From Pelosinus fermentans JBW45 (lineage in GTDB: Bacteria; Bacillota; Negativicutes; DSM-13327), in contig NZ_CP010978.1 of NCBI RefSeq assembly GCF_000271665.2, positions 2,324,501-2,388,500 of the forward strand: 64,000 nt of DNA, read 5' to 3'. The notes under the pieces were generated by a model that had not been told where the DNA came from, searched no databases, and was given only the letters and a program-made list of their open reading frames with translations. Below, piece by piece: positions 1 to 64,000 of the stretch. The translations under genes and the position numbers were made by a program. Positions within the stretch are counted from its first letter, which is position 1. Each line of letters opens with the position of its first letter.

Positions 1-1280
1 TTGCAGAATTTTCACCAAAATTATGGAGAAATATTGCTGTTTCTAATGCTTATGAGCCAGGATCTACCTTTAAGATTCTTACCACAACAGCAGCATTAGG
101 GGAGAAAGTAGTGAGTCTTAATGAACGCTTTTTTGATCCAGGATCTGTAGAGGTTCAGGGAAGAACCATTCATTGCTGGAAAAATGGCGGGCATGGTAGC
201 CAAACCTTTCAAGAGGTAGTAGAAAACTCTTGTAATGTAGGTTTTGTAAATGTTGGTCTTCGATTAGGCGTTGATTCTTTTTACAAATATTTTACTGCTT
301 TTGGTTTAGGAAAACATACGAATGTTGATTTGCCAGGGGAAGCAAAAGGGATCGTTATTGAAAAATCACAGGTTAAGCCGATTAATATTGCTACGATGTC
401 TATGGGGCAAAGTATAGCTGTAACGCCGTTGCAATTAGTAACAGCAGTAGCAGCAGTGGCTAATGATGGGCAGAGGCTTAGACCGCAGATTGTTCGAGAG
501 GTAAAAGGGAAAGATGGCGAAATCATTCGTAGTTTCACCCCGGATATTATCAATCAAGTTGTTGATGTGGCAACTGCTCAGGAAGTTAAAAAAGTATTAG
601 AAAGTGTTGTAGCAAATGGTACTGGGAAGAATGCTTATATCGAAGGATTCCGTATTGCTGGTAAGACTGGTACCGCTCAGAAAGTTGGAGCCGGCGGATA
701 TATGCCAGGTAAATACGTCGCTTCTTTTGTTGGGTTTGCACCAGCTGATAAGCCGCAGATTGTAATGGTTGTCATCATTGATGAACCTGTAGGCTTATAT
801 TATGGTGGTCAAATAGCAGCTCCTGTTTTTACTGGTATAATGAATGATGTCTTACAATATTTAAAGATTGCACCAAAAATTGCAGAAGCAGATGCAAATA
901 CAACAAAGGAAACTCATGTAGTTGTGCCAAGTGTCATAAACTTATTAGTTGCAGAAGCAACGCAGGAACTGAAAAAATCTGGCTTATCTGTAAGAGTTGA
1001 GGAGACAGGTGAACGTGTGGCAGATCAGATACCAAAGCCGGGCAGTCGCATGCCAAAAGATTCTAGTGTATTATTATATACTATGACCCCAAGATACGGG
1101 GCAGGAGAGATTACAGTTCCTGATTGTACCGGGCAGTCGCTGCGTGAGGCGGCAGATACATTAGCTGAGGTGGGATTGCGTATCAAACCTATAGGAGTGG
1201 GAATAAAAGCCGTAAAACAAGAACCTTTAGCAGGCACTAAGGTATTGCCTGGAAGTGAAATTACAATGTTCTTTGAATAA
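1..1280 (+). CDS. spoVD: Stage V sporulation protein D-type penicillin-binding protein (5' partial)
   Basis: This is a class B penicillin-binding protein that cross-links peptidoglycan outside the membrane. SpoVD does this for spore cortex, and the close paralogue FtsI does it at the septum. The frame is open from base 3, so the N-terminus lies outside the window. The visible 425 residues contain the acylated serine motif STFK (bases 63-74), an SCN motif soon after, and the KTGTAQ box, in the order expected of an active transpeptidase. Two PASTA repeats follow at the C-terminus, each opening with V-P. The YEPGSTFKI context and the PASTA pair favour SpoVD. FtsI cannot be fully excluded because the N-terminus is missing. 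It lies directly before the mur genes, as in many Firmicutes. Confidence 0.9.
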   Translation, partial: AEFSPKLWRNIAVSNAYEPGSTFKILTTTAALGEKVVSLNERFFDPGSVEVQGRTIHCWKNGGHGSQTFQEVVENSCNVGFVNVGLRLGVDSFYKYFTAFGLGKHTNVDLPGEAKGIVIEKSQVKPINIATMSMGQSIAVTPLQLVTAVAAVANDGQRLRPQIVREVKGKDGEIIRSFTPDIINQVVDVATAQEVKKVLESVVANGTGKNAYIEGFRIAGKTGTAQKVGAGGYMPGKYVASFVGFAPADKPQIVMVVIIDEPVGLYYGGQIAAPVFTGIMNDVLQYLKIAPKIAEADANTTKETHVVVPSVINLLVAEATQELKKSGLSVRVEETGERVADQIPKPGSRMPKDSSVLLYTMTPRYGAGEITVPDCTGQSLREAADTLAEVGLRIKPIGVGIKAVKQEPLAGTKVLPGSEITMFFE

Positions 1281-1430
1281 TTTTTTAAAAAGTATAAAGA
1301 GAAAAATATACTGCATAGGATAAATAAGTACTTTTAAGTAATAGAAAGTTTGCTGATATGGTAATCTGCACATGGTTATGATAATATTGGTAACAATGGT
1401 AATAATAGTTGACATATAGGAGGTATTTTC

Positions 1431-2933
1431 ATGAAAAAAAAATTGCAAGAATTAATAGATTTATTACCAAGTGCGATAATAGAAGGAAATAAGAAAGTCG
1501 CAGAAACAGTAATTGCAGATTTAGCCCAGGATTCTCGTAAAATCACACCAGGGACTTTATTTGTTTGCTTATCTGGTGCTAAAACAGATGGTCACGACTA
1601 TATTGTGCAGGCCTATCACCAAGGTGCAGTAGCGGTTTTGGTTGAAAAAGATATTGATATCATTCCTCAGGGGTTAACAGTTATAAAAGTAGCTGATACC
1701 AGGGAAGCGATGATGAGGATTGCTCCATATTTTTTTGAATATCCAAGTTGCAAATTACGCATGATTGGAGTTACGGGGACAAATGGTAAAACCACCACCA
1801 CCTATTTAATCAGAAGTATATTACAACAGGCTGGGTTTCATGTAGGAGTAATCGGGACGATTCAAAATAGTATTGGTGATAAAATAGTACCTACTCAAAA
1901 TACTACGCCTGATGTGATTGATTTACAAAGACTGCTAGCCGAGATGGCAGAAGCTAATATGGATTATGTAGTTATGGAAGTATCTTCCCATGCTCTAGCT
2001 CTTAATCGAGTGGCCGGTTGTGAATTTGATGTCGGTATCTTTACGAATATGACTCGCGATCATCTAGATTTTCATGTAACCTTTGAGAGGTATTTAGAAG
2101 CGAAAACAAGATTATTTCAATTACTTAGTAGTAAGGATAATCAGAAAGAGGGCAAGACAGCTATTATTAATACAGATGATAAGGCTGCTGCATTTATTTT
2201 AGAACGTACGGGATGCAACACGATTACATACGGTATTGAGAATCATGCGGATTTACAGGCTAAAAATACGAATATACAAGCGAAAGGCGCGGAATTTGAT
2301 ATTATTGGTTCTTTTGGCATCATGCCATTGCAACTCAAAATAACTGGATTATTTAATGTATATAATGTTTTATCGGCAGTAGGTGCAGCTTTGGCTGAGG
2401 GTATTGATGCTCCTATTATTAAAGCTGCTTTGGAAATGTTTCAAAGCGTATCAGGCAGATTTGAGCTGGTAGACGGGGGGCAACCTTTTAGTATCATTGT
2501 AGATTATGCTCACACGCCAGATGGGCTAGAAAATATTTTAAAGACTGCCCAACAAATTGCTAAAAAACGTATTATTGTAGTTTTTGGTTGTGGTGGTGAT
2601 CGCGATAAGACAAAAAGACCAATTATGGGGAAATTAGCGGTCCAATATGGCAATATTGTAATTGCTACATCTGACAATCCTCGAACGGAAGATCCTGAGA
2701 ATATCTTGAGTGAAATTGAAGTAGGTATTCAAGAGTCACTGACATCAGGAAAGATTTACGAGAAAATTATTGATAGACGCCAAGCGATTGAGCGTGCTCT
2801 ATCTGTAGCTGAAGCGGATGATATTGTAATTATTGCTGGTAAGGGACATGAGAACTACCAGATTCTAAAAGATAGAACCATTCCGTTTGATGATAAAGAA
2901 GTAGTAAAAGCCATCATCAAGGAGATGAAATAA
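1431..2933 (+). CDS. murE: UDP-N-acetylmuramoyl-tripeptide synthetase, meso-DAP adding
   Basis: MurE is the cytoplasmic ATP-dependent ligase that adds the third amino acid to UDP-MurNAc-L-Ala-D-Glu. The 500-residue length is normal. The ATP loop GTNGKTTTT is near residues 115-123 and the central Mur ligase domain follows. DNPRTEDP near residue 415 is the signature of enzymes that take meso-diaminopimelate rather than lysine, which fits dapF elsewhere in this window. GKGHEN lies near the C-terminus. The start has a strong AGGAGG site 8 bases upstream. A 150-base gap separates it from spoVD, and its stop overlaps the murF start by one base (TAATG), implying coupled translation. Confidence 0.97.
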   Translation: MKKKLQELIDLLPSAIIEGNKKVAETVIADLAQDSRKITPGTLFVCLSGAKTDGHDYIVQAYHQGAVAVLVEKDIDIIPQGLTVIKVADTREAMMRIAPYFFEYPSCKLRMIGVTGTNGKTTTTYLIRSILQQAGFHVGVIGTIQNSIGDKIVPTQNTTPDVIDLQRLLAEMAEANMDYVVMEVSSHALALNRVAGCEFDVGIFTNMTRDHLDFHVTFERYLEAKTRLFQLLSSKDNQKEGKTAIINTDDKAAAFILERTGCNTITYGIENHADLQAKNTNIQAKGAEFDIIGSFGIMPLQLKITGLFNVYNVLSAVGAALAEGIDAPIIKAALEMFQSVSGRFELVDGGQPFSIIVDYAHTPDGLENILKTAQQIAKKRIIVVFGCGGDRDKTKRPIMGKLAVQYGNIVIATSDNPRTEDPENILSEIEVGIQESLTSGKIYEKIIDRRQAIERALSVAEADDIVIIAGKGHENYQILKDRTIPFDDKEVVKAIIKEMK

Positions 2934-4291
2934 TGGCGGGATTTACAGTTGAAGAAGTTTGTCTTGCTACAAAAGGAACGCTAATTGTTTCTGCACAACC
3001 AAAGGGATTTACAGGCGTTTCCACAGATACGCGTACGGTACAAAAAGGTGACTTATTTATTCCGCTAATTGGTGAAAATTTTGATGGACATGAGTTTATT
3101 CATCAAGCGATAGAAAAGGGTGCAATTGGTGTTGTTTTTAGCCATAAAAATATGACACTGCCCCAGCAGATTACGGCTATATTCGTTACCGATTCTTTAT
3201 TGGCGCTACAAGATTTGGCACGTTTTCATCGCCAGCGCTTTACTATTCCTGTCGTGGCGATTACTGGATCCAATGGCAAGACGACTACAAAAGATATGGC
3301 TGCGGCTGTTTTATCCAATCAGTTTCATGTATTAAAAACAGAGGCGAATTATAATAATGAAATCGGGTTACCTTTGACATTGCTGCAGCTTACACAGGAA
3401 CATGAGGTGGCAGTGGTGGAAATGGGGATGCGAGGTAAGGGGCAAATCCGCCAATTAGCCAATATTGCATTGCCCACAATCGCCATCATAACAAATGTTG
3501 GTGAGACTCATCTTGAATTGCTGGGATCCATGGAAGAGATTGCTGCTGCTAAAGCGGAATTACTGGAAGTAATACCAGAAAATGGTGTGTCGATATTAAA
3601 TGGTGATAATGTTTATGTGCGAGAAAAGGCCAAAAAAGCAAAGAGTCGTATTGTATTTTTTGGGCTGCAAGAAGGCGATATTAAGGCTGATAACATTCAT
3701 ATAAAAGCCCAGAGTATAGATTTTGTGTGCCGCATGACTAATGATGTTTTTACAGTAGACATACCAACGACTGGTAAACATAATGTTTATAATGCTTTAG
3801 CTGCAATTGCTCTGGGCATGGAATTAGGGATGAATGCTGATGGTATCTCTTCAGGATTTAGGGCTTTTAATGCTAGTCCGATGAGGTTACACATTGAAAG
3901 ATTCGGTGATTACTTGGTTGTGAATGATGCATATAATGCGAGCCCCATGTCTATGGTAGCCGCTATTGATACAATGCTTGAAGTTGCAAAAGGTCGCAAA
4001 GTGGCTGTGCTTGGCGATATGTTAGAATTAGGAACGATTGCAGTATCCGCTCATGAAGCCATCGGGGAAAAACTAGCTCAATGCGGGATTGAAATTGTTG
4101 TAACAGTTGGGGAGTTAGCAGCCAGCATTGCTAATAAAGCGAGTTCTTGCGGTATAAGCCAGGTTGTGGTCTGCTCTAATCATGAACAAGCGCAAGCAGA
4201 ATTAAAGAAGCTGCTTATGCCTGGTGATACGATCTTGATAAAAGGATCAAGAGGAATGAAAATGGAAAAGATTATTAATATGTTCTTATAA
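2933..4291 (+). CDS. murF: UDP-N-acetylmuramoyl-tripeptide--D-alanyl-D-alanine ligase
   Basis: MurF adds the D-Ala-D-Ala dipeptide made by Ddl (also in this cluster) to UDP-MurNAc-tripeptide, finishing the soluble pentapeptide precursor. At 452 residues it has the three Mur ligase domains. The P-loop GSNGKTTTK is at about residue 112, and the EMG metal-binding segment and the NDAYNASP motif typical of MurF follow. The start codon shares one base with the murE stop. An 83-base gap to mraY contains a loose inverted repeat (CTGTTTTAA / TTAAAACAG) but no clear T-run terminator, so one transcript is likely. Confidence 0.97.
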   Translation: MAGFTVEEVCLATKGTLIVSAQPKGFTGVSTDTRTVQKGDLFIPLIGENFDGHEFIHQAIEKGAIGVVFSHKNMTLPQQITAIFVTDSLLALQDLARFHRQRFTIPVVAITGSNGKTTTKDMAAAVLSNQFHVLKTEANYNNEIGLPLTLLQLTQEHEVAVVEMGMRGKGQIRQLANIALPTIAIITNVGETHLELLGSMEEIAAAKAELLEVIPENGVSILNGDNVYVREKAKKAKSRIVFFGLQEGDIKADNIHIKAQSIDFVCRMTNDVFTVDIPTTGKHNVYNALAAIALGMELGMNADGISSGFRAFNASPMRLHIERFGDYLVVNDAYNASPMSMVAAIDTMLEVAKGRKVAVLGDMLELGTIAVSAHEAIGEKLAQCGIEIVVTVGELAASIANKASSCGISQVVVCSNHEQAQAELKKLLMPGDTILIKGSRGMKMEKIINMFL

Positions 4292-4374
4292 AAAGCTGTT
4301 TTAAGAATGCAAAGATGCTAAGCGTCTAGTGAAAATATTTTTAAAACAGGATCTGAAGGGTTTGGAGGTTGAAT

Positions 4375-5349
4375 ATGCAGGAGTTGTTATATGCTTCAGC
4401 GATGGCATTCATCATAGCTTTAATTATCGGACCCCTGATAATTCCTGTACTTAGCAGGTTGAAGTTTGGGCAAAGTATTAGACAGGAAGGCCCTGAAAGT
4501 CATTATGCTAAAGCTGGTACACCGACTATGGGTGGTATTATTATCTTAATTGCTCTTATTATTCCTGTTCTTATTTATGGTGGTAAGAGCCCGGAAATTT
4601 GGTTAGCCTTATTTGTAACCATAGGGCATGGGCTAATTGGTTTTTTAGACGATTTTATTAAAGTTGTCTTAAAACGTTCGTTAGGACTAAAAGCAAGGCA
4701 AAAACTATTAGGGCAAATTTTTATGGCTGTAGCCTTGGCGTATATTGTTACTAATTATATGGGACGGGGTACTGATGTATGGGTACCTTTATTAGGCTTT
4801 ACTGTTGACTTTGGACCATTGTACTATGTGTTAATTTTTTTAGTTTTGATAGGTACTACCAATGCTGTGAATCTTACAGACGGACTTGATGGTTTGGCCG
4901 CTGGCACGACTACGGTGGCAGCAGTAGCATATGCGGTTATTGCTATGAGTTTTGCAAAACCTGACTTGGCTATTTTTTGTGTAGCATTAGCTGGTGCAAG
5001 CCTTGGCTTTTTGAAATATAATGCAAATCCTGCTAAAGTGTTTATGGGGGATACTGGTTCATTGGCTTTAGGGGGAGCCTTGGCTGCTGTGGCAGTAATG
5101 ACAAAAACAGAACTATTACTTGTTATTGTTGGTGGCGTTTTTGTACTTGAAGCCTGTTCTGTAATTATTCAAGTGGTTTCATTTAAGTTAACAGGCAAGC
5201 GAGTCTTTCGTATGAGTCCCATACATCATCATTTCGAATTGTCAGGTTGGTCTGAAAAAAAAGTAGTTACAGTATTTTGGTTAGCAGGAGTTGTTTGCAG
5301 CCTTATCGCTTTAATTATTCTAGTCGTTAGTCAAACTGGAGGAATATAA
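4375..5349 (+). CDS. mraY: Phospho-N-acetylmuramoyl-pentapeptide transferase
   Basis: MraY is the integral membrane enzyme that moves phospho-MurNAc-pentapeptide from UDP onto undecaprenyl phosphate, giving lipid I. The 324-residue protein has about ten hydrophobic segments. It shows the polyprenyl-phosphate transferase motifs: the DD pair in GFLDDFIK (about residue 90), NLTDGLDGL (about 167) and the MraY-specific HHHFE (about 284). ATG at 4375 is preferred over an in-frame TTG at 4369 because GGAGG at 4364-4368 is six bases before the ATG. The stop lies one base before murD. Confidence 0.97.
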   Translation: MQELLYASAMAFIIALIIGPLIIPVLSRLKFGQSIRQEGPESHYAKAGTPTMGGIIILIALIIPVLIYGGKSPEIWLALFVTIGHGLIGFLDDFIKVVLKRSLGLKARQKLLGQIFMAVALAYIVTNYMGRGTDVWVPLLGFTVDFGPLYYVLIFLVLIGTTNAVNLTDGLDGLAAGTTTVAAVAYAVIAMSFAKPDLAIFCVALAGASLGFLKYNANPAKVFMGDTGSLALGGALAAVAVMTKTELLLVIVGGVFVLEACSVIIQVVSFKLTGKRVFRMSPIHHHFELSGWSEKKVVTVFWLAGVVCSLIALIILVVSQTGGI

Positions 5350-5350
5350 A

Positions 5351-6706
5351 ATGCATTTTAAGGGAACAAAGATCTTAGTACTTGGTGCTGGTATCAGCGG
5401 TATCTCTGTTGCCTGTGTTTTACAAAACCGTGGAGCACAGATAACATTAAGTGATTCTAAATCAGCGGAATTATTAAAGAATAAGGATTTCTCGCCCATA
5501 CATCAATGTGGAGTAACCCTGGCGTTAGGTCAACAGGGAGAGGAATTGCTTCAGGATATAGACTATATCGTACTGTCTCCTGGGATATCAATTGAAATTC
5601 CATTAGTAAAAATAGCTAAAGCTAAAAATATTAAAGTCATGAGTGAAATTGAAGTAGCATATCAATTGTGTACAGCACCTATTGTGGCCATTACAGGTAC
5701 AAATGGTAAGACGACAACGACAACATTGATTGGTGAAATGGTAAAAACAACAGATCGCAATGTAGTTGTAGGAGGAAATATTGGTTTAGCCTTGTCACAA
5801 GAAGTGGCTGAAGTGGGTGAAAACGGTATAGTTGTAGCTGAAATATCCAGCTTTCAATTAGAAGGCATTATTGATTTTAGGCCTCGTGTGGCTGCTATTT
5901 TAAATATAACTCCTGATCATCTGGATCGACATCATTCGCTAGAGAATTATATTGCGATGAAAGAACGTATTTTTGCAAATCAAACAAAAGATGATTATAT
6001 CGTTCTAAATTATGATGATATAACTGTACGAGAAATGGCGAACAAAGTTCCTTCTAAAGTTTTCTTTTTTAGCAGGAAGGTAGAATTAGATTCAGGAATA
6101 TTTGTAAAAGATGGAATGATCATTATTAAGTGGCAAGAAAAAACATATATTGTATGTCCAATTAGTAAAATACAACTTAGAGGTGGACATAATATTGAAA
6201 ATGTTCTCGCCGCTTGTGGTGTTGCCTTCTTTGCAGGTGTTACTTTAATTTCTATGGTGCAGACCTTATTCAATTTTACAGGTGTTGAGCACCGAATTGA
6301 AAAAGTAACAGTGGTCAACGGTGTGCCTTACTATAATGACTCGAAAGCAACGAATCCTGAGTCATCAATTAAAGCCTTAGAGGCTTTTGAACAACCTATC
6401 ATATTAATTGCAGGCGGACGAGATAAAAATACAGATTTAACTGCTTTTATGAAATTGATCAAAGAAAAGGTGGAGCATTTAATTTTATTAGGTGAGGCTC
6501 AAGAGAGATTTGAAGCAGCGGCAATTAAGCATGATGTATCGCAAATTCATAATGTAAATAGTTTGTCTGAAGCTGTACAATTAGCATATCACCTTGCAAA
6601 GGAACCGCAAGTCGTGTTATTATCTCCGGCATGTGCTAGTTATGACATGTTTACGAGTTATGAAGAAAGAGGAAAAGTATTCAAAAGATTAGTTTATGAA
6701 TTATAA
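5351..6706 (+). CDS. murD: UDP-N-acetylmuramoyl-L-alanine--D-glutamate ligase
   Basis: MurD adds D-glutamate to UDP-MurNAc-L-Ala in the cytoplasm, the second stem-peptide step. The 451-residue protein begins with a Rossmann-like UDP-binding domain (VLGAGISG near residue 11), then the ATP loop GTNGKTTTT near residue 116, and a C-terminal domain with NDSKATNPE and a late LLSPACAS segment, all typical of MurD. The start follows a GGAGG site that overlaps the end of mraY, so the two are probably co-translated. No disruption is visible. Confidence 0.97.
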   Translation: MHFKGTKILVLGAGISGISVACVLQNRGAQITLSDSKSAELLKNKDFSPIHQCGVTLALGQQGEELLQDIDYIVLSPGISIEIPLVKIAKAKNIKVMSEIEVAYQLCTAPIVAITGTNGKTTTTTLIGEMVKTTDRNVVVGGNIGLALSQEVAEVGENGIVVAEISSFQLEGIIDFRPRVAAILNITPDHLDRHHSLENYIAMKERIFANQTKDDYIVLNYDDITVREMANKVPSKVFFFSRKVELDSGIFVKDGMIIIKWQEKTYIVCPISKIQLRGGHNIENVLAACGVAFFAGVTLISMVQTLFNFTGVEHRIEKVTVVNGVPYYNDSKATNPESSIKALEAFEQPIILIAGGRDKNTDLTAFMKLIKEKVEHLILLGEAQERFEAAAIKHDVSQIHNVNSLSEAVQLAYHLAKEPQVVLLSPACASYDMFTSYEERGKVFKRLVYEL

Positions 6707-6773
6707 GAAAATATCATTGGATAATTTTGTTGAGTTGAATGTGAGTGGCATTCAATGATGGGAGGGAATTCCT

Positions 6774-7877
6774 TTGGCGGTTAGACCTAAGTCGCCGGAT
6801 TTTATTCTTTTTTTTGCTGTTATTGCATTATTAAGCTTTGGTGTTGTAATGGTGTATAGTTCGAGCGCAGTCTCAGCCTATGTCAACTTTGATGATAGTT
6901 ATTATTTTTTAAAGAGACAGCTTATTTGGGTAACTTTGGGAGTCACGGTAATGCTGGTAACTCTAAATGTGGATTATCATGTCTGGCGCAAATTTGCAAA
7001 ACCTACATTGCTATTAACAATAGTACTTTTAATCTTGGTACTTGTACCTGGATTTGGTAAAGTCGTAAATGGAGCGCGCAGGTGGCTTGGATTTGGTTCC
7101 TTATATTTACAACCATCGGAAATTGCCAAACTAAGCATGGTTTTATATTCTTCCGCTAGCTTAGCTCGCAATCAAGAAAAAATAAGCTCATTTATCAAAG
7201 GGCTTGTACCTCAATTACTTATCTTATTAGTTATTTTTGGCTTAATTCTGAAAGAACCTGATCTTGGAACAGCATTAGCAATTGGTGGGACAGTTTTTAT
7301 ATTGTTGTTTACTGCAGGTGCAAGATTATCTCACTTAACCTCTCTAGGTCTTGTTGGTGTTACTGGAATTATTGCAGCCATTCTCTTAGAGCCTTATCGT
7401 CTAAAACGATTACTGGCTTTTAATGATCCTTGGGCTGATCCTCTCAATACGGGTTACCATATTATCCAATCTCTTTATGCTCTGGGTTCAGGCGGTTTGT
7501 TTGGTGTGGGACTTGGACGCAGTAGAGAAAAGTTTTTATATCTACCAGAGCCTCATACCGATTTTATTTTTGCGATTCTAGGTGAGGAGCTTGGTTTCAT
7601 TGGTACGGTAACGGTAATTTTATTATTCTTTTTATTTGCTTGGCGTGGATTTAAAATAGCTATCTCTGCACCAGATATTTATGGAAGTCTATTAGCTGCT
7701 GGATTAACTACAATGATTATTATGCAAGCTCTGATGAACATAGCTGTGGTAACAGCTTCTATGCCGGTAACAGGAATCCCCTTACCGTTTATTAGCTTTG
7801 GTGGCTCTGCATTAATTTTTACTTTGCTCGGGGTAGGAATATTGTTAAATGTATCAAGATATATTCATGATAAATAG
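6774..7877 (+). CDS. ftsW: SEDS-family peptidoglycan polymerase FtsW/SpoVE
   Basis: This is a polytopic membrane glycosyltransferase of the SEDS family that polymerises lipid II with a partner class B PBP, probably the SpoVD/FtsI protein at the start of the cluster. The 367 residues carry about ten membrane spans. They include the early YSSSA segment, KEPDLGTA, GLGRSREK and the C-terminal PFISFGGS motif shared by FtsW, RodA and SpoVE. The position between murD and murG fits FtsW or SpoVE, which sequence alone does not separate. The start is TTG at 6774, preceded by GGGAGGGAA. No in-frame ATG fits the conserved N-terminus. Confidence 0.93.
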   Translation: MAVRPKSPDFILFFAVIALLSFGVVMVYSSSAVSAYVNFDDSYYFLKRQLIWVTLGVTVMLVTLNVDYHVWRKFAKPTLLLTIVLLILVLVPGFGKVVNGARRWLGFGSLYLQPSEIAKLSMVLYSSASLARNQEKISSFIKGLVPQLLILLVIFGLILKEPDLGTALAIGGTVFILLFTAGARLSHLTSLGLVGVTGIIAAILLEPYRLKRLLAFNDPWADPLNTGYHIIQSLYALGSGGLFGVGLGRSREKFLYLPEPHTDFIFAILGEELGFIGTVTVILLFFLFAWRGFKIAISAPDIYGSLLAAGLTTMIIMQALMNIAVVTASMPVTGIPLPFISFGGSALIFTLLGVGILLNVSRYIHDK

Positions 7878-7947
7878 GGTGGCTGGTGGTAAGAATTTCT
7901 GATAAAATAACCGAAGTTATTTTTGGAGTTAAGGGGGCAAGTCCGAC

Positions 7948-9057
7948 ATGCGGATTATTATGTCTGGCGGGGGAACAGGTGGCCACATCTACCCCGCCAT
8001 TACTATCGCTAAAGCGTTACGAGAGAAAGTTAAATACTGTGAAGTATTGTTTATAGGTACTCAAAGTGGTTTAGAAGCTGACATTATACCTAAAGAAGGA
8101 TTTACGATTCAGTTTATAGATGTAGCAGGATTTGAGCGGCGTTTGTCGGTAAAGAACATACAAACGATAGCTAAAACAATAGGAAGTGTTTGGCAGTCTC
8201 AGAAAATTATCCGGCAATTTAAGCCCGATATTGTTATTGGGACAGGCGGTTATGTTTGTGGGCCTGTTTTATTAGCAGCCAGCCTACTTAAAATTCCAAC
8301 AATGATTCAGGAACAAAATGTAATTCCTGGTATTACGAATAAGATTTTATCTCGTTTTGTCGATAAGATCGCTTTAGGGTTTACAGAAGCAAGTGAAAAT
8401 TTTCCAAATCAAAATAAACTGTTTTTTACTGGAAATCCCATACGTCAAGAAGTTATATCTGCTAGCCGAGAAGAAAGCATAGCGGCTCTTGGTCTTGATC
8501 CGACCAAACGTACGATATTGATATCGGGCGGCAGCAGAGGTGCTCGCAGCATTAATCAGGCCATGATAAAGGTTCATCAGTTTTTTGCAGGCAGCAAAGA
8601 GATACAACTATTGCATGTTACTGGGCAAAGCGAGTATAATGGCATAGTTGGAAAATTTACGCAATGTGGTATAGATATAACGGCAGCTGGTAATATTATC
8701 ATCAAACCATATTTATACAATATGCCTGAAGCACTAGCCGTAGCAGATCTTGCGATCTTTAGGGCTGGTGCCCTTGGACTAGCTGAATTAACAGCAAGAG
8801 GGGTTCCATCGATATTAGTTCCTTATCCATACGCCGCAGAAAACCACCAGGAGTATAACGCTAGGGCGATGGAGCGGCAAGGAGCAGCCATTCTCATTCA
8901 TGACAAAGAACTCAATCATGATATATTAATTAAAAGCATTAGTGAATTAATGAATAATCCGCAAAAATTAGATATGATGTCTCTGGCAAGCAAAAAAATA
9001 GGTCGCCCTAAGGCTGCTGAGAGTATTGCCCAGATGGCTCTTAATCTGATTAAATAA
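7948..9057 (+). CDS. murG: UDP-GlcNAc : undecaprenyl-PP-MurNAc-pentapeptide GlcNAc transferase
   Basis: MurG is a peripheral enzyme on the inner face of the membrane that adds GlcNAc to lipid I to give lipid II, the substrate FtsW polymerises. It is a GT-B fold glycosyltransferase of 369 residues. The glycine-rich loop GGGTGGHIYP is at residues 7-16, GGSRGARSIN is in the middle, and a later FRAGALGLAE segment contacts the nucleotide sugar. AAGGGGG precedes the ATG by about 9 bases. It follows ftsW by 70 bases with no terminator visible. Confidence 0.97.
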   Translation: MRIIMSGGGTGGHIYPAITIAKALREKVKYCEVLFIGTQSGLEADIIPKEGFTIQFIDVAGFERRLSVKNIQTIAKTIGSVWQSQKIIRQFKPDIVIGTGGYVCGPVLLAASLLKIPTMIQEQNVIPGITNKILSRFVDKIALGFTEASENFPNQNKLFFTGNPIRQEVISASREESIAALGLDPTKRTILISGGSRGARSINQAMIKVHQFFAGSKEIQLLHVTGQSEYNGIVGKFTQCGIDITAAGNIIIKPYLYNMPEALAVADLAIFRAGALGLAELTARGVPSILVPYPYAAENHQEYNARAMERQGAAILIHDKELNHDILIKSISELMNNPQKLDMMSLASKKIGRPKAAESIAQMALNLIK

Positions 9058-9157
9058 CATTAAATATTAAGCTGTAACACCCTTGTGATGATCTGCATAC
9101 TATAAAACACGCATAAGAGCTGATAGGTAAGGGTGCCCAAGAAAGGGGAGACATTTT

Positions 9158-10537
9158 TTGCTAAAAGATATAAAAAAAATTCACTTTGTTGGCATAGGTG
9201 GTGCTGGTATGAGCGCAATTGCCAAAGTCTTACTACAAATGGGATATATTGTTTCAGGGTCTGACCTTACTAAATCTGAGACTACTGCTAAATTAGAAAA
9301 AATAGGGGCTCATATATATTTAGGACACAATGAAGAGAATCTTCAAGATTCTCAAGCAATCGTAATATCAACAGCTATTCCTGAGACCAATCCTGAGGTT
9401 AAATTGGCAAGAAAAAAACAGATTCCGGTTTTTCATCGTGCGGATATTGTGGCATATTTAATGTTGCAGTATAAGGGGATTGCTGTTGCTGGTGCTCATG
9501 GTAAGACGACAACGACATCGATGATTGCCGTTATGCTTGAACATGCAGGAGTGGATCCGACTGTAATTATTGGTGGTGAAGTTGATTATTTAAATGGCAA
9601 TGCTAAACTGGGATCAGGTCAATATTTAGTCGCTGAGGCAGATGAGAGCGACGGTTCCTTCTTGAAGTTTTCACCCCATATTGCCGTAGTTACGAATATT
9701 GAGAATGATCATATGGACTTTTATAAAACGATGGAAAATGTGTTAGATACTTTCAAAAAATTCTTACATAAATTGCCACCAAGTATAGGTTTGGGTATTG
9801 TATGCTTTGATAATGAGAATATCCGAAATTTAGTAAATGAAGTAGATCGTCCCTATATTTCTTATGGAATTGATCATACTGCTCAATACATGGCGCGTAA
9901 TCTTTCGACTCAAGGAGCCACGACTACTTATGATGTATATCATAATGAACAGTTATTAGGGTCTATTAAAATAAATGTTCCAGGAAGACATAATGTGGGG
10001 AACTCTTTAGCAGCTGTTATTGTTGGTTTAAATATTGGTCTTACCTTCCAGGAAATTGCAGAAGGTTTGGCTCATTTTCAGGGCGCTAAACGCCGCTTTC
10101 AAACGAAGGCTAAAATTAATGGAGTTTGGATTATTGACGATTATGCTCATCATCCTACTGAAATTGCAACTACGTTATTGGCAGCCCGCCAGACAGAGCC
10201 AAATCGATTAATTTGTGTATTCCAACCTCATCGCTATTCACGCACTGCATTTTTACGTAATGAATTTGGCTCTGCTTTTCAATCAAGTGATATATTAGTT
10301 CTTACCGATGTGTATTCAGCGGGAGAAGCACCAATACCGGGGATCACAGGTGAGGTCTTGAAAGAGGAGGTTGAACGCCAAACGAGTAAGAAGGTAATTT
10401 ATATTGCGGATAAAGATAAAATAGCTAGGTATCTTAGTCAAATTGTTGAACCTGGTGATCTGGTTATTACCATGGGAGCTGGAAATGTTTACTGTGTAGG
10501 GGAAGAACTAATTGAATCCTTAGTGCAAAAACAGTAG
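9158..10537 (+). CDS. murC: UDP-N-acetylmuramate--L-alanine ligase
   Basis: MurC adds the first stem-peptide residue, L-Ala, to UDP-MurNAc. The 459-residue protein starts with a nucleotide-binding fold (GIGGAGMS near residue 12). It has the P-loop GAHGKTTTT near residue 112, the DESDGSF segment, and DDYAHHPTEI in the C-terminal domain, all MurC hallmarks. The start codon is TTG after an AAAGGGGAG site. murB, which often follows murC, is absent here and the next gene is murA. A short hairpin follows the stop. Confidence 0.97.
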   Translation: MLKDIKKIHFVGIGGAGMSAIAKVLLQMGYIVSGSDLTKSETTAKLEKIGAHIYLGHNEENLQDSQAIVISTAIPETNPEVKLARKKQIPVFHRADIVAYLMLQYKGIAVAGAHGKTTTTSMIAVMLEHAGVDPTVIIGGEVDYLNGNAKLGSGQYLVAEADESDGSFLKFSPHIAVVTNIENDHMDFYKTMENVLDTFKKFLHKLPPSIGLGIVCFDNENIRNLVNEVDRPYISYGIDHTAQYMARNLSTQGATTTYDVYHNEQLLGSIKINVPGRHNVGNSLAAVIVGLNIGLTFQEIAEGLAHFQGAKRRFQTKAKINGVWIIDDYAHHPTEIATTLLAARQTEPNRLICVFQPHRYSRTAFLRNEFGSAFQSSDILVLTDVYSAGEAPIPGITGEVLKEEVERQTSKKVIYIADKDKIARYLSQIVEPGDLVITMGAGNVYCVGEELIESLVQKQ

Positions 10538-10547
10538 TTATAGAATT

Positions 10548-10575
10548 TGTCTCCCCTAATGGGAGACATTTGTTT
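10548..10575 (+). terminator. Short hairpin after murC
   Basis: TGTCTCCC (10548-10555) and GGGAGACA (10561-10568) form a perfect 8-bp stem with a 5-base loop, followed by TTTGTTTC. The T-tract is interrupted, so it is probably a weak or partial terminator between murC and murA. Confidence 0.55.
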
Positions 10576-10646
10576 CTATGAAAAAATTGGGTTCCTATAA
10601 TATCATTTAATTACATAATTAAGTGATTGTTTAAATTTGTGATGAT

Positions 10647-10668
10647 ACTTGGTGTAAGCCAAGTTTTC
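10647..10668 (+). terminator. ACTTGG-type hairpin before murA
   Basis: ACTTGG and CCAAGT pair around a six-base loop and are followed by TTTTC. With the hairpin after murC this suggests that murA can be transcribed separately. Similar ACTTGG/CCAAGT hairpins appear at 15006, 42567 and 63465. Confidence 0.5.
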
Positions 10669-10714
10669 TAATTGAGGTATAGGGTGATTGTACTTTTCTA
10701 GGAGGGGGAAGACG

Positions 10715-11968
10715 GTGGAGAAATTTATCGTCAAGGGGGAAGTACAGTTAAATGGAACGATTAGGATAAGTGGAGCCAAGAATGCAATATTGCCGATTAT
10801 GGCAGCAACACTATTATGTTCTGGTGTAAGCATTATTCATGACGTTCCTTACTTACGAGATATTAAAGTTATGCAAGATATTCTAACCTTATTTGGGGCT
10901 AGAATTATTAGAGAACAGAATACATTATTAATTGATACATCGAATGTACAGGATGCGGATATTCCAGAACATTTAATGCGAGAGATGAGAGCATCTATCT
11001 TTTTGATGGGACCATTGTTAGGCCGATTTCATAAAGTGAAACTTTCTTATCCTGGAGGTTGTGCGATTGGCCCAAGGCCCATTGATCTACACATAAAGGC
11101 ATTAGAAAAAATTGGGGCATCAGTTAAAGAAAATTTTGGATTTATTGAAGCACAAGCCACTTGCTTGACTGGTGGTGAAATTAATTTTGATTATCCTAGT
11201 GTAGGTGCTACGGAAAATGCTATGATGGCGGCAGTATTAGCTAATGGTTTAACGATTATTCGAAATGCAGCCCGCGAGCCAGAGATATATGATTTGCAAG
11301 TATTTCTTAATAAGATGGGCGCTAAAGTAATCGGAGCTGGCACTGATACTATTAGAATTGATGGTATAAAAAAATTAACGCCTGCTGAACATATTGTCAT
11401 GTCTGATCGCATTCAGGCTGGTACGTTTCTGATTGCAGCAGCCATTACCCATGGTGATGTAGTTGTAGAGAATATATTATCAGAACATATTTTCTCCGTG
11501 ACAGATAAGCTAAAAGATATTGGTGTGAAAATTACGACTGGAAACAATTCAATCCGGGTAAGAGGGGGAGATTTGCGTGGTGTTGATATTAAAACATTAC
11601 CATATCCAGGTTTTCCCACGGATTTGCAAGCGCCGATGTTATCTCTAGTAACAAATGCTAAAGGAACGAGTATTATAACAGAAACAATTTTTGAAAATCG
11701 TTTTAAACATGTAGATGAATTAATGCGTATGGGAGCTAAAATAAAAGTAGAGGGTCGTACTGCTATTATACGCGGTATACCCAAATTAACAGGAGCCATC
11801 GTTGCTGCCCATGATCTTAGGGCTGGTGGTGCATTAGTTCTAGCGGCTTTGGCAGCAGAAGGCGTTTCTGAAATAGAAAATGTATATCATATCGATCGGG
11901 GATATGAAGCGTTAGAAGAAAAACTTAGAAGTTTAGGTGCAAATATTTCACGCCATAAAAAGGACTAG
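10715..11968 (+). CDS. murA: UDP-N-acetylglucosamine 1-carboxyvinyltransferase
   Basis: MurA catalyses the committed step of peptidoglycan synthesis, moving enolpyruvate from PEP to UDP-GlcNAc; it is the fosfomycin target. The 417 residues form the EPSP-synthase-like repeat fold. KNAILP at residues 22-27 holds the substrate-binding Lys-Asn pair. The catalytic cysteine is in GGCAIGPRP (about Cys116), so this copy should be fosfomycin-sensitive. GTG at 10715 is chosen over the upstream in-frame TTG at 10688 because GGAGGGGG at 10701-10708 sits six bases before it and the family begins M-x-K-F/L. A second copy elsewhere in the genome is possible. Confidence 0.96.
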   Translation: MEKFIVKGEVQLNGTIRISGAKNAILPIMAATLLCSGVSIIHDVPYLRDIKVMQDILTLFGARIIREQNTLLIDTSNVQDADIPEHLMREMRASIFLMGPLLGRFHKVKLSYPGGCAIGPRPIDLHIKALEKIGASVKENFGFIEAQATCLTGGEINFDYPSVGATENAMMAAVLANGLTIIRNAAREPEIYDLQVFLNKMGAKVIGAGTDTIRIDGIKKLTPAEHIVMSDRIQAGTFLIAAAITHGDVVVENILSEHIFSVTDKLKDIGVKITTGNNSIRVRGGDLRGVDIKTLPYPGFPTDLQAPMLSLVTNAKGTSIITETIFENRFKHVDELMRMGAKIKVEGRTAIIRGIPKLTGAIVAAHDLRAGGALVLAALAAEGVSEIENVYHIDRGYEALEEKLRSLGANISRHKKD

Positions 11969-11981
11969 GGGGATTTATAGT

Positions 11982-12917
11982 ATGAAGAGCAAAAGAATTG
12001 CAGTGGTAATGGGGGGGCCATCAGCGGAAAGAGAGGTTTCTTTAAATACAGGTAAAGCCATTTTAACAGCACTTCAGGAAAGCGGATATAAAGGTGCAGT
12101 AGGCATTGATCTTGATCCTGCACGTTTTGTAGAACAGTTAACTAAAGAAAAAATTGAAATTGTATTTAATGCGATTCATGGTCAATACGGTGAAGATGGA
12201 GTATTACAAGGAGCACTTGAATTGTTAGGAATCCCTTATACCGGGTCAGGAGTGCTAGCTAGTGCGATGGCTATGGATAAAGGAATCTCTAAAAGAATAT
12301 TTTTGTCCGCCTCCATTCCAACACCTCGTTCTCTTTTATTTACAAAAGCCGACTTGAGTCGTGATTTAGTAACAGAAATTATTGCTGGTTTTAGTATACC
12401 CGTTGTAGTAAAATCTTCATCTCAAGGATCTAGTATTGGTGTTGTCATTGTTGAAGAAAGTGAAAATTTGTCTCAGGCAATTGAACAGGCTTTCCAATAC
12501 AGCGATACTATCTTAGTTGAAGAATTTATAAAAGGAAGAGAACTTACCGTTGCAATCGTAGGTAATAACGATTTAAAGGCATTGCCTGTGATTGAAATAG
12601 TTCCTTTTTCAGGAAGGTATGATTATCATTCTAAATATACAAAGGGAACCACTGAATATATTGTGCCAGCTCGATTATCAGAGGAAACCACTTTCCTTGT
12701 GCAAAAAGTGGCTTTAGAGGCTTTTCATGCACTAAGATGCTCTGGCATTGCGAGAGTGGATATCATGCTTGACGAGGATGATAATCCTTATGTGTTAGAA
12801 GTGAATACGATACCTGGAATGACAGGTACTAGTTTAGTACCGAAAGCAGCAGCTGCTGCAGGAATATCATTTAGTGCATTATGTGAGGAATTACTGTGTC
12901 TAGTAGAGACTAAATAA
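11982..12917 (+). CDS. ddl: D-alanine--D-alanine ligase
   Basis: Ddl is a cytoplasmic ATP-grasp enzyme that joins two D-alanines for use by MurF. The 311-residue length is normal. It shows the N-terminal GGPSAEREVS signature, the HGQYGEDG loop, the ATP-grasp centre with KSSSQGSSIGV, and the C-terminal EVNTIPGMT motif that binds Mg2+ and substrate. ATG at 11982 after AGGGGGAT is preferred over an in-frame start 45 bases upstream inside murA. It lies 13 bases after murA, in the same operon. Confidence 0.96.
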   Translation: MKSKRIAVVMGGPSAEREVSLNTGKAILTALQESGYKGAVGIDLDPARFVEQLTKEKIEIVFNAIHGQYGEDGVLQGALELLGIPYTGSGVLASAMAMDKGISKRIFLSASIPTPRSLLFTKADLSRDLVTEIIAGFSIPVVVKSSSQGSSIGVVIVEESENLSQAIEQAFQYSDTILVEEFIKGRELTVAIVGNNDLKALPVIEIVPFSGRYDYHSKYTKGTTEYIVPARLSEETTFLVQKVALEAFHALRCSGIARVDIMLDEDDNPYVLEVNTIPGMTGTSLVPKAAAAAGISFSALCEELLCLVETK

Positions 12918-12943
12918 TATAAAATATTTATTTCCTTGTAGGT

Positions 12944-13062
12944 GCAAGACAGTATTTGTATGGATTCAATAATATTCAGTTGGCTATGAAAGGATGCTTC
13001 TTTTCATAGCTAACTGAATCGGTAATTATTGGAGAACGTATCAACATACTGTCTGCTTTTTT
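12944..13062 (+). other. Long imperfect hairpin with T-run between ddl and ftsQ
   Basis: The arms GACAGTAT (12948-12955) and ATACTGTC (13046-13053) close a long stem. Inside it, CAATAAT pairs with ATTATTG and ATTCAGTTGGCTATGAAA pairs almost fully with the copy at about 13002-13020, leaving a nine-base loop. GC and TTTTTT follow. The size (about 110 bases) is far above an ordinary terminator. It could be a terminator, a processed RNA or a small repeat element. It fills most of the 224-base gap. Confidence 0.65.
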
Positions 13063-13141
13063 ATAATTGTATTATGCTTAGAATTGTTGTATCATTACTT
13101 TTATACCTATAGTTATTAACATTATTTCAAGGAGCGATTAT

Positions 13142-13897
13142 ATGGGGGATCTAGAATCATTGCAGTATACGCCAAAAGATAAAAGCCTTAGGCCGAATCA
13201 GGGGTTTATTGGATTAATTTTAGTACTGGTTATACTGATTGCTGGACTATTATTTATCAAGTCATCATACTTTACTATCGGAGAAGTAGTAGTTGAAGGC
13301 AATAATTATGTAACTGTGGATGATGTATACCATATCGCTGACATTCCTGAAAAATTGAATATATTTAATTTAAACACCTCGGATATAAGAAATCGCTTAC
13401 TTAATGACTTAAGAATTGCAGAGGTTGAGATTTCACGGCGCTTTCCAGGAACCATAGTCATTCATATAAAGGAACGTAAGCCGATCGTGTATGTCACTAG
13501 TAGCTATGGATTCTTAGAATTGGACTCCCAAGGGATTGTACTAGCAGCTTTCAAAAATTTAAAAAATATGAATGTGCCTATGATAACAGGAATTCGATTA
13601 GATAATGAGTATGTGAGTGACAAAATTGAAAATCCAACGATTCAAAGTGTTGTACACTATTTATCATTGCTGGATGAACCAGTATTGAATCAAATCTCTG
13701 AGGTAAATGTAATATCGCCAGAGCAAGTCAGTGCTTATACAGTTGCATCCGTGCAGATACGTTTGGGCAGTAGTGAAAGATTGTCTGATAAGGTTAAATT
13801 AACAAATACTATTTTACATGAAATTAGTGATAAAAAAATGAATGTAGAATATATTGATCTTACCTACGCCTCACCTTTTATTAAATTAAAACCTTAA
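13142..13897 (+). CDS. ftsQ: Cell division protein FtsQ/DivIB
   Basis: FtsQ/DivIB is a bitopic membrane protein that links early and late divisome proteins and regulates septal peptidoglycan synthesis. The 251 residues have a short basic N-tail, one membrane span at about residues 21-41, then the POTRA domain (FTIGEVVVEGNNYV onward) and the FtsQ beta domain (SRRFPGTIVIHIKERKP). Overall identity in this family is low, so the call rests on architecture and position between ddl and ftsA. The start has AAGGAG nine bases upstream. Confidence 0.9.
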   Translation: MGDLESLQYTPKDKSLRPNQGFIGLILVLVILIAGLLFIKSSYFTIGEVVVEGNNYVTVDDVYHIADIPEKLNIFNLNTSDIRNRLLNDLRIAEVEISRRFPGTIVIHIKERKPIVYVTSSYGFLELDSQGIVLAAFKNLKNMNVPMITGIRLDNEYVSDKIENPTIQSVVHYLSLLDEPVLNQISEVNVISPEQVSAYTVASVQIRLGSSERLSDKVKLTNTILHEISDKKMNVEYIDLTYASPFIKLKP

Positions 13898-13953
13898 GAG
13901 GGGAGGAACTTCAAGAATACAAAAAATATAGTTAAAAAAAGGAGAGCGAGAAA

Positions 13954-14646
13954 TTGCTGAAGCTTAGACAAGGACAAGCCGCTATTGCCTTGGTATGCGT
14001 GGTACTAGGATTTATGTTAGCGGTACAATTTCGTACGGCCCAGGATATCCGATCAAGTATTCCTTTTCAGCGTATTGAGGACTTATCACAACGCTTAAGT
14101 CAAACTGAAAAAGAACGTGATGTACTACTAAAACAAGTATATGAATTAAGACAAACGACAGGAGCTGAATCGGCAACGAAAGAAAGTGAAAATATTAAAA
14201 TGGGTGCTGGTGTAGTGGCTGTAAGAGGAACGGGTCTTAGTATAACAATTGACGATAGCAAAAGATTATCGAAACCAGGAGAAAATCCGAACTTATATTT
14301 AATTCATGATGAAGATATGTTAAAGGTAATTAATGAATTGTGGGCAGCTGGTGCAGAGGCGATCTCTATTAATGGGCAGAGGCTAATTGCCACATCAGAA
14401 GTACGTTGCGCTGGACCAACGCTATCGGTAAATAATACACGCTATTCGCCGCCATATGAAATATTAGTGATTGGTGAACCGCAAACCTTAGAAAATTCCC
14501 TTAAAATGAGAGGGGGAGTAATAGAGACATTGCAATTTTGGGGTATTCAGGTCAGTTTAAAAAAACAAGACGTTGTAGACGTTCCAGCATATAAAGGTGC
14601 ATTTCGCTTTGAATATGCCAAGCCAATAAAGGATGGTGGTAAATAG
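13954..14646 (+). CDS. DUF881 family membrane-anchored protein (YlxW/YlxX type)
   Basis: DUF881 proteins of unknown function commonly sit between ftsQ and ftsZ in Firmicutes and actinobacteria. The 230 residues have an N-terminal hydrophobic anchor (about residues 8-26), a coiled-coil-like stretch (about 40-70), then the extracytoplasmic DUF881 domain with LWAAGAEAISINGQR and VNNTRYSPPYEI. A divisome or envelope role is inferred only from position. The start is TTG after AAAAGGAGAG. The stop overlaps the GTG start of sbp by one base, so the two are likely co-translated. Confidence 0.85.
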   Translation: MLKLRQGQAAIALVCVVLGFMLAVQFRTAQDIRSSIPFQRIEDLSQRLSQTEKERDVLLKQVYELRQTTGAESATKESENIKMGAGVVAVRGTGLSITIDDSKRLSKPGENPNLYLIHDEDMLKVINELWAAGAEAISINGQRLIATSEVRCAGPTLSVNNTRYSPPYEILVIGEPQTLENSLKMRGGVIETLQFWGIQVSLKKQDVVDVPAYKGAFRFEYAKPIKDGGK

Positions 14647-14975
14647 TGGCTTTACCATTGGTTGGACTTATTATTGGTATTAGTTTAGGTATTTTTTTCC
14701 CTCTTACTATACCTGTTGAATATGCAAAATTCATGTCAGTTGCTTTATTAGCTTCTTTGGACTCTGTATTTGGTGGGTTACGGGCTGGAGCGGAAGAAAA
14801 ATTTGATAATACTGTATTTATTACAGGATTTTTTACAAATGCTTTAATGGCTGCTGGATTAGTGTACATCGGTGAAGGCTTGGGTATTGATTTATATTAT
14901 GTTGCACTATTAGCTTTTGGTTTACGGATATTCCAAAATTTGGCGATTATTCGACGCTATTTTTTAAGGAAATAA
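14646..14975 (+). CDS. sbp: Small basic protein Sbp (DUF1290)
   Basis: This 109-residue membrane protein with three or four hydrophobic helices matches the DUF1290 family, called small basic protein in Bacillus subtilis, where it sits just upstream of ftsA. GGLRAGAEEKFDN in the middle and the C-terminal NLAIIRR are typical. The molecular role is not established. The GTG start shares one base with the DUF881 stop. A terminator-like hairpin follows 30 bases after the stop. Confidence 0.88.
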   Translation: MALPLVGLIIGISLGIFFPLTIPVEYAKFMSVALLASLDSVFGGLRAGAEEKFDNTVFITGFFTNALMAAGLVYIGEGLGIDLYYVALLAFGLRIFQNLAIIRRYFLRK

Positions 14976-15005
14976 TAAGGATTTAGAATAATTAGAACTT
15001 CTGAC

Positions 15006-15030
15006 GACTTGGTCTACGCCAAGTCTTTTC
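15006..15030 (+). terminator. Terminator after sbp
   Basis: GACTTGG (15006-15012) pairs with CCAAGTC (15019-15025), followed by TTTTCTT. It ends the long mur/ftsQ/sbp transcript before ftsA. It is one of several ACTTGG/CCAAGT hairpins in the window. Confidence 0.75.
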
Positions 15031-15060
15031 TTAATATAAAAAGATAATCAAGGTGTTAAT

Positions 15061-15069
15061 TTGCTATAA
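15061..15069 (+). promoter_or_regulatory. Candidate extended -10 promoter for ftsA
   Basis: TTGCTATAAT ends at 15069 and includes an extended -10 (TGn before TATAAT). No convincing -35 lies 17 bases upstream. Its place just after the sbp terminator and about 120 bases before ftsA makes it a likely promoter for ftsA-ftsZ. Confidence 0.4.
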
Positions 15070-15186
15070 TGGGACTTTTTAAAAATATTAGTAGGATAAT
15101 TGTCTCTTTATTACAATAAAAAAAGGAAATTTGGTATTTATGTTGAAATAGAAGTATGGTGTAGAATACTTCGAATGAGGTTAGTC

Positions 15187-16383
15187 ATGGATAGCAAAAA
15201 TATCTTAGGAATTGATATCGGTACAAGCAATATTAAAATATTTGTTGGGAAAATTGGTCTAGATGGACATGTAACAATCGCTGGTAGTGGACAGATGACA
15301 ACAAATGGTTTTGCAAAAGGTGTAATTTCCAATTGTAATCTATTGGTCAAGTCTATTGAACAAGCTGTTGACTGTGCAGTAATGGCTACTAATCTTTCCG
15401 TTAAGGATGCTTATATCGGCATTGGCGGTATGGAACTTAATGCAGTAAATAGTATTGGTAGCATTGCTCCTTCAGCTCCTAGTAATATTACAATAGATGA
15501 CGTAAACCGTGTGTATCGTGCTGCAGCATTGGTTGCTATTCCTGATGATCATGAAGTGTTACATGTATTGCCACAGAAGATTTATGTTGATAAACAAAGA
15601 AAAAATGGATTGCCACTACAGGAAAAAGGTTCTCACTTAGAAGTGGAGGCTCATGTTGTAAGTATACCTAAAATGACAATCAATGATCTCATCAAAGAAA
15701 TTGAAACATTAGGTATACATGTTGTTGGTGTAATTGCTAATGCTGTTGCTGTTACAGAAGCTATAATTCCAGTGCCTGCTGAAAACTTTTTAGTGATAGA
15801 TATAGGAGCGGGGAGTACAGAGTTAATCTTGTACCAAGAGGGACATATCGATTTCACGACAGCGTTACCTCTAGGTGGAAATTATATTACAAGTGATATT
15901 ATGCGAGGATTAGCCATTTCCTGGGAACATGCTGAGGAGATTAAGAAATATTATGCAAAACTGGATAAACAACTACAGGGGCAGGAGATCATTTTAGATT
16001 GTAATGCGTATGGTACTACGGACAAGCATGTTTCTTATGACTTTTTATATAAAATTGTTGAGAGTCGTATCTGTGAACTTGTTTATTTAATGCATGAGCA
16101 TAGTAAAAAATTTTTGGCAGAAAATAAAATTGAAAAGATTTTTCTTACTGGTGGTTGTGGGGCTATGTCCGGTTTTGTTCAAAACATAGAAGCAACCTTT
16201 GGTATACCGGTTCAAGTTGTCATTCATCAGGAACTGCCTTTAGAATATCGTTCTTCTGAAAATGCAGCTTGTTATGGGATATTAAAATATGCAGGAAAGA
16301 ATTTGCCAAAACCCCAAGTTATTCTAGAGAGTAATCCTTGGCGGTCATTGATGAGTAAGTGTAGAAATTTTTTAAAAAACTAA
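15187..16383 (+). CDS. ftsA: Cell division protein FtsA
   Basis: FtsA is an actin-like ATPase that tethers FtsZ to the membrane. The 398 residues include the phosphate-1 motif GIDIGTSNIK near the N-terminus, the SHS2/1C insertion, the phosphate-2 motif VIDIGAGSTEL and the adenosine loop LTGGCGAMSG. The C-terminal residues (PWRSLMSKCRNFLKN) form a basic amphipathic stretch, as expected for the membrane-targeting helix. ATG at 15187 follows GAGG by six bases and places the actin fold directly at the N-terminus. Longer in-frame starts add 29 unrelated residues. Confidence 0.93.
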   Translation: MDSKNILGIDIGTSNIKIFVGKIGLDGHVTIAGSGQMTTNGFAKGVISNCNLLVKSIEQAVDCAVMATNLSVKDAYIGIGGMELNAVNSIGSIAPSAPSNITIDDVNRVYRAAALVAIPDDHEVLHVLPQKIYVDKQRKNGLPLQEKGSHLEVEAHVVSIPKMTINDLIKEIETLGIHVVGVIANAVAVTEAIIPVPAENFLVIDIGAGSTELILYQEGHIDFTTALPLGGNYITSDIMRGLAISWEHAEEIKKYYAKLDKQLQGQEIILDCNAYGTTDKHVSYDFLYKIVESRICELVYLMHEHSKKFLAENKIEKIFLTGGCGAMSGFVQNIEATFGIPVQVVIHQELPLEYRSSENAACYGILKYAGKNLPKPQVILESNPWRSLMSKCRNFLKN

Positions 16384-16410
16384 ATCTTGTGACTATAAGG
16401 GGGAAATTCC

Positions 16411-17457
16411 ATGCTTGAATTAGATATGGATTTAGATCAATTTGCTGCAATTAAAGTAATTGGTGTTGGCGGTGGCGGAAATAATGCTGTAAATCGGATG
16501 ATTGCTGCTGGTCTACATGGTGTAGAATTTATAACAGTAAATACGGATGCACAAGCATTAATGCATTCTCAGGCAGCTTATCGAATACAAATTGGCGAGA
16601 AACTTACCAAGGGACTTGGAGCGGGTGCCAATCCGGACATTGGTGAGAAAGCTGCTCAAGAAAGTCGTGAAGAAATTATAAAGGCATTGCGTGGTGCTGA
16701 TATGGTTTTTGTAACTGCAGGAATGGGGGGCGGTACAGGTACTGGTGCAGCTCCTGTTGTTGCTGAGTGTGCTAAAGAAGTAGGAGCATTAACGGTTGGT
16801 GTTGTCACAAAACCCTTTTCTTTTGAAGGGCGGAGACGTCAGGCGCAAGCTGAAAGTGGAACCGCAAAATTGAAAGAAAAAGTAGATACTCTGATTACCA
16901 TACCGAATGATCGTTTATTGCAAGTTGCTGATAAGCGTACTTCTATGATCGATGCTTTTCGCATTGCCGATGATGTATTACGACAAGGGGTGCAAGGGAT
17001 TTCAGATCTAATTGCTGTACCAGGGCTTATTAATTTGGATTTTGCAGATGTGAAGACCATTATGACTGATACGGGTTCAGCCCTAATGGGGATTGGCTAT
17101 GGTTCAGGTGATAATCGAGCAGTAGCTGCAGCTGAAGCGGCGATAAAGAGTCCTTTGCTAGAAACTTCGATTGAAGGGGCCAGGGGAGTTCTTTTAAATA
17201 TTACAGGAGGACCGAGTTTAGGTTTATTAGAAGTAAATGAGGCTGCTGCAATTATTTCTGATGCAGTTGATCCTGAAGCAAATATTATTTTTGGCGCAGT
17301 CATTGATGAAAATTTTCAGGATGAAGTTCGTGTAACTGTAATTGCTACAGGGTTTGATGGTAAGCCTCTTAGTGTAGTAAAAGGAAAATTGGAGAGTACA
17401 ACGATAGAGCCTTTTAAAGTACGTGATTTAGATATACCAACATGGATGAGACGTTAA
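16411..17457 (+). CDS. ftsZ: Cell division protein FtsZ
   Basis: FtsZ is the tubulin-like GTPase that forms the cytokinetic ring. The 348 residues contain [13 protein letters not shown] near the start, the tubulin signature GGGTGTG near residues 105-111, and NLDFADV in the synergy-loop region. The C-terminus ends in the conserved peptide DIPTWMRR that binds FtsA and SepF (sepF is at 34148). The linker between the core and that peptide is only about 15-20 residues, clearly shorter than the roughly 50 in B. subtilis. A strong AAGGGGG site precedes the ATG, and a perfect terminator follows. Confidence 0.98.
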
Positions 17458-17510
17458 TATTAACCTCTTCCCTTATATTAATGCGAGAATATAAATGAAT
17501 AATGTAGAGA

Positions 17511-17547
17511 AAAAAGCATGCAAAATTTAATTTTGCATGCTTTTTTT
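17511..17547 (+). terminator. Terminator after ftsZ
   Basis: AAAAAGCATGCAAAAT and its complement form a 15-16 bp uninterrupted stem with a very small loop, ending in seven Ts. Because the stem starts with As, it could work in both directions. It separates the division genes from spoIIGA. Confidence 0.92.
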
Positions 17548-17626
17548 GTTTAAGATTTAAAAAACAAGTAGCAATCCAGTTTTTCCGCACGATTGGTATA
17601 ATAAATAAGTTGGAAGAAAAAACCAT

Positions 17627-17662
17627 ATTTCTACAAAAAAATAAAGACCATCTTGTTATAAT
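17627..17662 (+). promoter_or_regulatory. Candidate Spo0A-dependent promoter for spoIIGA-sigE
   Basis: On the complementary strand of 17627-17637 the sequence TTTGTAGAAAT differs from the Spo0A box TTTGTCGAAAT at one position. About 20 bases downstream is a perfect TATAAT (17657-17662) with no proper -35. In B. subtilis the spoIIG promoter has the same plan of Spo0A boxes, unusual spacing and sigma-A -10. A second TATAAT lies at 17597-17602. This is inference from a single imperfect box. Confidence 0.4.
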
Positions 17663-17746
17663 AAGAATAACTTATGCAATGAAACAATAGATTATTATTA
17701 AAATGTATATTGCTGCTACGTTTATGATGATAGGAAGGTTATATTG

Positions 17747-18676
17747 ATGTATATCTATGCTGATGTGCTCTTTATTATTAATATAATGATGAATAGTATG
17801 ATTCTAATGTTAACTGCTTGGACGGTAGGGGCTACATATAAAGTTTGGCGTATATTATTGGCAGCGGCAGTAGGGGGTTGCTACGTCTTAATCGGCATGA
17901 TGCCTAACATGGAGTTTTGTCATACCGCTATCGCTAAATTAGTAATATCATGGCTGCTGATTTATATAGCTTTTGGCTATACATCCAAACGCAGATCATT
18001 TTTATTGTTAGCATCTTTTTATGTTGTATCCTTTATTTTAGGTGGTTCTATTGTTGGATGGGTTTATTTCTGGCAAGTGAATCATTATTCTCATACGTTG
18101 GTCAGAATTCTCACAACTTTATCCTGGGAAAATGTATTATGGGGAAGTTGTTTAGGATCTATTTTGATTGTTACTATAATACGGCGTATGTTATCGAGTA
18201 CAACTCGGCAGCAAAGCCTATATCGAGTGAAAATTGAATATAATGGACAGGTGGCTGAGTTAACAGCCATGCTTGATACAGGTAATAGTTTATATACTAC
18301 AGTAGGTCATAAACCAGTGGTTTTAGTTAGTCAATATATTATAGAGTCAATTTTAAGTGAGGATGTGGTAACTTTTTTACGAGAAAATGTACCAGAAATG
18401 TGGTTGGTGAATTTATCCCAGTGTGCTGATGAAAAATGGCTATCACGTACACAAATTATTCCTTATCATGGCATTGGAAGCCGCAGTATGTTGCTCGCTT
18501 TTAGAGCTGATGCCTTACTTGTATCTCTATCAGGTACAGCAGAAATAAGGATTCAGAATGTGGTAATTGGAATTTATAGTGGTGGTCTATCAGAGGATGG
18601 AACATATGCTGGCTTATTACATCCTCAGATAATCAATGAGTTATACAAAAAAGAGGGGGCAAGTATATGCGCATAA
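17747..18676 (+). CDS. spoIIGA: Sigma-E processing aspartic peptidase
   Basis: SpoIIGA is the mother-cell membrane protease that removes the pro-sequence of sigma-E when activated across the septum by SpoIIR. The 309-residue protein has five or six membrane spans in the first half. The cytosolic second half carries the aspartic protease motif LDTGNSL (about residue 180), with the catalytic Asp present. ATG at 17747 lies eight bases after AGGAAGG; an in-frame TTG one codon upstream is also possible. The 3' end overlaps sigE by ten bases. The ftsZ-spoIIGA-sigE order matches B. subtilis, and spoIIR itself is encoded 1.9 kb downstream. Confidence 0.93.
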
Positions 18677-19404
18677 CATGGTCTATCATTAAAATAGTGA
18701 TCAAACTAAAGGCGATCTGTTTGTTGCAAAGATTGGGAATATTAGCGGCTGATGAGGTTTTTTATGTTGGTAGTACAGAAGTATTGCCTCCCCCTTTAAG
18801 TAATGACGAAGAAGTATTTTTATTAACTCGTTTGCAAAAAGGCGACTTAGGAGTTAAAAGTATTTTTATTGAAAGAAATTTACGTCTAGTCGTGTATATT
18901 GCCCGCAAGTTTGAAAATACAGGGGTGGGAATAGAAGATCTTGTTAGTATAGGGACAATTGGTTTGATTAAGGCTGTAAATACTTTTGATCCTGTAAAAC
19001 GCATAAAATTAGCGACATATGCATCGAGATGCATTGAAAATGAGATTTTGATGTATCTTAGACGTAATAGCAAAACCAGAGCGGAAGTATCTTTTGATGA
19101 ACCTTTGAACATCGACTGGGATGGTAATGAGTTACTCTTATCGGATGTGTTAGGTACAGAAAACGATATTATTTATAAATCCGTTGAAGAAGAAGTCGAT
19201 AAGACTTTGCTGCATACCGCTATGAATAAACTATGCGGGCGAGAAAGGCGTATTATGGAGCTGCGATTTGGTTTGCACGATGACGGAGCAGAGCGTACCC
19301 AAAAAGAAGTTGCAGATATGTTGGGAATATCTCAGTCTTATATTTCTAGACTGGAGAAGAGAATTATTAAACGCCTGCGTAAAGAAATTATGCGTATGGA
19401 ATAA
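18667..19404 (+). CDS. sigE: RNA polymerase sporulation sigma factor sigma-E (pro-sigma-E)
   Basis: Sigma-E is the first mother-cell-specific sigma factor of sporulation. The 245 residues start with a hydrophobic and basic pro-segment of roughly 25-30 residues that SpoIIGA would remove. Then come region 2 ([32 protein letters not shown]), the [16 protein letters not shown] segment that contacts the -10, and region 4 with the helix-turn-helix [19 protein letters not shown]. The start overlaps spoIIGA, so the protease and its substrate are co-translated. AGGGGGC precedes the ATG. Confidence 0.95.
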
Positions 19405-19471
19405 CGATAAAACAGAGATTTAGTCTATATACAATACATTGAGAAACTTGAATAGATTGTTACTCTGCTAG

Positions 19472-19532
19472 GGATGGAATATAGGGATTCGCTTGCTTCC
19501 TACGTAACGCCATTCACTCCTATATTCCATCC
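19472..19532. other. Perfect 14-bp stem with 33-base loop between sigE and sigG
   Basis: GGATGGAATATAGG (19472-19485) and CCTATATTCCATCC (19519-19532) are exact inverted copies around a 33-base loop. There is no T-run, so it is not a standard terminator. A GTTAC at about 19459 could pair with GTAAC in the loop. The whole 381-base gap 19405-19785 holds this hairpin, the terminator at 19589 and presumably the sigG promoter, which I could not place. Confidence 0.6.
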
Positions 19533-19588
19533 TGACGATTGCCATGTAGAAGATTTATTTCAACATATATAAGTTGAATCTTATCCAA

Positions 19589-19613
19589 TACACCTCTGAT
19601 GAGGTGTTTTTTT
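19589..19613 (+). terminator. Terminator after sigE
   Basis: ACACCTC pairs with GAGGTGT around TGAT, followed by seven Ts in total. It is a compact rho-independent terminator ending the spoIIGA-sigE transcript. Confidence 0.9.
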
Positions 19614-19785
19614 ATTGTTTATGAGAACTATAGCTGCAAGGCTTATTTCGATAAGAGCTTGTTGGTTTTTAGGACATTTGTTTTATCCATTGCAGCGAGG
19701 ATGAATAAAACTAACTATCCGTGGCAATAATGCTCATGTATGGTAATAATTCAAATGTACTATGGAAACCAATGGGGGGAATAAA

Positions 19786-20559
19786 ATGATTATTAATAAA
19801 GTAGAAATTTGCGGCGTAAATACAGCGAAACTCCCGGTGCTTTCCGCCACTAAGATGCGTGAACTATTTGTGGTGCTTCAAAATGGAGAATTGTCTGTAA
19901 GAGAACAATTAATATATGGTAATCTACGATTGGTACTGAGTGTTATTCAACGATTTAATAATCGAGGAGAATATGTAGATGATTTATTCCAGGTAGGTTG
20001 TATCGGTTTGATGAAAGCCATTGATAATTTTGATCTGTCGCAAAATGTGAAATTTTCCACCTATGCCGTACCTATGATTATTGGTGAGATACGCCGGTAT
20101 TTACGAGATAATAATCCAATTCGCGTTAGTCGCTCAATGCGAGACATTGCTTATAAGGCTCTGCAGGTAAGAGATTCTCTTGTCAATAGGCATTCACGTG
20201 AGCCGTCCATTAAAGAAATTGCTGATGAACTTAAAATTCAACGAGAAGAAATCATTTTTGCCCTTGATGCAATTCAAGAACCAATATCTTTATTTGAGCC
20301 AATTTATCATGATGGTGGGGATCCTATATTTGTAATGGATCAGATTAGTGATGATAAGCAGCTAGATTTTAATTGGTTAGAAGGGGTGGCAATCAAAGAA
20401 GCAATGCATAGATTAAGCGATAGAGAAAAACATATACTTAATTTACGCTTCTTTGAAGGAAAAACACAAATGGAAGTGGCTGATGAGATTGGCATATCTC
20501 AGGCGCAAGTTTCACGATTAGAAAAAGCGGCTCTTAGCCATATGCGCAAATATATATAA
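19786..20559 (+). CDS. sigG: RNA polymerase sporulation sigma factor sigma-G
   Basis: Sigma-G is the late forespore sigma factor. The 257 residues begin with the strongly conserved NKVEICGVNTAKLPVL stretch that identifies SigG. Then come region 2 (NLRLVLSVIQRFNNRGE, DDLFQVGCIGLMKAIDNF), region 3 (SREPSIKEIADELKI) and region 4 with the helix-turn-helix EVADEIGISQAQVSRLEKAAL. ATG at 19786 follows GGGGGGA and matches the family start; an in-frame ATG at 19762 would add eight residues. spoIIR follows 22 bases downstream, so the two share a transcript unless a promoter lies inside sigG. Confidence 0.96.
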   Translation: MIINKVEICGVNTAKLPVLSATKMRELFVVLQNGELSVREQLIYGNLRLVLSVIQRFNNRGEYVDDLFQVGCIGLMKAIDNFDLSQNVKFSTYAVPMIIGEIRRYLRDNNPIRVSRSMRDIAYKALQVRDSLVNRHSREPSIKEIADELKIQREEIIFALDAIQEPISLFEPIYHDGGDPIFVMDQISDDKQLDFNWLEGVAIKEAMHRLSDREKHILNLRFFEGKTQMEVADEIGISQAQVSRLEKAALSHMRKYI

Positions 20560-20581
20560 ATGAATAGGGGAGAAATTGATT

Positions 20582-21184
20582 GTGAAGTATAATACGTTAT
20601 GGGGAAGAGGTTTGCTAATCGTTCTTTTCATTGTTGCTGGATGGGGGTTTTTGCTTTACTATGGACAAGAAAATTTACCCGTATCACTCGGTAAGGAAAA
20701 TCTCATACGTTTGCATGTACTAGCGAATAGTGATAGTGCATCTGACCAACAGCTAAAGTTAAAAGTCCGTGATGCCGTTATTGCTTATTTAGCACCGCAT
20801 TTAGAAACTGCTATTGATAAAGAAATGGCAAGAAAGGTTGTATTGGAACATCAGGGTGAACTTACTGCTGTGGCGGAAAAGGTCGTGGCAATGAATGGAT
20901 CCCATGAGCCGGTAGCGATAGAGTTAGGCATGTTTGATTTCCCTATAAAATCATATGGTAATTTGGTATTGCCGGCTGGAAAATATGAGGCAGTACGTGT
21001 ACTTATAGGAAAGGCAGAAGGTAAAAATTGGTGGTGCGTATTATTTCCTCCTCTTTGTTTTATTGATATTACTAATGCGACGGCACTGCCGCCAAAAGAA
21101 GTTATTAGTGATGCAGAACAGAAAAACGAAAAAGTTGAATTTCGCTGGAAATTAGCTGAACTTTGGAAAGAGGGGCTAAAGTGA
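20582..21184 (+). CDS. spoIIR: Stage II sporulation protein R
   Basis: SpoIIR is made in the forespore and secreted into the intermembrane space, where it activates SpoIIGA and so sigma-E in the mother cell. The 200-residue protein has an N-terminal membrane/secretion segment (about residues 8-27) and the family core LIRLHVLANSDS...QQLKLKVRDAV. It ends with NWWCVLFPPLCFIDIT and a charged tail. GTG at 20582 is nine bases after AGGGGAG; a TTG two codons upstream is the alternative. Sitting directly behind sigG, it puts signal, receptor and sigma factor within 3.5 kb. Confidence 0.92.
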   Translation: MKYNTLWGRGLLIVLFIVAGWGFLLYYGQENLPVSLGKENLIRLHVLANSDSASDQQLKLKVRDAVIAYLAPHLETAIDKEMARKVVLEHQGELTAVAEKVVAMNGSHEPVAIELGMFDFPIKSYGNLVLPAGKYEAVRVLIGKAEGKNWWCVLFPPLCFIDITNATALPPKEVISDAEQKNEKVEFRWKLAELWKEGLK

Positions 21185-21258
21185 ATTTTATTTACCTGAC
21201 ATCCCTGACACCTTTACTCTTTAATTTCATATACTATATGGAACAAGCAGAGGCGTAG
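21181..21258 (+). CDS. Possible 25-residue mini-ORF overlapping the spoIIR stop
   Basis: A GTG overlapping the spoIIR TGA (GTGA) opens a 25-residue hydrophobic frame, MNFIYLTSLTPLLF onward, with GAGGGG five bases upstream. It may be a small membrane peptide, a gene remnant or chance. I recognise no family. Confidence 0.2.
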   Translation: MNFIYLTSLTPLLFNFIYYMEQAEA

Positions 21259-21269
21259 GGGGTAAAAAT

Positions 21270-21401
21270 ATGATAAAGACGTCAGATCTTAACATGTCAG
21301 ATATTCAAATGGTAAAAACGAACATAGCTTTTCCAATCATTATTAATAAAAGAGATTTTGGAGGGCTTCTTAATAGGGTATATAATTATTTTTCAATGTA
21401 A
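21270..21401 (+). CDS. Small hypothetical protein, possibly truncated (43 aa)
   Basis: A TAGGGGG site precedes an ATG that opens 43 codons, starting MIKTSDLNMSDIQMV and containing FPIIINKRDFGGLLNRVYNYF. The frame runs into the tail of the leftward recombinase and overlaps its last 16 bases. The good ribosome binding site and ordinary codon use suggest real or formerly real translation. The abrupt end at the recombinase suggests a 5' gene fragment cut by insertion. No family recognised. Confidence 0.4.
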   Translation: MIKTSDLNMSDIQMVKTNIAFPIIINKRDFGGLLNRVYNYFSM

Positions 21402-22858
21402 AATTCAAAAGAATCATTAAGTCTTACTGCAAAAATACGATATGATAGTTTAAGTAATACACTGCGTTTTTCTGCAAAGGTTTTGGCTGTGATTAAATCA
21501 GTTGGTGATGTTACCAGCTGATTTGTTTTTTCCAGGACAGTTCTCAGCTCAGATATATTGTGATGGATAGTAGCTAGCTCCTTATTTAGGGTCTGTAATT
21601 CTCTTTCTACTGTTTCACTATCAATCAAATTCTCTTGATACCAACGCAGGGTATTTATTTTTTTCTTCTTTAGTTCAATTTGGATAGCATGTAAGTTTGT
21701 TATTTGTTGTGAATAGCTAAAATTGGTGTTGGTAAGCAGGTATTCTTGTAAATGATCTTTAGCAGTTGCTAGCGTAACAAGGCATTGCCAGACAGCCTGT
21801 TCTAAATCTTCCACTGGTATTCGGCGACACTGGCAAGATGTGCCATTGACTGCATATGTATTTGATTCTTTGGAAATACAGGAATAATAATAGTAAATTT
21901 TATCGCTACCGTTTTTTCGCTTAGCAGTACGAGCATAGGCTGTCATGGAACGTCCGCAGAGAGCGCAGTGCAACAATCCCCGTAAAAGATAATTATGTTT
22001 ATTATTACGTGTTGCTAATTTCTTATTTCGTTGGATCTGCAATTGGGCAGATTCCCACATTTCACGAGTGATTATCGCAGGAATTGTAACAGGAATCCAA
22101 GCTTCAGGAGGATTATCTTTGATTTCGCGGCTATTCTGACCCGTTTTACAAGTTCTTTGCTTAAAAAGATAATGCTGTCCATGATACATTTCTTTAGTAA
22201 GAATGCGTGAGACAGTGCAGATCGAGAGTGGGCGATTATTTGTACCGACAATACCAAGGCGTGCTAACTCTAAAGTAATTCTCCTTGAACCATAGCCTTG
22301 ATGAATGCATAAATGATAAATGAATTGAATGGTTTTACTTGCCTCTTCATTGATAACATACATACTATTTTTTTTATCCCAGTCATAGCCAAAGGGGTGG
22401 GCATTGGAGACGATTTTTCCTTGAGTTGCTTTCGCTCGGCGACCGCGAGAAGTTCTTTCACGAATTTTTGATTTTTCATAAGCAGAAATAGCGCCTTTCA
22501 TACTGAAAAATAAGCGGCCTTCTGGTGAGGAATCATAATCACCAGTTACAAAGGTAATTCTTGCACCTGTTTTTTCTATTTCATCAGCAATAATCAATTG
22601 ATTGGTAAGATTACGGGAAAGACGATCGGGATCATAAATAGCTACGATTTTTATGATCCCATTTTGCAAATCACTTCGTAATTTATCAAGGCCAGGGCGC
22701 TCTAAATATTCTCCGCTATAGCCATCGTCAATATATTCTTTTATCCCAGTGTGATCCATCGCTAATAAATGATTGCGACAGGCAGCGATTTGGTCGTTTA
22801 AAGAATAACCTTTGCGGGCTTGGTCATCTGTTGACACCCTCACATATAGCGCATTCAT
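21386..22858 (-). CDS. Large serine recombinase (site-specific)
   Basis: This enzyme would cut and rejoin DNA at short att sites through a covalent serine intermediate. The 490-residue protein has an N-terminal resolvase domain, with the catalytic serine in YVRVSTDDQ near the start and IYDPDRLSRN later. A recombinase domain follows (AHPFGYDWDKK onward). A zinc ribbon (LLRGLLHCALCGRSM, then CISKES and CQCRR) and a C-terminal coiled coil complete the usual phage/ICE integrase plan. It looks intact. ATG at 22858 is chosen because TGGAGGATATT precedes it. It is one of only three clear leftward genes. No cargo genes or att repeats are obvious, so it is an orphan or relic of a larger element, beside spoIIR. 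Confidence 0.93.
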   Translation of the reverse strand: MNALYVRVSTDDQARKGYSLNDQIAACRNHLLAMDHTGIKEYIDDGYSGEYLERPGLDKLRSDLQNGIIKIVAIYDPDRLSRNLTNQLIIADEIEKTGARITFVTGDYDSSPEGRLFFSMKGAISAYEKSKIRERTSRGRRAKATQGKIVSNAHPFGYDWDKKNSMYVINEEASKTIQFIYHLCIHQGYGSRRITLELARLGIVGTNNRPLSICTVSRILTKEMYHGQHYLFKQRTCKTGQNSREIKDNPPEAWIPVTIPAIITREMWESAQLQIQRNKKLATRNNKHNYLLRGLLHCALCGRSMTAYARTAKRKNGSDKIYYYYSCISKESNTYAVNGTSCQCRRIPVEDLEQAVWQCLVTLATAKDHLQEYLLTNTNFSYSQQITNLHAIQIELKKKKINTLRWYQENLIDSETVERELQTLNKELATIHHNISELRTVLEKTNQLVTSPTDLITAKTFAEKRSVLLKLSYRIFAVRLNDSFEFYIEK

Positions 22859-22910
22859 AATATCCTCCATTATTATTGAGTGTTATCTATTTTTATGTGA
22901 GGATAAAAGA

Positions 22911-22940
22911 AAAATGACAGAACGCATGTTCTGCCATTTT
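22911..22940. repeat. Inverted repeat upstream of the recombinase gene
   Basis: AAAATGACAGAAC and GTTCTGCCATTTT form a stem of about 12 bp with one mismatch around GCAT, about 50 bases before the recombinase start. It could be an operator, a recombinase binding site or a terminator for facing transcription. Confidence 0.5.
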
Positions 22941-23029
22941 AGATGAATGTATCCAATGACTAAAAAGCCCTAAGATTCCATCTTCTATAAGTGGGGCTAA
23001 GAGCGATTAAGTCCTATGGAAAACTGTGA

Positions 23030-23071
23030 CTAAGATTCAGATGGAGTGTTAGCATTCCATCTGAATCTTAG
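23030..23071. terminator. Strong hairpin between the small basic gene and the recombinase
   Basis: CTAAGATTCAGATGGA and its exact complement form a 16-bp stem with a ten-base loop. Read leftward it follows the 45-residue gene by 18 bases and is followed by TCACAGTTTT. Read rightward it is followed by CCTTCTTT. It most likely ends the leftward small gene. Confidence 0.65.
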
Positions 23072-23088
23072 CCTTCTTTATTTGAAAC

Positions 23089-23226
23089 TTATTTTCCTCT
23101 GCCGGCTTTTCTCATGGGCATTTGATGGCTGGTATTGTTAGCTTTTCCTTTAGCCGCCTTTAAGAATGATTTATTGTTTTCGTTTGCTTTTTTCTTCTTA
23201 TCAAGTAATAGAGCCTGTAAATCCAA
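23089..23226 (-). CDS. Small lysine-rich protein (45 aa)
   Basis: On the complementary strand an AAAGGAGG site is followed eight bases later by a TTG that opens 45 codons. The product starts MDLQALLLDKKKKANENN and ends MPMRKAGRGK, is strongly basic, and has no cysteine or membrane segment. The excellent ribosome binding site, host-like codon use and hairpin after the stop support a real gene. The composition suggests RNA, ribosome or DNA contact, but I recognise no family and assign no function. Confidence 0.6.
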   Translation of the reverse strand: MDLQALLLDKKKKANENNKSFLKAAKGKANNTSHQMPMRKAGRGK

Positions 23227-23306
23227 AGTGCATTCCTCCTTTGCTCAATTGTTGCATCTTGTAAGAGATAAATCTATTATACCATGGCTTTTTAACTAGT
23301 CCAAAT

Positions 23307-23420
23307 GTAAAAACACATAAAAATGTATTTTTACAAGAGACATAGTACATTACTGCGATTCATTGATAATTAATATCAATGAATGTGCTGGAAATAAAAA
23401 CATTTGTTTTTATTTCCAGC
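23307..23420. repeat. Three consecutive inverted repeats upstream of the porin gene
   Basis: In order: GTAAAAACAC/GTATTTTTAC (23307-23334, one mismatch); TCATTGAT/ATCAATGA (23360-23382, perfect 8-bp arms); and a 16-bp perfect stem GCTGGAAATAAAAACA (23387-23402) with its complement ending at 23420. The last has a two-base loop and may be a terminator facing either way. The others look like operators. They fill most of the gap between the leftward small gene and the porin leader. Confidence 0.6.
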
Positions 23421-23616
23421 AGGATTTTATGATTTGTCCGACGAATTAACGATAAATCCTAAAAATTTGTAAGTATAGTCTTAGATGTACTTGGAGGTGG
23501 ATATGTATAACATCTAGATAGAGCTGCAAGCTGGTTAGTCGGTGGGGAGCCAAATACAGAGTTGGATGTCTATCGGTACCGAAGAAGCCATAGGGGAACA
23601 ATATATTGGGGGAAAT
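23421..23616 (+). promoter_or_regulatory. Porin 5' leader with several possible stems
   Basis: About 200 bases precede the porin start. They contain pairing segments TAGATGT/ACATCTA (about 23482-23517), AGCT/AGCT, CCAA/TTGG, and the palindrome CGGTACCG near 23575. A long open frame crosses part of it but has no ribosome site or family match, so I treat it as untranslated. I tested it by eye against c-di-GMP, ydaO, yybP-ykoY and Moco aptamers without a convincing fit. Confidence 0.35.
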
Positions 23617-24552
23617 ATGATGAAAAAAATAATTACTACTGCTCTTGCTGCCGCTATGGTTTTAACTACAGGTGCTGCCTTTGCCGCTCCTGTAGAACTT
23701 GATGGTCAAGTCAAAGTACAATACCGCTCTAATACTGCTGATGGTGAATCGGATTCTCAAGGCGGCATATATAGTTTTCGCTTAAATGCCAAAACAGCCT
23801 TAAGCAATAATGTTGATTTATTTGCTCGTTTTGCTGCGCAATCTCTTAGTGGAGATAAAATTGGTCCGGATTTTTCCAAAGCTAAATATGGTAATAGTGT
23901 AGCAGTTCTTGATCAATATGGAATTATTGTAAAGGACAAAGATTTTCAATATAAAGTAGGACGCCAGGGGCTTTCTATTAGTCCGACAGCCTTGCTCTAT
24001 AGCAGTGAGGGATATATCGGAGAGAACTATGGCCTTTTTGATGGCGTCGTTGCTACTGGAAAATCTGGTGTAACTTCATTACAGATTGTTGCTGGTAAAA
24101 GTGATAGAGATACTAAAGATAAGGTTTATTCTGTTCATGCTTCTTATAGTCCTGTAAAAGATTGGACTGTAGGAGGTACCATTGCAAAAGCTAATCCTAA
24201 TGCAGGTAGTGATAGAACTTTCTGGGGAACTGATGTTCAATATACTACCGGTAAAGCCAGCTTTGTAGCGGATTATCTCAAATCTGATGATGATACTAAA
24301 AATGATGCTCTCGTCCTTGGGGTAACGTATGCCTTTGATGATAAAAATAGCTTATCCGCTTATTCCCACAGGACTGATGCAAATGCAGCTATTTATACCG
24401 ATTGGGATCCTGGAGAAAAAGGTGCCTACTATATTTATAACCACAAATTTGATAAAACAACCTCACTGAACTTATTATATAAAAGTAATACTGCAATTGG
24501 CACAGATGCTGATAATACTTCTTTCCGTGCTTCCGTTGCTTATAAATTTTAA
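23617..24552 (+). CDS. Outer membrane beta-barrel porin
   Basis: The product is a predicted outer membrane diffusion channel, about 311 residues. The N-terminus is a classical signal peptide (MMKKIITTALAAAM...), with probable cleavage after AFA at about residue 23. The mature part has alternating polar/hydrophobic beta strands, few cysteines, and ends in VAYKF, the terminal aromatic residue recognised by the BamA assembly machinery. Substrate specificity cannot be told from sequence. GGGGG is four bases before ATG 23617 and seven before ATG 23620, so either start is possible. Its presence next to sporulation genes marks the organism as a diderm spore-former. An IS begins ten bases after the stop, so the native terminator has probably been displaced. 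Confidence 0.88.
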   Translation: MMKKIITTALAAAMVLTTGAAFAAPVELDGQVKVQYRSNTADGESDSQGGIYSFRLNAKTALSNNVDLFARFAAQSLSGDKIGPDFSKAKYGNSVAVLDQYGIIVKDKDFQYKVGRQGLSISPTALLYSSEGYIGENYGLFDGVVATGKSGVTSLQIVAGKSDRDTKDKVYSVHASYSPVKDWTVGGTIAKANPNAGSDRTFWGTDVQYTTGKASFVADYLKSDDDTKNDALVLGVTYAFDDKNSLSAYSHRTDANAAIYTDWDPGEKGAYYIYNHKFDKTTSLNLLYKSNTAIGTDADNTSFRASVAYKF

Positions 24553-24561
24553 ATTGCTGTC

Positions 24562-24582
24562 TTACAGGAAAGGGGCTGTCGC
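24562..24582. repeat. Left terminal inverted repeat of the IS
   Basis: It begins TTACAGGAAAGGGGC and matches the complement of 26428-26448 at 19 of 21 positions, marking the left end of the element. Confidence 0.88.
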
Positions 24583-24601
24583 GCTAAGACAACCCTAAAA
24601 A

Positions 24602-24643
24602 ACAAAAGACGGCAACCAGCAGTAGCTGGAAGCCGTCTTTTGT
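24602..24643. terminator. Hairpin inside the left end of the IS
   Basis: ACAAAAGACGGC (24602-24613) pairs perfectly with GCCGTCTTTTGT (24632-24643), and an inner CCAGC/GCTGG stem caps it. Lying between the left repeat and the transposase, it probably blocks read-through from the upstream porin transcript into the transposase, a common IS safeguard. It may also now end porin transcription. Confidence 0.7.
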
Positions 24644-24658
24644 TGTAAAATCAAGTTT

Positions 24659-26269
24659 GTGAAATCTAAGAAATTACAACTAGATTATACAGTAGACTCA
24701 AATGTATATCAACTAGTAATACCGATGGACATTGGCGAAATGATTCCGGCAGATGATTCGGTGCGGTTGCTCAACGCGGTGCTAGAAAGGATGAATTACA
24801 GCAAATTGTACGCTGCGTACTCCCGAATGGGGAGAATCGAGATGTCACCGAAATGTCTGTTCAAGATACTTGTATATGGATACATGAACGGCATCTATTC
24901 GAGCCGCAAGCTCGAGCAGGCATGCCGGCGGGACGTCAACTTCATGTATCTGCTAGGCCGGAGAAAAGCACCAGATCACGCGACGATCGCACGGTTTCGC
25001 AGCGAACGGCTGGCAGAGGTCGTGGACGATCTGTTTGCCCAGCTTGTGCAACTGTTGACCGATGCGGGAGAACTGTCGCTGTCAAGCGTTTTCATAGACG
25101 GAACCAAATTGGAGGCCAATGCGAACCGATACAGCTTTGTCTGGAAGAAATCGACGCAAAAAAATGAAGAGAAGATGCAGAAGAAGATGAAAGAAGAGTT
25201 GCCGGCGCTAGCAGCGGAGTTTGGGATTCGCTTTTATGTCGGCCAGGTGATAAAGCCCAAAGACCTAAAAAAGCTGCGCAAACGGCTAAAAGCACTGCAA
25301 GCTGAACGCCGTATTGTTTTTGTTCACGGCAAAGGACAGCGTAAGACTTCGCTGCAGCGGGCGCTTCAAACGGTAGACCAATACCTTGCTCGGCAGAAAA
25401 AGTATAATGACTATAATCATAGCTTTGGAGAACGCAACAGCTTTTCCAAGACGGACAGAGACGCCACCTTCATGCGGATGAAAGAAGATCATATGAAAAA
25501 TGGTCAGCTTAAACCGGGCTACAACGCGATACTGGCGGTGGACGCGGAATATATAGTATCCACAATGATCGGTCAGGACCGAAGCGACAGCCAAATGTTG
25601 ATCCCGATGTTGGAGACGCTCAAGGGACTGGGGTATACAAAACCCGTAGCGGATGCGGGCTTTGAGAGTGAGGAAAATTACACATGGTGCGAGCAAAACA
25701 ACCAAATCGCATTTATAAAGCCCGCGAATTATGAGAAGGCCAAGACGAAGAAATATAGGGCAGACATCGGCAAGCGAGAGAACATGCACTACAATGCAAA
25801 GACCGATAGCTACCTATGTCACATGGGGCGCCCGATCCAGGCAGCTTATGAAAAAAAGACCCGATCTAAGGCCGGATATCCCATCGTGACAACCGTATAC
25901 ACCTGTCCAGATTGTGCCGGCTGTCCGCATAAGGCCCAATGCATCAAGGGAGCGAGCAAGACTCCCCTCGAAGAACGAAGCAAGAACCTGTATGTATCCA
26001 AAACCTTTTTGCGTCAACGTGAAGAAATGCAGGCACGTATCAAGGGTGAGGAGGGTGTTATGCTTCGGATGAACCGCTCCATTCAGGTGGAGGGAGCTTT
26101 CGGGGTGCTCAAACAGGACATGGGATTTCGGCGATTTCTGATGAGGGGCCGCGTAAAGGTGCAAACCGAGTTTCTATTACTATGCATGGGGTATAACGTA
26201 AACAAGCTCCATAACAAAATCCAAAGCGACCGGTGTGGGACCTACTTGCATATTCCAAAAGCATCCTGA
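24659..26269 (+). CDS. IS1182-family transposase
   Basis: This DDE transposase moves the surrounding element. The 536 residues start with a DUF772-like domain (MYLLGRRKAPDHATIARFRS), followed by the catalytic core: FIDGTKLEANAN, ILAVDAEY and VADAGFESEENY supply acidic residues. A cysteine cluster CPDCAGCPHKAQC follows, and VEGAFGVLKQDMGFRRFLMRG near the C-terminus supplies the glutamate. No stop or frameshift is seen, so it may be active. The start is GTG with no clear ribosome binding site. Codon use is strongly GC-ending compared with the host genes. Long frames on the opposite strand are a by-product of that composition. Confidence 0.95.
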   Translation: MKSKKLQLDYTVDSNVYQLVIPMDIGEMIPADDSVRLLNAVLERMNYSKLYAAYSRMGRIEMSPKCLFKILVYGYMNGIYSSRKLEQACRRDVNFMYLLGRRKAPDHATIARFRSERLAEVVDDLFAQLVQLLTDAGELSLSSVFIDGTKLEANANRYSFVWKKSTQKNEEKMQKKMKEELPALAAEFGIRFYVGQVIKPKDLKKLRKRLKALQAERRIVFVHGKGQRKTSLQRALQTVDQYLARQKKYNDYNHSFGERNSFSKTDRDATFMRMKEDHMKNGQLKPGYNAILAVDAEYIVSTMIGQDRSDSQMLIPMLETLKGLGYTKPVADAGFESEENYTWCEQNNQIAFIKPANYEKAKTKKYRADIGKRENMHYNAKTDSYLCHMGRPIQAAYEKKTRSKAGYPIVTTVYTCPDCAGCPHKAQCIKGASKTPLEERSKNLYVSKTFLRQREEMQARIKGEEGVMLRMNRSIQVEGAFGVLKQDMGFRRFLMRGRVKVQTEFLLLCMGYNVNKLHNKIQSDRCGTYLHIPKAS

Positions 26270-26392
26270 CCAATTCATATCGAGTTTTTCTTAGGGGAAG
26301 AGGCTTCCTCTATTTTGTTGTGTCCATAAACTGGCTCTTGTCTCCTTTTTTTCATTCTTCCTACTGTTTTTCCTTCCTTTTTGCTCAAAAAA

Positions 26393-26437
26393 GGCGTGTC
26401 GCATTGCGTTTTTTCAAAAAACGTTTTGCGACACGCC
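26393..26437. other. Hairpin embedding the right end of the IS
   Basis: GGCGTGTCGCATTGCGTTTTTT (positions 26393-26414) is a near-perfect inverted copy of the segment ending at 26437, which includes most of the right terminal repeat. The IS right end can therefore fold on itself, which may terminate transposase mRNA or shape transposase binding. Confidence 0.65.
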
Positions 26438-26448
26438 CTTTCCTGTAA
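26428..26448. repeat. Right terminal inverted repeat of the IS
   Basis: It ends CCCTTTCCTGTAA and is the inverted partner of 24562-24582. Host sequence resumes at about 26449. Confidence 0.88.
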
Positions 26449-26503
26449 TCTATAAAGGTATCAATGGTAGTGTTCTGACATAGATTTAGATGAGGTGATA
26501 AAC

Positions 26504-26755
26504 ATGTCACGTGAGAGAAAGCCCTGTAAAGGCATATTTCGTGGTCTAATTATTGGTAGGACGAATCAGAATGGTGGACCATACTCTGCTATTGAAAATG
26601 GTGAATGCAGAGTTATTGAGTATGTAGAACAGAGTGATATACCTGAATTGGTAACTCTTGAAAGAGCAGTTGCCAATGCGTTTATTGAGACAGGTATCTG
26701 TCAGTACAATAGCAGAGAAAAAATAGAAAAATATATGGAAATTCACGATAAATAA
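26504..26755 (+). CDS. Hypothetical protein, 83 aa
   Basis: GAGGTGAT lies five bases before ATG 26504; a GTG three codons upstream overlaps that site and is unlikely. The product begins MSRERKPCKGIFRGLIIG, has two cysteines (in PCKG and ECRV), mixed charge, and no signal peptide or membrane span. It looks like a small soluble cytoplasmic protein. I recognise no family. It is the first of four small rightward genes between the IS and nrdR. Confidence 0.65.
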   Translation: MSRERKPCKGIFRGLIIGRTNQNGGPYSAIENGECRVIEYVEQSDIPELVTLERAVANAFIETGICQYNSREKIEKYMEIHDK

Positions 26756-26797
26756 TGAATAATGTAAAAGAATATTTTAAGGCTTAAAGGGGAATTA

Positions 26798-26826
26798 TTG
26801 ACAGGTGTATCCGAGCATGCTTTAAT
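26798..26826 (+). promoter_or_regulatory. Sigma-A promoter for the 76-aa gene
   Basis: TTGACA (26798-26803) and TTTAAT (26821-26826) are separated by 17 bases, with TGC just before the -10. This supports separate transcription of the small genes that follow. Confidence 0.6.
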
Positions 26827-26859
26827 AGGATTATAGAAGTATATTAGGTGGTGATTGGT

Positions 26860-27090
26860 ATGAAAAGGGATGAGCGAATTCCACCAATTGAAGCAGTTGA
26901 AAAAGCATTGCGAGTGAAGCCTATTGGACGTATACAACTATTTAAAAGACCTGAATATATGCCGAAAGAAAAGGCTAACAATCAATCTCTAAAGAAAAAA
27001 GAAGACAAAGAAGAAAAGAAAGACGGGATTGTCAATCGAGCGAGTCATGCTGCTGGACGAGTCGGCGTAACAGTAGATTATAAAGTTTAA
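26860..27090 (+). CDS. Hypothetical basic protein, 76 aa
   Basis: AGGTGGTGATTGGT precedes ATG 26860. The product starts MKRDERIPPIEAVEKALRVK and has a very lysine/glutamate-rich middle (KKKEDKEEKKDG) that is probably disordered. It ends in a glycine/valine-rich segment with VGVTVDYKV. No cysteine, signal or membrane span is visible. Function unknown. A dedicated promoter lies 34 bases upstream. Confidence 0.6.
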   Translation: MKRDERIPPIEAVEKALRVKPIGRIQLFKRPEYMPKEKANNQSLKKKEDKEEKKDGIVNRASHAAGRVGVTVDYKV

Positions 27091-27148
27091 ATGAATCGTA
27101 TTGCTTTTACGAGTATGGTTTGACTGCCTCAGAGGTGATAGAAATAAT

Positions 27149-27325
27149 ATGCAAAAACCCATATGTAGCAAGTGTGTGCATCTTTATACAACTTGGGATC
27201 GAAAATTTCCCTATGGATGTAGGGCTATGGGGATTAAAAGTGCATCATCGCCTTCCGAGGTGGTTAGAGGGGCCTCCGGGCAGAATTGTTTAGCATATAC
27301 TGCAAAGCAGAGCAAGGAAAAGTAG
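27149..27325 (+). CDS. Small cysteine-containing protein, 58 aa
   Basis: AGAGGTGATAGAAATA precedes ATG 27149. The product has CSKC at residues 6-9, HLYTTWDRKFPYGCRAMG in the middle and a fourth cysteine in QNCLAY. It is similar in plan to short CxxC proteins of deltaproteobacteria and Firmicutes that are sometimes mislabelled uracil-DNA glycosylase. It is far too short for that enzyme. Four cysteines could bind one zinc or iron. Role unknown. Confidence 0.65.
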   Translation: MQKPICSKCVHLYTTWDRKFPYGCRAMGIKSASSPSEVVRGASGQNCLAYTAKQSKEK

Positions 27326-27428
27326 AATAGGGAATAGCAAGCTTAGGTGTTCATCAAATAAACTTTATTAAAATGGGATATCATAAATCTTCTTGTCCCT
27401 CATAGAATGTATTGGGGGTGTGGATGAT

Positions 27429-27704
27429 ATGAAAGGCATTACCAATTGCGTATCAGATCTTAAACTTAAAGAAGTAATCAATATTGTTGATGGTAAAAGG
27501 TTAGGGGCGATTACAGATATTGAAATTGATGTGGAAAGTGGAAGATTAACAGCTATCGTAGTTCCGGGAAATGGCAGGTTTTTAGGCTTATTTGGCCGTA
27601 GCGAGGATGTTGTAATTCCTTGGGATAAAATTAATAAAATAGGGTTTGATGTTATTTTAGTAGAGGCTACTGCTTTTGCCGAAATCAAACACCTGGATAA
27701 ATAA
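27429..27704 (+). CDS. PRC-barrel protein of the YlmC/YmxH family
   Basis: The 91-residue product is a single PRC-barrel domain: VSDLKLKEVINIVDGKRLG, then ITDIEIDVESGRL and a final strand after VVIPWDKINKIG. YlmC/YmxH proteins are widespread in spore-forming Firmicutes and often lie close to sigG or other sporulation genes. Their function is not known. ATG 27429 follows GGGGGTG by about eight bases; longer in-frame starts lack a ribosome site. A terminator-like hairpin follows. Confidence 0.8.
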   Translation: MKGITNCVSDLKLKEVINIVDGKRLGAITDIEIDVESGRLTAIVVPGNGRFLGLFGRSEDVVIPWDKINKIGFDVILVEATAFAEIKHLDK

Positions 27705-27743
27705 GGATTAGTAAATATGTTACGTACATATGATATAATGATA

Positions 27744-27785
27744 ACGATTGCAGCTTTTTATGAAGTTGGCAGTCGTTTTCTTTTG
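27744..27785 (+). terminator. Terminator after the ylmC-like gene
   Basis: AACGATTGC (27744-27752) pairs with GCAGTCGTT (27770-27778) with one G-U pair, followed by TTCTTTT. Confidence 0.6.
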
Positions 27786-27831
27786 ATTGTTATATTAAAA
27801 TTAATTTTTATTTAAAAGCCAAGCAGGAGAA

Positions 27832-27878
27832 GCACAATATATGGCGTAAAGTAAATAATAGAGCACAATATCTAGTAA
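27832..27878 (+). promoter_or_regulatory. Tandem NrdR boxes upstream of nrdR-nrdD
   Basis: GCACAATATATGGCGT (27832-27847) and GCACAATATCTAGTAA (27863-27878) each match the core of the NrdR box (acaCwAtATaTwGtgt) closely. They are separated by 15 bases, giving a 31-base repeat distance, the classic three-turn spacing for NrdR operators. NrdR encoded just downstream would repress this transcript when dATP is high. Confidence 0.8.
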
Positions 27879-27998
27879 GAGAATGTAGCAGTAAAATTTT
27901 GTAGTGAGCTGATGGGTGTTAGCTCGTTTAAAATATCGTTGAGAATACGTCAAGAAAGGCTACTACTTCATGAAGTTTGTTGAAAAGGGGGAATTCCT

Positions 27999-28457
27999 AT
28001 GCGTTGTCCATTTTGTGGCTGTGTAGAAAGTCGAGTGATTGATTCACGAGCAGCGGAAGAGGGGAGTACGATTCGGCGTAGGCGTGAGTGTTTGGAATGT
28101 ATGCGCCGCTTTACTACATATGAAATGATCGAACAATCCCCCTTAATGGTAATAAAAAAAGATGGTCGTCGTGTAATCTTTGAACAGAGTAAATTATTAA
28201 ATGGGATTGTAAGGGCTTGTGAGAAACGATATATACCGATTAATGAAATAGAAGCCTTAGGAGAGCGAGTAGAGCGAGATATTCGCAATACGATGGAACG
28301 AGAAATCTCTACGCAGCAAATTGGCGAGATTGTAATGAAACATTTAAAGGATCTTGATCAAGTAGCATATGTTCGATTTGCTTCAGTGTATCGGCAATTT
28401 GCAGATATTAATAATTTTATGGAAGAATTGCAAGCATTGATGAAAAATAAACAATAA
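27999..28457 (+). CDS. nrdR: Transcriptional repressor NrdR
   Basis: NrdR senses ATP/dATP through an ATP-cone and represses ribonucleotide reductase genes. The 152 residues start with the zinc ribbon (CPFC at residues 3-6 and CLEC near 31-34), with the DNA-binding RRRR stretch between. The ATP-cone follows from about residue 49 ([16 protein letters not shown]). AAAGGGGG precedes the ATG. Tandem NrdR boxes upstream imply autoregulation. The next gene, nrdD, is 40 bases downstream and is the obvious target. Confidence 0.97.
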
Positions 28458-28497
28458 TTACAGTATAACCTATATAAAGTGAGGAATTGGTATCATT

Positions 28498-30504
28498 ATG
28501 AAAATTAAAAAGCGAGATGGACGCGAGGTCTCCTTTGATGAAAATAAAATTACAGAAGCTATCTTTAAAGCTGCTAAAGCTGTAGGTGGAGCGGATAAAC
28601 AATTAGCAATGGAATTAACATTAGATGTCCTGCGCTTTTTAAAACAAGAATATAATGGGGGGACATTTGGTGTTGAAGAGGTCCAGGATGCTGTAGAAAA
28701 AATTTTAATTGAAAAAGGACATGCAAAAACGGCGAAAGCCTATATTTTATATAGAGATAAACGAACTCGTATGCGCGATGGTCAATCCTATTTGATGGAC
28801 GCTGTTGCAGAAATCTTAGTAGAAACCAATCGAGAAAATGCTAATATTTCTAATTCTCCTTCAGCCAAAATGCTGCAGATTGCCAGCGCTGCCAGCAAAT
28901 CTTATTATTTGAATCGCTTACTTCCTGAACACATGGCTAATGCTCATATAAAAGGAGACATTCATATTCATGATTTAGACTTTTATGGAACAACATTAAC
29001 TTGTGTGCAAATTCCTCTTGGTAAATTATTGAAAGATGGTTTTAATAATGGGCATGGCTATATTCGGCCACCGAAGCGCCCAGCATCTGCAGCGGCTTTA
29101 GCTGCTATTATTTTGCAAAGTTCGCAAAATGATATGCATGGTGGTCAGTCTTTTGCTTTCTTTGATTCGGATATGGCCCCTTTTATGGAAGGGGTCAAAG
29201 AAGAAGAGGTTTATCAGGCGATGGAAGCATTTATTTATAATCTCAATTCTATGCATAGCAGGGCAGGAGCACAAGTTCCATTTTCTAGTCTGAATATCGG
29301 TACAGATACTACACCAGCGGGACGTAGAGTAACGAAAAATCTTTTATTGGCATATGAGAAAGGGTTAGGCCATGGAGAGAACCCTATTTTCCCAAATATT
29401 ATTTTTCGTGTAAAAGAAGGTATTAACTTTAATAAGAAAGACCCTAATTATGATTTATTTAAGCTTGCGATCCGTGTAGCTTCTCAGCGCTTGAATCCTA
29501 CTTTTAGTTTCATGGATGCTTCATTTAACAAACCTTATGGTGATCAGATTGGCTATATGGGATGCCGTACTAGAGTTATGTCTAATAAATGCGGACCGGA
29601 AGTAACGGATGGGCGGGGAAATCTTAGTTTCACCACAGTCAATTTACCTAGGCTTGCGATCCAGGCAGAACGAAATTTAATGAAGTTTTATCAGAGCTTA
29701 TCCGATCTCATTGATTTAACTTGTGAACAGTTGTTTCATCGTTATCAGGTGCAAGGGAAATTAAGAGTAAAAGATATGCCATTTTTAATGGGGCAAGGCT
29801 TATATTTGGATTCAGACAAATTAGCTGCAAATGACACGATTGCAGATGTGATCAAACATGGTACGTTATCAGTAGGTTTTATTGGCTTAGCTGAAGCTTT
29901 GATTGCCTTAACGGGTTATCATCATGGTGAAGGCGAGGAATCCCAAATATTGGGTGAAGAAATTGTGGCATTTATGCGCAACAAAGTTGATAAGGCTACG
30001 GATAAATACATGTTGAATTATACGTTGCTGGCAACACCGGCAGAGGGTTTAGCAGGACGTTTTGTCAAAATGGATTGCCGTGAGTATGGCTTAATTCCTG
30101 GTGTAACAGATAAAGAATATTACACTAACTCCTTTCATATTCCTGTCAATTATTCCATTAGTGTATATGATAAAATAAAAATAGAAGCGATTTATCATAA
30201 ATATACAAATGCAGGTCATATTAGTTATGTGGAGTTTACAGCACCTCCTGTGAATAACCTCAAGGCAGTTGAAGATGTGATTCGTTACATGCAGCAATGT
30301 GATATGGGATATGCAGGCATTAATTTTCCTGTAGATTTTTGTGAAGGTTGTGGTTATCTCGGTGTAATTGGTGGGGATACATGCCCTGTATGTTCTATGT
30401 CTGACATCAAAAGAGTACGGCGCATCACTGGTTACCTGAGTACTATTGAGCGCTTTAATGATGCGAAGCATGAAGAATTGGAGCAGCGTGTAGCACATCT
30501 GTAA
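28498..30504 (+). CDS. nrdD: Anaerobic (class III) ribonucleoside-triphosphate reductase
   Basis: NrdD reduces ribonucleoside triphosphates to deoxy forms under anaerobic conditions with a glycyl radical. The 668 residues start with an ATP-cone (KIKKRDGREVSFDENKI), the allosteric site. The catalytic domain includes DIHIHDLDFY and HGGQSFAFFD. Near the C-terminus are the zinc site CEGCGYLG plus CPVC, and the radical glycine in RRITGYLS (Gly645). The activating enzyme NrdG is not in the window. Under NrdR control with the gene before it. Strong sign of an anaerobe. Confidence 0.96.
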   Translation: MKIKKRDGREVSFDENKITEAIFKAAKAVGGADKQLAMELTLDVLRFLKQEYNGGTFGVEEVQDAVEKILIEKGHAKTAKAYILYRDKRTRMRDGQSYLMDAVAEILVETNRENANISNSPSAKMLQIASAASKSYYLNRLLPEHMANAHIKGDIHIHDLDFYGTTLTCVQIPLGKLLKDGFNNGHGYIRPPKRPASAAALAAIILQSSQNDMHGGQSFAFFDSDMAPFMEGVKEEEVYQAMEAFIYNLNSMHSRAGAQVPFSSLNIGTDTTPAGRRVTKNLLLAYEKGLGHGENPIFPNIIFRVKEGINFNKKDPNYDLFKLAIRVASQRLNPTFSFMDASFNKPYGDQIGYMGCRTRVMSNKCGPEVTDGRGNLSFTTVNLPRLAIQAERNLMKFYQSLSDLIDLTCEQLFHRYQVQGKLRVKDMPFLMGQGLYLDSDKLAANDTIADVIKHGTLSVGFIGLAEALIALTGYHHGEGEESQILGEEIVAFMRNKVDKATDKYMLNYTLLATPAEGLAGRFVKMDCREYGLIPGVTDKEYYTNSFHIPVNYSISVYDKIKIEAIYHKYTNAGHISYVEFTAPPVNNLKAVEDVIRYMQQCDMGYAGINFPVDFCEGCGYLGVIGGDTCPVCSMSDIKRVRRITGYLSTIERFNDAKHEELEQRVAHL

Positions 30505-30552
30505 TGAAACGGTTAAAAGGAATGTATCGTATTTAAGATGGAGTGATAAGTT

Positions 30553-32292
30553 TTGACTTGGCAATTAAAAGAAAAGTTACAGAAAACTTTGGCAGAAGAA
30601 CAAGGAGCGATGGTTTTTCCTCCTGGATCACGTCAAAGCTTTGCATTAGTGTATCCAAATACATATCATGTAGGAATGTCCAATTTAGGATTTCAAATTA
30701 TTTATCAACAAGTCAATTCTAGGGGAGATACAGCCTGCGAAAGGTTATTTTTACCTGACAGAAAAACAGAGCCTGAATATATTCGTACAAATACACCGTT
30801 AATGACCATTGAAACGCAACGCCCATTATATGGATTTTCTTTAATTGGCTTTGCTCTAACATTTGAAATGGATTATTTTAATGTAGTGAATATTTTACAG
30901 CTTGGAAAGGTTCCTGTATTAGCTGCTGATCGGGGAGAAAAAGATCCTTTGGTTATTGCAGGCGGTCCGTGTGCGACCTTTAATCCGGAACCTTTAGCTG
31001 ATTTATTTGATGTGTTTATCATTGGTGAAGGCGAAGAAATCATACACGAAATATTAGATGTCTATTATCAGGCACGTGATAATAATATCTCTAGGCAGGA
31101 AATCTTATTTGAAATAGCACAAATTCCTGGTGCATATGTGCCTTGTTTTTATCAAGTGGAATATAAAGAAGATGGTACGATTAAAAAAGTATCATGTCCT
31201 GAGGGAGTGCCCCAGCATGTACAGCGGCGCTGGATTCAAGAGTTGGATCAGTATGAGGCCCAGACGGTGATTGTAACTCCAAATACTGAGTTTAAAGATA
31301 TGTTTTTAATTGAAGTGGCTCGTGGCTGTGGTCGCCATTGTCGATTTTGTATGGCAGGGTATTGCTATCGAAATCCTCGAGTAAGATCGCTAAAGACATT
31401 AGAAGCGGCTGTTGTAAAGGCAAAAGAATATCGCAGTAAGGTTGGATTAATGGGGGCTGCGATTTCTGATTATCCTGAGATTGATTCGTTATGTAATATT
31501 ATTTTAGAGCAAGGAATGCATATGTCTGTCGCCTCTTTAAGAGCCGATACTCTTACCTTGGATTTAGTAAATGCATTGGCTGTTAGTAAGCATCGAACGA
31601 TTACTTTAGCTCCGGAAGCCGCGAGTATCCGTTTGCGCAAAGTGATTAATAAAACCATTACAGATGAGCATCTATTTAATTCTATAAAAATGGCGGTTAA
31701 CGCAGGGATACCCCATATTCGACTCTATATTATGATTGGCTTACCTTCTGAGGAAGAAGAAGACATTGAAGAAATCGTTACCATGGCAATAACTATTAAA
31801 GAGTATATGGAATCTTTGGGCAGTAGAGGACGGTTAACCTTAAGTGTTAATCCCTTTATTCCTAAACCTTTTACACCTTTTCAGTGGATGCCCATGACTC
31901 AGGTTTCAGTAGTAGAAAAAAGATTAAAGTATATTAACTCTAGTTTGCGACAACGAAGAGGAATAGAAGTATTGGTTGAATCGCCAAAAGAAGCTTATAT
32001 TCAAGGGGTTTTAGCTAGAGGAGATCGGCGGTTGTCTGCTGTATTGCTAGACGCTCACGAGAAGGGCGGCAGTAAAGGCTTCAAGCAGGCGATGAAAAAG
32101 AACATGCTTCGTGAGGAAGATTACTTATATCGTCAGCGGGAGCCAGAAAGTGAAATTTTGCCTTGGAAGGTGCTGGATATGGGGCTAGATTCATTGTACT
32201 TAGAACGAGAATTAGAAGAGGCTAAAAAAGAAGAATTTACTGCTCCATGTGCGCAAGGCTGTACTCGGTGTGGAATATGTAAAAAAGGCTGA
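30553..32292 (+). CDS. B12-binding-type radical SAM protein (TIGR03960-like)
   Basis: The protein binds a 4Fe-4S cluster that cleaves S-adenosylmethionine. The cysteines are CGRHCRFC at about residues 259-266. The preceding 200 residues, from SFALVYPNTYHVGMSNLG, resemble the cobalamin-binding-like domain of the TIGR03960 family. The last residues hold a second cluster of cysteines, CAQGCTRCGICKKG. Many Firmicutes place this family next to a DUF2344 protein and RNase G, neither of which is here. The substrate is unknown. The start is TTG 30553, with GGAGTGAT upstream. Confidence 0.87.
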   Translation: MTWQLKEKLQKTLAEEQGAMVFPPGSRQSFALVYPNTYHVGMSNLGFQIIYQQVNSRGDTACERLFLPDRKTEPEYIRTNTPLMTIETQRPLYGFSLIGFALTFEMDYFNVVNILQLGKVPVLAADRGEKDPLVIAGGPCATFNPEPLADLFDVFIIGEGEEIIHEILDVYYQARDNNISRQEILFEIAQIPGAYVPCFYQVEYKEDGTIKKVSCPEGVPQHVQRRWIQELDQYEAQTVIVTPNTEFKDMFLIEVARGCGRHCRFCMAGYCYRNPRVRSLKTLEAAVVKAKEYRSKVGLMGAAISDYPEIDSLCNIILEQGMHMSVASLRADTLTLDLVNALAVSKHRTITLAPEAASIRLRKVINKTITDEHLFNSIKMAVNAGIPHIRLYIMIGLPSEEEEDIEEIVTMAITIKEYMESLGSRGRLTLSVNPFIPKPFTPFQWMPMTQVSVVEKRLKYINSSLRQRRGIEVLVESPKEAYIQGVLARGDRRLSAVLLDAHEKGGSKGFKQAMKKNMLREEDYLYRQREPESEILPWKVLDMGLDSLYLERELEEAKKEEFTAPCAQGCTRCGICKKG

Positions 32293-32307
32293 TGGGAGTG
32301 TGTAGTG

Positions 32308-33126
32308 ATGGAGCGATTTATTTTAAACTATGGAACTAGCGGGCAATGGTATGGAACGTTTACCCATTTCAGTGCATTAGCTATTAAACATGGTATATCT
32401 AGTCGATTTGGCGGGGTAAGTAAGCCTCCATTTCATTCCTTGAATGTAGCGCTGCATACAGGTGATTGTGATGAGAGTGTTATTATAAATCGGCAGCTAT
32501 TTTGTCAAGGGATTGGGATTCATTCAGAACATATTGTGACCGCTCAACAGCTTCATACGGATCATATTGCAGTGGTAACCAAGGAAGCGAAAGGAAGAGG
32601 AGCAGGCAGCTACGAGGATGCAATCCCAAATACAGATGCTCTAATTACCAATGTTCCGGGCATTCCTTTAATGTTATTTTTTGCTGACTGTGTCCCAGTG
32701 TTAATTGTAGATCCGGTACAGCGAGCCATTGGTGCAGTTCATGCAGGCTGGAGAGGAACGGTGGAAAAGATTGCGCAAAAAACAATCCTTTCCATGCAAT
32801 CTAATTTTGGTACGAAACCTGAGGATTGCCTAGTTGGAATAGCTCCTTCTATTGGTCCTTGCTGCTATGTTGTTGATGAAATCGTAATCAATAAACTAAA
32901 AAAACAATTCAATAATTGGGAAGAACTAATAAAAGAAGCCAATGAAAAGGGCAAATGGTATTTTGATTTGTGGAAAGCCAATGTTCGCCAATTAGAAGAA
33001 ATCGGTGTAAAAGGAAGTAACGTGGTAACCAGTGAAGTGTGTACTGCTTGTAATCATGAATTATTTTTTTCTTATCGAAAAGAAAATGGGGCTACTGGGA
33101 GAATCGGAGCTGTTATTGTCTTGTAA
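32308..33126 (+). CDS. pgeF: Laccase-domain protein, peptidoglycan editing factor (YlmD/PgeF)
   Basis: This family was first described as polyphenol oxidase-like, then as purine nucleoside phosphorylases. In E. coli PgeF removes wrongly built peptidoglycan precursors. The 272 residues show the metal-binding His and Cys residues: VTAQQLHTDH, FFADCVPVLIVDP, GAVHAGWRGT and GPCCYVVDE. In B. subtilis ylmD heads the ylmDEFGH cluster, and here yggS/ylmE follows after a 300-base gap. ATG 32308 is nine bases after GGGAG; GTG one codon earlier is also possible. Confidence 0.9.
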   Translation: MERFILNYGTSGQWYGTFTHFSALAIKHGISSRFGGVSKPPFHSLNVALHTGDCDESVIINRQLFCQGIGIHSEHIVTAQQLHTDHIAVVTKEAKGRGAGSYEDAIPNTDALITNVPGIPLMLFFADCVPVLIVDPVQRAIGAVHAGWRGTVEKIAQKTILSMQSNFGTKPEDCLVGIAPSIGPCCYVVDEIVINKLKKQFNNWEELIKEANEKGKWYFDLWKANVRQLEEIGVKGSNVVTSEVCTACNHELFFSYRKENGATGRIGAVIVL

Positions 33127-33150
33127 GCGAATGCTTACAAGATTTTTTTT
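33120..33150 (+). terminator. Terminator overlapping the pgeF stop
   Basis: CTTGTAAGC pairs with GCTTACAAG around GAAT, followed by an eight-T run. The pgeF stop codon lies inside the left arm. Confidence 0.92.
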
Positions 33151-33192
33151 AGAATTTATAAGTTTTGCAAGTGAAAGCATATAAGAAATTAT

Positions 33193-33289
33193 GAACCACA
33201 AAGGCACAATGCCGCAGCTGCGGCATACAAAGGAGAGCACAAAAAATACTAAATACCCACCCTTTATGTCCTTTGCGTCTTTGTGGTTC
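33193..33289. repeat. Inverted-repeat element with AACCACAAAG ends and inner palindrome
   Basis: GAACCACAAAG (33193-33203) and CTTTGTGGTTC (33279-33289) are exact inverted ends. A perfect 18-base palindrome around GCCGCAGCTGCGGC lies at 33209-33226, and an AAAGACGCAAAGGACATAAAG-like run is read on the complementary strand. It resembles short intergenic repeats dispersed in many bacterial genomes. With the terminator at 33120 it fills much of the 301-base gap before yggS. Confidence 0.7.
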
Positions 33290-33391
33290 GATTCGTTTTA
33301 TATGTTTTAAAGGATGCGCCAGCGTTTTTCTTATTATTGTAATGTCAATATATTTTTTATGTTTAGGAGATACTTAAGAGGAAATTAATGT

Positions 33392-33405
33392 TTATTCGCG
33401 AATAA
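33392..33405. promoter_or_regulatory. Perfect 14-bp palindrome before yggS
   Basis: TTATTCGCGAATAA is its own complement and lies 22 bases before the yggS start. It could be an operator for the yggS-sepF-proC operon. No known regulator consensus fits. Confidence 0.35.
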
Positions 33406-33427
33406 TGCATATAATGGAGGGTTTACC

Positions 33428-34129
33428 ATGTCTATTCGAACAAACTTAACCCAAGTTATAGAAAATATTCATAGTGCTGTACATAAGAGAAGTAAGACAT
33501 TAATCAATGAATCTAAAAATGTTAAATTGGTAGCTGTAACAAAGAATCATGATGTAGCAGCAATTCAAGAAGCGGTTGCTGCTGGAGTGCTGGCAATTGG
33601 TGAAAATAGAATACAAGAAGCCGCTAAAAAAGCTCAAATACTTCAGAAACAAGTGGAATGGCATCTTATCGGTCATCTGCAGACCAATAAGGTTCGTCAA
33701 GCAATCCAGCTGTTTGATCTGATTCATTCTGTAGATAGTAAAAAATTGGCTCTGGAAATTGATCGTATCGCCGGTGCCTTAGGGAAACGGCAAGATATCC
33801 TGATCCAGGTTAATATGGCTAATGAAGATACCAAATTTGGGATTGCTTCCAAAGATGTTTTAACATTAGCAAAGTGTATTAGCAATCTAGAGCATGTCCG
33901 ATTATGCGGAGTGATGACGATTGCACCTTTTTATGAAAATGCAGAGCAAGCCAGACCTCTATTTCGCAATATGTGTCAATTGTTTATGGAACTAAAAAAT
34001 ATGAATTTGGCGAGCACAAATATAGAGTGGCTATCTATGGGAATGACAAATGATTATATTGTAGGTGTTGAAGAGGGAGCAAATTTAGTACGTATTGGTA
34101 CTGGGATATTTGGACAGCGTCAATATTAA
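33428..34129 (+). CDS. yggS: YggS/YlmE family pyridoxal phosphate homeostasis protein
   Basis: This cytoplasmic PLP-binding protein helps balance vitamin B6 and amino acid pools. The 233 residues form a single TIM barrel, with the cofactor lysine in VAVTKN (about Lys39), then GENRIQEA, WHLIGHLQTNK and SMGMTNDY, all family signatures. It is the ylmE gene of the ylm cluster and lies 18 bases before sepF. TGGAGGG precedes the ATG. Confidence 0.94.
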   Translation: MSIRTNLTQVIENIHSAVHKRSKTLINESKNVKLVAVTKNHDVAAIQEAVAAGVLAIGENRIQEAAKKAQILQKQVEWHLIGHLQTNKVRQAIQLFDLIHSVDSKKLALEIDRIAGALGKRQDILIQVNMANEDTKFGIASKDVLTLAKCISNLEHVRLCGVMTIAPFYENAEQARPLFRNMCQLFMELKNMNLASTNIEWLSMGMTNDYIVGVEEGANLVRIGTGIFGQRQY

Positions 34130-34147
34130 AGGGAGGTATAAAGGGAC

Positions 34148-34576
34148 ATGAAGTTTATGGAAAAAGTCTGGGGAAGCTTAGGCTTATTTGAACCAGTAGA
34201 GGCAGAGGAAGATCCAAAGCAAAAAGTAGAAGAATTAGAAGTAGGGAAAGGGAAAAAAAATAGTAACCTAGTCAATTTACCTACTGCTCAGAAACAAATG
34301 AAAGTTATGGTAGTGGAGCCATTCTCTTTTGATGATGCTCAACATGTAGCCGATCATTTGAAAAATCGAAAACCTGTTGTTGTGAATTTTGAGAATTGTG
34401 ATAAAGAAGTTGCTAAGCGTATGATTGACTTTATTAGTGGGACTACCTATGCTTTAGCTGGAAGCATTCAAAAAATTGGTAACAACATATTTCTCTGTGC
34501 TCCTAATAATGTAGATGTTACTTATAGTCCTCATGAAGAAGGCAGCGATAAAGAATTTTTACCATGGAATAAATAA
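34148..34576 (+). CDS. sepF: Cell division protein SepF
   Basis: SepF bundles FtsZ filaments and anchors them to the membrane. The 142 residues begin with a short amphipathic membrane-binding helix (MKFMEKVWGSLGLF), followed by an acidic linker. The C-terminal SepF domain includes MVVEPFSFDDAQHVADHLKN and FISGTTYALAGSIQKIG. It would bind the DIPTWMRR tail of FtsZ encoded at 16411. GGGAGG lies upstream. Part of the yggS-sepF-proC-ylmH-divIVA operon. Confidence 0.95.
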   Translation: MKFMEKVWGSLGLFEPVEAEEDPKQKVEELEVGKGKKNSNLVNLPTAQKQMKVMVVEPFSFDDAQHVADHLKNRKPVVVNFENCDKEVAKRMIDFISGTTYALAGSIQKIGNNIFLCAPNNVDVTYSPHEEGSDKEFLPWNK

Positions 34577-34602
34577 AGAGTTAAAATACGGGGGATTACC
34601 AG

Positions 34603-35424
34603 ATGTTGCAGAATAAAAAAATCGGTTTTATCGGTAGCGGAGCTATGGCTGAAGCCTTAATTGATGGAATATTAAAAGCTAATTTAGTTACGCCGAGTCA
34701 AATTATCGTAAATGATATTTCACAGAATCGTCTAGAGCATATGGCTGGGAAATTTGGTGTACTTACGACGTTAAGTATTAAGGATACTGTAAAGGCAGCA
34801 GATATATTATTTTTAACTGTGAAGCCTCAGATTATTAATGGTGTATTAGATGCCATTGCACCGCTGCTTTCACCTACAACCTTAGTTGTATCAATTGCAG
34901 CGGGAATTACCATTGGAATACTCGAGAGCAAATTGATACGGATTCCAATTGTAAGAGTTATGCCAAACACTCCGGTGGCAGTAGGGGAAGGTATGTCTGT
35001 TCTTGCTTTGGGGCATTATGCAGGTGAAGAAAATGGCGAATTAGTATTGACTATTTTTGCTTCTGTAGGTAGAGCCATTATTATGGATGAAAATGCTATG
35101 GATGCAGTAACGGGATTATCAGGTAGTGGTCCCGGATACGTCTTTGTACTTATTGATGCATTAACGGATGCAGGTGTCCGGGTTGGCTTGTCCAGACAAA
35201 ACTCATTGGTTATGGCAGCTCAGACCTTATTAGGAGCAGCTAAGATGGTTCTGGAAACAGGGGAACATCCCGCAAGATTAAGGGATATGGTAACTTCCCC
35301 AGGTGGAACTGCTATTGCGGGTATACATGTGTTAGAGCAAAAGGGTGTAAGAGCAGCTTTAATTGATGCAGTAGAAGCAGCTACGAAACGTTCACAGGAG
35401 ATGGGGAAAAAATCACATGGGTGA
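34603..35424 (+). CDS. proC: Pyrroline-5-carboxylate reductase
   Basis: ProC reduces pyrroline-5-carboxylate to L-proline with NAD(P)H. The 273 residues have the Rossmann motif GFIGSGAMAEAL near the start, VRVMPNTPVAVGEG in the middle, and the family signature region with GLSGSGPGYVF and LRDMVTSPGGTAIAG. It occupies the place where many Firmicutes have ylmG (yggT). Its last eight bases overlap ylmH. Confidence 0.95.
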   Translation: MLQNKKIGFIGSGAMAEALIDGILKANLVTPSQIIVNDISQNRLEHMAGKFGVLTTLSIKDTVKAADILFLTVKPQIINGVLDAIAPLLSPTTLVVSIAAGITIGILESKLIRIPIVRVMPNTPVAVGEGMSVLALGHYAGEENGELVLTIFASVGRAIIMDENAMDAVTGLSGSGPGYVFVLIDALTDAGVRVGLSRQNSLVMAAQTLLGAAKMVLETGEHPARLRDMVTSPGGTAIAGIHVLEQKGVRAALIDAVEAATKRSQEMGKKSHG

Positions 35425-36202
35425 TCGAGAAAAAATTATACGATATTATCAGGCTAGCGGTGAGGGTGAGTTAGCAGCTAAATTATTGGATTTAGCTGAA
35501 GCGGCATTGCGTAATCGAAAGTACAAAGTAACAGAGTTTCTGGATCCTTACGGTTATAGTATTGCAGAAACGATTGGTGCACATTATGATCGATTAAAGC
35601 TAGTATCCAGCGGTGGTTATGATGGGGCGGAGCGAGTTAAAGCTGTTTTTGTAAATGAAGAGTTTCGAGGTACCCCTGATGTTGCAGTAGAGGCTGTTTC
35701 CGTAACATGGGATGAGAGATATTATCAAATTACTCATCGAGATGTATTGGGGGCATTGATGGCACTTGGTATTAAGCGAGAAATTATTGGTGACATCATT
35801 ATGTGCGGGCATGGATGCCAAATTATTATCGATTCATCTTTCTTCAATTTTCTTATGCAAAATTTTAGCAAGATTGGTGCGGCGCCTATCAGTATTGCGC
35901 AATTGAAGATCGCAGATATTGCTCATCGAGAAGAAAAAGTAAAGGAAATCAAAACGACTGTAGCTTCTCTTCGATTGGACGTCATAGCAGCAGCTGGTTT
36001 TGGTACTTCCCGCAGCAGAATGTCGGAGGAAATCGTAGCAGGTAAACTAAAAGTAAACTGGCAGGAAGCTAAAAATAGTGCTCAGTCCATTAAAGAAAAT
36101 GATGTTATTTCAATGCGGGGGCGGGGGAGAGTCGAAGTATGCGAAGTATTGGGTCAAACCAGAAAAGGACGAATGAGTATTGTATTAAAACGTTTTATGT
36201 AG
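35417..36202 (+). CDS. ylmH: YlmH family RNA-binding S4-domain protein
   Basis: YlmH proteins bind ribosomal or peptidyl-tRNA complexes, and in B. subtilis act in ribosome quality control. RqcH of the same pathway is encoded at 44917. The 261 residues have an N-terminal region ending in HGCQIIIDSSFFNFL and a C-terminal S4 domain (about residues 185-255: LRLDVIAAAGFGTSRSRM, GKLKVNW, RGRGRVEV). The start overlaps proC. divIVA follows 19 bases downstream. Confidence 0.92.
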   Translation: MGDREKIIRYYQASGEGELAAKLLDLAEAALRNRKYKVTEFLDPYGYSIAETIGAHYDRLKLVSSGGYDGAERVKAVFVNEEFRGTPDVAVEAVSVTWDERYYQITHRDVLGALMALGIKREIIGDIIMCGHGCQIIIDSSFFNFLMQNFSKIGAAPISIAQLKIADIAHREEKVKEIKTTVASLRLDVIAAAGFGTSRSRMSEEIVAGKLKVNWQEAKNSAQSIKENDVISMRGRGRVEVCEVLGQTRKGRMSIVLKRFM

Positions 36203-36220
36203 ATACGTGGAGGTGTATTC

Positions 36221-36670
36221 ATGCTAACCCCATTAGATATTCATAATAAAGAATTTAAAAGAAGCTTTCGAGGATATAACGAAGAAGATGTCGATGAATT
36301 TCTTGACCGAGTCATAAAAGATTATGAGCTATTATATCGGGAAAATATTGAGTTGAAAGAGAATATGGACCGACTTAATAGTAAATTAGAACATTTTCAA
36401 CATATGGAAAATACTTTACATAATACATTAATTGTCGCTCAGGAAACAGCGGAAGAAGTAAAGCTAAACGCTAAAAAGACAACAGAACTAATGATAAAAG
36501 AAGCAGAGATCAACGCTCAAAAACTCGTAGAGGAAGCTGCCAACAAAGTACGGCGTATGGCTAGTGAATATCAGGATTTGAAAAAACAGGTTGATGTATA
36601 TCGTGTTCGTATGCGTACCCTTGTACAAGCACAGTTAGAGATATTAGGTGAATCTGGTGAGGATGAATAA
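36221..36670 (+). CDS. divIVA: DivIVA-family septum/pole protein
   Basis: DivIVA senses curved membrane and positions division, chromosome-anchoring and sporulation proteins. The 149 residues begin with the conserved LTPLDIHNKEFKRSFRGYNEEDVDEFLDRV membrane-binding region (positions 2-31), followed by two long coiled coils. GTGGAGGTG precedes the ATG. It is the last gene of the operon; a new promoter and T-box leader follow at once. Confidence 0.95.
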   Translation: MLTPLDIHNKEFKRSFRGYNEEDVDEFLDRVIKDYELLYRENIELKENMDRLNSKLEHFQHMENTLHNTLIVAQETAEEVKLNAKKTTELMIKEAEINAQKLVEEAANKVRRMASEYQDLKKQVDVYRVRMRTLVQAQLEILGESGEDE

Positions 36671-36676
36671 CGTAAT

Positions 36677-36705
36677 TTGACAATGTACCTTTTATTGGTT
36701 ATAAT
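36677..36705 (+). promoter_or_regulatory. Consensus sigma-A promoter for ileS
   Basis: Perfect TTGACA (36677-36682) and TATAAT (36700-36705) are separated by 17 bases. Transcription should start at about 36712, just before the T-box leader. Confidence 0.9.
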
Positions 36706-36734
36706 CAATTTTATTGTAGAATGTTAATAATGAT

Positions 36735-36970
36735 ACAAGTCATGATGGAGACAGTAGCTAAAAATTTGATTTTACAGCGAGTTGGGAATAGTGTGAGCCT
36801 AATAGTAATCAAGTTTAGTGAAGATCACTCCTGAACTGCAAACTGAAATACAGTAAGATTTGCCGTTTAACGAGCGTTATATCGTTCTAAAGTGGCTGCA
36901 AAGTCATTAGGGTGGTACCACGGGAAACAACCTCTCGTCCCTTTAGGGATGAAGAGGTTTTATTTTTTTT
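36735..36970 (+). promoter_or_regulatory. T-box riboswitch, isoleucine-specific
   Basis: This leader binds uncharged tRNA-Ile and lets ileS be transcribed when isoleucine is scarce. The T-box sequence AGGGTGGTACCACGG (36909-36923) contains the UGGU-type bases that pair with the tRNA 3' end. Stem I carries GAAGATCACTCC with ATC (36824-36826) as the likely isoleucine specifier. The terminator is the AACCTCT/AGAGGTT stem at 36928-36959 followed by a T-rich run. The antiterminator and terminator share bases in the usual way. Confidence 0.92.
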
Positions 36971-36983
36971 GGAGGTGTTATTG

Positions 36984-39770
36984 TTGGATTATAGTAAAAC
37001 CCTTAATTTACCGCAAACTGAATTCCCAATGCGAGGGAATTTACCAGAGAGAGAGCCTGAAATGCTCAACTACTGGAAGCAGCAAAAGATTTATGAGAAA
37101 CGTACAACGCAGGTGGAAAAGCCTAAATTTATCTTACATGATGGGCCTCCTTATGCGAATGGTGATATTCATATTGGTCATGCTTTAAATAAGATTTTAA
37201 AAGATATGATTTTGAAATACAAATCATTACGTGGATTTAATACTCCTTATGTACCTGGTTGGGATACTCATGGTCTACCGATTGAACATGCTGCCATAAA
37301 AATACTCGGTCTAAATAGGCATGAGCTAAAACCATTGGATTTACGTCGTGAATGTAAGGATTATGCTTTGAAATTTGTTGATACCCAGCGTCAAGACTTC
37401 AAACGTTTAGGTATTGGTGCTGATTGGGACAATCCATATGTAACATTGCGGCCTGCCTATGAAGCGAAGCAGATCGAGGTCTTTGGAGAAATGGCTAAGA
37501 AAGGTCATATTTATAAAGGGTTAAAATCGGTATACTGGTGTACTTCATGTGAGACTGCTTTGGCAGAAGCTGAAATTGAATATGCAGAAAAAAAATCTCA
37601 TACCATTTATGTTAAGTTCCCTTTAGTAGATGATAAAGGGACTTTGCCTGTAGGAATAAATGCTGAAAATGTATATGGTGTCATTTGGACAACCACGCCT
37701 TGGACAATGCCGGCCAATGTTGCCATTGCTGTTCATCCGGAATTAGAATACGCATGGGTGGAATCCCAAGGTGAAATTTATCTTTTAGCAGTAGAATTGA
37801 TTGACGCGGTAGCAAAAGATAATAAACTAGAAAGCTATACTATATTGTCAACTTTAAAGGGGGCTGATCTTGAAGGTGTGGTTTTCTCCCATCCCTTTAT
37901 AGAGCGGGAGTCTATAATTGTTTTAGCTGACTACGTTACCCTAGAACAAGGTACTGGCTGTGTACATACGGCTCCAGGACACGGCCCAGACGATTTTGAA
38001 ACGGGTATAAGGCATGGATTGCCAGTCATTAATCCCGTGGACCATGCAGGGCGCTTTACGGCTGAAGGTGGCATATTTGAAGGCATGTTAATACATGATG
38101 CCGATGTCCCTGTGATCAAAGAATTAGCAGCACGTGATATGTTATTGGGCAAGGGCAAAATCAAACACCAATATGCTCATTGCTGGCGTTGTAAAAATCC
38201 TGTTATTTATCGGGCAACGGAACAGTGGTTTGCATCAGTAGATGGGTTTAGGGAACAAGCATTGCAAGCGATTAAAGATGTAAAATGGATTCCTGGCTGG
38301 GGCGAAGATCGGATACATAATATGGTGGCGGATCGTCATGACTGGTGTATTTCTCGTCAAAGGGTATGGGGAGTTCCAATTCCCATTTTTTATTGTACAC
38401 AATGTAATGAACATGTCATCAATGATATAACGATTACTGCTGTTAAGAATTTATTTCGTCAAGAAGGTTCTGATGCATGGTGGGCCAAAGATTCAAGTGA
38501 AATATTGCCAGAAGGCTTTACTTGTTCTCATTGTGGTCACGATACTTTTCGCAAAGAAACGGATATTATGGATGTTTGGTTTGACAGTGGATCAAGTCAT
38601 GCAGCTGTACTAGAGCAGCATGATGAACTTGCATGGCCAGCTGACTTATACTTAGAGGGAAGCGATCAGCATCGAGGGTGGTTTCAGTCATCTTTATTAA
38701 CATCGGTGGCAACAAAGGGAATTGCTCCTTATAAAGCGGTTCTTACTCATGGTTTTGTGGTAGATGGTGATGGTCGTAAAATGTCTAAATCCGTTGGTAA
38801 TGTTATTTTTCCACAGGATGTTATTAAAAAATATGGGGCTGACATTTTGCGTTTATGGGTAGCCTCTGCTGACTATCAGGCGGATGTTCGTGTTTCGAAC
38901 GATATCTTGAAACAGTTGTCTGAAGTATATCGAAAAATACGCAACACCTTCCGTTACATTCTAGGCAGTATTCATGATTTTAATCCAGATACAGATAAAG
39001 TAGGCTATAATGAGTTATTAGAGATCGATCGGTGGGCACTTTTACGATTAGAACAAGTTCGTGAGAAAGTTACAAAAGCGTATGAAGAGTATGAGTTTCA
39101 TTTAATCTATCATACGGTACATAATTTTTGTACTGTTGATTTAAGCTCAATTTACTTAGACATATTAAAAGATCGCGTATACACGGCTTTGCCTGCTTCC
39201 AGAGAGCGGCGTGCAGCACAAACTGTTATGTATGAAATCGTAAATACTTTGGTACGTCTTATTTCACCTGTTCTTACCTTTACTGCTGAAGAAGTGTGGC
39301 AGCATATGAAACAAGAACAAAATATGCCAGAAAGTGTGCAGTTGGCTGATTGGCCAATGGTCCATGATGAATATCTTAATGCTGACTTAGAAGCAAAATG
39401 GACTTCTATATTGGCAATGCGTAGTGAGATTACAAAAGCTTTAGAAACTGCTAGGCGTAATAAAGTGATCGGACATTCTTTGGATGCAGAGGTTACACTG
39501 TATGCAAATGATAAGATATTTACTCAATTATCAGCTATGGATAAAGAGTGGGCAAATATTTTGATTGTATCAAAGATTCATGTTGTAGAAGATACTGGAA
39601 AAGCACCGGAAAGTGCATATCAAGTAGAGGATATGGCATTGTCAATTGTCGTATCACAAGCGGAAGGTCAAAAATGTGAACGTTGCTGGATTTATAGTGA
39701 TACTGTAGGAAAGATGGAGAAGCACGAAACACTATGTAGCCGTTGCGATGATGTAGTAGTCAAATTATAA
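36984..39770 (+). CDS. ileS: Isoleucyl-tRNA synthetase
   Basis: IleRS charges tRNA-Ile in the cytoplasm. The 928-residue protein has the class I motifs HIGH (in [10 protein letters not shown]) and KMSKS (in [10 protein letters not shown]), and the CP1 editing domain between them with [11 protein letters not shown]. The anticodon-binding domain follows, and a C-terminal zinc site CERCW...CSRC. The start is TTG 36984, seven bases after GGAGGTG. A longer frame reaches back into the T-box (from 36912) but runs through the terminator and cannot be the real start. Gene order divIVA-ileS is typical of Firmicutes. Confidence 0.97.
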
Positions 39771-39777
39771 TGAACGT

Positions 39778-39811
39778 AAAAAACCGGAACTTGTTTCCGG
39801 TTTTTTTTTTT
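39778..39811 (+). terminator. Terminator after ileS
   Basis: AAAACCGGAAAC-type stem: AAACCGGAA pairs with TTCCGGTTT around CTTGT, followed by a run of more than ten Ts. Confidence 0.93.
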
Positions 39812-39846
39812 ATAAGATGGAGATAATAGAATTGGAGGTATGTTTA

Positions 39847-40143
39847 GTGGAGCAGCAAGGAAAGCAAGATGTAATTACAGTACAATTAAAAAGATTGATA
39901 TGCCATTTAGAGTCAATGCGCATTGCTGAATATATGGAACTTCTCGAACGACCAGGAAAACTGATTCTCATCAATTTTATTGCTGGAATCGCGCGAGGAT
40001 TAGGCATTGCCATTGGAGCATCTGTATTTTTTGCTATGGTATTAAACTTATTACAACAACTTATTTTACTCAACATACCGGGTATTGGAAACTTCGTAGC
40101 AGATATTATACACATTGTAGAAATGAAGAATGGAAAATTTTAA
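39847..40143 (+). CDS. DUF5665 family small membrane protein
   Basis: The 98-residue product has a soluble N-terminal part (HLESMRIAEYMELLERPGKL) and one or two hydrophobic stretches (LINFIAGIARGLGIAIGASVFF, positions about 48-69, then a second amphipathic helix near LLQQLILLNIPGIG). This matches the DUF5665 family found in spore-forming Firmicutes; its function is unknown. GTG 39847 follows GGAGG by eight bases and is preferred to an in-frame ATG at 39817. Confidence 0.75.
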   Translation: MEQQGKQDVITVQLKRLICHLESMRIAEYMELLERPGKLILINFIAGIARGLGIAIGASVFFAMVLNLLQQLILLNIPGIGNFVADIIHIVEMKNGKF

Positions 40144-40163
40144 AGAAATAGGAGTGTTTGTGT

Positions 40164-40691
40164 ATGACGAAAGATGTTTTTGATTGTATGAGGGAAAGTC
40201 ATAGCGTTAGAAATTTTCTGCAGCAAGATATACCTGAACCTACCTTAACAAGAATCTTAGAGGCGGGTTGCTGGGCTCCTAGTGCAGGAAATTTGCAGCC
40301 ATGGTATTTTTATGTAATAAAGAATCAAGAAGTTAAAAGAAAAGTGGCTGAAGCTTGTTTTGAGCAAAATCAAATTGAAAATTCACCGGTGAGTATTGTT
40401 ATATTAGCTGACCCAGCTCGTTCTAATGAAAAATATGGTGAGCGTGGTGCTCAATTATATTGTTTGCAAGATACTGCGGTTGCCGCAGAAAATATGATAT
40501 TAGCAGCTTATGGACTGGGGATTTCTACCTGCTGGATTGGCGCTTTTGATGAAATCAAAATCCAGCAAGCAGTGGAGGCTCCTCCTAGACTTCGAGCAGT
40601 AGCTATTCTTTGTTTAGGGTATAGCAACGAAGCCGATAAACCTGCTAAAGAAAGACTCAGAATCGGTGAAGTAACGAAGATTATTCATTAG
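40164..40691 (+). CDS. Nitroreductase-family FMN oxidoreductase
   Basis: This is an FMN-dependent NAD(P)H oxidoreductase of the nitroreductase superfamily, probably cytoplasmic and dimeric, with unknown natural substrate. The 175 residues include the N-terminal SHSVRNF flavin-phosphate-binding segment, EAGCWAPSAGNLQPW, and the later AAENMILAAYGLGISTCWIGAF that lines the cofactor. The short length is typical of the compact subfamily. GGAG lies nine bases before ATG 40164. It is probably co-transcribed with the yteA-like gene 11 bases later. Confidence 0.88.
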   Translation: MTKDVFDCMRESHSVRNFLQQDIPEPTLTRILEAGCWAPSAGNLQPWYFYVIKNQEVKRKVAEACFEQNQIENSPVSIVILADPARSNEKYGERGAQLYCLQDTAVAAENMILAAYGLGISTCWIGAFDEIKIQQAVEAPPRLRAVAILCLGYSNEADKPAKERLRIGEVTKIIH

Positions 40692-40702
40692 GAGAGGGTA
40701 AT

Positions 40703-41335
40703 TTGGATGCTGCAAAATATAAAGAATTAGCAAAACGATTAAACGAAGAGAAGCAGGAGTTAGTAAAGCAAATTACTTCTTTGGAAGAATCAGGATTAGA
40801 AACAAGTTTATCCTATTCAACGGGAGAATTATCGGTCTGTGATAATCATCCTGCTGATATTGGCGATGAATTATTTGAACGCAGTAAAGATATTGCTTTA
40901 AAAGATAATGCGCAAGTTCTATTGTCGCGAGTGGAAAAAGCTCTTAAGAAAATAGATAATGGAAACTATGAATATTGTAGTACCTGTGGCAAAGAAATAC
41001 CTGTAGCTAGGTTAGAGGCTATTCCTTGGGCGAACGAATGCATACAATGTCAGGAGCAATACGATGTTGTTGATTCCATCCCAAGGCCTTTAGAAGAGGA
41101 GGTGCTAACGCCACCTTTTCAACAGAATTTTTTAGATCATGATAAAAATGAATTTATTGGTTTTGATGGTGAGGATGCCTTACAAGCGGTCATGCGTTAT
41201 GGCAGCTCTGATACACCCCAGGATATTCCTGGAAGCCGTAATTACAAAAAGTTATTCAATAATAGTGATGAACAGCAGGGAATTGTTGATCCGGCAGATG
41301 CTATTCCTGTAAAAGAAAGAGATGGAAGTCCGTGA
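40703..41335 (+). CDS. TraR/DksA-type zinc finger protein, YteA family
   Basis: The 210 residues have an N-terminal coiled coil, the HPADIGDELFERSKDI segment and the four-cysteine zinc finger YCSTCGKEIPVARLEA...CIQCQ (about residues 92-115). An acidic C-terminal extension has TPPF and DGEDALQAV. This is the plan of the sporulation-linked YteA family. DksA relatives bind RNA polymerase through its secondary channel, but whether YteA does is not known. The start is TTG after GGAGAGGG. A good terminator follows. Confidence 0.87.
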   Translation: MDAAKYKELAKRLNEEKQELVKQITSLEESGLETSLSYSTGELSVCDNHPADIGDELFERSKDIALKDNAQVLLSRVEKALKKIDNGNYEYCSTCGKEIPVARLEAIPWANECIQCQEQYDVVDSIPRPLEEEVLTPPFQQNFLDHDKNEFIGFDGEDALQAVMRYGSSDTPQDIPGSRNYKKLFNNSDEQQGIVDPADAIPVKERDGSP

Positions 41336-41392
41336 AGGAAAATAGTTACAGAATCTGTTGTTTTAAAAAATAAACGTATGAGTTTATAAATT

Positions 41393-41427
41393 AAAAAACT
41401 GGGCGATAATTTTAAGCCCAGTTTTTT
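41393..41427. terminator. Terminator after the yteA-like gene
   Basis: AAAAAACTGGGC and GCCCAGTTTTTT are perfect inverted copies around an 11-base loop. The A and T ends allow activity in both directions. Confidence 0.92.
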
Positions 41428-41528
41428 AATTCGCAGCAGGAGTTATGTGTGTCAAAGTATAAAGATAGTAGCGTAATATATATATATAATCCATCGGTGA
41501 AGGGGTAGTTTTGCTAGGAGGTGCTTTT

Positions 41529-42233
41529 ATGGCAACACCAATGATGATAGCGAAAGGTGTTATGTATCGACTTGGGGTATTGGTTATTGCTGTAATTGGA
41601 TATTTTTATTTGCCTGGCATACAAGAATTTTTTGAAAGTGGATTCTCCTTATTATGGGATCGGGACTTTGACGGATTACGTCAATTTATTTTGTCCTATG
41701 GTTTTTGGGCACCTATGTGCAGTATCCTGTTAATGACGCTGCAGTCGCTAATCCCTTTTGTTCCAGGATTAGCAATTACCATTACTAATGCTTGGGTTTT
41801 TGGCTGGCAGTATGGGGCGGTTTATTCCTGGCTGGGAGCATTACTTGGAGCATGTTTAGATTTTGCTATTGCAAGATGGTATGGACGACCAATTGTTGAA
41901 AAATTTATAAATAACAAGTATTTAAAGTTAACAGATGCATTTCTTCGTAAGCATGGTATATTTGCTGTATTTATTACTCGCTTGACACCCATTATTCCCT
42001 TTAAAGTGATCAGCTATGGTGTTGGACTAACGACTCTTTCTTTTTGTCAATTTGCAATTGCAACGGCAATTGGGCAAGCGCCTGCGATTCTCATATATTC
42101 TGTTATCGGTCAAAATCTTACACATAGTGTTCGTGCCACGGTTATCATTACTTCTTTGTTGCTTGCTATCGGTGCTTTTGGGTATTATTTCAGCGAGGAT
42201 ATAGAGCGAAGGTTTTTTCCTGATAAAGAGTAA
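41529..42233 (+). CDS. TVP38/TMEM64 (VTT domain) membrane protein
   Basis: The 234-residue polytopic membrane protein belongs to the TVP38/TMEM64 branch of the DedA superfamily, thought to move lipids across membranes. Visible features are an N-terminal span, the VPGLAITITNAWVFGWQYGA segment, AKWYGRP-like ARWYGRPIVE, and RLTPIIPFKVISYGVGL, which carries the conserved Arg and Pro residues. ATG 41529 follows AGGAGGTG by about six bases. It appears to be a single-gene unit, with a TATAAT at 41485-41490 but no clear -35. Confidence 0.88.
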   Translation: MATPMMIAKGVMYRLGVLVIAVIGYFYLPGIQEFFESGFSLLWDRDFDGLRQFILSYGFWAPMCSILLMTLQSLIPFVPGLAITITNAWVFGWQYGAVYSWLGALLGACLDFAIARWYGRPIVEKFINNKYLKLTDAFLRKHGIFAVFITRLTPIIPFKVISYGVGLTTLSFCQFAIATAIGQAPAILIYSVIGQNLTHSVRATVIITSLLLAIGAFGYYFSEDIERRFFPDKE

Positions 42234-42295
42234 CTACGGGGAATATATAATAAAATTTATAAGTTTCTAGAAGGAGAGTATAAGTATAATGTAAA

Positions 42296-42318
42296 AATAT
42301 CATATTAAATATGATATT
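42296..42318. promoter_or_regulatory. Perfect 23-bp palindrome upstream of the ferredoxin gene
   Basis: AATATCATATT and AATATGATATT are exact inverted arms of 11 bases around a single A. It lies 29 bases before a TATAAT at 42347-42352 that probably serves the ferredoxin gene, so it overlaps the -35 side of the promoter. It looks like an operator for an unidentified dimeric regulator. It does not match the Fur, Rex or Fnr consensus. Confidence 0.5.
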
Positions 42319-42385
42319 AGTTATGTGATTTCTTGTTAGTATATAGTATAATGGTATACAGTGATCTACATAGGAGGTGAAATTC

Positions 42386-42550
42386 ATGTATAAAATTGAT
42401 AGTAGCTGTATTTCATGTGGTGCTTGTGCTTCTGTTTGCCCAGTTGAAGCTATTTCTGAAGGTGATGCTCAATATGTTATCGATGAAAAATGTATTGACT
42501 GTGGTTCTTGTGCTGCAACCTGTCCAGTGGGAGCAATTAGCCCAGAATAA
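42386..42550 (+). CDS. 2[4Fe-4S] ferredoxin, clostridial type
   Basis: This 54-residue protein is a low-potential electron carrier for anaerobic metabolism. The eight cysteines are at 8, 11, 14, 18 and 36, 39, 42, 46, giving two CxxCxxCxxxCP motifs, each binding one 4Fe-4S cluster. The two halves are an internal duplication. TAGGAGGTG precedes the ATG by seven bases. The gene stands alone, with a palindrome before it and hairpins after it. Its partners (hydrogenase, pyruvate oxidoreductase) are not in the window. Confidence 0.95.
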   Translation: MYKIDSSCISCGACASVCPVEAISEGDAQYVIDEKCIDCGSCAATCPVGAISPE

Positions 42551-42566
42551 GTAACATAATTAAAGC

Positions 42567-42621
42567 AAATGACTTGGGTATACTAAGTCATAGACATAGG
42601 CACCAAGCCTTAGTCATTTTT
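42567..42621 (+). terminator. Terminator after ferredoxin
   Basis: AAATGACT (42567-42574) pairs with AGTCATTT (42612-42619), with further inner pairing of CTTGG with CCAAG, then TTTT. The inner part again contains ACTTGG and CCAAG. Confidence 0.65.
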
Positions 42622-42648
42622 GAGTGAAATTTTAAAAATGATTTCACT

Positions 42649-42681
42649 AGAAAAGCTCAGAATTTCTGAGCTTTTCTTTTT
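42649..42681 (+). terminator. Second hairpin terminator before lspA
   Basis: AGAAAAGCTCAGAA and TTCTGAGCTTTTCT form a stem of about 13 bp with almost no loop, followed by TTTT. The 310-base gap 42551-42860 holds the two terminators and the lspA promoter. Confidence 0.8.
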
Positions 42682-42743
42682 GCCAAAAGTTCAGTCACCA
42701 ATTGGCCGGAGGTAAAGATACGTAAACAGTAAAAACTTTACCT

Positions 42744-42772
42744 TTGACCAATTTTTGTTTATTATATATAGT
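42744..42772 (+). promoter_or_regulatory. Sigma-A promoter for lspA-rluD-pyrR
   Basis: TTGACC (42744-42749) and TATAGT (42767-42772) are 17 bases apart, about 90 bases before lspA. Confidence 0.6.
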
Positions 42773-42860
42773 AAGCTTATAATGCGTGATAATAATTAGT
42801 AGATGAAAATCTATTTTATACGAAAGAAAAATGTTATGTACAGGATAGGAGAGAAGATTA

Positions 42861-43302
42861 GTGCCTATATTAATAGTAGTATTCGTGGTGATAATGGATC
42901 AGTTGTCTAAATTTTATATTCAAACACATATGACTCTGGGGATGTCTATACCTGTGATTGATGATATTTTCCATATTACCTATGTTTTAAATCCAGGAGC
43001 TGCCTTTGGGTTATTTGAACATCAAACGCTATTTTTTTTAATAGTGGCAGTTAGCTTAGTATCAGCTGCGATTTATTTTTATCCGCGGATACCAAAGAAG
43101 TATAGCTTATTGCGCTTTGGCACTGGTTTATTGGTAGGGGGAGCAATTGGGAATGTGATTGATCGCGTCAAAACAGGTTATGTAATTGATTTTTTTGATT
43201 TTCGTATTTGGCCTGTTTTTAATATTGCAGATGCGGCCATTGTATGTGGCGTAGGTTGTATTGTTTTTACTATGGTTTATTTACATAAAGAGGATGAAGC
43301 AA

Positions 43303-43310
<8 letters not shown>
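42861..43310 (+). CDS. lspA: Lipoprotein signal peptidase (signal peptidase II)
   Basis: LspA is the membrane aspartyl protease that removes signal peptides from diacylated prolipoproteins. The 149 residues form four spans. Conserved blocks are DQLSKF, NPGAAFGLF, GAIGNVIDRV and FNIADAAI, the last two carrying the catalytic aspartates. It starts at a GTG after AGGAGAG. The N-terminus is short because the first membrane span begins at once. The 3' end overlaps rluD by eight bases. The lspA-rluD-pyrR order is as in B. subtilis. Confidence 0.95.
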
Positions 43311-44801
<1,491 letters not shown>

Positions 44802-44824
44802 AAAATATAGATTTTAAATAATGT

Positions 44825-44864
44825 TAAAGACCTTTGCTGTTACAATGACTAGCAAAGGTCTTTA
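44825..44864. terminator. Bidirectional terminator between pyrR and rqcH
   Basis: TAAAGACCTTTGCT and AGCAAAGGTCTTTA are perfect 14-bp arms around a 12-base loop. It serves the two converging genes. Confidence 0.85.
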
Positions 44865-44916
44865 ATATTTGACAATTTAAATTAAAAGAATTGATTTGAT
44901 TTTTTGACAAAGAGGA

Positions 44917-46671
44917 TTACTTTTTTACTAGTGAGGCAACTATTTTTTCATCGGGTGTAATATAAATCGTATTTTGGTGATCGTAAATAACAAAGCCAGG
45001 TTTAGCACCAGATGGTTTTTTTACATAACGTCGTTGGGTATAGTCAACAGGTACATTTGATGATTGACTCGCTTTACTATAGTAGGCGGCTAAATGAGCG
45101 GCTGCTTCAATGGACTGCAGGGGAGGATTTTGAGAACCAGATCTTAAAATAACATGAGACCCTGGGATATCCTTAGTATGGAACCAGATGTCATTATGTT
45201 GTGCCTGCTTAAAGGTGACAATATCATTTTGACGATTGTTTTTTCCAATTAATATCGTTAATCCATCAGGGGTTACGGCTGTTAGAGGAGAGGAAGGAGG
45301 GATGGGCATACGGCGTTTCGTCGCTCTTTTTAGATAGCCTGTGCTAATCAATTCTTCTCGAATATCGCCAAGTTCAGAGCTATTTGTGGCGTGCTCAAGA
45401 GAAACGGTGATACTTTCAAGATAGGCTATTTCTTCCATACATTGGCGTAGTTGTCCATCCAATGATTCTTTAGCACGTTTTAATTTATTATATTTTGTAT
45501 AATAAAACTGAGCATTTTCTAATGGCGAAAGCCTTGTATCAAAATTTATAATTATTTTGTTGTCATCTAGTGAGTGGCTATATAAATTTTCCAAGGTAAC
45601 TGTATCTTGGTCTTGCGGTAGGTTGTAGAGGTTTGCCATTAGAATATCGCCACATTCACGAAAAAAATCGGCATTGTCTGCATCAGCTAATTCTTGTATA
45701 AGAATTAGCTTTTTGCGCTGCGAACGATTACTTTCTTCGATGACAAGCTTTGATAAAATAGTCTGTTCAGGGAGCTGCTTTTTGCCGGAAAGGCTGTCTG
45801 TAAATTCAACGGCCTGACTCATAGTAGAGAAGTTATAAGCTGTGTATTTAGACGCTAAATGTTCTAATGGAAAAGACGCAATGCCAGCCAGTTCACTTTC
45901 TAAACCCGTCATTACAGTGGGGAGTGATTCCCCTGATTTTATGTAAGTAATAATACTTTGTGTTGCTTCATTTAATGCAAGGATGTCTGCAGTGTCTAAA
46001 CTATAAGTGGCAATATCACTAGGTAAACCTGCTCGCCAAAGAATTTCCTTGGCAGTTATAGGACCAATGCCGATTCCTACCTGAATCATAGCTTTCGTAA
46101 CAAGAGGTGTTTCTAGAGTCGTTATTGCGTTAAAAAAATCAGATACGGGCGCAGTCAGTAAATTTAAACGCATCTGCCCAGGAGGAAATGTGTATTCCAT
46201 TCGAGGTAAAACTTGTCGTGAACGACTTAAATTTGCGCCAATTCGTTTTATCGCATCCAGTATAATGTTATTTTGTGTGAGAATAATGTTACTATGTTTA
46301 CCCATTAATTCTACAGTTAAATCTTTTGTTGTAATCGTGCCGTCTTCACCACGAAAATCAATAGAAATTAGCGCAATGCGATCAAGGCTATGCTGGTTGA
46401 TGTTAGCAATACGACCACCTTCCAGATGTTTTCGTAATAACATACAAAAAGCTGGAGGTGTTGCTGGATTTTCCAAGGCTGCTTCAGTTAAATGGATACG
46501 GGGATGCTTAGGGTTGACAGAGATGAGTAAGCGTAGATTTTCATTGGCCTGCCTAACCCACAAAAGCAATGTATATTTATCGGGCTGAAAGATTTTATCA
46601 ATTCTGCCGCCTGTAAGTTTGTTATTTAATTCGATTAACAATGTTGATAGAGATAATCCATCTAGAGCCAT
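44917..46671 (-). CDS. rqcH: NFACT-family ribosome quality control protein RqcH
   Basis: RqcH binds stalled 50S subunits and recruits tRNA-Ala to add alanine tails to trapped nascent chains, marking them for degradation. Older names are FbpA and fibronectin-binding protein. The 584 residues begin with the NFACT-N domain (MALDGLSLSTLLIELNNKL, GGRIDKIFQP). A central coiled coil follows, then the NFACT-R domain (DIWFHTKDIPGSHVIL, with the D-W/F-H pattern). ATG 46671 follows GGAGG; an in-frame ATG 33 bases upstream is out of place. YlmH, acting in the same pathway, is at 35417. Confidence 0.93.
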   Translation of the reverse strand: MALDGLSLSTLLIELNNKLTGGRIDKIFQPDKYTLLLWVRQANENLRLLISVNPKHPRIHLTEAALENPATPPAFCMLLRKHLEGGRIANINQHSLDRIALISIDFRGEDGTITTKDLTVELMGKHSNIILTQNNIILDAIKRIGANLSRSRQVLPRMEYTFPPGQMRLNLLTAPVSDFFNAITTLETPLVTKAMIQVGIGIGPITAKEILWRAGLPSDIATYSLDTADILALNEATQSIITYIKSGESLPTVMTGLESELAGIASFPLEHLASKYTAYNFSTMSQAVEFTDSLSGKKQLPEQTILSKLVIEESNRSQRKKLILIQELADADNADFFRECGDILMANLYNLPQDQDTVTLENLYSHSLDDNKIIINFDTRLSPLENAQFYYTKYNKLKRAKESLDGQLRQCMEEIAYLESITVSLEHATNSSELGDIREELISTGYLKRATKRRMPIPPSSPLTAVTPDGLTILIGKNNRQNDIVTFKQAQHNDIWFHTKDIPGSHVILRSGSQNPPLQSIEAAAHLAAYYSKASQSSNVPVDYTQRRYVKKPSGAKPGFVIYDHQNTIYITPDEKIVASLVKK

Positions 46672-46740
46672 ATGATAGCCTCCATTTAATAAAATACGTA
46701 TCATGATTCCTGCTTATAACTATGTTTTGTAATTTTCACT

Positions 46741-46769
46741 AGTATACCATTTTGCTATTGGACGGTCAA
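46741..46769 (-). promoter_or_regulatory. Sigma-A promoter for rqcH
   Basis: Read leftward, TTGACC and TATACT are separated by exactly 17 bases, 70 bases before the rqcH start. Confidence 0.7.
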
Positions 46770-46837
46770 TTTAGGTCTAATTAGAGGGTGAAAGGAATAA
46801 CATGAATAAAAAAAGCACATGGTAGTGAGGTGGCATA

Positions 46838-49588
46838 GTGGCTGATAAATGGTATACGCGTACAGCGCAAGAAGCAATTGAATTTTGGAGAACAGATCCA
46901 CATGATGGCTTGACTTCAAGTGAAGTAAAAAGTAGAATCGCTGAATTTGGCTATAATGAAATGGCCGAAAAAGAAAAGACGCCATGGTGGAAACGATTTT
47001 TTGCCCAATTTCAGGATTTTATGGTTTTAGTCTTGCTAGCGGCTACGCTCATTTCAGCATTCTTAGGAGAATATGTCGATTCAGCAACGATTTTAGCAAT
47101 TGTAATGATCAATGCAATATTAGGCTTTGTTCAGGAACATCGAGCAGAAAAATCAATGGCAGCGTTAAGAACAATGGTTGCGCCGGTGGCTCATGTGATT
47201 CGTAATGGTATACTGCAGCAAGTAAAAGCGCGGGAAATGGTGCCAGGTGACATTATGGCTTTAGAATCTGGGGATCGCATTGCTGCTGATGCCAGATTAA
47301 TAGATGTAAAAAATATGGAAGTGGATGAAGCTACTTTAACCGGTGAATCTCTGCCTGTACGTAAAATCGTAGATAAAGAATATAAGGAAAGCAGTTCTTT
47401 GGGTGATCGTAAGAATATGGTGTATGCTGGAACCAGTATCGTTAAAGGGCGAGGCAAGGCTGTAGTCTGCGCTACAGGCATGGCAACTGAGGTGGGACAT
47501 ATTGCTCATATGATTCAGGATGTGGAACATGAAAGTACACCGCTGGAACGACGCCTAGAGTCTTTAGGGCGTTGGTTAGTATGGGGATGTTTACTGATTT
47601 GTGTAGTAGTTGTTGTGACAGGCGTGCTCAAAGGGGAACCATTATTATTAATGTGTATGGCAGGAATTAGTTTGGCAGTGGCTGCGATTCCCGAAGGTTT
47701 GCCAGCCATCGTTACAGTTGCATTGGCTTTAGGTGTACAACGTATGATAAAGCGCAATGCTATTATCAGAAAACTGCCTGCTGTTGAAACGCTTGGTTGT
47801 ACAACGGTGATTTGTTCCGACAAAACTGGAACTCTTACTCAAAATGCTATGACCGTAAAAAGAATTTTTACGTCTGGAAATATTTATGAAGTAACCGGTA
47901 CTGGCTATGAAATAAAGGGAAATTTTTTATTAAACAAGCAGGAATTTGATCCTACAAAGGATAAATGTTTATTACATTGCCTAGAAGTTGGTGTATTGTG
48001 TAATAATAGTATTTTAAAGCGTAATAATATAGGGATAACTGGTTTATGGCGTCGTGAAGCGAATGGAGGCTGGTCTATTGAAGGTGATCCAACAGAAGGC
48101 GCTATTGTGATTGCCGCTGCTAAAGCCAACATATGGCGTTTAGCAGCCGAAAAACATCAGCAGCGATTAGCTGAAATCCCCTTTGAATCAGAACGTTGTC
48201 GGATGTCAGTTATTTATGAGAAAAACAATCGAAATGTTATTTATGTGAAGGGTGCCCCGGATATCATTTTAGATATGTGCCAGCATTATAGCACCAATAA
48301 AGGGGAAGTCCTGCTGACGTCAGAAACAAAAGCTGAAATACTGACAGCCAATGAAAGAATGACAGACCAGGCCCTTAGAGTATTAGCTGTAGCATACCGT
48401 CAGTTAACTAAGGTGGAAGCTAGCCATGTGAGTGAAGAACTGGAAAAAGATCTGGTTTTCGTAGGCCTAATCGGGATGATCGATCCTCCGCGGCAAGAAG
48501 TCAAGCCTGCCATTGCGTTATGCCGACAAGCTGGCATAAAGACCGTTATGATTACGGGGGATCATCGCAACACGGCTGTAGCGATTGCCAAAGAGTTGCA
48601 AATTTTTAAAGAAGACAAAAATCAGGCTCTGACTGGTACCGAACTTGATGAATTAGACGATACAGAATTTACTAACATTATTAATCGTGTTACCGTCTAT
48701 GCACGTGTATCTCCTGCCCACAAATTACGTATTGTAAAAGCTTTAAAGCGGCAAGGGCATATCGTTGCAATGACTGGTGATGGTGTGAATGATGCACCTG
48801 CAATAAAAGAAGCGGACATTGGCATTGCAATGGGAACGGCTGGGACTGATGTTACAAAAGAAGCTGCTTCTATGGTGCTAGCCGATGATAACTTTGCAAC
48901 GATTGTTGCTGCTGTGGAAGAGGGACGTGGCATTTATGATAATATTCGTAAATTTATTCGCTATTTGCTATCCTGTAATTTAGGTGAGGTACTTACGATG
49001 TTTATTGCGACCATTGCAGGATTACCATTACCCTTATTGCCAGTGCAAATTTTATGGGTTAATTTAGTGACAGATGGTTTGCCAGCCATGGCATTAGGTG
49101 TTGATCCTAACAATCATGACATTATGAATCGACCGCCAAGAAATCCAAAAGAAAGTGTATTTTCTCGTGGACTTAGCCGTAAGATTATTACCCGAGGTTT
49201 ACAAATTGGCATGAGTACGGTATTTGTTTTTTCTATAGTGTACTTTTTAAAGAATGATTTAGCAGAAGCGAGAACGATGGCTTTTTGTACGTTGGTTTTC
49301 TCTCAAATGTTTCATGTTTTTGATTGTCGTTCAGAAGTTTACAATGTCTTTGAAATTGGGATATTTAAAAATCAATACTTGATATTAGCAACCTTCTGTT
49401 CTCTTTTAATGCAGTTACTAGTTATTTATCATCCATTTATGCAAGAGGTTTTTGCTACTGTTCCACTAGGAATAGAAGATTGGGTCGTTATTCTAGTTGT
49501 CTCAGGCTGGACCTTTATAATAAGTGCAGCAAGACATTTATTTTTCCGCAGACGTGTATCACGTTCTGTTGTTGGGCGGGTACATTAA
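46838..49588 (+). CDS. P-type Ca2+-transporting ATPase (type II)
   Basis: This cation pump of the inner membrane is predicted to export Ca2+. The 916 residues start with a cation ATPase N-domain and end with six membrane spans after the catalytic part. The phosphorylated Asp is in [11 protein letters not shown] (Asp328); TGES in the actuator domain and GDGVNDAPA are present. Ca2+ ligands known from SERCA are conserved: IPEGLP in M4, [10 protein letters not shown] in M5 and [13 protein letters not shown] in M6. It starts at GTG after GAGGTGG. It could help set Ca2+ for spore cores, but that is only a guess. Confidence 0.93.
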
Positions 49589-49623
49589 ATAAATTATTTA
49601 ATTCATAATGAGGAGAATATAAT

Positions 49624-50460
49624 ATGAAGTTTAATTTTAGCAAATGGCATGGACTAGGTAATGATTTTGTGATTGTTAATGGACTTGAAGAAAAAATTAA
49701 CAATTACAATGAAATGGCAATCCAGGTTTGTGATCGATATTTTGGAATCGGTGCTGATGGGCTAGTCGTTATTTTGCCTTCAGCAATAGCGGATTTTCAA
49801 ATGCGAATTTTTAATTCAGATGGCAGTGAGGCTGAAATGTGTGGCAATGTTACAAGATGCATTGCTCGATATGTTTTTGAATATGGTTTAACGAATAAGA
49901 AAAAAATTACTCTAGAAACGAAAGCAGGTCTTATTAAGCCAGAATTAATCTTTATTGATGATGTGCTTAGTACTATACGGGTTGATATGGGAGAACCTCG
50001 TCTGAAACGTGGGGAATTACCTATGGTTGGTAATGAAGATGAGCAGGTTGTTGATGAAGTTTTAGAAATAGATGGCACTGAACATCGAATCACTGGTGTA
50101 TCAATGGGCAATCCTCATTGCATCCTTTTCGTTGACGATATTACTGGCATTAACCTAAGCGATATTGGAGCTAAAATTGAAACGCATGCTGCCTTTCCAA
50201 AGAAAACCAATGTAGAATTTGTGCAAGTACTAAATAAACAAGAATTACGTATGCGTGTTTGGGAAAGAGGAGCTGGTGTTACGATGGCTTGTGGTACAGG
50301 TGCCTGCGCTACATTAGTTGCAGCCGTATTAAATGGAAAAACGGACCGTCAGGCTACTGTTGAATTAGATGGGGGACAGTTACTGATTGAATGGGGTTCA
50401 GATAATCATATCTATATGTCTGGTCCTGCAGTGGAAGTTTTCCGCGGAACATATTTATAA
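49624..50460 (+). CDS. dapF: Diaminopimelate epimerase
   Basis: DapF converts LL- to meso-diaminopimelate, the residue MurE adds to peptidoglycan and the direct lysine precursor. The 278 residues form two mirrored domains with one catalytic Cys each: Cys73 in EMCGN and Cys223 in MACGTGACA. KWHGLGNDFV at the start is typical. AGGAG precedes the ATG. It follows the Ca2+ pump by 35 bases and may be co-transcribed with it. A terminator follows. Confidence 0.97.
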   Translation: MKFNFSKWHGLGNDFVIVNGLEEKINNYNEMAIQVCDRYFGIGADGLVVILPSAIADFQMRIFNSDGSEAEMCGNVTRCIARYVFEYGLTNKKKITLETKAGLIKPELIFIDDVLSTIRVDMGEPRLKRGELPMVGNEDEQVVDEVLEIDGTEHRITGVSMGNPHCILFVDDITGINLSDIGAKIETHAAFPKKTNVEFVQVLNKQELRMRVWERGAGVTMACGTGACATLVAAVLNGKTDRQATVELDGGQLLIEWGSDNHIYMSGPAVEVFRGTYL

Positions 50461-50491
50461 TGCCAATCTGATCAAGCTTTTTATAGAAAGT

Positions 50492-50534
50492 AAGAAATCC
50501 AACTTCTCTGCATATATGAAGTTGGATTTCTTTA
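50492..50534. terminator. Terminator after dapF
   Basis: AAGAAATCCAACTTC and GAAGTTGGATTTCTT are perfect 15-bp arms around an 11-base loop, followed by TAT. The T-run is short, but the stem is very strong and both ends are A/T-rich. Confidence 0.8.
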
Positions 50535-50618
50535 TCCACTTGTTGCTGTGATAAGGAGAGTTTTATGCTTTATCATTTGCAGTGTAAATAATATGCTTCA
50601 TAAAGTGAGGTGCTTAAA

Positions 50619-51218
50619 ATGAGATTTATTGTTTTGACAATTATTTTTTCAGTACTATTCATTACCCAAACATTGGCGATTTCTTCTATTAATTTGGATG
50701 TAATAAAAGAGGCGCAGGATTATGGAAACTTAAGGAATAAAGATTCATTGCAAGAGTTTTTGTTGCCATGGATCTCTTATGAAGAAAAGGCTGAAAAATT
50801 AAATGGTACGACTGAACGTTCCTATTTGTATACTTCTTATTTGTTAATAGCTACAGATGCTAGGGAGAAAAGCTTAAATGGCCATGATATTGCCATACTA
50901 GACAGCGAAGAAGTATTAGAAAATTATTCAGGCTTATTGAGTTTTAGCACAGTTTTATTTGGAGAAAAAGAGGATTTTGCAAAAGATGCTAGTGTTATCG
51001 TTAAACAAGATAATAATGTAATTAAGGCATACCAAATGATAATACCTGCAGAGGGAGAAAAAGTGCATCTGGATAAAGGACAAACCATATTTAATGCTCA
51101 ATGTTATTTTTATTTTTTTGAAAAAGACATTATGCCTGACCTTCCTATAATATTATCAGTTAGAACGACTGATCAGAAAGAACATAATTTTTACTTTGAT
51201 TTGGAGAAAATAAAATAG
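50619..51218 (+). CDS. Hypothetical secreted protein, 199 aa
   Basis: ATG 50619 follows GTGAGG by eight bases. The first 22 or so residues (MRFIVLTIIFSVLFITQTLA) form a signal peptide, probably cut after TLA, with no lipobox cysteine. The mature part is mixed alpha/beta, with LPWISYEEKAEKLNGTTERSYLYTSYLLIATDAREKSLNG visible at about residues 46-85, and one cysteine. It should lie outside the inner membrane. I recognise no family. It is flanked by the dapF terminator and the yicC unit, so it is probably monocistronic. Confidence 0.7.
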   Translation: MRFIVLTIIFSVLFITQTLAISSINLDVIKEAQDYGNLRNKDSLQEFLLPWISYEEKAEKLNGTTERSYLYTSYLLIATDAREKSLNGHDIAILDSEEVLENYSGLLSFSTVLFGEKEDFAKDASVIVKQDNNVIKAYQMIIPAEGEKVHLDKGQTIFNAQCYFYFFEKDIMPDLPIILSVRTTDQKEHNFYFDLEKIK

Positions 51219-51357
51219 TCATATTTAAAACCTTTACATGATAGATATTCAATGAAAAAGGGATTTAAGAGAAGCATGGAGAAGTATTTATAAAAGAATT
51301 GGATAATTGTGATTTTATCGTTAATAATAAAATCCGTAAAGAGAGGAGCTATTTTAC

Positions 51358-52242
51358 GTGATTAAAAGTATGACTGGTTTTGGTCGTGGAGAATTTCAGG
51401 ATAATGAGCATCGACTTATTGTAGAAATTAAAGCAGTAAATCATCGTTACAATGAAATTGTTATCCGGATGCCGAAAAATCTGGGGCCACTTGAAGATAA
51501 AATCCGGCGTAGTGTGTCAAACCTGTTAGTAAGAGGCCGGATTGATGTTTTTATAACGATGGATGAATATGGGCAAAAGAAAAAGGCTGTGCGAATTGAC
51601 AAAGAGTTAGCAATAGCATATAATAAGGCTTTAAAAGATTTAGGGGATTTATTTTCTATATCAGTAAATGATAATATTCAGCAGATTGCTAAATTCCCGG
51701 ATGTGATTAAGGTTGAAGAAGTAACGGAAGACGTTTTAATCTTGTGGCCGAAGCTAACCCAGGCAGTTAAGATGGCACTTGCTAATCTCATGAGCATGCG
51801 CTTAGCGGAAGGGCGAAACATTCAGCAGGACTTAGTCTTACGCATTGCGGATATTGAATCATATATTACTGCAGTAGAGAAACGTGCACCTCAGGTTTTG
51901 GTTGAATATAAAGAGAAAATACTAGGTCGCATGCGAGAATTGCTGGCTACGATCGGTGAAGAACCTGATGCTGGGCGGTTACTACAAGAAACGGCTATAT
52001 TTGCGGATCGCACCAGTATTACTGAAGAGTTAGTGCGTTTAAAAAGTCATTTAACTCAATTTCGGACTGCATTGAACGCCGATGATGCAGTCGGCAGGAA
52101 ATTAGATTTTATTGTGCAGGAAATTAACCGTGAAACCAATACAATTGCCTCTAAAGCCAATGATTTTAATGTTGCAAATATCGTAGTCGAAATTAAAAGT
52201 GAAATAGAGAAGGTCAGAGAGCAAATTCAAAACATAGAGTAA
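51358..52242 (+). CDS. yicC: YicC-family endoribonuclease (YloC)
   Basis: YicC/YloC proteins are metal-dependent endoribonucleases involved in mRNA decay. The 294 residues open with MIKSMTGFGRGE and EIKAVNHRYNEI. They end in the DUF1732 region with GRLLQETAIFADRTSITEELVRLKSHL and KLDFIVQEINRETNTIASKA, which are highly conserved. GTG start after GAGAGGAG. It opens the yicC-remA-gmk-rpoZ-coaBC run, the same order as yloC-ylzA-gmk-rpoZ-yloI in B. subtilis. Confidence 0.95.
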   Translation: MIKSMTGFGRGEFQDNEHRLIVEIKAVNHRYNEIVIRMPKNLGPLEDKIRRSVSNLLVRGRIDVFITMDEYGQKKKAVRIDKELAIAYNKALKDLGDLFSISVNDNIQQIAKFPDVIKVEEVTEDVLILWPKLTQAVKMALANLMSMRLAEGRNIQQDLVLRIADIESYITAVEKRAPQVLVEYKEKILGRMRELLATIGEEPDAGRLLQETAIFADRTSITEELVRLKSHLTQFRTALNADDAVGRKLDFIVQEINRETNTIASKANDFNVANIVVEIKSEIEKVREQIQNIE

Positions 52243-52283
52243 TATAAAGATAAACTGGGATACAAACGTAAGGGGGATTTTTT

Positions 52284-52550
52284 GTGGAAATTAAACTTAT
52301 TAATATTGGGTTTGGTAACATTGTGTCTGCTAATCGAATTATTTCGATTGTGAGTCCTGAATCTGCGCCGATTAAAAGGATTATCCAAGAGGCTCGTGAT
52401 CGGGGAATGTTGATTGATGCAACTTATGGACGCCGTACTCGAGCCGTGATCATAACCGATAGTGATCATGTTATTTTATCCGCTGTGCAACCAGAAACGG
52501 TAGCGCATCGTCTTGCCAGTAAAGAAACGAGTGAAGACACTGCAGAATAG
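52284..52550 (+). CDS. remA: Extracellular matrix regulator RemA family protein
   Basis: RemA (DUF370) is a small DNA-binding protein that activates biofilm matrix operons in B. subtilis. The 88 residues contain [39 protein letters not shown] and [20 protein letters not shown], which are near universal in the family. The C-terminal tail is acidic. GTG start after AAGGGGG. What it regulates in a Negativicute is not known. Confidence 0.93.
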
Positions 52551-52574
52551 CAGAAAATGAAAGGAGTAGCAGCT

Positions 52575-53189
52575 GTGGCAAAAGAAGGAATTTTACTTGT
52601 GTTATCTGGTCCATCGGGAGCAGGTAAGGGGACAATTTGTCAAGAATTGCTGCGTACTTATCCTGGGTTACATTATTCTATATCGGCTACTACACGCAAA
52701 GCCCGTGTTGGAGAGGAACATGGAGTTAACTATTGGTTTGTATCTCATGACGAGTTTCAGAATATGATTCAAGATGATGAACTCTTAGAGTGGGCTGAGG
52801 TTTATGGGAACTTTTATGGAACACCCTGTCGTCAAGTAAAAAAAATACTAAATGATGGCAAGGATGTTGTCTTAGAAATTGATGCACAGGGAGCTACGCA
52901 GATTAAAAGGAAATTTCCGCAAGGTGTATTTGTCTATATAGCACCGCCATCTTTAGATGAATTGGCTAATCGCATACATAAACGAGGGACAGATAGCTTA
53001 GATGTAATCAAAAATAGGTTAAGTTGTGCTAATAATGAATTGTCATATGTACATAATTATAATTATGTAGTAGTCAATGATAAGGTACAAGTGGCAACGA
53101 ATAAAGTGGCTGCAATTATTACAGCCGAAAAGTGTCAAGTAGTACGAAATTGTAATATAGTAAAAGAAATTTTAACGAATATTAAATAA
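52575..53189 (+). CDS. gmk: Guanylate kinase
   Basis: Gmk phosphorylates GMP to GDP with ATP. The 204 residues carry the P-loop LSGPSGAGKGT near the N-terminus, TTRKARVGEEHGVNYWFVS for GMP binding, and EIDAQGATQIK. GTG 52575 is nine bases after AAGGAG; an in-frame ATG at 52557 overlaps that site and would add six residues. It is 24 bases downstream of remA. Confidence 0.95.
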   Translation: MAKEGILLVLSGPSGAGKGTICQELLRTYPGLHYSISATTRKARVGEEHGVNYWFVSHDEFQNMIQDDELLEWAEVYGNFYGTPCRQVKKILNDGKDVVLEIDAQGATQIKRKFPQGVFVYIAPPSLDELANRIHKRGTDSLDVIKNRLSCANNELSYVHNYNYVVVNDKVQVATNKVAAIITAEKCQVVRNCNIVKEILTNIK

Positions 53190-53210
53190 ATAAAAATTAG
53201 GGGGACTACT

Positions 53211-53417
53211 ATGATATATCCATCATTAGATGTATTAGTTACTAAAGTTGATAGTAAATACACTTTAGTAGTACTTGCGGCAAAACGGGCTCGTGAGATT
53301 ATGGATGGGGCAACTGCTTTAGTTGAGAGTAAATCCAATAAACAGGTGACGATTGCTTTAGAAGAAGTTGCGCAAGATAAAATTTCCTATGAACGGACCA
53401 AAAGTGGTATAAAATAG
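53211..53417 (+). CDS. rpoZ: DNA-directed RNA polymerase omega subunit
   Basis: Omega helps assemble RNA polymerase by holding the beta' subunit. The 68-residue protein begins MIYPSLDVLVTKVDSKYTLV and contains the conserved AAKRAREIMDG and NKQVTIALEEVAQDKI segments. AGGGGGA precedes the ATG. It lies between gmk and coaBC, as usual in Firmicutes. Confidence 0.94.
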   Translation: MIYPSLDVLVTKVDSKYTLVVLAAKRAREIMDGATALVESKSNKQVTIALEEVAQDKISYERTKSGIK

Positions 53418-53426
53418 GAGGTTTCC

Positions 53427-54623
53427 ATGTTGAAAGGAAAAAATATTGTAGTTGGTGTTGCTGGCGGTATCGCTGCTTATAAAATAGTAGACCTTGTAAG
53501 TCAATTAAAAAAGCAAGGTGCAAATATATATGTTATCATGACTCAGTCAGCGGCTAACTTTGTTACGCCGTTGACTTTTCGTGAAATAAGTGGACAGCCA
53601 GTTGTTGTTGATATGTGGGCTGAAACTACCAATTGGAATGTTGAGCACATTGCCTTAGCAAGTAGAGCAGATTTATTCCTATTAGCGCCCGCCACAGGCA
53701 ATATGATTGGTAAAATAGCAAATGGTATTGCCGATGATATGTTAACAACTACGGTAATGGCAACAACGGCCCCGGTTTTATTTGTTCCAGCTATGAATAC
53801 CAATATGTATTTAAATCCGATCGTTCAAAAAAATATCAGTAGTTTAACAGAGTTAGGATATCATTTTATGATACCAGAGAGCGGGATGTTAGCATGTGGT
53901 GTAGAGGGAATAGGACGCTTGCCTGATTCTAAAGTGATTTTAGAAAAAGTCCATCAGTTGATAATTGCCCAAAATGATTTTGCAGGTAAAAAAGTCTTGG
54001 TTACGGCTGGTGGTACGAAAGAAGCGATTGATCCTGTAAGATATATTGGCAATCGCTCTAGCGGGAAGATGGGATATGCTTTAGCAAGTGCTGCTGCTGC
54101 AAGAGGAGCAACTGTTACGTTAATATCAGGACCTACCAATTTAAAAGTTGCCTGCGGAATTAAAGTCGAATATGTAGAAGCCGCATCAGATATGAGGACT
54201 GCTGTATTGGCGCATTATAATGAGAGTGACATTGTAATCAAAGCTGCTGCTGTAGCCGATTATCGTCCACAAAGTACTGCAGAACACAAAATTAAGAAGA
54301 CTGGCGATACATTACAGCTTGTGTTAGAAAGAAACCCTGATATATTATTAGAACTTGGTCAGTTGAAAAAAAAGCAGATGCTAATTGGCTTTGCTGCGGA
54401 AACTCAGCAGTTGGTTCTCCATGCTCAAGAGAAACTAGCAAAAAAAAATCTGGATATGATTATTGCTAATGATGTATCTGTTCCAGGCGTTGGGTTTAAT
54501 GCAGATCACAATATAGCGAAAGTGTTATACCGTGATGGGCGGATTGAAGAGTTATCCAAAATGTCCAAAGAACACATGGCAAATATTATTTTGGATAAAA
54601 TTCTCGCAGAATGTCGAAAATAG
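53427..54623 (+). CDS. coaBC: Bifunctional phosphopantothenoylcysteine decarboxylase / phosphopantothenate--cysteine ligase
   Basis: CoaBC makes 4'-phosphopantetheine in two steps of coenzyme A synthesis. The 398 residues have the FMN-dependent CoaC part first (GVAGGIAAYK at residues 9-18, APATGNMIGKIANGIADD, PAMNTNMY). The CoaB ligase part is second (VTAGGTKEAIDPVRYIGNRS, KAAAVADYRP, GFAAET). GGAGG precedes the ATG. Last gene of the yicC run; the metK promoter begins 18 bases after its stop. Confidence 0.96.
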   Translation: MLKGKNIVVGVAGGIAAYKIVDLVSQLKKQGANIYVIMTQSAANFVTPLTFREISGQPVVVDMWAETTNWNVEHIALASRADLFLLAPATGNMIGKIANGIADDMLTTTVMATTAPVLFVPAMNTNMYLNPIVQKNISSLTELGYHFMIPESGMLACGVEGIGRLPDSKVILEKVHQLIIAQNDFAGKKVLVTAGGTKEAIDPVRYIGNRSSGKMGYALASAAAARGATVTLISGPTNLKVACGIKVEYVEAASDMRTAVLAHYNESDIVIKAAAVADYRPQSTAEHKIKKTGDTLQLVLERNPDILLELGQLKKKQMLIGFAAETQQLVLHAQEKLAKKNLDMIIANDVSVPGVGFNADHNIAKVLYRDGRIEELSKMSKEHMANIILDKILAECRK

Positions 54624-54640
54624 GTTGATTTTTTTATTAT

Positions 54641-54668
54641 TTTACATTAGTATTTAATTTGATACAAT
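54641..54668 (+). promoter_or_regulatory. Promoter for the SAM riboswitch and metK
   Basis: TTTACA (54641-54646) and TACAAT (54663-54668) are 16 bases apart, placing the transcript start just before the riboswitch. Confidence 0.55.
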
Positions 54669-54677
54669 TTTATATGA

Positions 54678-54814
54678 TATGCTCATCAAGAGTTGGTGGA
54701 GGGATTGGCCCAATGAAACCGCGGCAACCATTTGGAATCCAAAACGGTGCCAATTCCTGCGGAATAATCCGCAAGATGGGAGAGTGTAACACCCTCCCTA
54801 TGGGTGTTTTTTAT
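54678..54814 (+). promoter_or_regulatory. SAM-I riboswitch (S box) with terminator
   Basis: This leader shuts off metK when S-adenosylmethionine is plentiful. The aptamer has all S-box hallmarks: CTCATCAAGAG then TGGAGGGA, GGCCCAATGAAACC, GCGGCAACC, GGTGCCAATTCC, and the closing GATGGGAG. The terminator is AACACCC/GGGTGTT at 54788-54808 followed by a T-run. metK starts 30 bases later. Confidence 0.96.
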
Positions 54815-54842
54815 TGTTTATTAAGAAATGGGGGTATGATTT

Positions 54843-56033
54843 GTGAAAAAAAAGAGAGTTTTATTTACATCAGAATCAGTTACTGAAGGCCATCCAGATA
54901 AAATAGCAGATCAAATTTCAGATAGTGTATTAGATGCAATCATGGCAAAAGATCCAATGGGACGTGTAGCTTGTGAAACTCTTATTACGACAGGGCAAGT
55001 ACATGTAGTTGGTGAAATCACTACAAGTTGTTATGTGGATATCCCAAAAATTGTACGTGACACGGTGAAAGAAATTGGTTATACACGTGCAAAATATGGT
55101 TTTGATGGAGATACATGCGGTGTGCTGGTTTCCATTGGAGAACAATCAGCTGATATTGCTTTAGGCGTTGATAAGTCTTTAGAGGCCAAACGAGGTCAAA
55201 TGGACGAAATTGAATCCATTGGGGCTGGTGACCAAGGAATGATGTTTGGTTATGCTACCAATGAAACTCCTGAATACATGCCATTAACAATCGCTCTAGC
55301 TCATAAATTGGCTCGTCGTTTAGCAGAGGTGCGCAAAAATGAGGAAGTAAGTTATCTGCGTCCTGATGGTAAAACTCAAGTTACAGTAGAATACGAAGAC
55401 GGTAAACCCCTTCGCGTTGATACCATTGTTATATCGACTCAGCATGGCCCTGAAGTTGAACTGGCAACCATTGAAAAAGATCTGATTGAGAAAGTAATTG
55501 CTCCTATTGTTCCAGCAGAATTATTAGATGAAAAAACCAAATACTATATCAATCCGACAGGTCGTTTTGTAATCGGTGGACCACAAGGTGATGCTGGTTT
55601 GACTGGTCGAAAAATAATTGTTGATACCTATGGCGGAATGGCTCGTCATGGTGGTGGTGCTTTCTCTGGTAAAGATTGTACCAAAGTTGACCGCTCTGCA
55701 GCTTATGCTGCACGTTACGTAGCTAAGAATGTTGTTGCAGCGGGATTGGCAGATAAATGTGAAATTCAGCTAGCCTATGCTATTGGTATGGCTCATCCAG
55801 TATCGATTATGGTAGAAACTTTTGGGACTGCTAAGGTGGATGAAGATGTAATTGCTGAGCTTATTAAAAAGCATTTCGATTTGCGTCCGGCTGGTATTAT
55901 TAAAGCGTTAGATTTACGTCGTCCTATCTACCGCCAAACAGCGGCTTATGGGCATTTTGGTCGTACGGATGTGGATTTACCATGGGAAAGGACCGATAAA
56001 GCAGAAACGCTTCGTAAAGAGGCTAATCTATAA
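54843..56033 (+). CDS. metK: S-adenosylmethionine synthetase
   Basis: MetK makes S-adenosylmethionine from methionine and ATP; the radical SAM enzymes and methyltransferases in this window use it. The 396 residues show [17 protein letters not shown] at the start, [12 protein letters not shown], and the phosphate loop [22 protein letters not shown] start after GGGGGTATGA. It is controlled by the SAM-I riboswitch upstream. A terminator follows. Confidence 0.98.
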
Positions 56034-56097
56034 TTGGGACGTTAGCTGTTTTAGCAGGATTTTTCTGAATTTCATGGGAATTGTATATGCTATAGCC

Positions 56098-56130
56098 AAA
56101 AAAGAGGGAACAATGAGCTTCCCTCTTTTT
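56098..56130. terminator. Terminator after metK
   Basis: AAAAAAGAGGGAA and TTCCCTCTTTTT form a 12-bp stem around an eight-base loop, with A and T runs at the ends. Confidence 0.9.
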
Positions 56131-56260
56131 AATTTTATGATAATTATGAAGGTAAAAATCAGTTATATGCTACAAAATCGTGTTAAGATATAAATAGGCA
56201 AGCTGAATCCTCTAAAAGGAATACCTTTAAAAGACTATTTAATAGCGAATGGTGGTAAAT

Positions 56261-58693
56261 ATGCAACGTATTGCTCAAGTTTTAATAAACATTACAACTA
56301 AAAATATTAATAAAGCTTTTTCTTATAGCATTCCTGAACATTTGGATTATGTTGATGTAGGATGGCGTGTTTTAGTACCTTTTGGTAATCGTAAATTAGA
56401 AGGTTTTATTATTGATATTATAATAGAGGAAGACTCGAATAGTATTGAGTTAAAGTCAATTATCGATATACTAGATAATGACAAATGGTTTGATGAGCAT
56501 ATGATGCATACAGCTAGATGGATTAGTGAATATTATCTTTGTAATTTAGTAGATGCCATGCGTTTATTTATTCCAGGAAAATCGGGTGTGAAAAGTGTTG
56601 TTGCTTATTCTATCGAGATGGAAGTGGACACAGAAACAACACTAGTTGCCTTATCTGCTAAATATCCAGAATATAGCCAAGTACTGTCATATATAGAGAT
56701 GCACAGCCCTATTCTTTCCGTTAAGCTGGAAAAGAAATTTGGCCCAAGCGTTTTAAAAGCGATAAGATACTTAGTGAGGAATAAGATCATAGTCGCTGAA
56801 TCAATTGCCAAAAAAATGGGTACACACCGTTATAAAACGGTAATGAGTTTACTAATGGATGCCGAAGCAACTCGAGAGCAAATTAACAAGTTGGCAAAAA
56901 AGCCAGCACAATGCCGTTTGCTGCAATACTTGATAGATCACGGGCAATTGGCATCTGATGAATTGAAAAAGAGTAATACCAGCCATGACACTGTAAAAAA
57001 ATTAGTACAGGACGGTCTTATAAAACTTGAAAAAGTTCAAGTGGTACGTGATAGTTATGCGGATATATGTAAAGTAAGGAATAATATATCATTAACAGTA
57101 GAGCAGCAGCAAGCATTAGAAAAAATTATGCCAAAGATGGAAGCAAAGGAGTTTCAATCGTTTTTACTGCATGGTATTACTGGCAGTGGAAAGACACAGG
57201 TGTATATTGAAGCGGTAGCGGCTGCGCGTCAAAAGAATCGCCAAGCCATTGTTCTTGTTCCTGAGATTGCTCTTACTAGCCAAATTGTCTCAAGATTTAA
57301 AGCTAGATTTGGTGATGATGTTGTTGTAATGCATAGTAAATTGTCTACTGGCGAACGTTATGATGCTTGGCAGCGACTTCGAGGCAAGCAAGCTGGTATT
57401 GTAATTGGTGCACGTTCTGCCATTTTTGCGCCCTTGCCAGATCTCGGTATTATTATTATGGATGAAGAACATGAATTTACGTACAAACAAGAAGAAACAC
57501 CTCGTTATCATACAAGACAAGTCGCTATTACAAGAGCGACTTTGTCTGGAGCGGTGGTCATTATGGGCAGCGCTACGCCAGCAATTGAGACTTATTTTCA
57601 GACTCAAATGAGTCAACATACCTTGTTGCTTATGTCAAAGCGCATTGCTAATGCAAATTTGCCTGCAGTCACTATCGTTGATATGCGGGAAGAATTGCGT
57701 AAGAAGAGACGAAGTATCATATCACTTCCCTTACAAGAACTGCTGCAAGAGACTATAAGTCGTGGAGAACAAGCTATTATTTTACTGAATCGTCGTGGTT
57801 ATGCTACCTTCGTCATGTGTCGGGAATGTGGACATATTGTACGTTGTAAGCATTGCGATATTTCTCTTGTGTATCATTCTGTAGGGAAGAAGCTGAAGTG
57901 TCACTATTGTCAGTGTATTGAAACGGTTCCGGATATTTGCCCTGAATGTAATAGCCGCTATATTCGGTTTTTTGGAACCGGCACACAAAAGCTACAAGAG
58001 GAAATAGTAACATTGTTTCCCCATATTCGTGTAGTGCGAATGGATCAGGATACAACAGGTGGAAGAATGGCCTATGATCGTATTTTAGAGGCATTTGCTA
58101 AAGGAGAATATGATCTTTTACTGGGGACACAGATGGTGGCTAAAGGGCATGACGTGAAAAACGTGACGGCCGTTGGCATAATAGCAGCTGATAGTATCTT
58201 AAATTTACCGGATTTTAGAGCAGCGGAGCGTGTATATGCGTTGCTAACTCAGGCAGCAGGTCGTGCAGGTCGCGGTGATAAAGCAGGAAAAGTCGTAGTA
58301 CAGACGTATAATCCTGAACACTATGCAGTACAGGCAGGAGCTAATCAGGATTATCAAAGTTTTTATGAAGCTGAGATTGTGTATCGTAAAGCGCTTTGTT
58401 ATCCACCTTATGGACAAATCATAAAATTAACTGTTCAGGCTAAAGAAGAAAGTATGGCTCGCAGCCAGGCTGATCAAATAATCAAAGAATTGCGAAGTTT
58501 AATGGCGGAAAGTAAGACTGTAGAAATAATAGGGCCGTTTCCCGCTCCGATTGCTAAAGTCAATGATATATTTCGTATGAACATTATTATAAAAGCAAAG
58601 GATCTCACTAGTATGAGGACTCACATAACATCTACGGGATTAACCATACGTCCAGATGTTATGATTGATGTGGAACCTGTTAGTATCATGTAG
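56261..58693 (+). CDS. priA: Primosomal protein N' (replication restart helicase PriA)
   Basis: PriA reloads the replicative helicase at stalled forks. The 810 residues have the N-terminal 3'-DNA-end binding domain, a winged helix, and the helicase core with Walker A GITGSGKTQ (about residue 305) and DEEH (about 401). The zinc sites are CRECGHIVRCKHC and CHYCQC...CPEC. The C-terminal helicase half follows (FGTGTQKLQEE, GTQMVAKGHD, AAGRAGRGDK). ATG 56261 follows GGTGGT by five bases; an ATG four codons earlier lacks a site. First gene of a run to rlmN. Confidence 0.96.
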   Translation: MQRIAQVLINITTKNINKAFSYSIPEHLDYVDVGWRVLVPFGNRKLEGFIIDIIIEEDSNSIELKSIIDILDNDKWFDEHMMHTARWISEYYLCNLVDAMRLFIPGKSGVKSVVAYSIEMEVDTETTLVALSAKYPEYSQVLSYIEMHSPILSVKLEKKFGPSVLKAIRYLVRNKIIVAESIAKKMGTHRYKTVMSLLMDAEATREQINKLAKKPAQCRLLQYLIDHGQLASDELKKSNTSHDTVKKLVQDGLIKLEKVQVVRDSYADICKVRNNISLTVEQQQALEKIMPKMEAKEFQSFLLHGITGSGKTQVYIEAVAAARQKNRQAIVLVPEIALTSQIVSRFKARFGDDVVVMHSKLSTGERYDAWQRLRGKQAGIVIGARSAIFAPLPDLGIIIMDEEHEFTYKQEETPRYHTRQVAITRATLSGAVVIMGSATPAIETYFQTQMSQHTLLLMSKRIANANLPAVTIVDMREELRKKRRSIISLPLQELLQETISRGEQAIILLNRRGYATFVMCRECGHIVRCKHCDISLVYHSVGKKLKCHYCQCIETVPDICPECNSRYIRFFGTGTQKLQEEIVTLFPHIRVVRMDQDTTGGRMAYDRILEAFAKGEYDLLLGTQMVAKGHDVKNVTAVGIIAADSILNLPDFRAAERVYALLTQAAGRAGRGDKAGKVVVQTYNPEHYAVQAGANQDYQSFYEAEIVYRKALCYPPYGQIIKLTVQAKEESMARSQADQIIKELRSLMAESKTVEIIGPFPAPIAKVNDIFRMNIIIKAKDLTSMRTHITSTGLTIRPDVMIDVEPVSIM

Positions 58694-58785
58694 AATAATT
58701 TGTTTAGTATAGGCGTGGATTTTTGTATAGTTCTATGATAAAATTTGTGCAGGATTTATCCAAGGTAGGAGGGTATTATAACTGT

Positions 58786-59229
58786 ATGGAAATTAGAAAA
58801 GCTGGTGACAAAGTATTAAAAGAAATAGCTGAGCCTGTAGCTCGCGTTGATAGAAAAATAAGGAAACTTATTGATGATATGGCTCAAACTATGTATAATG
58901 CTGATGGAGTTGGATTAGCAGCTCCGCAGGTTGGCGTATCTCTTAGGGTTATTGTTTTGGATGTGGATGACGAGCTGATCGAATTAATAAATCCAATTAT
59001 TATAAAAAGTGAAGGCTGTGAATTAGGTAATGAAGGATGTTTAAGTGTCCCTGGGGTTTTTGGTGAAGTTGAGAGGTTTTCTGAAGTTACCGTTACAGGA
59101 TTAAATCGTTTTGGTAAAAATATAACTATTACAGGGACTGGTTTGTTAGCTAGAGCCCTGCAGCATGAAATTGATCATTTGGATGGCATATTATTTATTG
59201 AAAAAGCAAAAACCATTCATAAGGGGTAA
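58786..59229 (+). CDS. def: Peptide deformylase
   Basis: Def removes the formyl group from new proteins. The 147 residues contain the three catalytic motifs GVGLAAPQVG (from about residue 42), EGCLS (about 83) and HEIDHLDG (about 127), whose Cys and two His bind the metal. ATG 58786 lies 12 bases after TAGGAGGG and gives the normal N-terminus MEIRKAGD. Longer frames add 21 unrelated residues. fmt starts five bases after its stop. Confidence 0.96.
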   Translation: MEIRKAGDKVLKEIAEPVARVDRKIRKLIDDMAQTMYNADGVGLAAPQVGVSLRVIVLDVDDELIELINPIIIKSEGCELGNEGCLSVPGVFGEVERFSEVTVTGLNRFGKNITITGTGLLARALQHEIDHLDGILFIEKAKTIHKG

Positions 59230-59234
59230 TTGAT

Positions 59235-60176
59235 ATGTCAAAATTAAGAGTCGTATTTATGGGGACGCCAGATTTTGCTGTTCCTTGTTTAGATGCATTA
59301 GTTAAAGAAGAATATAATGTTGTTGCAGTGGTAACTCAGCCTGATCGACCTAAAGGGCGAGGACAAAAACTGGCAGAGTCCCCAGTAAAGCAGGCTGCAA
59401 TTTCTTATAAATTACCTGTATTGCAACCTAATAAAGTAAAAGATCCTGCATTTCAAGATGTATTGTTCTCTTTAAAACCTGATATTATTATTGTTGTTGC
59501 TTTTGGACAGTTATTGCCCAAAACGCTATTAGATTTACCTCCTTTGGGTTGTATAAATGTGCACGCATCTTTATTACCTTTATATCGGGGAGCTGCACCC
59601 ATCCATTGGTCAATTATTAAAGGTGATAAAGTAACTGGTGTCACCACAATGTTTATGGATATTGGCATGGATACAGGGGACATGATATTAAAGGAGAAGG
59701 TATCCATTTCTGAAATGGATACTACTGGTGATATCCATGATAAGTTAAAAAATATTGGTGCCAAGGTGCTTAGTGAGACGATGAAATTAATTGTGGATAA
59801 GAAAGCTCCACGTATTGCACAAAATAATGAAGAGGCTACCTATGCTTCTATGTTGACAAGGGAATTAGAACGTATCAATTGGCAAGAATCGGCAGCTGCC
59901 ATTCATAATTTGGTTAGAGGTCTTAATCCCTGGCCTGGCGCTTATTGTTTCTATCAAGAGAAAAACTTAAAAATCTGGCAAACTAGGATTTATCCAACAG
60001 ATGATATAGTAACTCAGTCAGGGAGAATCGCTAAGATTACTGCAGAAGGTTTTGTAGTAGAAACAAGGCAGGGCTTGCTGGAAATTTTAGAAGTTCAGCC
60101 TGCCAGTAAGCGTCGTATGAGGGCAATTGATTTTATATGTGGTTATGGGTTAAGTGTTGGCGATATCTTAGAATAG
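59235..60176 (+). CDS. fmt: Methionyl-tRNA formyltransferase
   Basis: Fmt formylates initiator Met-tRNA with 10-formyl-tetrahydrofolate, pairing functionally with Def just upstream. The 313 residues include VFMGTPDFAVPCLDAL at the start, TQPDRPKGRG, NVHASLLPLYRGAAPI with the catalytic Asn/His region, and a C-terminal tRNA-binding domain with NPWPGAYC. AAGGGGTAATTG precedes the ATG. Confidence 0.96.
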   Translation: MSKLRVVFMGTPDFAVPCLDALVKEEYNVVAVVTQPDRPKGRGQKLAESPVKQAAISYKLPVLQPNKVKDPAFQDVLFSLKPDIIIVVAFGQLLPKTLLDLPPLGCINVHASLLPLYRGAAPIHWSIIKGDKVTGVTTMFMDIGMDTGDMILKEKVSISEMDTTGDIHDKLKNIGAKVLSETMKLIVDKKAPRIAQNNEEATYASMLTRELERINWQESAAAIHNLVRGLNPWPGAYCFYQEKNLKIWQTRIYPTDDIVTQSGRIAKITAEGFVVETRQGLLEILEVQPASKRRMRAIDFICGYGLSVGDILE

Positions 60177-60189
60177 AAGGTGAATTTTC

Positions 60190-60957
60190 ATGATAGAGGT
60201 GATGGCTCGTCCCAAGAAACGCTTGTTTTTGGCACTTATATTAGCTAGTTTGTTAGTGGCTACTCTTTCTACTTATGGATTGTGGATGGTAAGCTTCCCA
60301 GGATTAGCAAATATCAGCACTCACTTGCCGATTATTCTTGGCGTTTTCTTGGCATTATTTATCTTGGCTATTGGAATTGGAGTTGGTGGAATCATTCTAG
60401 CCATTTTAGGTTTTTCTACTCTAGCTTTATTCCAAGGACCTGCTTGGTCTGCTATTAATTTATTATTTCCCCTTGCCATTCGAATTGGTAAAATCTTTGA
60501 TGTGGAAAAGGAAAGAGTCGAACGTTCCTTTATTGAAGTTAGTAATTACTTAATACAGCAAAAAAGAATTAAAGTTGCACCTGAGAAACTCTTAATTCTT
60601 ACACCACATTGTATACAACAAGAGATGTGTCAGTATAAAGTGACTCACGATATTAGTAATTGTCGAAAATGTGGTGCTTGTCAGGTAGGAGATTTACTAA
60701 CGATTTCAGAAAATTTTGGGGTACATGTAGCAATTTCTAATGGAGGGACATTAGCTCGTAAGGTGGTAAAAACCTTGCGTCCCCATGCCATTCTAGCCAT
60801 TGCTTGTGAACGAGATTTGACAAGTGGTATTCAAGATGTGTTTCCGATTCCCGTTATTGGTGTTTTGAATGAAAGGCCAAATGGACCATGTTGTAATACG
60901 CGAATTGATATTAAACGAGTTGAGAAAGCGGTACAAGATTTTATTCTTAAAAAATAA
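60190..60957 (+). CDS. DUF116 family membrane protein
   Basis: The 255 residues start with a short basic tail, two strong membrane spans (about residues 10-35 and 45-75) and a third hydrophobic stretch. A cytosolic domain rich in cysteine follows: CIQQEMCQYKV, CRKCGACQVG and later CERD and GPCCNTR. The cysteines could hold a metal or an iron-sulfur cluster. DUF116 is of unknown function and is often found, as here, between fmt and rsmB. AAGGTGA precedes ATG 60190. Confidence 0.85.
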   Translation: MIEVMARPKKRLFLALILASLLVATLSTYGLWMVSFPGLANISTHLPIILGVFLALFILAIGIGVGGIILAILGFSTLALFQGPAWSAINLLFPLAIRIGKIFDVEKERVERSFIEVSNYLIQQKRIKVAPEKLLILTPHCIQQEMCQYKVTHDISNCRKCGACQVGDLLTISENFGVHVAISNGGTLARKVVKTLRPHAILAIACERDLTSGIQDVFPIPVIGVLNERPNGPCCNTRIDIKRVEKAVQDFILKK

Positions 60958-60976
60958 AGGTAGTAAAGGTGAACAA

Positions 60977-62308
60977 ATGGATGCACGTGAAATTGCTCTT
61001 AAAATTATCAATGATGTGACAAGTAATCATGCTTATGCAAACATAGCCTTAGTGAGAGAGCTCAATCGTCACAAGATTTCTGATCAAGACCGTCGATTTA
61101 TTACAGAATTAGTATATGGTACGATTAAGGCCGGTGAAACCTTGGATTGGATTATTGGTCACTATGTAACTAGGTCGTTAAATAAAGTTGCGCCAGTTAT
61201 TTTGAATATTTTGCGTATGGGAATGTATCAGATCTTCTTCTTGTCCAAAGTTCCTGTATCCGCAGCTTGCAATCAAGCAGTAGAATTAACAAAAAAATAT
61301 GGACATACTGGTACTGTGAAATTTGTAAATGCGGTGTTAAGAAACGCTGGTCGGGGACCTGAAAAAGTAATTTATCCCGACAGAGAAAAGAATATTGTCA
61401 AATTTTTAGCCTTAAAATATTTTCATCCCCAATGGATGGTGGCTCGATGGGTGAAACGTTTAGGTGCTGATGCTGCTGAAGAGTTGTGCCAGATTAATAA
61501 TGTGACTCCAGCTCTTTCATTACGTACCAATACGTTGAAGAATACCAGAGAAGAACTGTTAGATATTTTAAATCTAGAAGGTGTAAGTGCGGAAGCATCG
61601 GTATGGACTCCAGAAGGAATTGTATGTCATAGTTATCCAGCGCTTAGTACATTAAAATCGTTACGTGATGGATTATTTCAAATACAAGATGAAAGCTCTA
61701 TGTTAGTTGCTCACGTTCTGGCTCCTAAGCCAGACGAGTTTATTATTGATGCTTGTGGCGCACCTGGAGGTAAAAGTACCCATATCGCAACGTTAATGGA
61801 AAATAAGGGGCGGGTTTTGTCAACGGATATTTATGAACATAAATTAGCTCTAACCCAGGAGAACGCTCAGCGATTAGGTCTGACAATTATTGATGTGCAG
61901 AGTCTGGATGCGACAACCTTAGGCGATAACTATGCAAGACAAGCGGATAAAGTATTAGTGGATGCACCTTGTTCTGGATTAGGAGTCTTACGGCGAAAAG
62001 CTGATTCTCGCTGGAGAAAGACCGAGGATATGTTTAAGGAATTACCGATATTACAAATGGCTATTTTAAAAAGTGCTGCGGAATGCGTAAAATTGGGTGG
62101 CACCTTAGTATATAGTACTTGTACAACTGAGCCGGAAGAAAACCAAGATGTTGTTAACAATTTTTTGAAGGGAAATCCGGATTTTGCCTTGCAGCATGCC
62201 GGGGAAATGTTTCCAGTTACAGAAAATAAGGCTGAGATGGTGCAGTTATGGCCACATATTGATCATGTAGATGGATTTTTCATTTCTCGTTTAGTGCGAG
62301 TGAAATAG
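60977..62308 (+). CDS. rsmB: 16S rRNA (cytosine-967 C5) methyltransferase
   Basis: RsmB methylates C967 of 16S rRNA with SAM. The 443 residues have an N-terminal NusB-like RNA-binding domain (AREIALKIINDVTSNHAYAN). The methyltransferase follows with CGAPGGKSTHIATLM, DAPCSGLGVLRR and YSTCTTEPEEN, whose Cys residues are the catalytic pair. ATG 60977 after AAAGGTGA is used; a longer frame overlapping DUF116 by 89 bases lacks a ribosome site. Confidence 0.96.
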   Translation: MDAREIALKIINDVTSNHAYANIALVRELNRHKISDQDRRFITELVYGTIKAGETLDWIIGHYVTRSLNKVAPVILNILRMGMYQIFFLSKVPVSAACNQAVELTKKYGHTGTVKFVNAVLRNAGRGPEKVIYPDREKNIVKFLALKYFHPQWMVARWVKRLGADAAEELCQINNVTPALSLRTNTLKNTREELLDILNLEGVSAEASVWTPEGIVCHSYPALSTLKSLRDGLFQIQDESSMLVAHVLAPKPDEFIIDACGAPGGKSTHIATLMENKGRVLSTDIYEHKLALTQENAQRLGLTIIDVQSLDATTLGDNYARQADKVLVDAPCSGLGVLRRKADSRWRKTEDMFKELPILQMAILKSAAECVKLGGTLVYSTCTTEPEENQDVVNNFLKGNPDFALQHAGEMFPVTENKAEMVQLWPHIDHVDGFFISRLVRVK

Positions 62309-62318
62309 GTGAACAAAA

Positions 62319-63362
62319 ATGAATATTAATATTTTTGGAATGTTTATAGAGGAGATTGCAGCGGCCATCCAGCCCTATGGTTTGCCTAAATACAGTGCTG
62401 TGCAAATTGCAAAATGGATGTATCAGGATGGGGTTTATGATTTTAAAGATATGACGAATATATCCAAGAAACATAGGACATTATTAACGGAGTACTTTGT
62501 GATTCATTCTGTAACGGCGCGAGCTGTTGAACAATCTTCAGACGGTAAGACTAGTAAATATTTGTTGGAGTTTCATGATGGCATGGCAGTAGAAACTGTT
62601 TTAATGCGCCAGTTCTATGGTAATAGTGTGTGTATATCAACTCAGGTTGGATGCGCCATGGGATGTGTATTTTGTGCATCCACTTTAAATGGTGTTTCAA
62701 GGAATTTAACTGGTGGCGAAATGTTGGCGCAAGTTTTATATATTAATAAAGTATTGCAGCAGGAAGGGAGCACTGTGAATACCATTGTTATTATGGGATC
62801 AGGAGAACCCTTGGCCAATTATGACAATGTTTTAAAATTCATTAAATTATGCCATGCCGAATATAGCCTTCACTTAAGTTATCGAGGCATAACATTATCT
62901 ACATCTGGTTTAGTGCCAGAAATAAACAGATTAGCAGCAGAGGGATTGCCGTTGACGCTGTCTATTTCTCTGCATGCATCGAATAACGAATTACGTTCTT
63001 TGTTAATGCCAATTAATAATCGCTATTCCCTACCGGAGGTCATGGCTGCAGGCGATTTTTATGCCGAACAAACAGGCAGGCGAGTGACATACGAGTATAT
63101 ATTAATTGCAGATCTGAATGATAAGATAGAACATGCTAAAGAGTTGGCGATTTTGATGAGGGGACGTCTGGCCAATGTCAATTTGATTCCCGTTAATCCA
63201 GTAATTGAGCGTGGATTATTACGACCTGACAGCAAAACAATTCAACACTTTGAGAAGATTCTTCTTGAAAGAAGAATTAACGTTACAGTTCGTCGTGAAA
63301 TGGGAACAGATATACGTGCTGCCTGTGGGCAGCTTCGAAATAAAGTTTTAAATGAAAATTAA
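62319..63362 (+). CDS. rlmN: Dual-specificity 23S rRNA/tRNA adenine C2-methyltransferase
   Basis: RlmN is a radical SAM enzyme that methylates A2503 of 23S rRNA and A37 of some tRNAs. The 347 residues carry the cluster motif CAMGCVFC (Cys112, 116, 119), MGSGEPLANY, and a late catalytic Cys in IRAACGQL. The N-terminal helical domain includes LPKYSAVQIAKWMYQ. The gene is 11 bases after rsmB and ends the run. Promoter-like and terminator-like sequences follow. Confidence 0.96.
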   Translation: MNINIFGMFIEEIAAAIQPYGLPKYSAVQIAKWMYQDGVYDFKDMTNISKKHRTLLTEYFVIHSVTARAVEQSSDGKTSKYLLEFHDGMAVETVLMRQFYGNSVCISTQVGCAMGCVFCASTLNGVSRNLTGGEMLAQVLYINKVLQQEGSTVNTIVIMGSGEPLANYDNVLKFIKLCHAEYSLHLSYRGITLSTSGLVPEINRLAAEGLPLTLSISLHASNNELRSLLMPINNRYSLPEVMAAGDFYAEQTGRRVTYEYILIADLNDKIEHAKELAILMRGRLANVNLIPVNPVIERGLLRPDSKTIQHFEKILLERRINVTVRREMGTDIRAACGQLRNKVLNEN

Positions 63363-63387
63363 AAGCTAAGCAAAAATAAATAGTATC

Positions 63388-63420
63388 TTGACTTTCTTAT
63401 AAGCAAAATTAGCATATAAT
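63388..63420 (+). promoter_or_regulatory. Possible promoter of a short transcript
   Basis: TTGACT (63388-63393) and a perfect TATAAT (63415-63420) are 21 bases apart, longer than ideal. With the hairpin at 63465 it would define a transcript of about 65 bases. Confidence 0.3.
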
Positions 63421-63464
63421 TTTGTTCTAAGGAAAATAGTTGAGGTCTATAGCTGCCAAATAAG

Positions 63465-63490
63465 GACTTGGTACAAGCCAGGTCTTTTTT
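63465..63490 (+). terminator. Terminator between rlmN and the fhaA-like gene
   Basis: GACTTGG pairs with CCAGGTC (one G-U pair) around a six-base loop, followed by six Ts. Another member of the ACTTGG hairpin group. Confidence 0.8.
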
Positions 63491-63532
63491 ATGTTACTCT
63501 ATTTAAATAAAATGGGATAATATTACCTTATT

Positions 63533-63561
63533 TTGACTATGCTGATAATATAACGTATAAT
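63533..63561 (+). promoter_or_regulatory. Sigma-A promoter for the fhaA-like gene
   Basis: TTGACT (63533-63538) and TATAAT (63556-63561) are exactly 17 bases apart, 33 bases before the start codon. Confidence 0.8.
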
Positions 63562-63593
63562 AAAATAGATTAAATTATTGGTGAGGTAATGAC

Positions 63594-64000
63594 ATGAAGT
63601 TTGTAAGAAGTTTAGAAAATATGTTTGAAAAATATATTGAAGGCTTTTTTAACAATAAATTTTCCAGTGGGTTACAGCCTATTGAAATTGGTAAGCAATT
63701 AGTTAGGACAATGGATGATGAAAAAACAGTGGGTATTTCTAAAACCTATGTTCCTAATTTATACATCGTTTATTTAAATAATGCAGATTACAGACGAATC
63801 GTTTCTTATAGCCAGACGATTTGCAAAGAGTTATCCCTTTACATAGCAGGTCAGGCAGAGCAAAGGCAATATACGATTATCGGTACACCTGTCATCGAAT
63901 TTAATGAGGATATAGGGATTACAAAAGGTAATTTTCGCGTGGTTAGTTTCTTTAGTGAACCACTGCCAGAAGAAAATAAGTTGGAAAGTGAGGATCCTGG
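63594..64000 (+). CDS. fhaA: FhaA-type DUF3662 domain protein (3' partial)
   Basis: The 135 visible codons, starting MKFVRSLENMFEKYIEGFF, match the DUF3662 N-terminal domain of FhaA-type proteins: PIEIGKQLVRTMDDEKTVG, VPNLYIVYLNN and a later IGTPVIEFNEDIGI segment. In full-length relatives a C-terminal FHA domain binds phosphothreonine. The family commonly opens clusters with a PP2C phosphatase, RodA, a PBP and a PrkC/PknB kinase. Those genes would lie past the window's end. GAGGTAATGAC and a good promoter precede the ATG. Confidence 0.85.
   Translation, partial: MKFVRSLENMFEKYIEGFFNNKFSSGLQPIEIGKQLVRTMDDEKTVGISKTYVPNLYIVYLNNADYRRIVSYSQTICKELSLYIAGQAEQRQYTIIGTPVIEFNEDIGITKGNFRVVSFFSEPLPEENKLESEDP

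Follow-up and report, generated by a model that had tools for sequence, protein, structure and literature searches.

Why does an intact large serine recombinase gene lie directly behind the sporulation gene spoIIR in Pelosinus fermentans JBW45? A preliminary description of the window (the whole analysed stretch of 64,000 nucleotides) had pictured the enzyme as an orphan without cargo, abutting a small reading frame and linked to sporulation genes through its position.

The recombinase and its surroundings

The intactness of the recombinase and its place behind spoIIR were both borne out: the minus-strand frame carries the Resolvase, Recombinase and zinc-ribbon domains of a large serine recombinase (Pfam, over cut-off), and it stands tail-to-tail with spoIIR, with 201 bp from stop to stop (Table 1). 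Residue S13, which we take to be the catalytic serine, and the DR-SR region are invariant among ten aligned sequences, and the dN/dS of the gene is 0.06-0.22 in nine pairs. The enzyme is no orphan, since Recombinase-domain matches occur at six places in the JBW45 genome and the gene forms one end of an element lying in ylmC.

Ahead of the recombinase lies a terminator-like hairpin whose arms co-vary between species, as judged by eye, and a 19-bp inverted repeat is found at 23030-23071. SOS control was considered, as GAAC-N4-GTTC precedes five Pelosinus recombinases, and was rejected: because the motif falls inside this terminator stem with its co-varying arms, we do not read it as a LexA box.

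Table 1. Coordinates of the features at the ylmC element, in positions of the window
Feature	Position	Strand	Basis
spoIIR, left neighbour, outside the element	20576..21184	+	PF09551
P1, native ylmC promoter severed from its gene, AC-N16-CATATACT, with a -35 of the sigma-K type	21210..21235	+	
Ribosome site ahead of the severed start of ylmC	21256..21263	+	sequence
ylmC stub, first codons MIKTSDL	21270..21292	+	comparison with unsplit ylmC of 24 genomes
attL, predicted crossover AA at 21291-21292	21271..21312	.	sequence
Large serine recombinase, 494 aa	21386..22870	-	frame, Pfam, dN/dS
Terminator-like hairpin, between 45-aa frame and recombinase	about 22911..22940	-	read by eye
45-aa basic frame, no assigned function	23089..23226	-	in 8/8 genomes of the genus
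Porin, cargo	23542..24552	+	PF13609; conserved in the genus
IS transposase inside the element	24659..26269	+	PF13751, PF05598, PF01609
83-aa small protein, candidate recombination directionality factor	26504..26755	+	family shared by 18/19 elements
80-aa frame, no assigned function	26848..27090	+	frame list, genus comparison, family search
74-aa frame, no assigned function	27101..27325	+	frame list, genus comparison, family search
P2, promoter carried by the element, ATA-N15-CATAGAAT, with a -35 of the sigma-E type	27383..27408	+	
ylmC as present, element-borne leader MKGITNCV fused to SDLKLKEV...	27429..27704	+	TIGR02888
attR, predicted crossover AA at 27462-27463	27442..27483	.	sequence

An element splitting ylmC

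The 5' end of ylmC, comprising its promoter, ribosome site and first codons, was found between spoIIR and the recombinase, and the remainder of the gene picks up at 27462. Both junctions share TCAGATCTTAA, a core of 11 bp, and joining the flanks in silico yields a normal, in-frame ylmC (identified by TIGR02888). As in elements of the skin type, a sporulation gene is split and its frame is restored when the flanks are joined, the recombinase gene lies inside the element, and a short common core stands at either end. A serine-recombinase intervening element is thus almost certainly inserted at about codon 8 of ylmC, a gene described in C. perfringens as sporulation-specific and sigma-E-dependent (PMC9332280). 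In Pelosinus, the predicted attB junction would be GACGTCAGATCTTAAACTTAAAG. The small reading frame noticed earlier is real as a frame (43 aa, 21270-21401), but its conservation is confined to the first codons, because those are the first codons of ylmC.

The insert measures 6,171 bp and extends to 27463, so the statement that no cargo is present does not hold: besides the recombinase, it contains a porin, an IS, a small protein and further small frames. It does not qualify as a prophage, its larger frames being those of recombinase, porin and transposase by Pfam; a PHROGs scan covered five proteins, two of which were small proteins of other genomes. The five small frames of the window's element gave no family over the cut-off. 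Cargo varies between families, and the smallest elements (about 2.4-2.8 kb) hold hardly more than the recombinase and a candidate directionality factor.

This candidate is the 83-aa small protein, which matched no Pfam or NCBIfam family. Its own family is present in 18 of 19 such inserts, the 19th being cut by its contig, and both its size and the sharing of one family across elements are consistent with a recombination directionality factor of the recombinase. For a 51-aa member, the predicted structure (pLDDT 80, pTM 0.44) has one helix (27-49) and short strands, with no fold match at E < 0.001; the best PDB sequence match of the small protein reached only E 0.13.

Distribution among relatives

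Among 52 genomes of the class with spoIIR, the insert is present in 19, which belong to six families; ylmC is unsplit in 24, and 9 were placed in neither class. The preliminary description had proposed to seek an empty site and an att core in relatives, and these are supplied by the 24 unsplit genes and by the common core. Carriers are spore-forming relatives of several families in which presence is patchy, and their ylm-site recombinases form a single clade (97/90). The insert occupies the same place, with the same flanks, in 8/8 genomes of the genus; the genomes with unsplit ylmC belong to other genera.

The recombinase stop lies 8-121 bp from the ylmC stub in 18 of 19 genomes, including those where spoIIR is distant. 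In three Sporomusa, 6.8-11.5 kb separate spoIIR from the recombinase, whose stop is still 37-47 bp from the ylmC stub; the genes between spoIIR and the recombinase are outside the element, because the stub is on their far side. On this arrangement, we rejected spoIIR as the target of a switch. Of the sporulation link suggested earlier, the resemblance to skin stands, but the gene concerned is ylmC and spoIIR is merely its neighbour.

Evidence on excision

The attP sites rebuilt from the two ends are dyads with matched halves. Arms from the same genome pair better than in all 1,854 derangements (7 lineages), with two of five measures unexceptional (47 and 354 of 500 shuffles) and with the attP sites of G305 and G306 giving 7/20 at the first centre and 12/20 once re-centred on that of G304, after the first result was known. 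In G002, a Pelosinus fermentans metagenome assembly, contigs break exactly at the two 21-mers that would also occur in an excised junction; this could be the trace of such a junction, and, the assembly being a metagenome bin, it could also come from a mixture of strains. The rest of ylmC is absent from the G002 sequence available. No viral contig matched the attP circle pattern, and in the contigs or chromosomes assembled for the other genomes the element is integrated.

This last observation, together with the uniform presence and flanks in the genus and a frameshift in the recombinase of G004, would suit an old, immobile insertion retained for its cargo or by drift. We regard such a locked relic as improbable, given the low dN/dS of the recombinase, the matched attP arms, the contig breaks of G002, the retention of the ylmC stub, and cargo that differs between families in elements that go down to the smallest sizes found. 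The preliminary description had held that identical placement in all relatives, with no empty site and no excision product, would speak against its reading; placement is indeed identical within the genus, but ylmC is unsplit in the 24 genomes of other genera, and G002 holds a possible excision trace. On these grounds, the element is probably excisable even now, through action of its recombinase on attL and attR, with the AA dinucleotide as the predicted point of exchange.

Two promoters for ylmC

The element supplies ylmC with a substitute promoter and start (P2), and the severed native promoter (P1) sits about 60 bp from the crossover; the promoter types are named after the description in PMC3789822. 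Wider limits were tried first, and the spacings (16/17 and 14/15) were set once that result was known. With them, AC-type native promoters were found at 20/24 unsplit ylmC genes and 17/19 stubs, and element promoters were of the AC type in 0/18 and of the ATA type in 9/18, so that half of the 18 right ends are without the ATA type. Many of the sequences counted come from close relatives, and these counts are therefore not independent. The stub promoter is more conserved than the fourfold sites of spoIIR in 8/8 pairs computed (in one example pair 46/63 vs 17/52, p 1.5e-5). A sigma-E-like promoter precedes the recombinase in 5/18 elements, against 3% expected from mononucleotide shuffles, and in none of the 8 Pelosinus genomes; one precedes the small-protein gene in 1/16.

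Two points count against a role of excision for ylmC: the promoter and start that the element itself provides may make excision needless, and a paralogue of ylmC (41%) exists elsewhere in the genome.

Since P1 looks sigma-K-type and P2, in Pelosinus, sigma-E-type, excision may switch the timing of ylmC. In the mechanism that we propose, the recombinase, with the small protein as its directionality factor, would act on attL and attR and, in the manner of skin, excise the element in the mother cell during sporulation. Before excision, the sigma-E-type promoter of the element would drive a ylmC with a different N-terminus; afterwards, ylmC would again be read from its native, late promoter of the sigma-K type, and the element would be a developmental promoter switch, not a plain on-off interruption. 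We lean slightly towards the view that the element is excisable and that its excision serves the expression of ylmC in sporulation, and hold the tie between excision and sporulation, taken by itself, to be evenly balanced. The specific switch of ylmC from sigma-E to sigma-K by excision is possible and, in our judgement, doubtful. Rather unlikely is the broadest version, in which a mobile element has become a developmental promoter switch that gives one gene two timed products (with the element-borne or the native N-terminus) via DNA rearrangement, as one of a family of such elements that lie, in Negativicutes, in sigK, spoVK, sigE and a feoB-like gene.

The same substitute promoter and leader also fit a selfish integrative element at the 5' end of ylmC, excised occasionally and with no tie to sporulation: by supplying a replacement promoter and start, it would leave its host unharmed. 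We rate this below even and take it seriously, as its patchy presence and some of the sister elements point the same way: two sisters leave sigE unbroken and restore it by supplying a new 3' end, and others cut a feoB-like gene and comF, neither of them a known sporulation gene. The sister recombinases that cut sigK and spoVK, in mid-gene or near the end, favour the sporulation reading instead; in the genus itself, sisters split sigK, spoVK and a feoB-like gene. Against the selfish reading, the severed native promoter is kept, which is superfluous for a harmless insertion unless excised cells matter, and the right ends of G039 and G297 offer ylmC no adjacent in-frame start. We also considered the same recombinase serving sigK, and rejected this: split sigK genes occur both in genomes that carry the ylmC element and in genomes that lack it, and sigK is whole in G022, G318, G305 and G306, all of which carry it.

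Alternatively, the stub promoter might be retained because it has a different role, for instance in driving antisense RNA into the recombinase gene or in producing a short peptide. P1 is indeed directed into the 3' end of that gene, but the frame behind it ranges from 8 to 43 codons with only the first codons shared, and the ribosome site and start, needless for an antisense RNA, are kept as well; we consider this very improbable. If excision is timed in sporulation, the ylmC element would be a natural DNA rearrangement that switches promoters; otherwise, something else must account for the retention of the severed promoter. The recombinase, its att sites and the small protein are delimited with enough precision for bench tests in harmless bacteria of soil and sediment.

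Comparison with known systems

In the literature found, the known rearrangements of sporulation genes (sigK, spsM, gerE, yabG) are from Bacilli and Clostridia. Searches of the open-licence literature for a Pelosinus skin element, or for Pelosinus sporulation with a recombinase, gave no match, and among the matches listed none reported, by title or abstract opening, an insertion in ylmC (or ylmC/ymxH).

The skin element in sigK of C. difficile, described with the recombinase CD1231 and the 72-aa directionality factor CD1234 (PMC5025042), resembles the ylmC element in that a mother-cell sporulation gene is split by an element with a serine recombinase inside, in the small factor (a candidate here) and in the rebuilding of the gene by excision (predicted here). 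Unlike skin, the ylmC element is small, concerns another gene and splits it at its 5' end, where it provides a replacement promoter and start, and its sporulation timing is our inference. Gin in gerE of Bacillus cereus, described as a 28.6 kb element with three recombinases, GirC with the 42-aa GirX and a 9-bp core (PMC5595907), shares with it the lack of prophage character, the serine recombinase with a small factor (again a candidate here) and a short core (11 bp here); in contrast, gin as described there splits a coding region without a substitute start and belongs to Bacilli. Yin in yabG of Clostridium botulinum (PMC10747680) and SPbeta in spsM of B. subtilis (PMC4191935) also lie in sporulation genes, although these are other genes and the elements are described as prophages or prophage-like. 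The A118-type serine integrase of Listeria phage (PMC3783163), an enzyme of the same kind, has a pseudo-palindromic attP, and we compare it through this attP symmetry alone, A118-type being a phage enzyme. Against this background, the new features are the target gene ylmC, the occurrence in Negativicutes, the very small form of the element, and a swap of promoter and start instead of a broken gene.

Results

The partner of the large serine recombinase in this window is ylmC, not spoIIR. The preliminary description had placed an intact, leftward recombinase directly behind spoIIR, and this holds: the protein has 494 aa and three Pfam domains, and the two genes stand tail-to-tail with their stops 201 bp apart. 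The proposed tie to spoIIR itself did not survive comparison with other genomes. In our class set of 380 genomes (here given G-numbers, with L- and C-numbers for their stretches and contigs; G000, a single-contig genome, is that of the window), 52 have spoIIR. Nineteen of them carry a recombinase of the ylmC-site kind, found behind spoIIR or, if a contig end or other genes separate the two, next to the ylmC stub, that is, the severed 5' end of the gene. The carriers are all eight genomes of the genus (its named genomes in the collection are all Pelosinus) and 11 genomes in five further families; the element is absent from some genera or species of these families (G009, G026, G295 and several Sporomusa-like genomes). 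In 18/19 carriers 8-121 bp separate the recombinase stop from the stub core; the pattern had no match in G297. In Sporomusa silvacetica, S. ovata and Sporomusa sp. KB1, 6.8-11.5 kb and other genes separate spoIIR from the recombinase, and the stub stays only 37-47 bp from the recombinase stop. The empty site sought in relatives was found as unsplit ylmC in 24 of the 52 genomes, and in the remaining nine the stretch read shows no clear ylmC. In G310, which lacks the element, ylmC lies in inverted orientation, with spoIIR and nrdR on either side.

The interval between spoIIR and the recombinase holds a CATATAAT-like -10 box, a ribosome site and an ATG opening M(I/L)KTSDL in 13 of the 14 genomes read, the exception being G297, where it is degenerate. 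Where the recombinase is missing, this block opens an unsplit ylmC, M(L/I/V)KTSDLKLKEVINV; 23/24 begin so with small changes, and G028 begins differently. Judged from this sequence comparison, the small frame behind spoIIR is the start of ylmC: it does adjoin the recombinase, as first described, and is the severed beginning of a longer gene. The remainder of ylmC matches TIGR02888 (YlmC/YmxH family sporulation protein), TCAGATCTTAA is common to both junctions in the window, and the flanks joined in silico encode an in-frame 87-aa protein, MIKTSDLKLKEVINIVDG...; the position of the element in ylmC is close to certain. Between the two AA dinucleotides of the inferred crossover the element measures 6,171 bp, and IS-free elements elsewhere in the genus about 4.2 kb (G001, G003, G006). 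It had been described as having no visible cargo, which its porin gene, IS transposase and small frames contradict.

Location of the ylmC element, its sisters and related ylmC genes
Feature	Stretch	Position	Strand	Remark
Recombinase	window	21386-22870	minus
Porin gene	window	23542-24552		inside the element throughout the genus
ylmC remainder	window	resumes at 27462
Element content	window			recombinase, 45-aa frame, porin, IS transposase, three small frames
Element right end	window			second promoter, ribosome site, start with leader MKGITNCV fused to SDLKLKEV
sigK N-part	L181 (G000 C1:2225500-2237000)	1062-1553
First recombinase	L181	1565-3118	minus
sigK C-part	L181	~7584-7900
Second recombinase	L181	7927-9390	minus
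Last sigK codons	L181	~10190
spoVK part	L245 (part and recombinase together at G000 C1 ~2566457-2568722)	5457-6020	plus
spoVK recombinase	L245	6061-7722	minus
feoB-like loci	L251, L253, L209, L258, L207, L259, L202
ylmC, two copies	L178 (G039)	1651-1899 and 3742-3990
ylmC	L109 (G310)	4048-4287	minus

Sister recombinases, related enzymes at other loci, stand tail-to-tail with cut genes: sigK, spoVK, feoB-like and comF. In G000, G003, G005 and G006 the cut in sigK is close to the 3' end and comes on top of a skin-like mid-sigK interruption; in all of these but G006 the missing tail was located further along. The G000 sigK is in three pieces, with the skin-like interruption mid-gene and a second element of ~2.3 kb near the 3' end. 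spoVK is cut, with a sister recombinase, in G000 (family checked), G001, G003, G007 and Sporomusa acidovorans, whose recombinase is a more distant sister; the G000 cut is mid-gene, matching positions 3-136 of 261 of the family. A cut feoB-like gene with a sister behind it occurs in 7/8 genomes of the genus (family checked for G001) and was not seen in G000, and in P. propionicus (L224) the cut in the comF-like gene is close to the 3' end, and a distant sister follows. Behind sigE in G004 (L247) and G037 (L248) there is also a sister, and SigE is full length via a substitute 3' end (checked for G004); the native last codons adjoin sigG (L049, L104) and are ~47 kb away in G004. From the cut genes and the full-length SigE with its substitute end, we conclude that such elements are of two kinds, those that split a gene and those that put a substitute in place of one gene end; the ylmC element is of the second kind, at the 5' end. 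By the tail-to-tail test, no cut gene was found for a sister clade (L246 6800-8296, L260, L203, L204, L208).

The recombinase tree (58 rows, excluding frameshifted G004 and contig-split G005) groups by target (the feoB set, the sigE pair, 4/5 spoVK and 3/4 sigK-3' recombinases) and unites the 17 usable ylmC-site recombinases in one clade (97/90, 97% of bootstraps). Their dN/dS is 0.06-0.22 in nine pairs; they are one lineage under selection. The window recombinase is 95% identical to that of the Pelosinus fermentans bin UBA6563. A five-gene species tree agrees on the four Sporomusa-type genomes, the f27 pair, the G022/G037 pair and G006 versus the rest of the genus, and conflicts inside Pelosinus, where only the recombinase tree pairs G003 with G007 (96/87; species tree weak, 67-71). 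Since the deep branches of the species tree are weak, the element may have been transferred between families.

The promoters on the two sides of the element differ. The native ylmC promoter is AC-N16/17-CATA in 20/24 unsplit genes and 17/19 stubs, and ATA-N14/15 in 0/24 and 2/19. Among 18 right ends from 17 genomes (G039 counting twice), nine have ATA-N15 (seven Pelosinus, G318 and G103, the last with its promoter 113 nt away from the core), none has AC, and in the other nine neither type was found. The right ends of G297 and of the first G039 copy have no in-frame start of their own. Downstream of its element G039 carries ylmC twice, and the second copy has an element-like promoter and leader.

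The severed promoter is conserved. We compared a 60-nt stub segment, which covers promoter and ribosome site and stops 15 nt short of the core, with spoIIR fourfold sites; ten pairs were asked, and two Sporomusa pairs were dropped as the pattern was searched beside spoIIR. The stub was more alike in 8/8 computed pairs, which share genomes and are not independent: 46/63 against 17/52 for G000/G006 (p 1.5e-5), 53/60 against 35/63 for G000/G005 (p 4.5e-5), 44/61 against 18/47 for G022/G037 (p 4e-4), the weakest pair giving p 0.012. The 60 nt past the core, which take in the second att arm and, depending on the genome, the recombinase gene end, are less alike than the stub in most pairs (G000/G006 34/64) and as alike in G022/G037 (43/60) and G039/G103 (39/64).

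Discussion

The stub -10 box lies ~60 bp from the crossover, outside the 25-bp attP half-site reported for one large serine recombinase (PMC3783163), and the frame behind it runs for 8 to 43 codons, of which only the first are common among genomes. Because the stub promoter is conserved, beyond the half-site, and before a frame sharing only its first codons, recurrent excision would be the best explanation for its retention. A trace of the excised junction that had been sought may exist in the UBA6563 assembly (G002), where the element is a contig of its own (C77, 4,269 bp). Contig C63 terminates in GATAAAGACGTCAGATCTTAA, the 21-mer that opens C77 in this orientation, and the opposite end of C77 stops with TCAGATCTTAAACTTAAAGAA, 21 nt from the first shared base; both 21-mers are those that an excised junction would have in common with attL and attR, the left and right junctions. 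The attL-attR repeat by itself is 11 nt only. No other pair overlapped end to end among 20 further G002 contigs read (8 whole), and two pairs of ends among these had 20 and 18 nt in common. Since G002 is a metagenome bin, strain mixture could produce the same breaks; its ylmC remainder is absent from the assembly data. The element likely still excises.

Sigma-E and sigma-K promoters of C. difficile are reported to have the same -10 box and to differ at -35, ATA versus AC (PMC3789822). Because the stubs are AC-type and the Pelosinus right ends ATA-type, the Pelosinus element is, as its sequence reads, an exchange of a sigma-K-type for a sigma-E-type promoter. Sigma-K follows sigma-E, so the need of C. 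perfringens ylmC for sigma-E does not separate the promoter types. That gene is reported to be expressed only in sporulation, requiring Spo0A and sigma-E (PMC9332280). The odds that excision is timed to sporulation are even, and a sigma-E to sigma-K switch of ylmC is a bold reading compatible with the evidence.

The element's own site, attP, was rebuilt from the attR left arm and attL right arm, assuming crossover at the AA ending the core, for 13/19 genomes (leaving out G001, G002, G004, G007, G297 and G307). At first centring 11/13 are dyads (shuffle p < 0.01); G305 and G306 were one base off, with 12/20 paired once re-centred. Sliding the arms by 1-3 columns drops paired cells from 72% to 30-41%. 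Shuffles support the symmetry for cells paired (1/500), cells changed on both sides (2/500) and covariation (3/500); pairs changed on both sides (47/500) and further pair types (354/500) were not exceptional. With one genome for each of seven lineages, own-genome arms pair at a mean 13.0 of 20, against 10.9 (highest 12.6) in 1,854 derangements. The rebuilt attB of the joined flanks are weaker dyads (5-11 of 20).

Frame comparison of 14 elements picked up fragments of the recombinase gene in several frames and a small protein of 49-85 aa that elements of different lineages have in common. Its profile, built on 14 copies, matches 18/19 elements, these 14 included; in the 19th, G307, the contig stops inside the recombinase. 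Outside the training set it matches weakly in three sigK-3' elements (E 1.4e-4, 0.004, 0.011), behind sigK in G001 (8e-4) and near the G311 recombinase (2.7e-4). We infer that this protein is a candidate recombination directionality factor. It is as small as the directionality factors described as GirX (42 aa; PMC5595907) and CD1234 (72 aa; PMC5025042), and the rebuilt attP of the ylmC elements are pseudo-palindromic, as is reported for the attP of A118 (PMC3783163).
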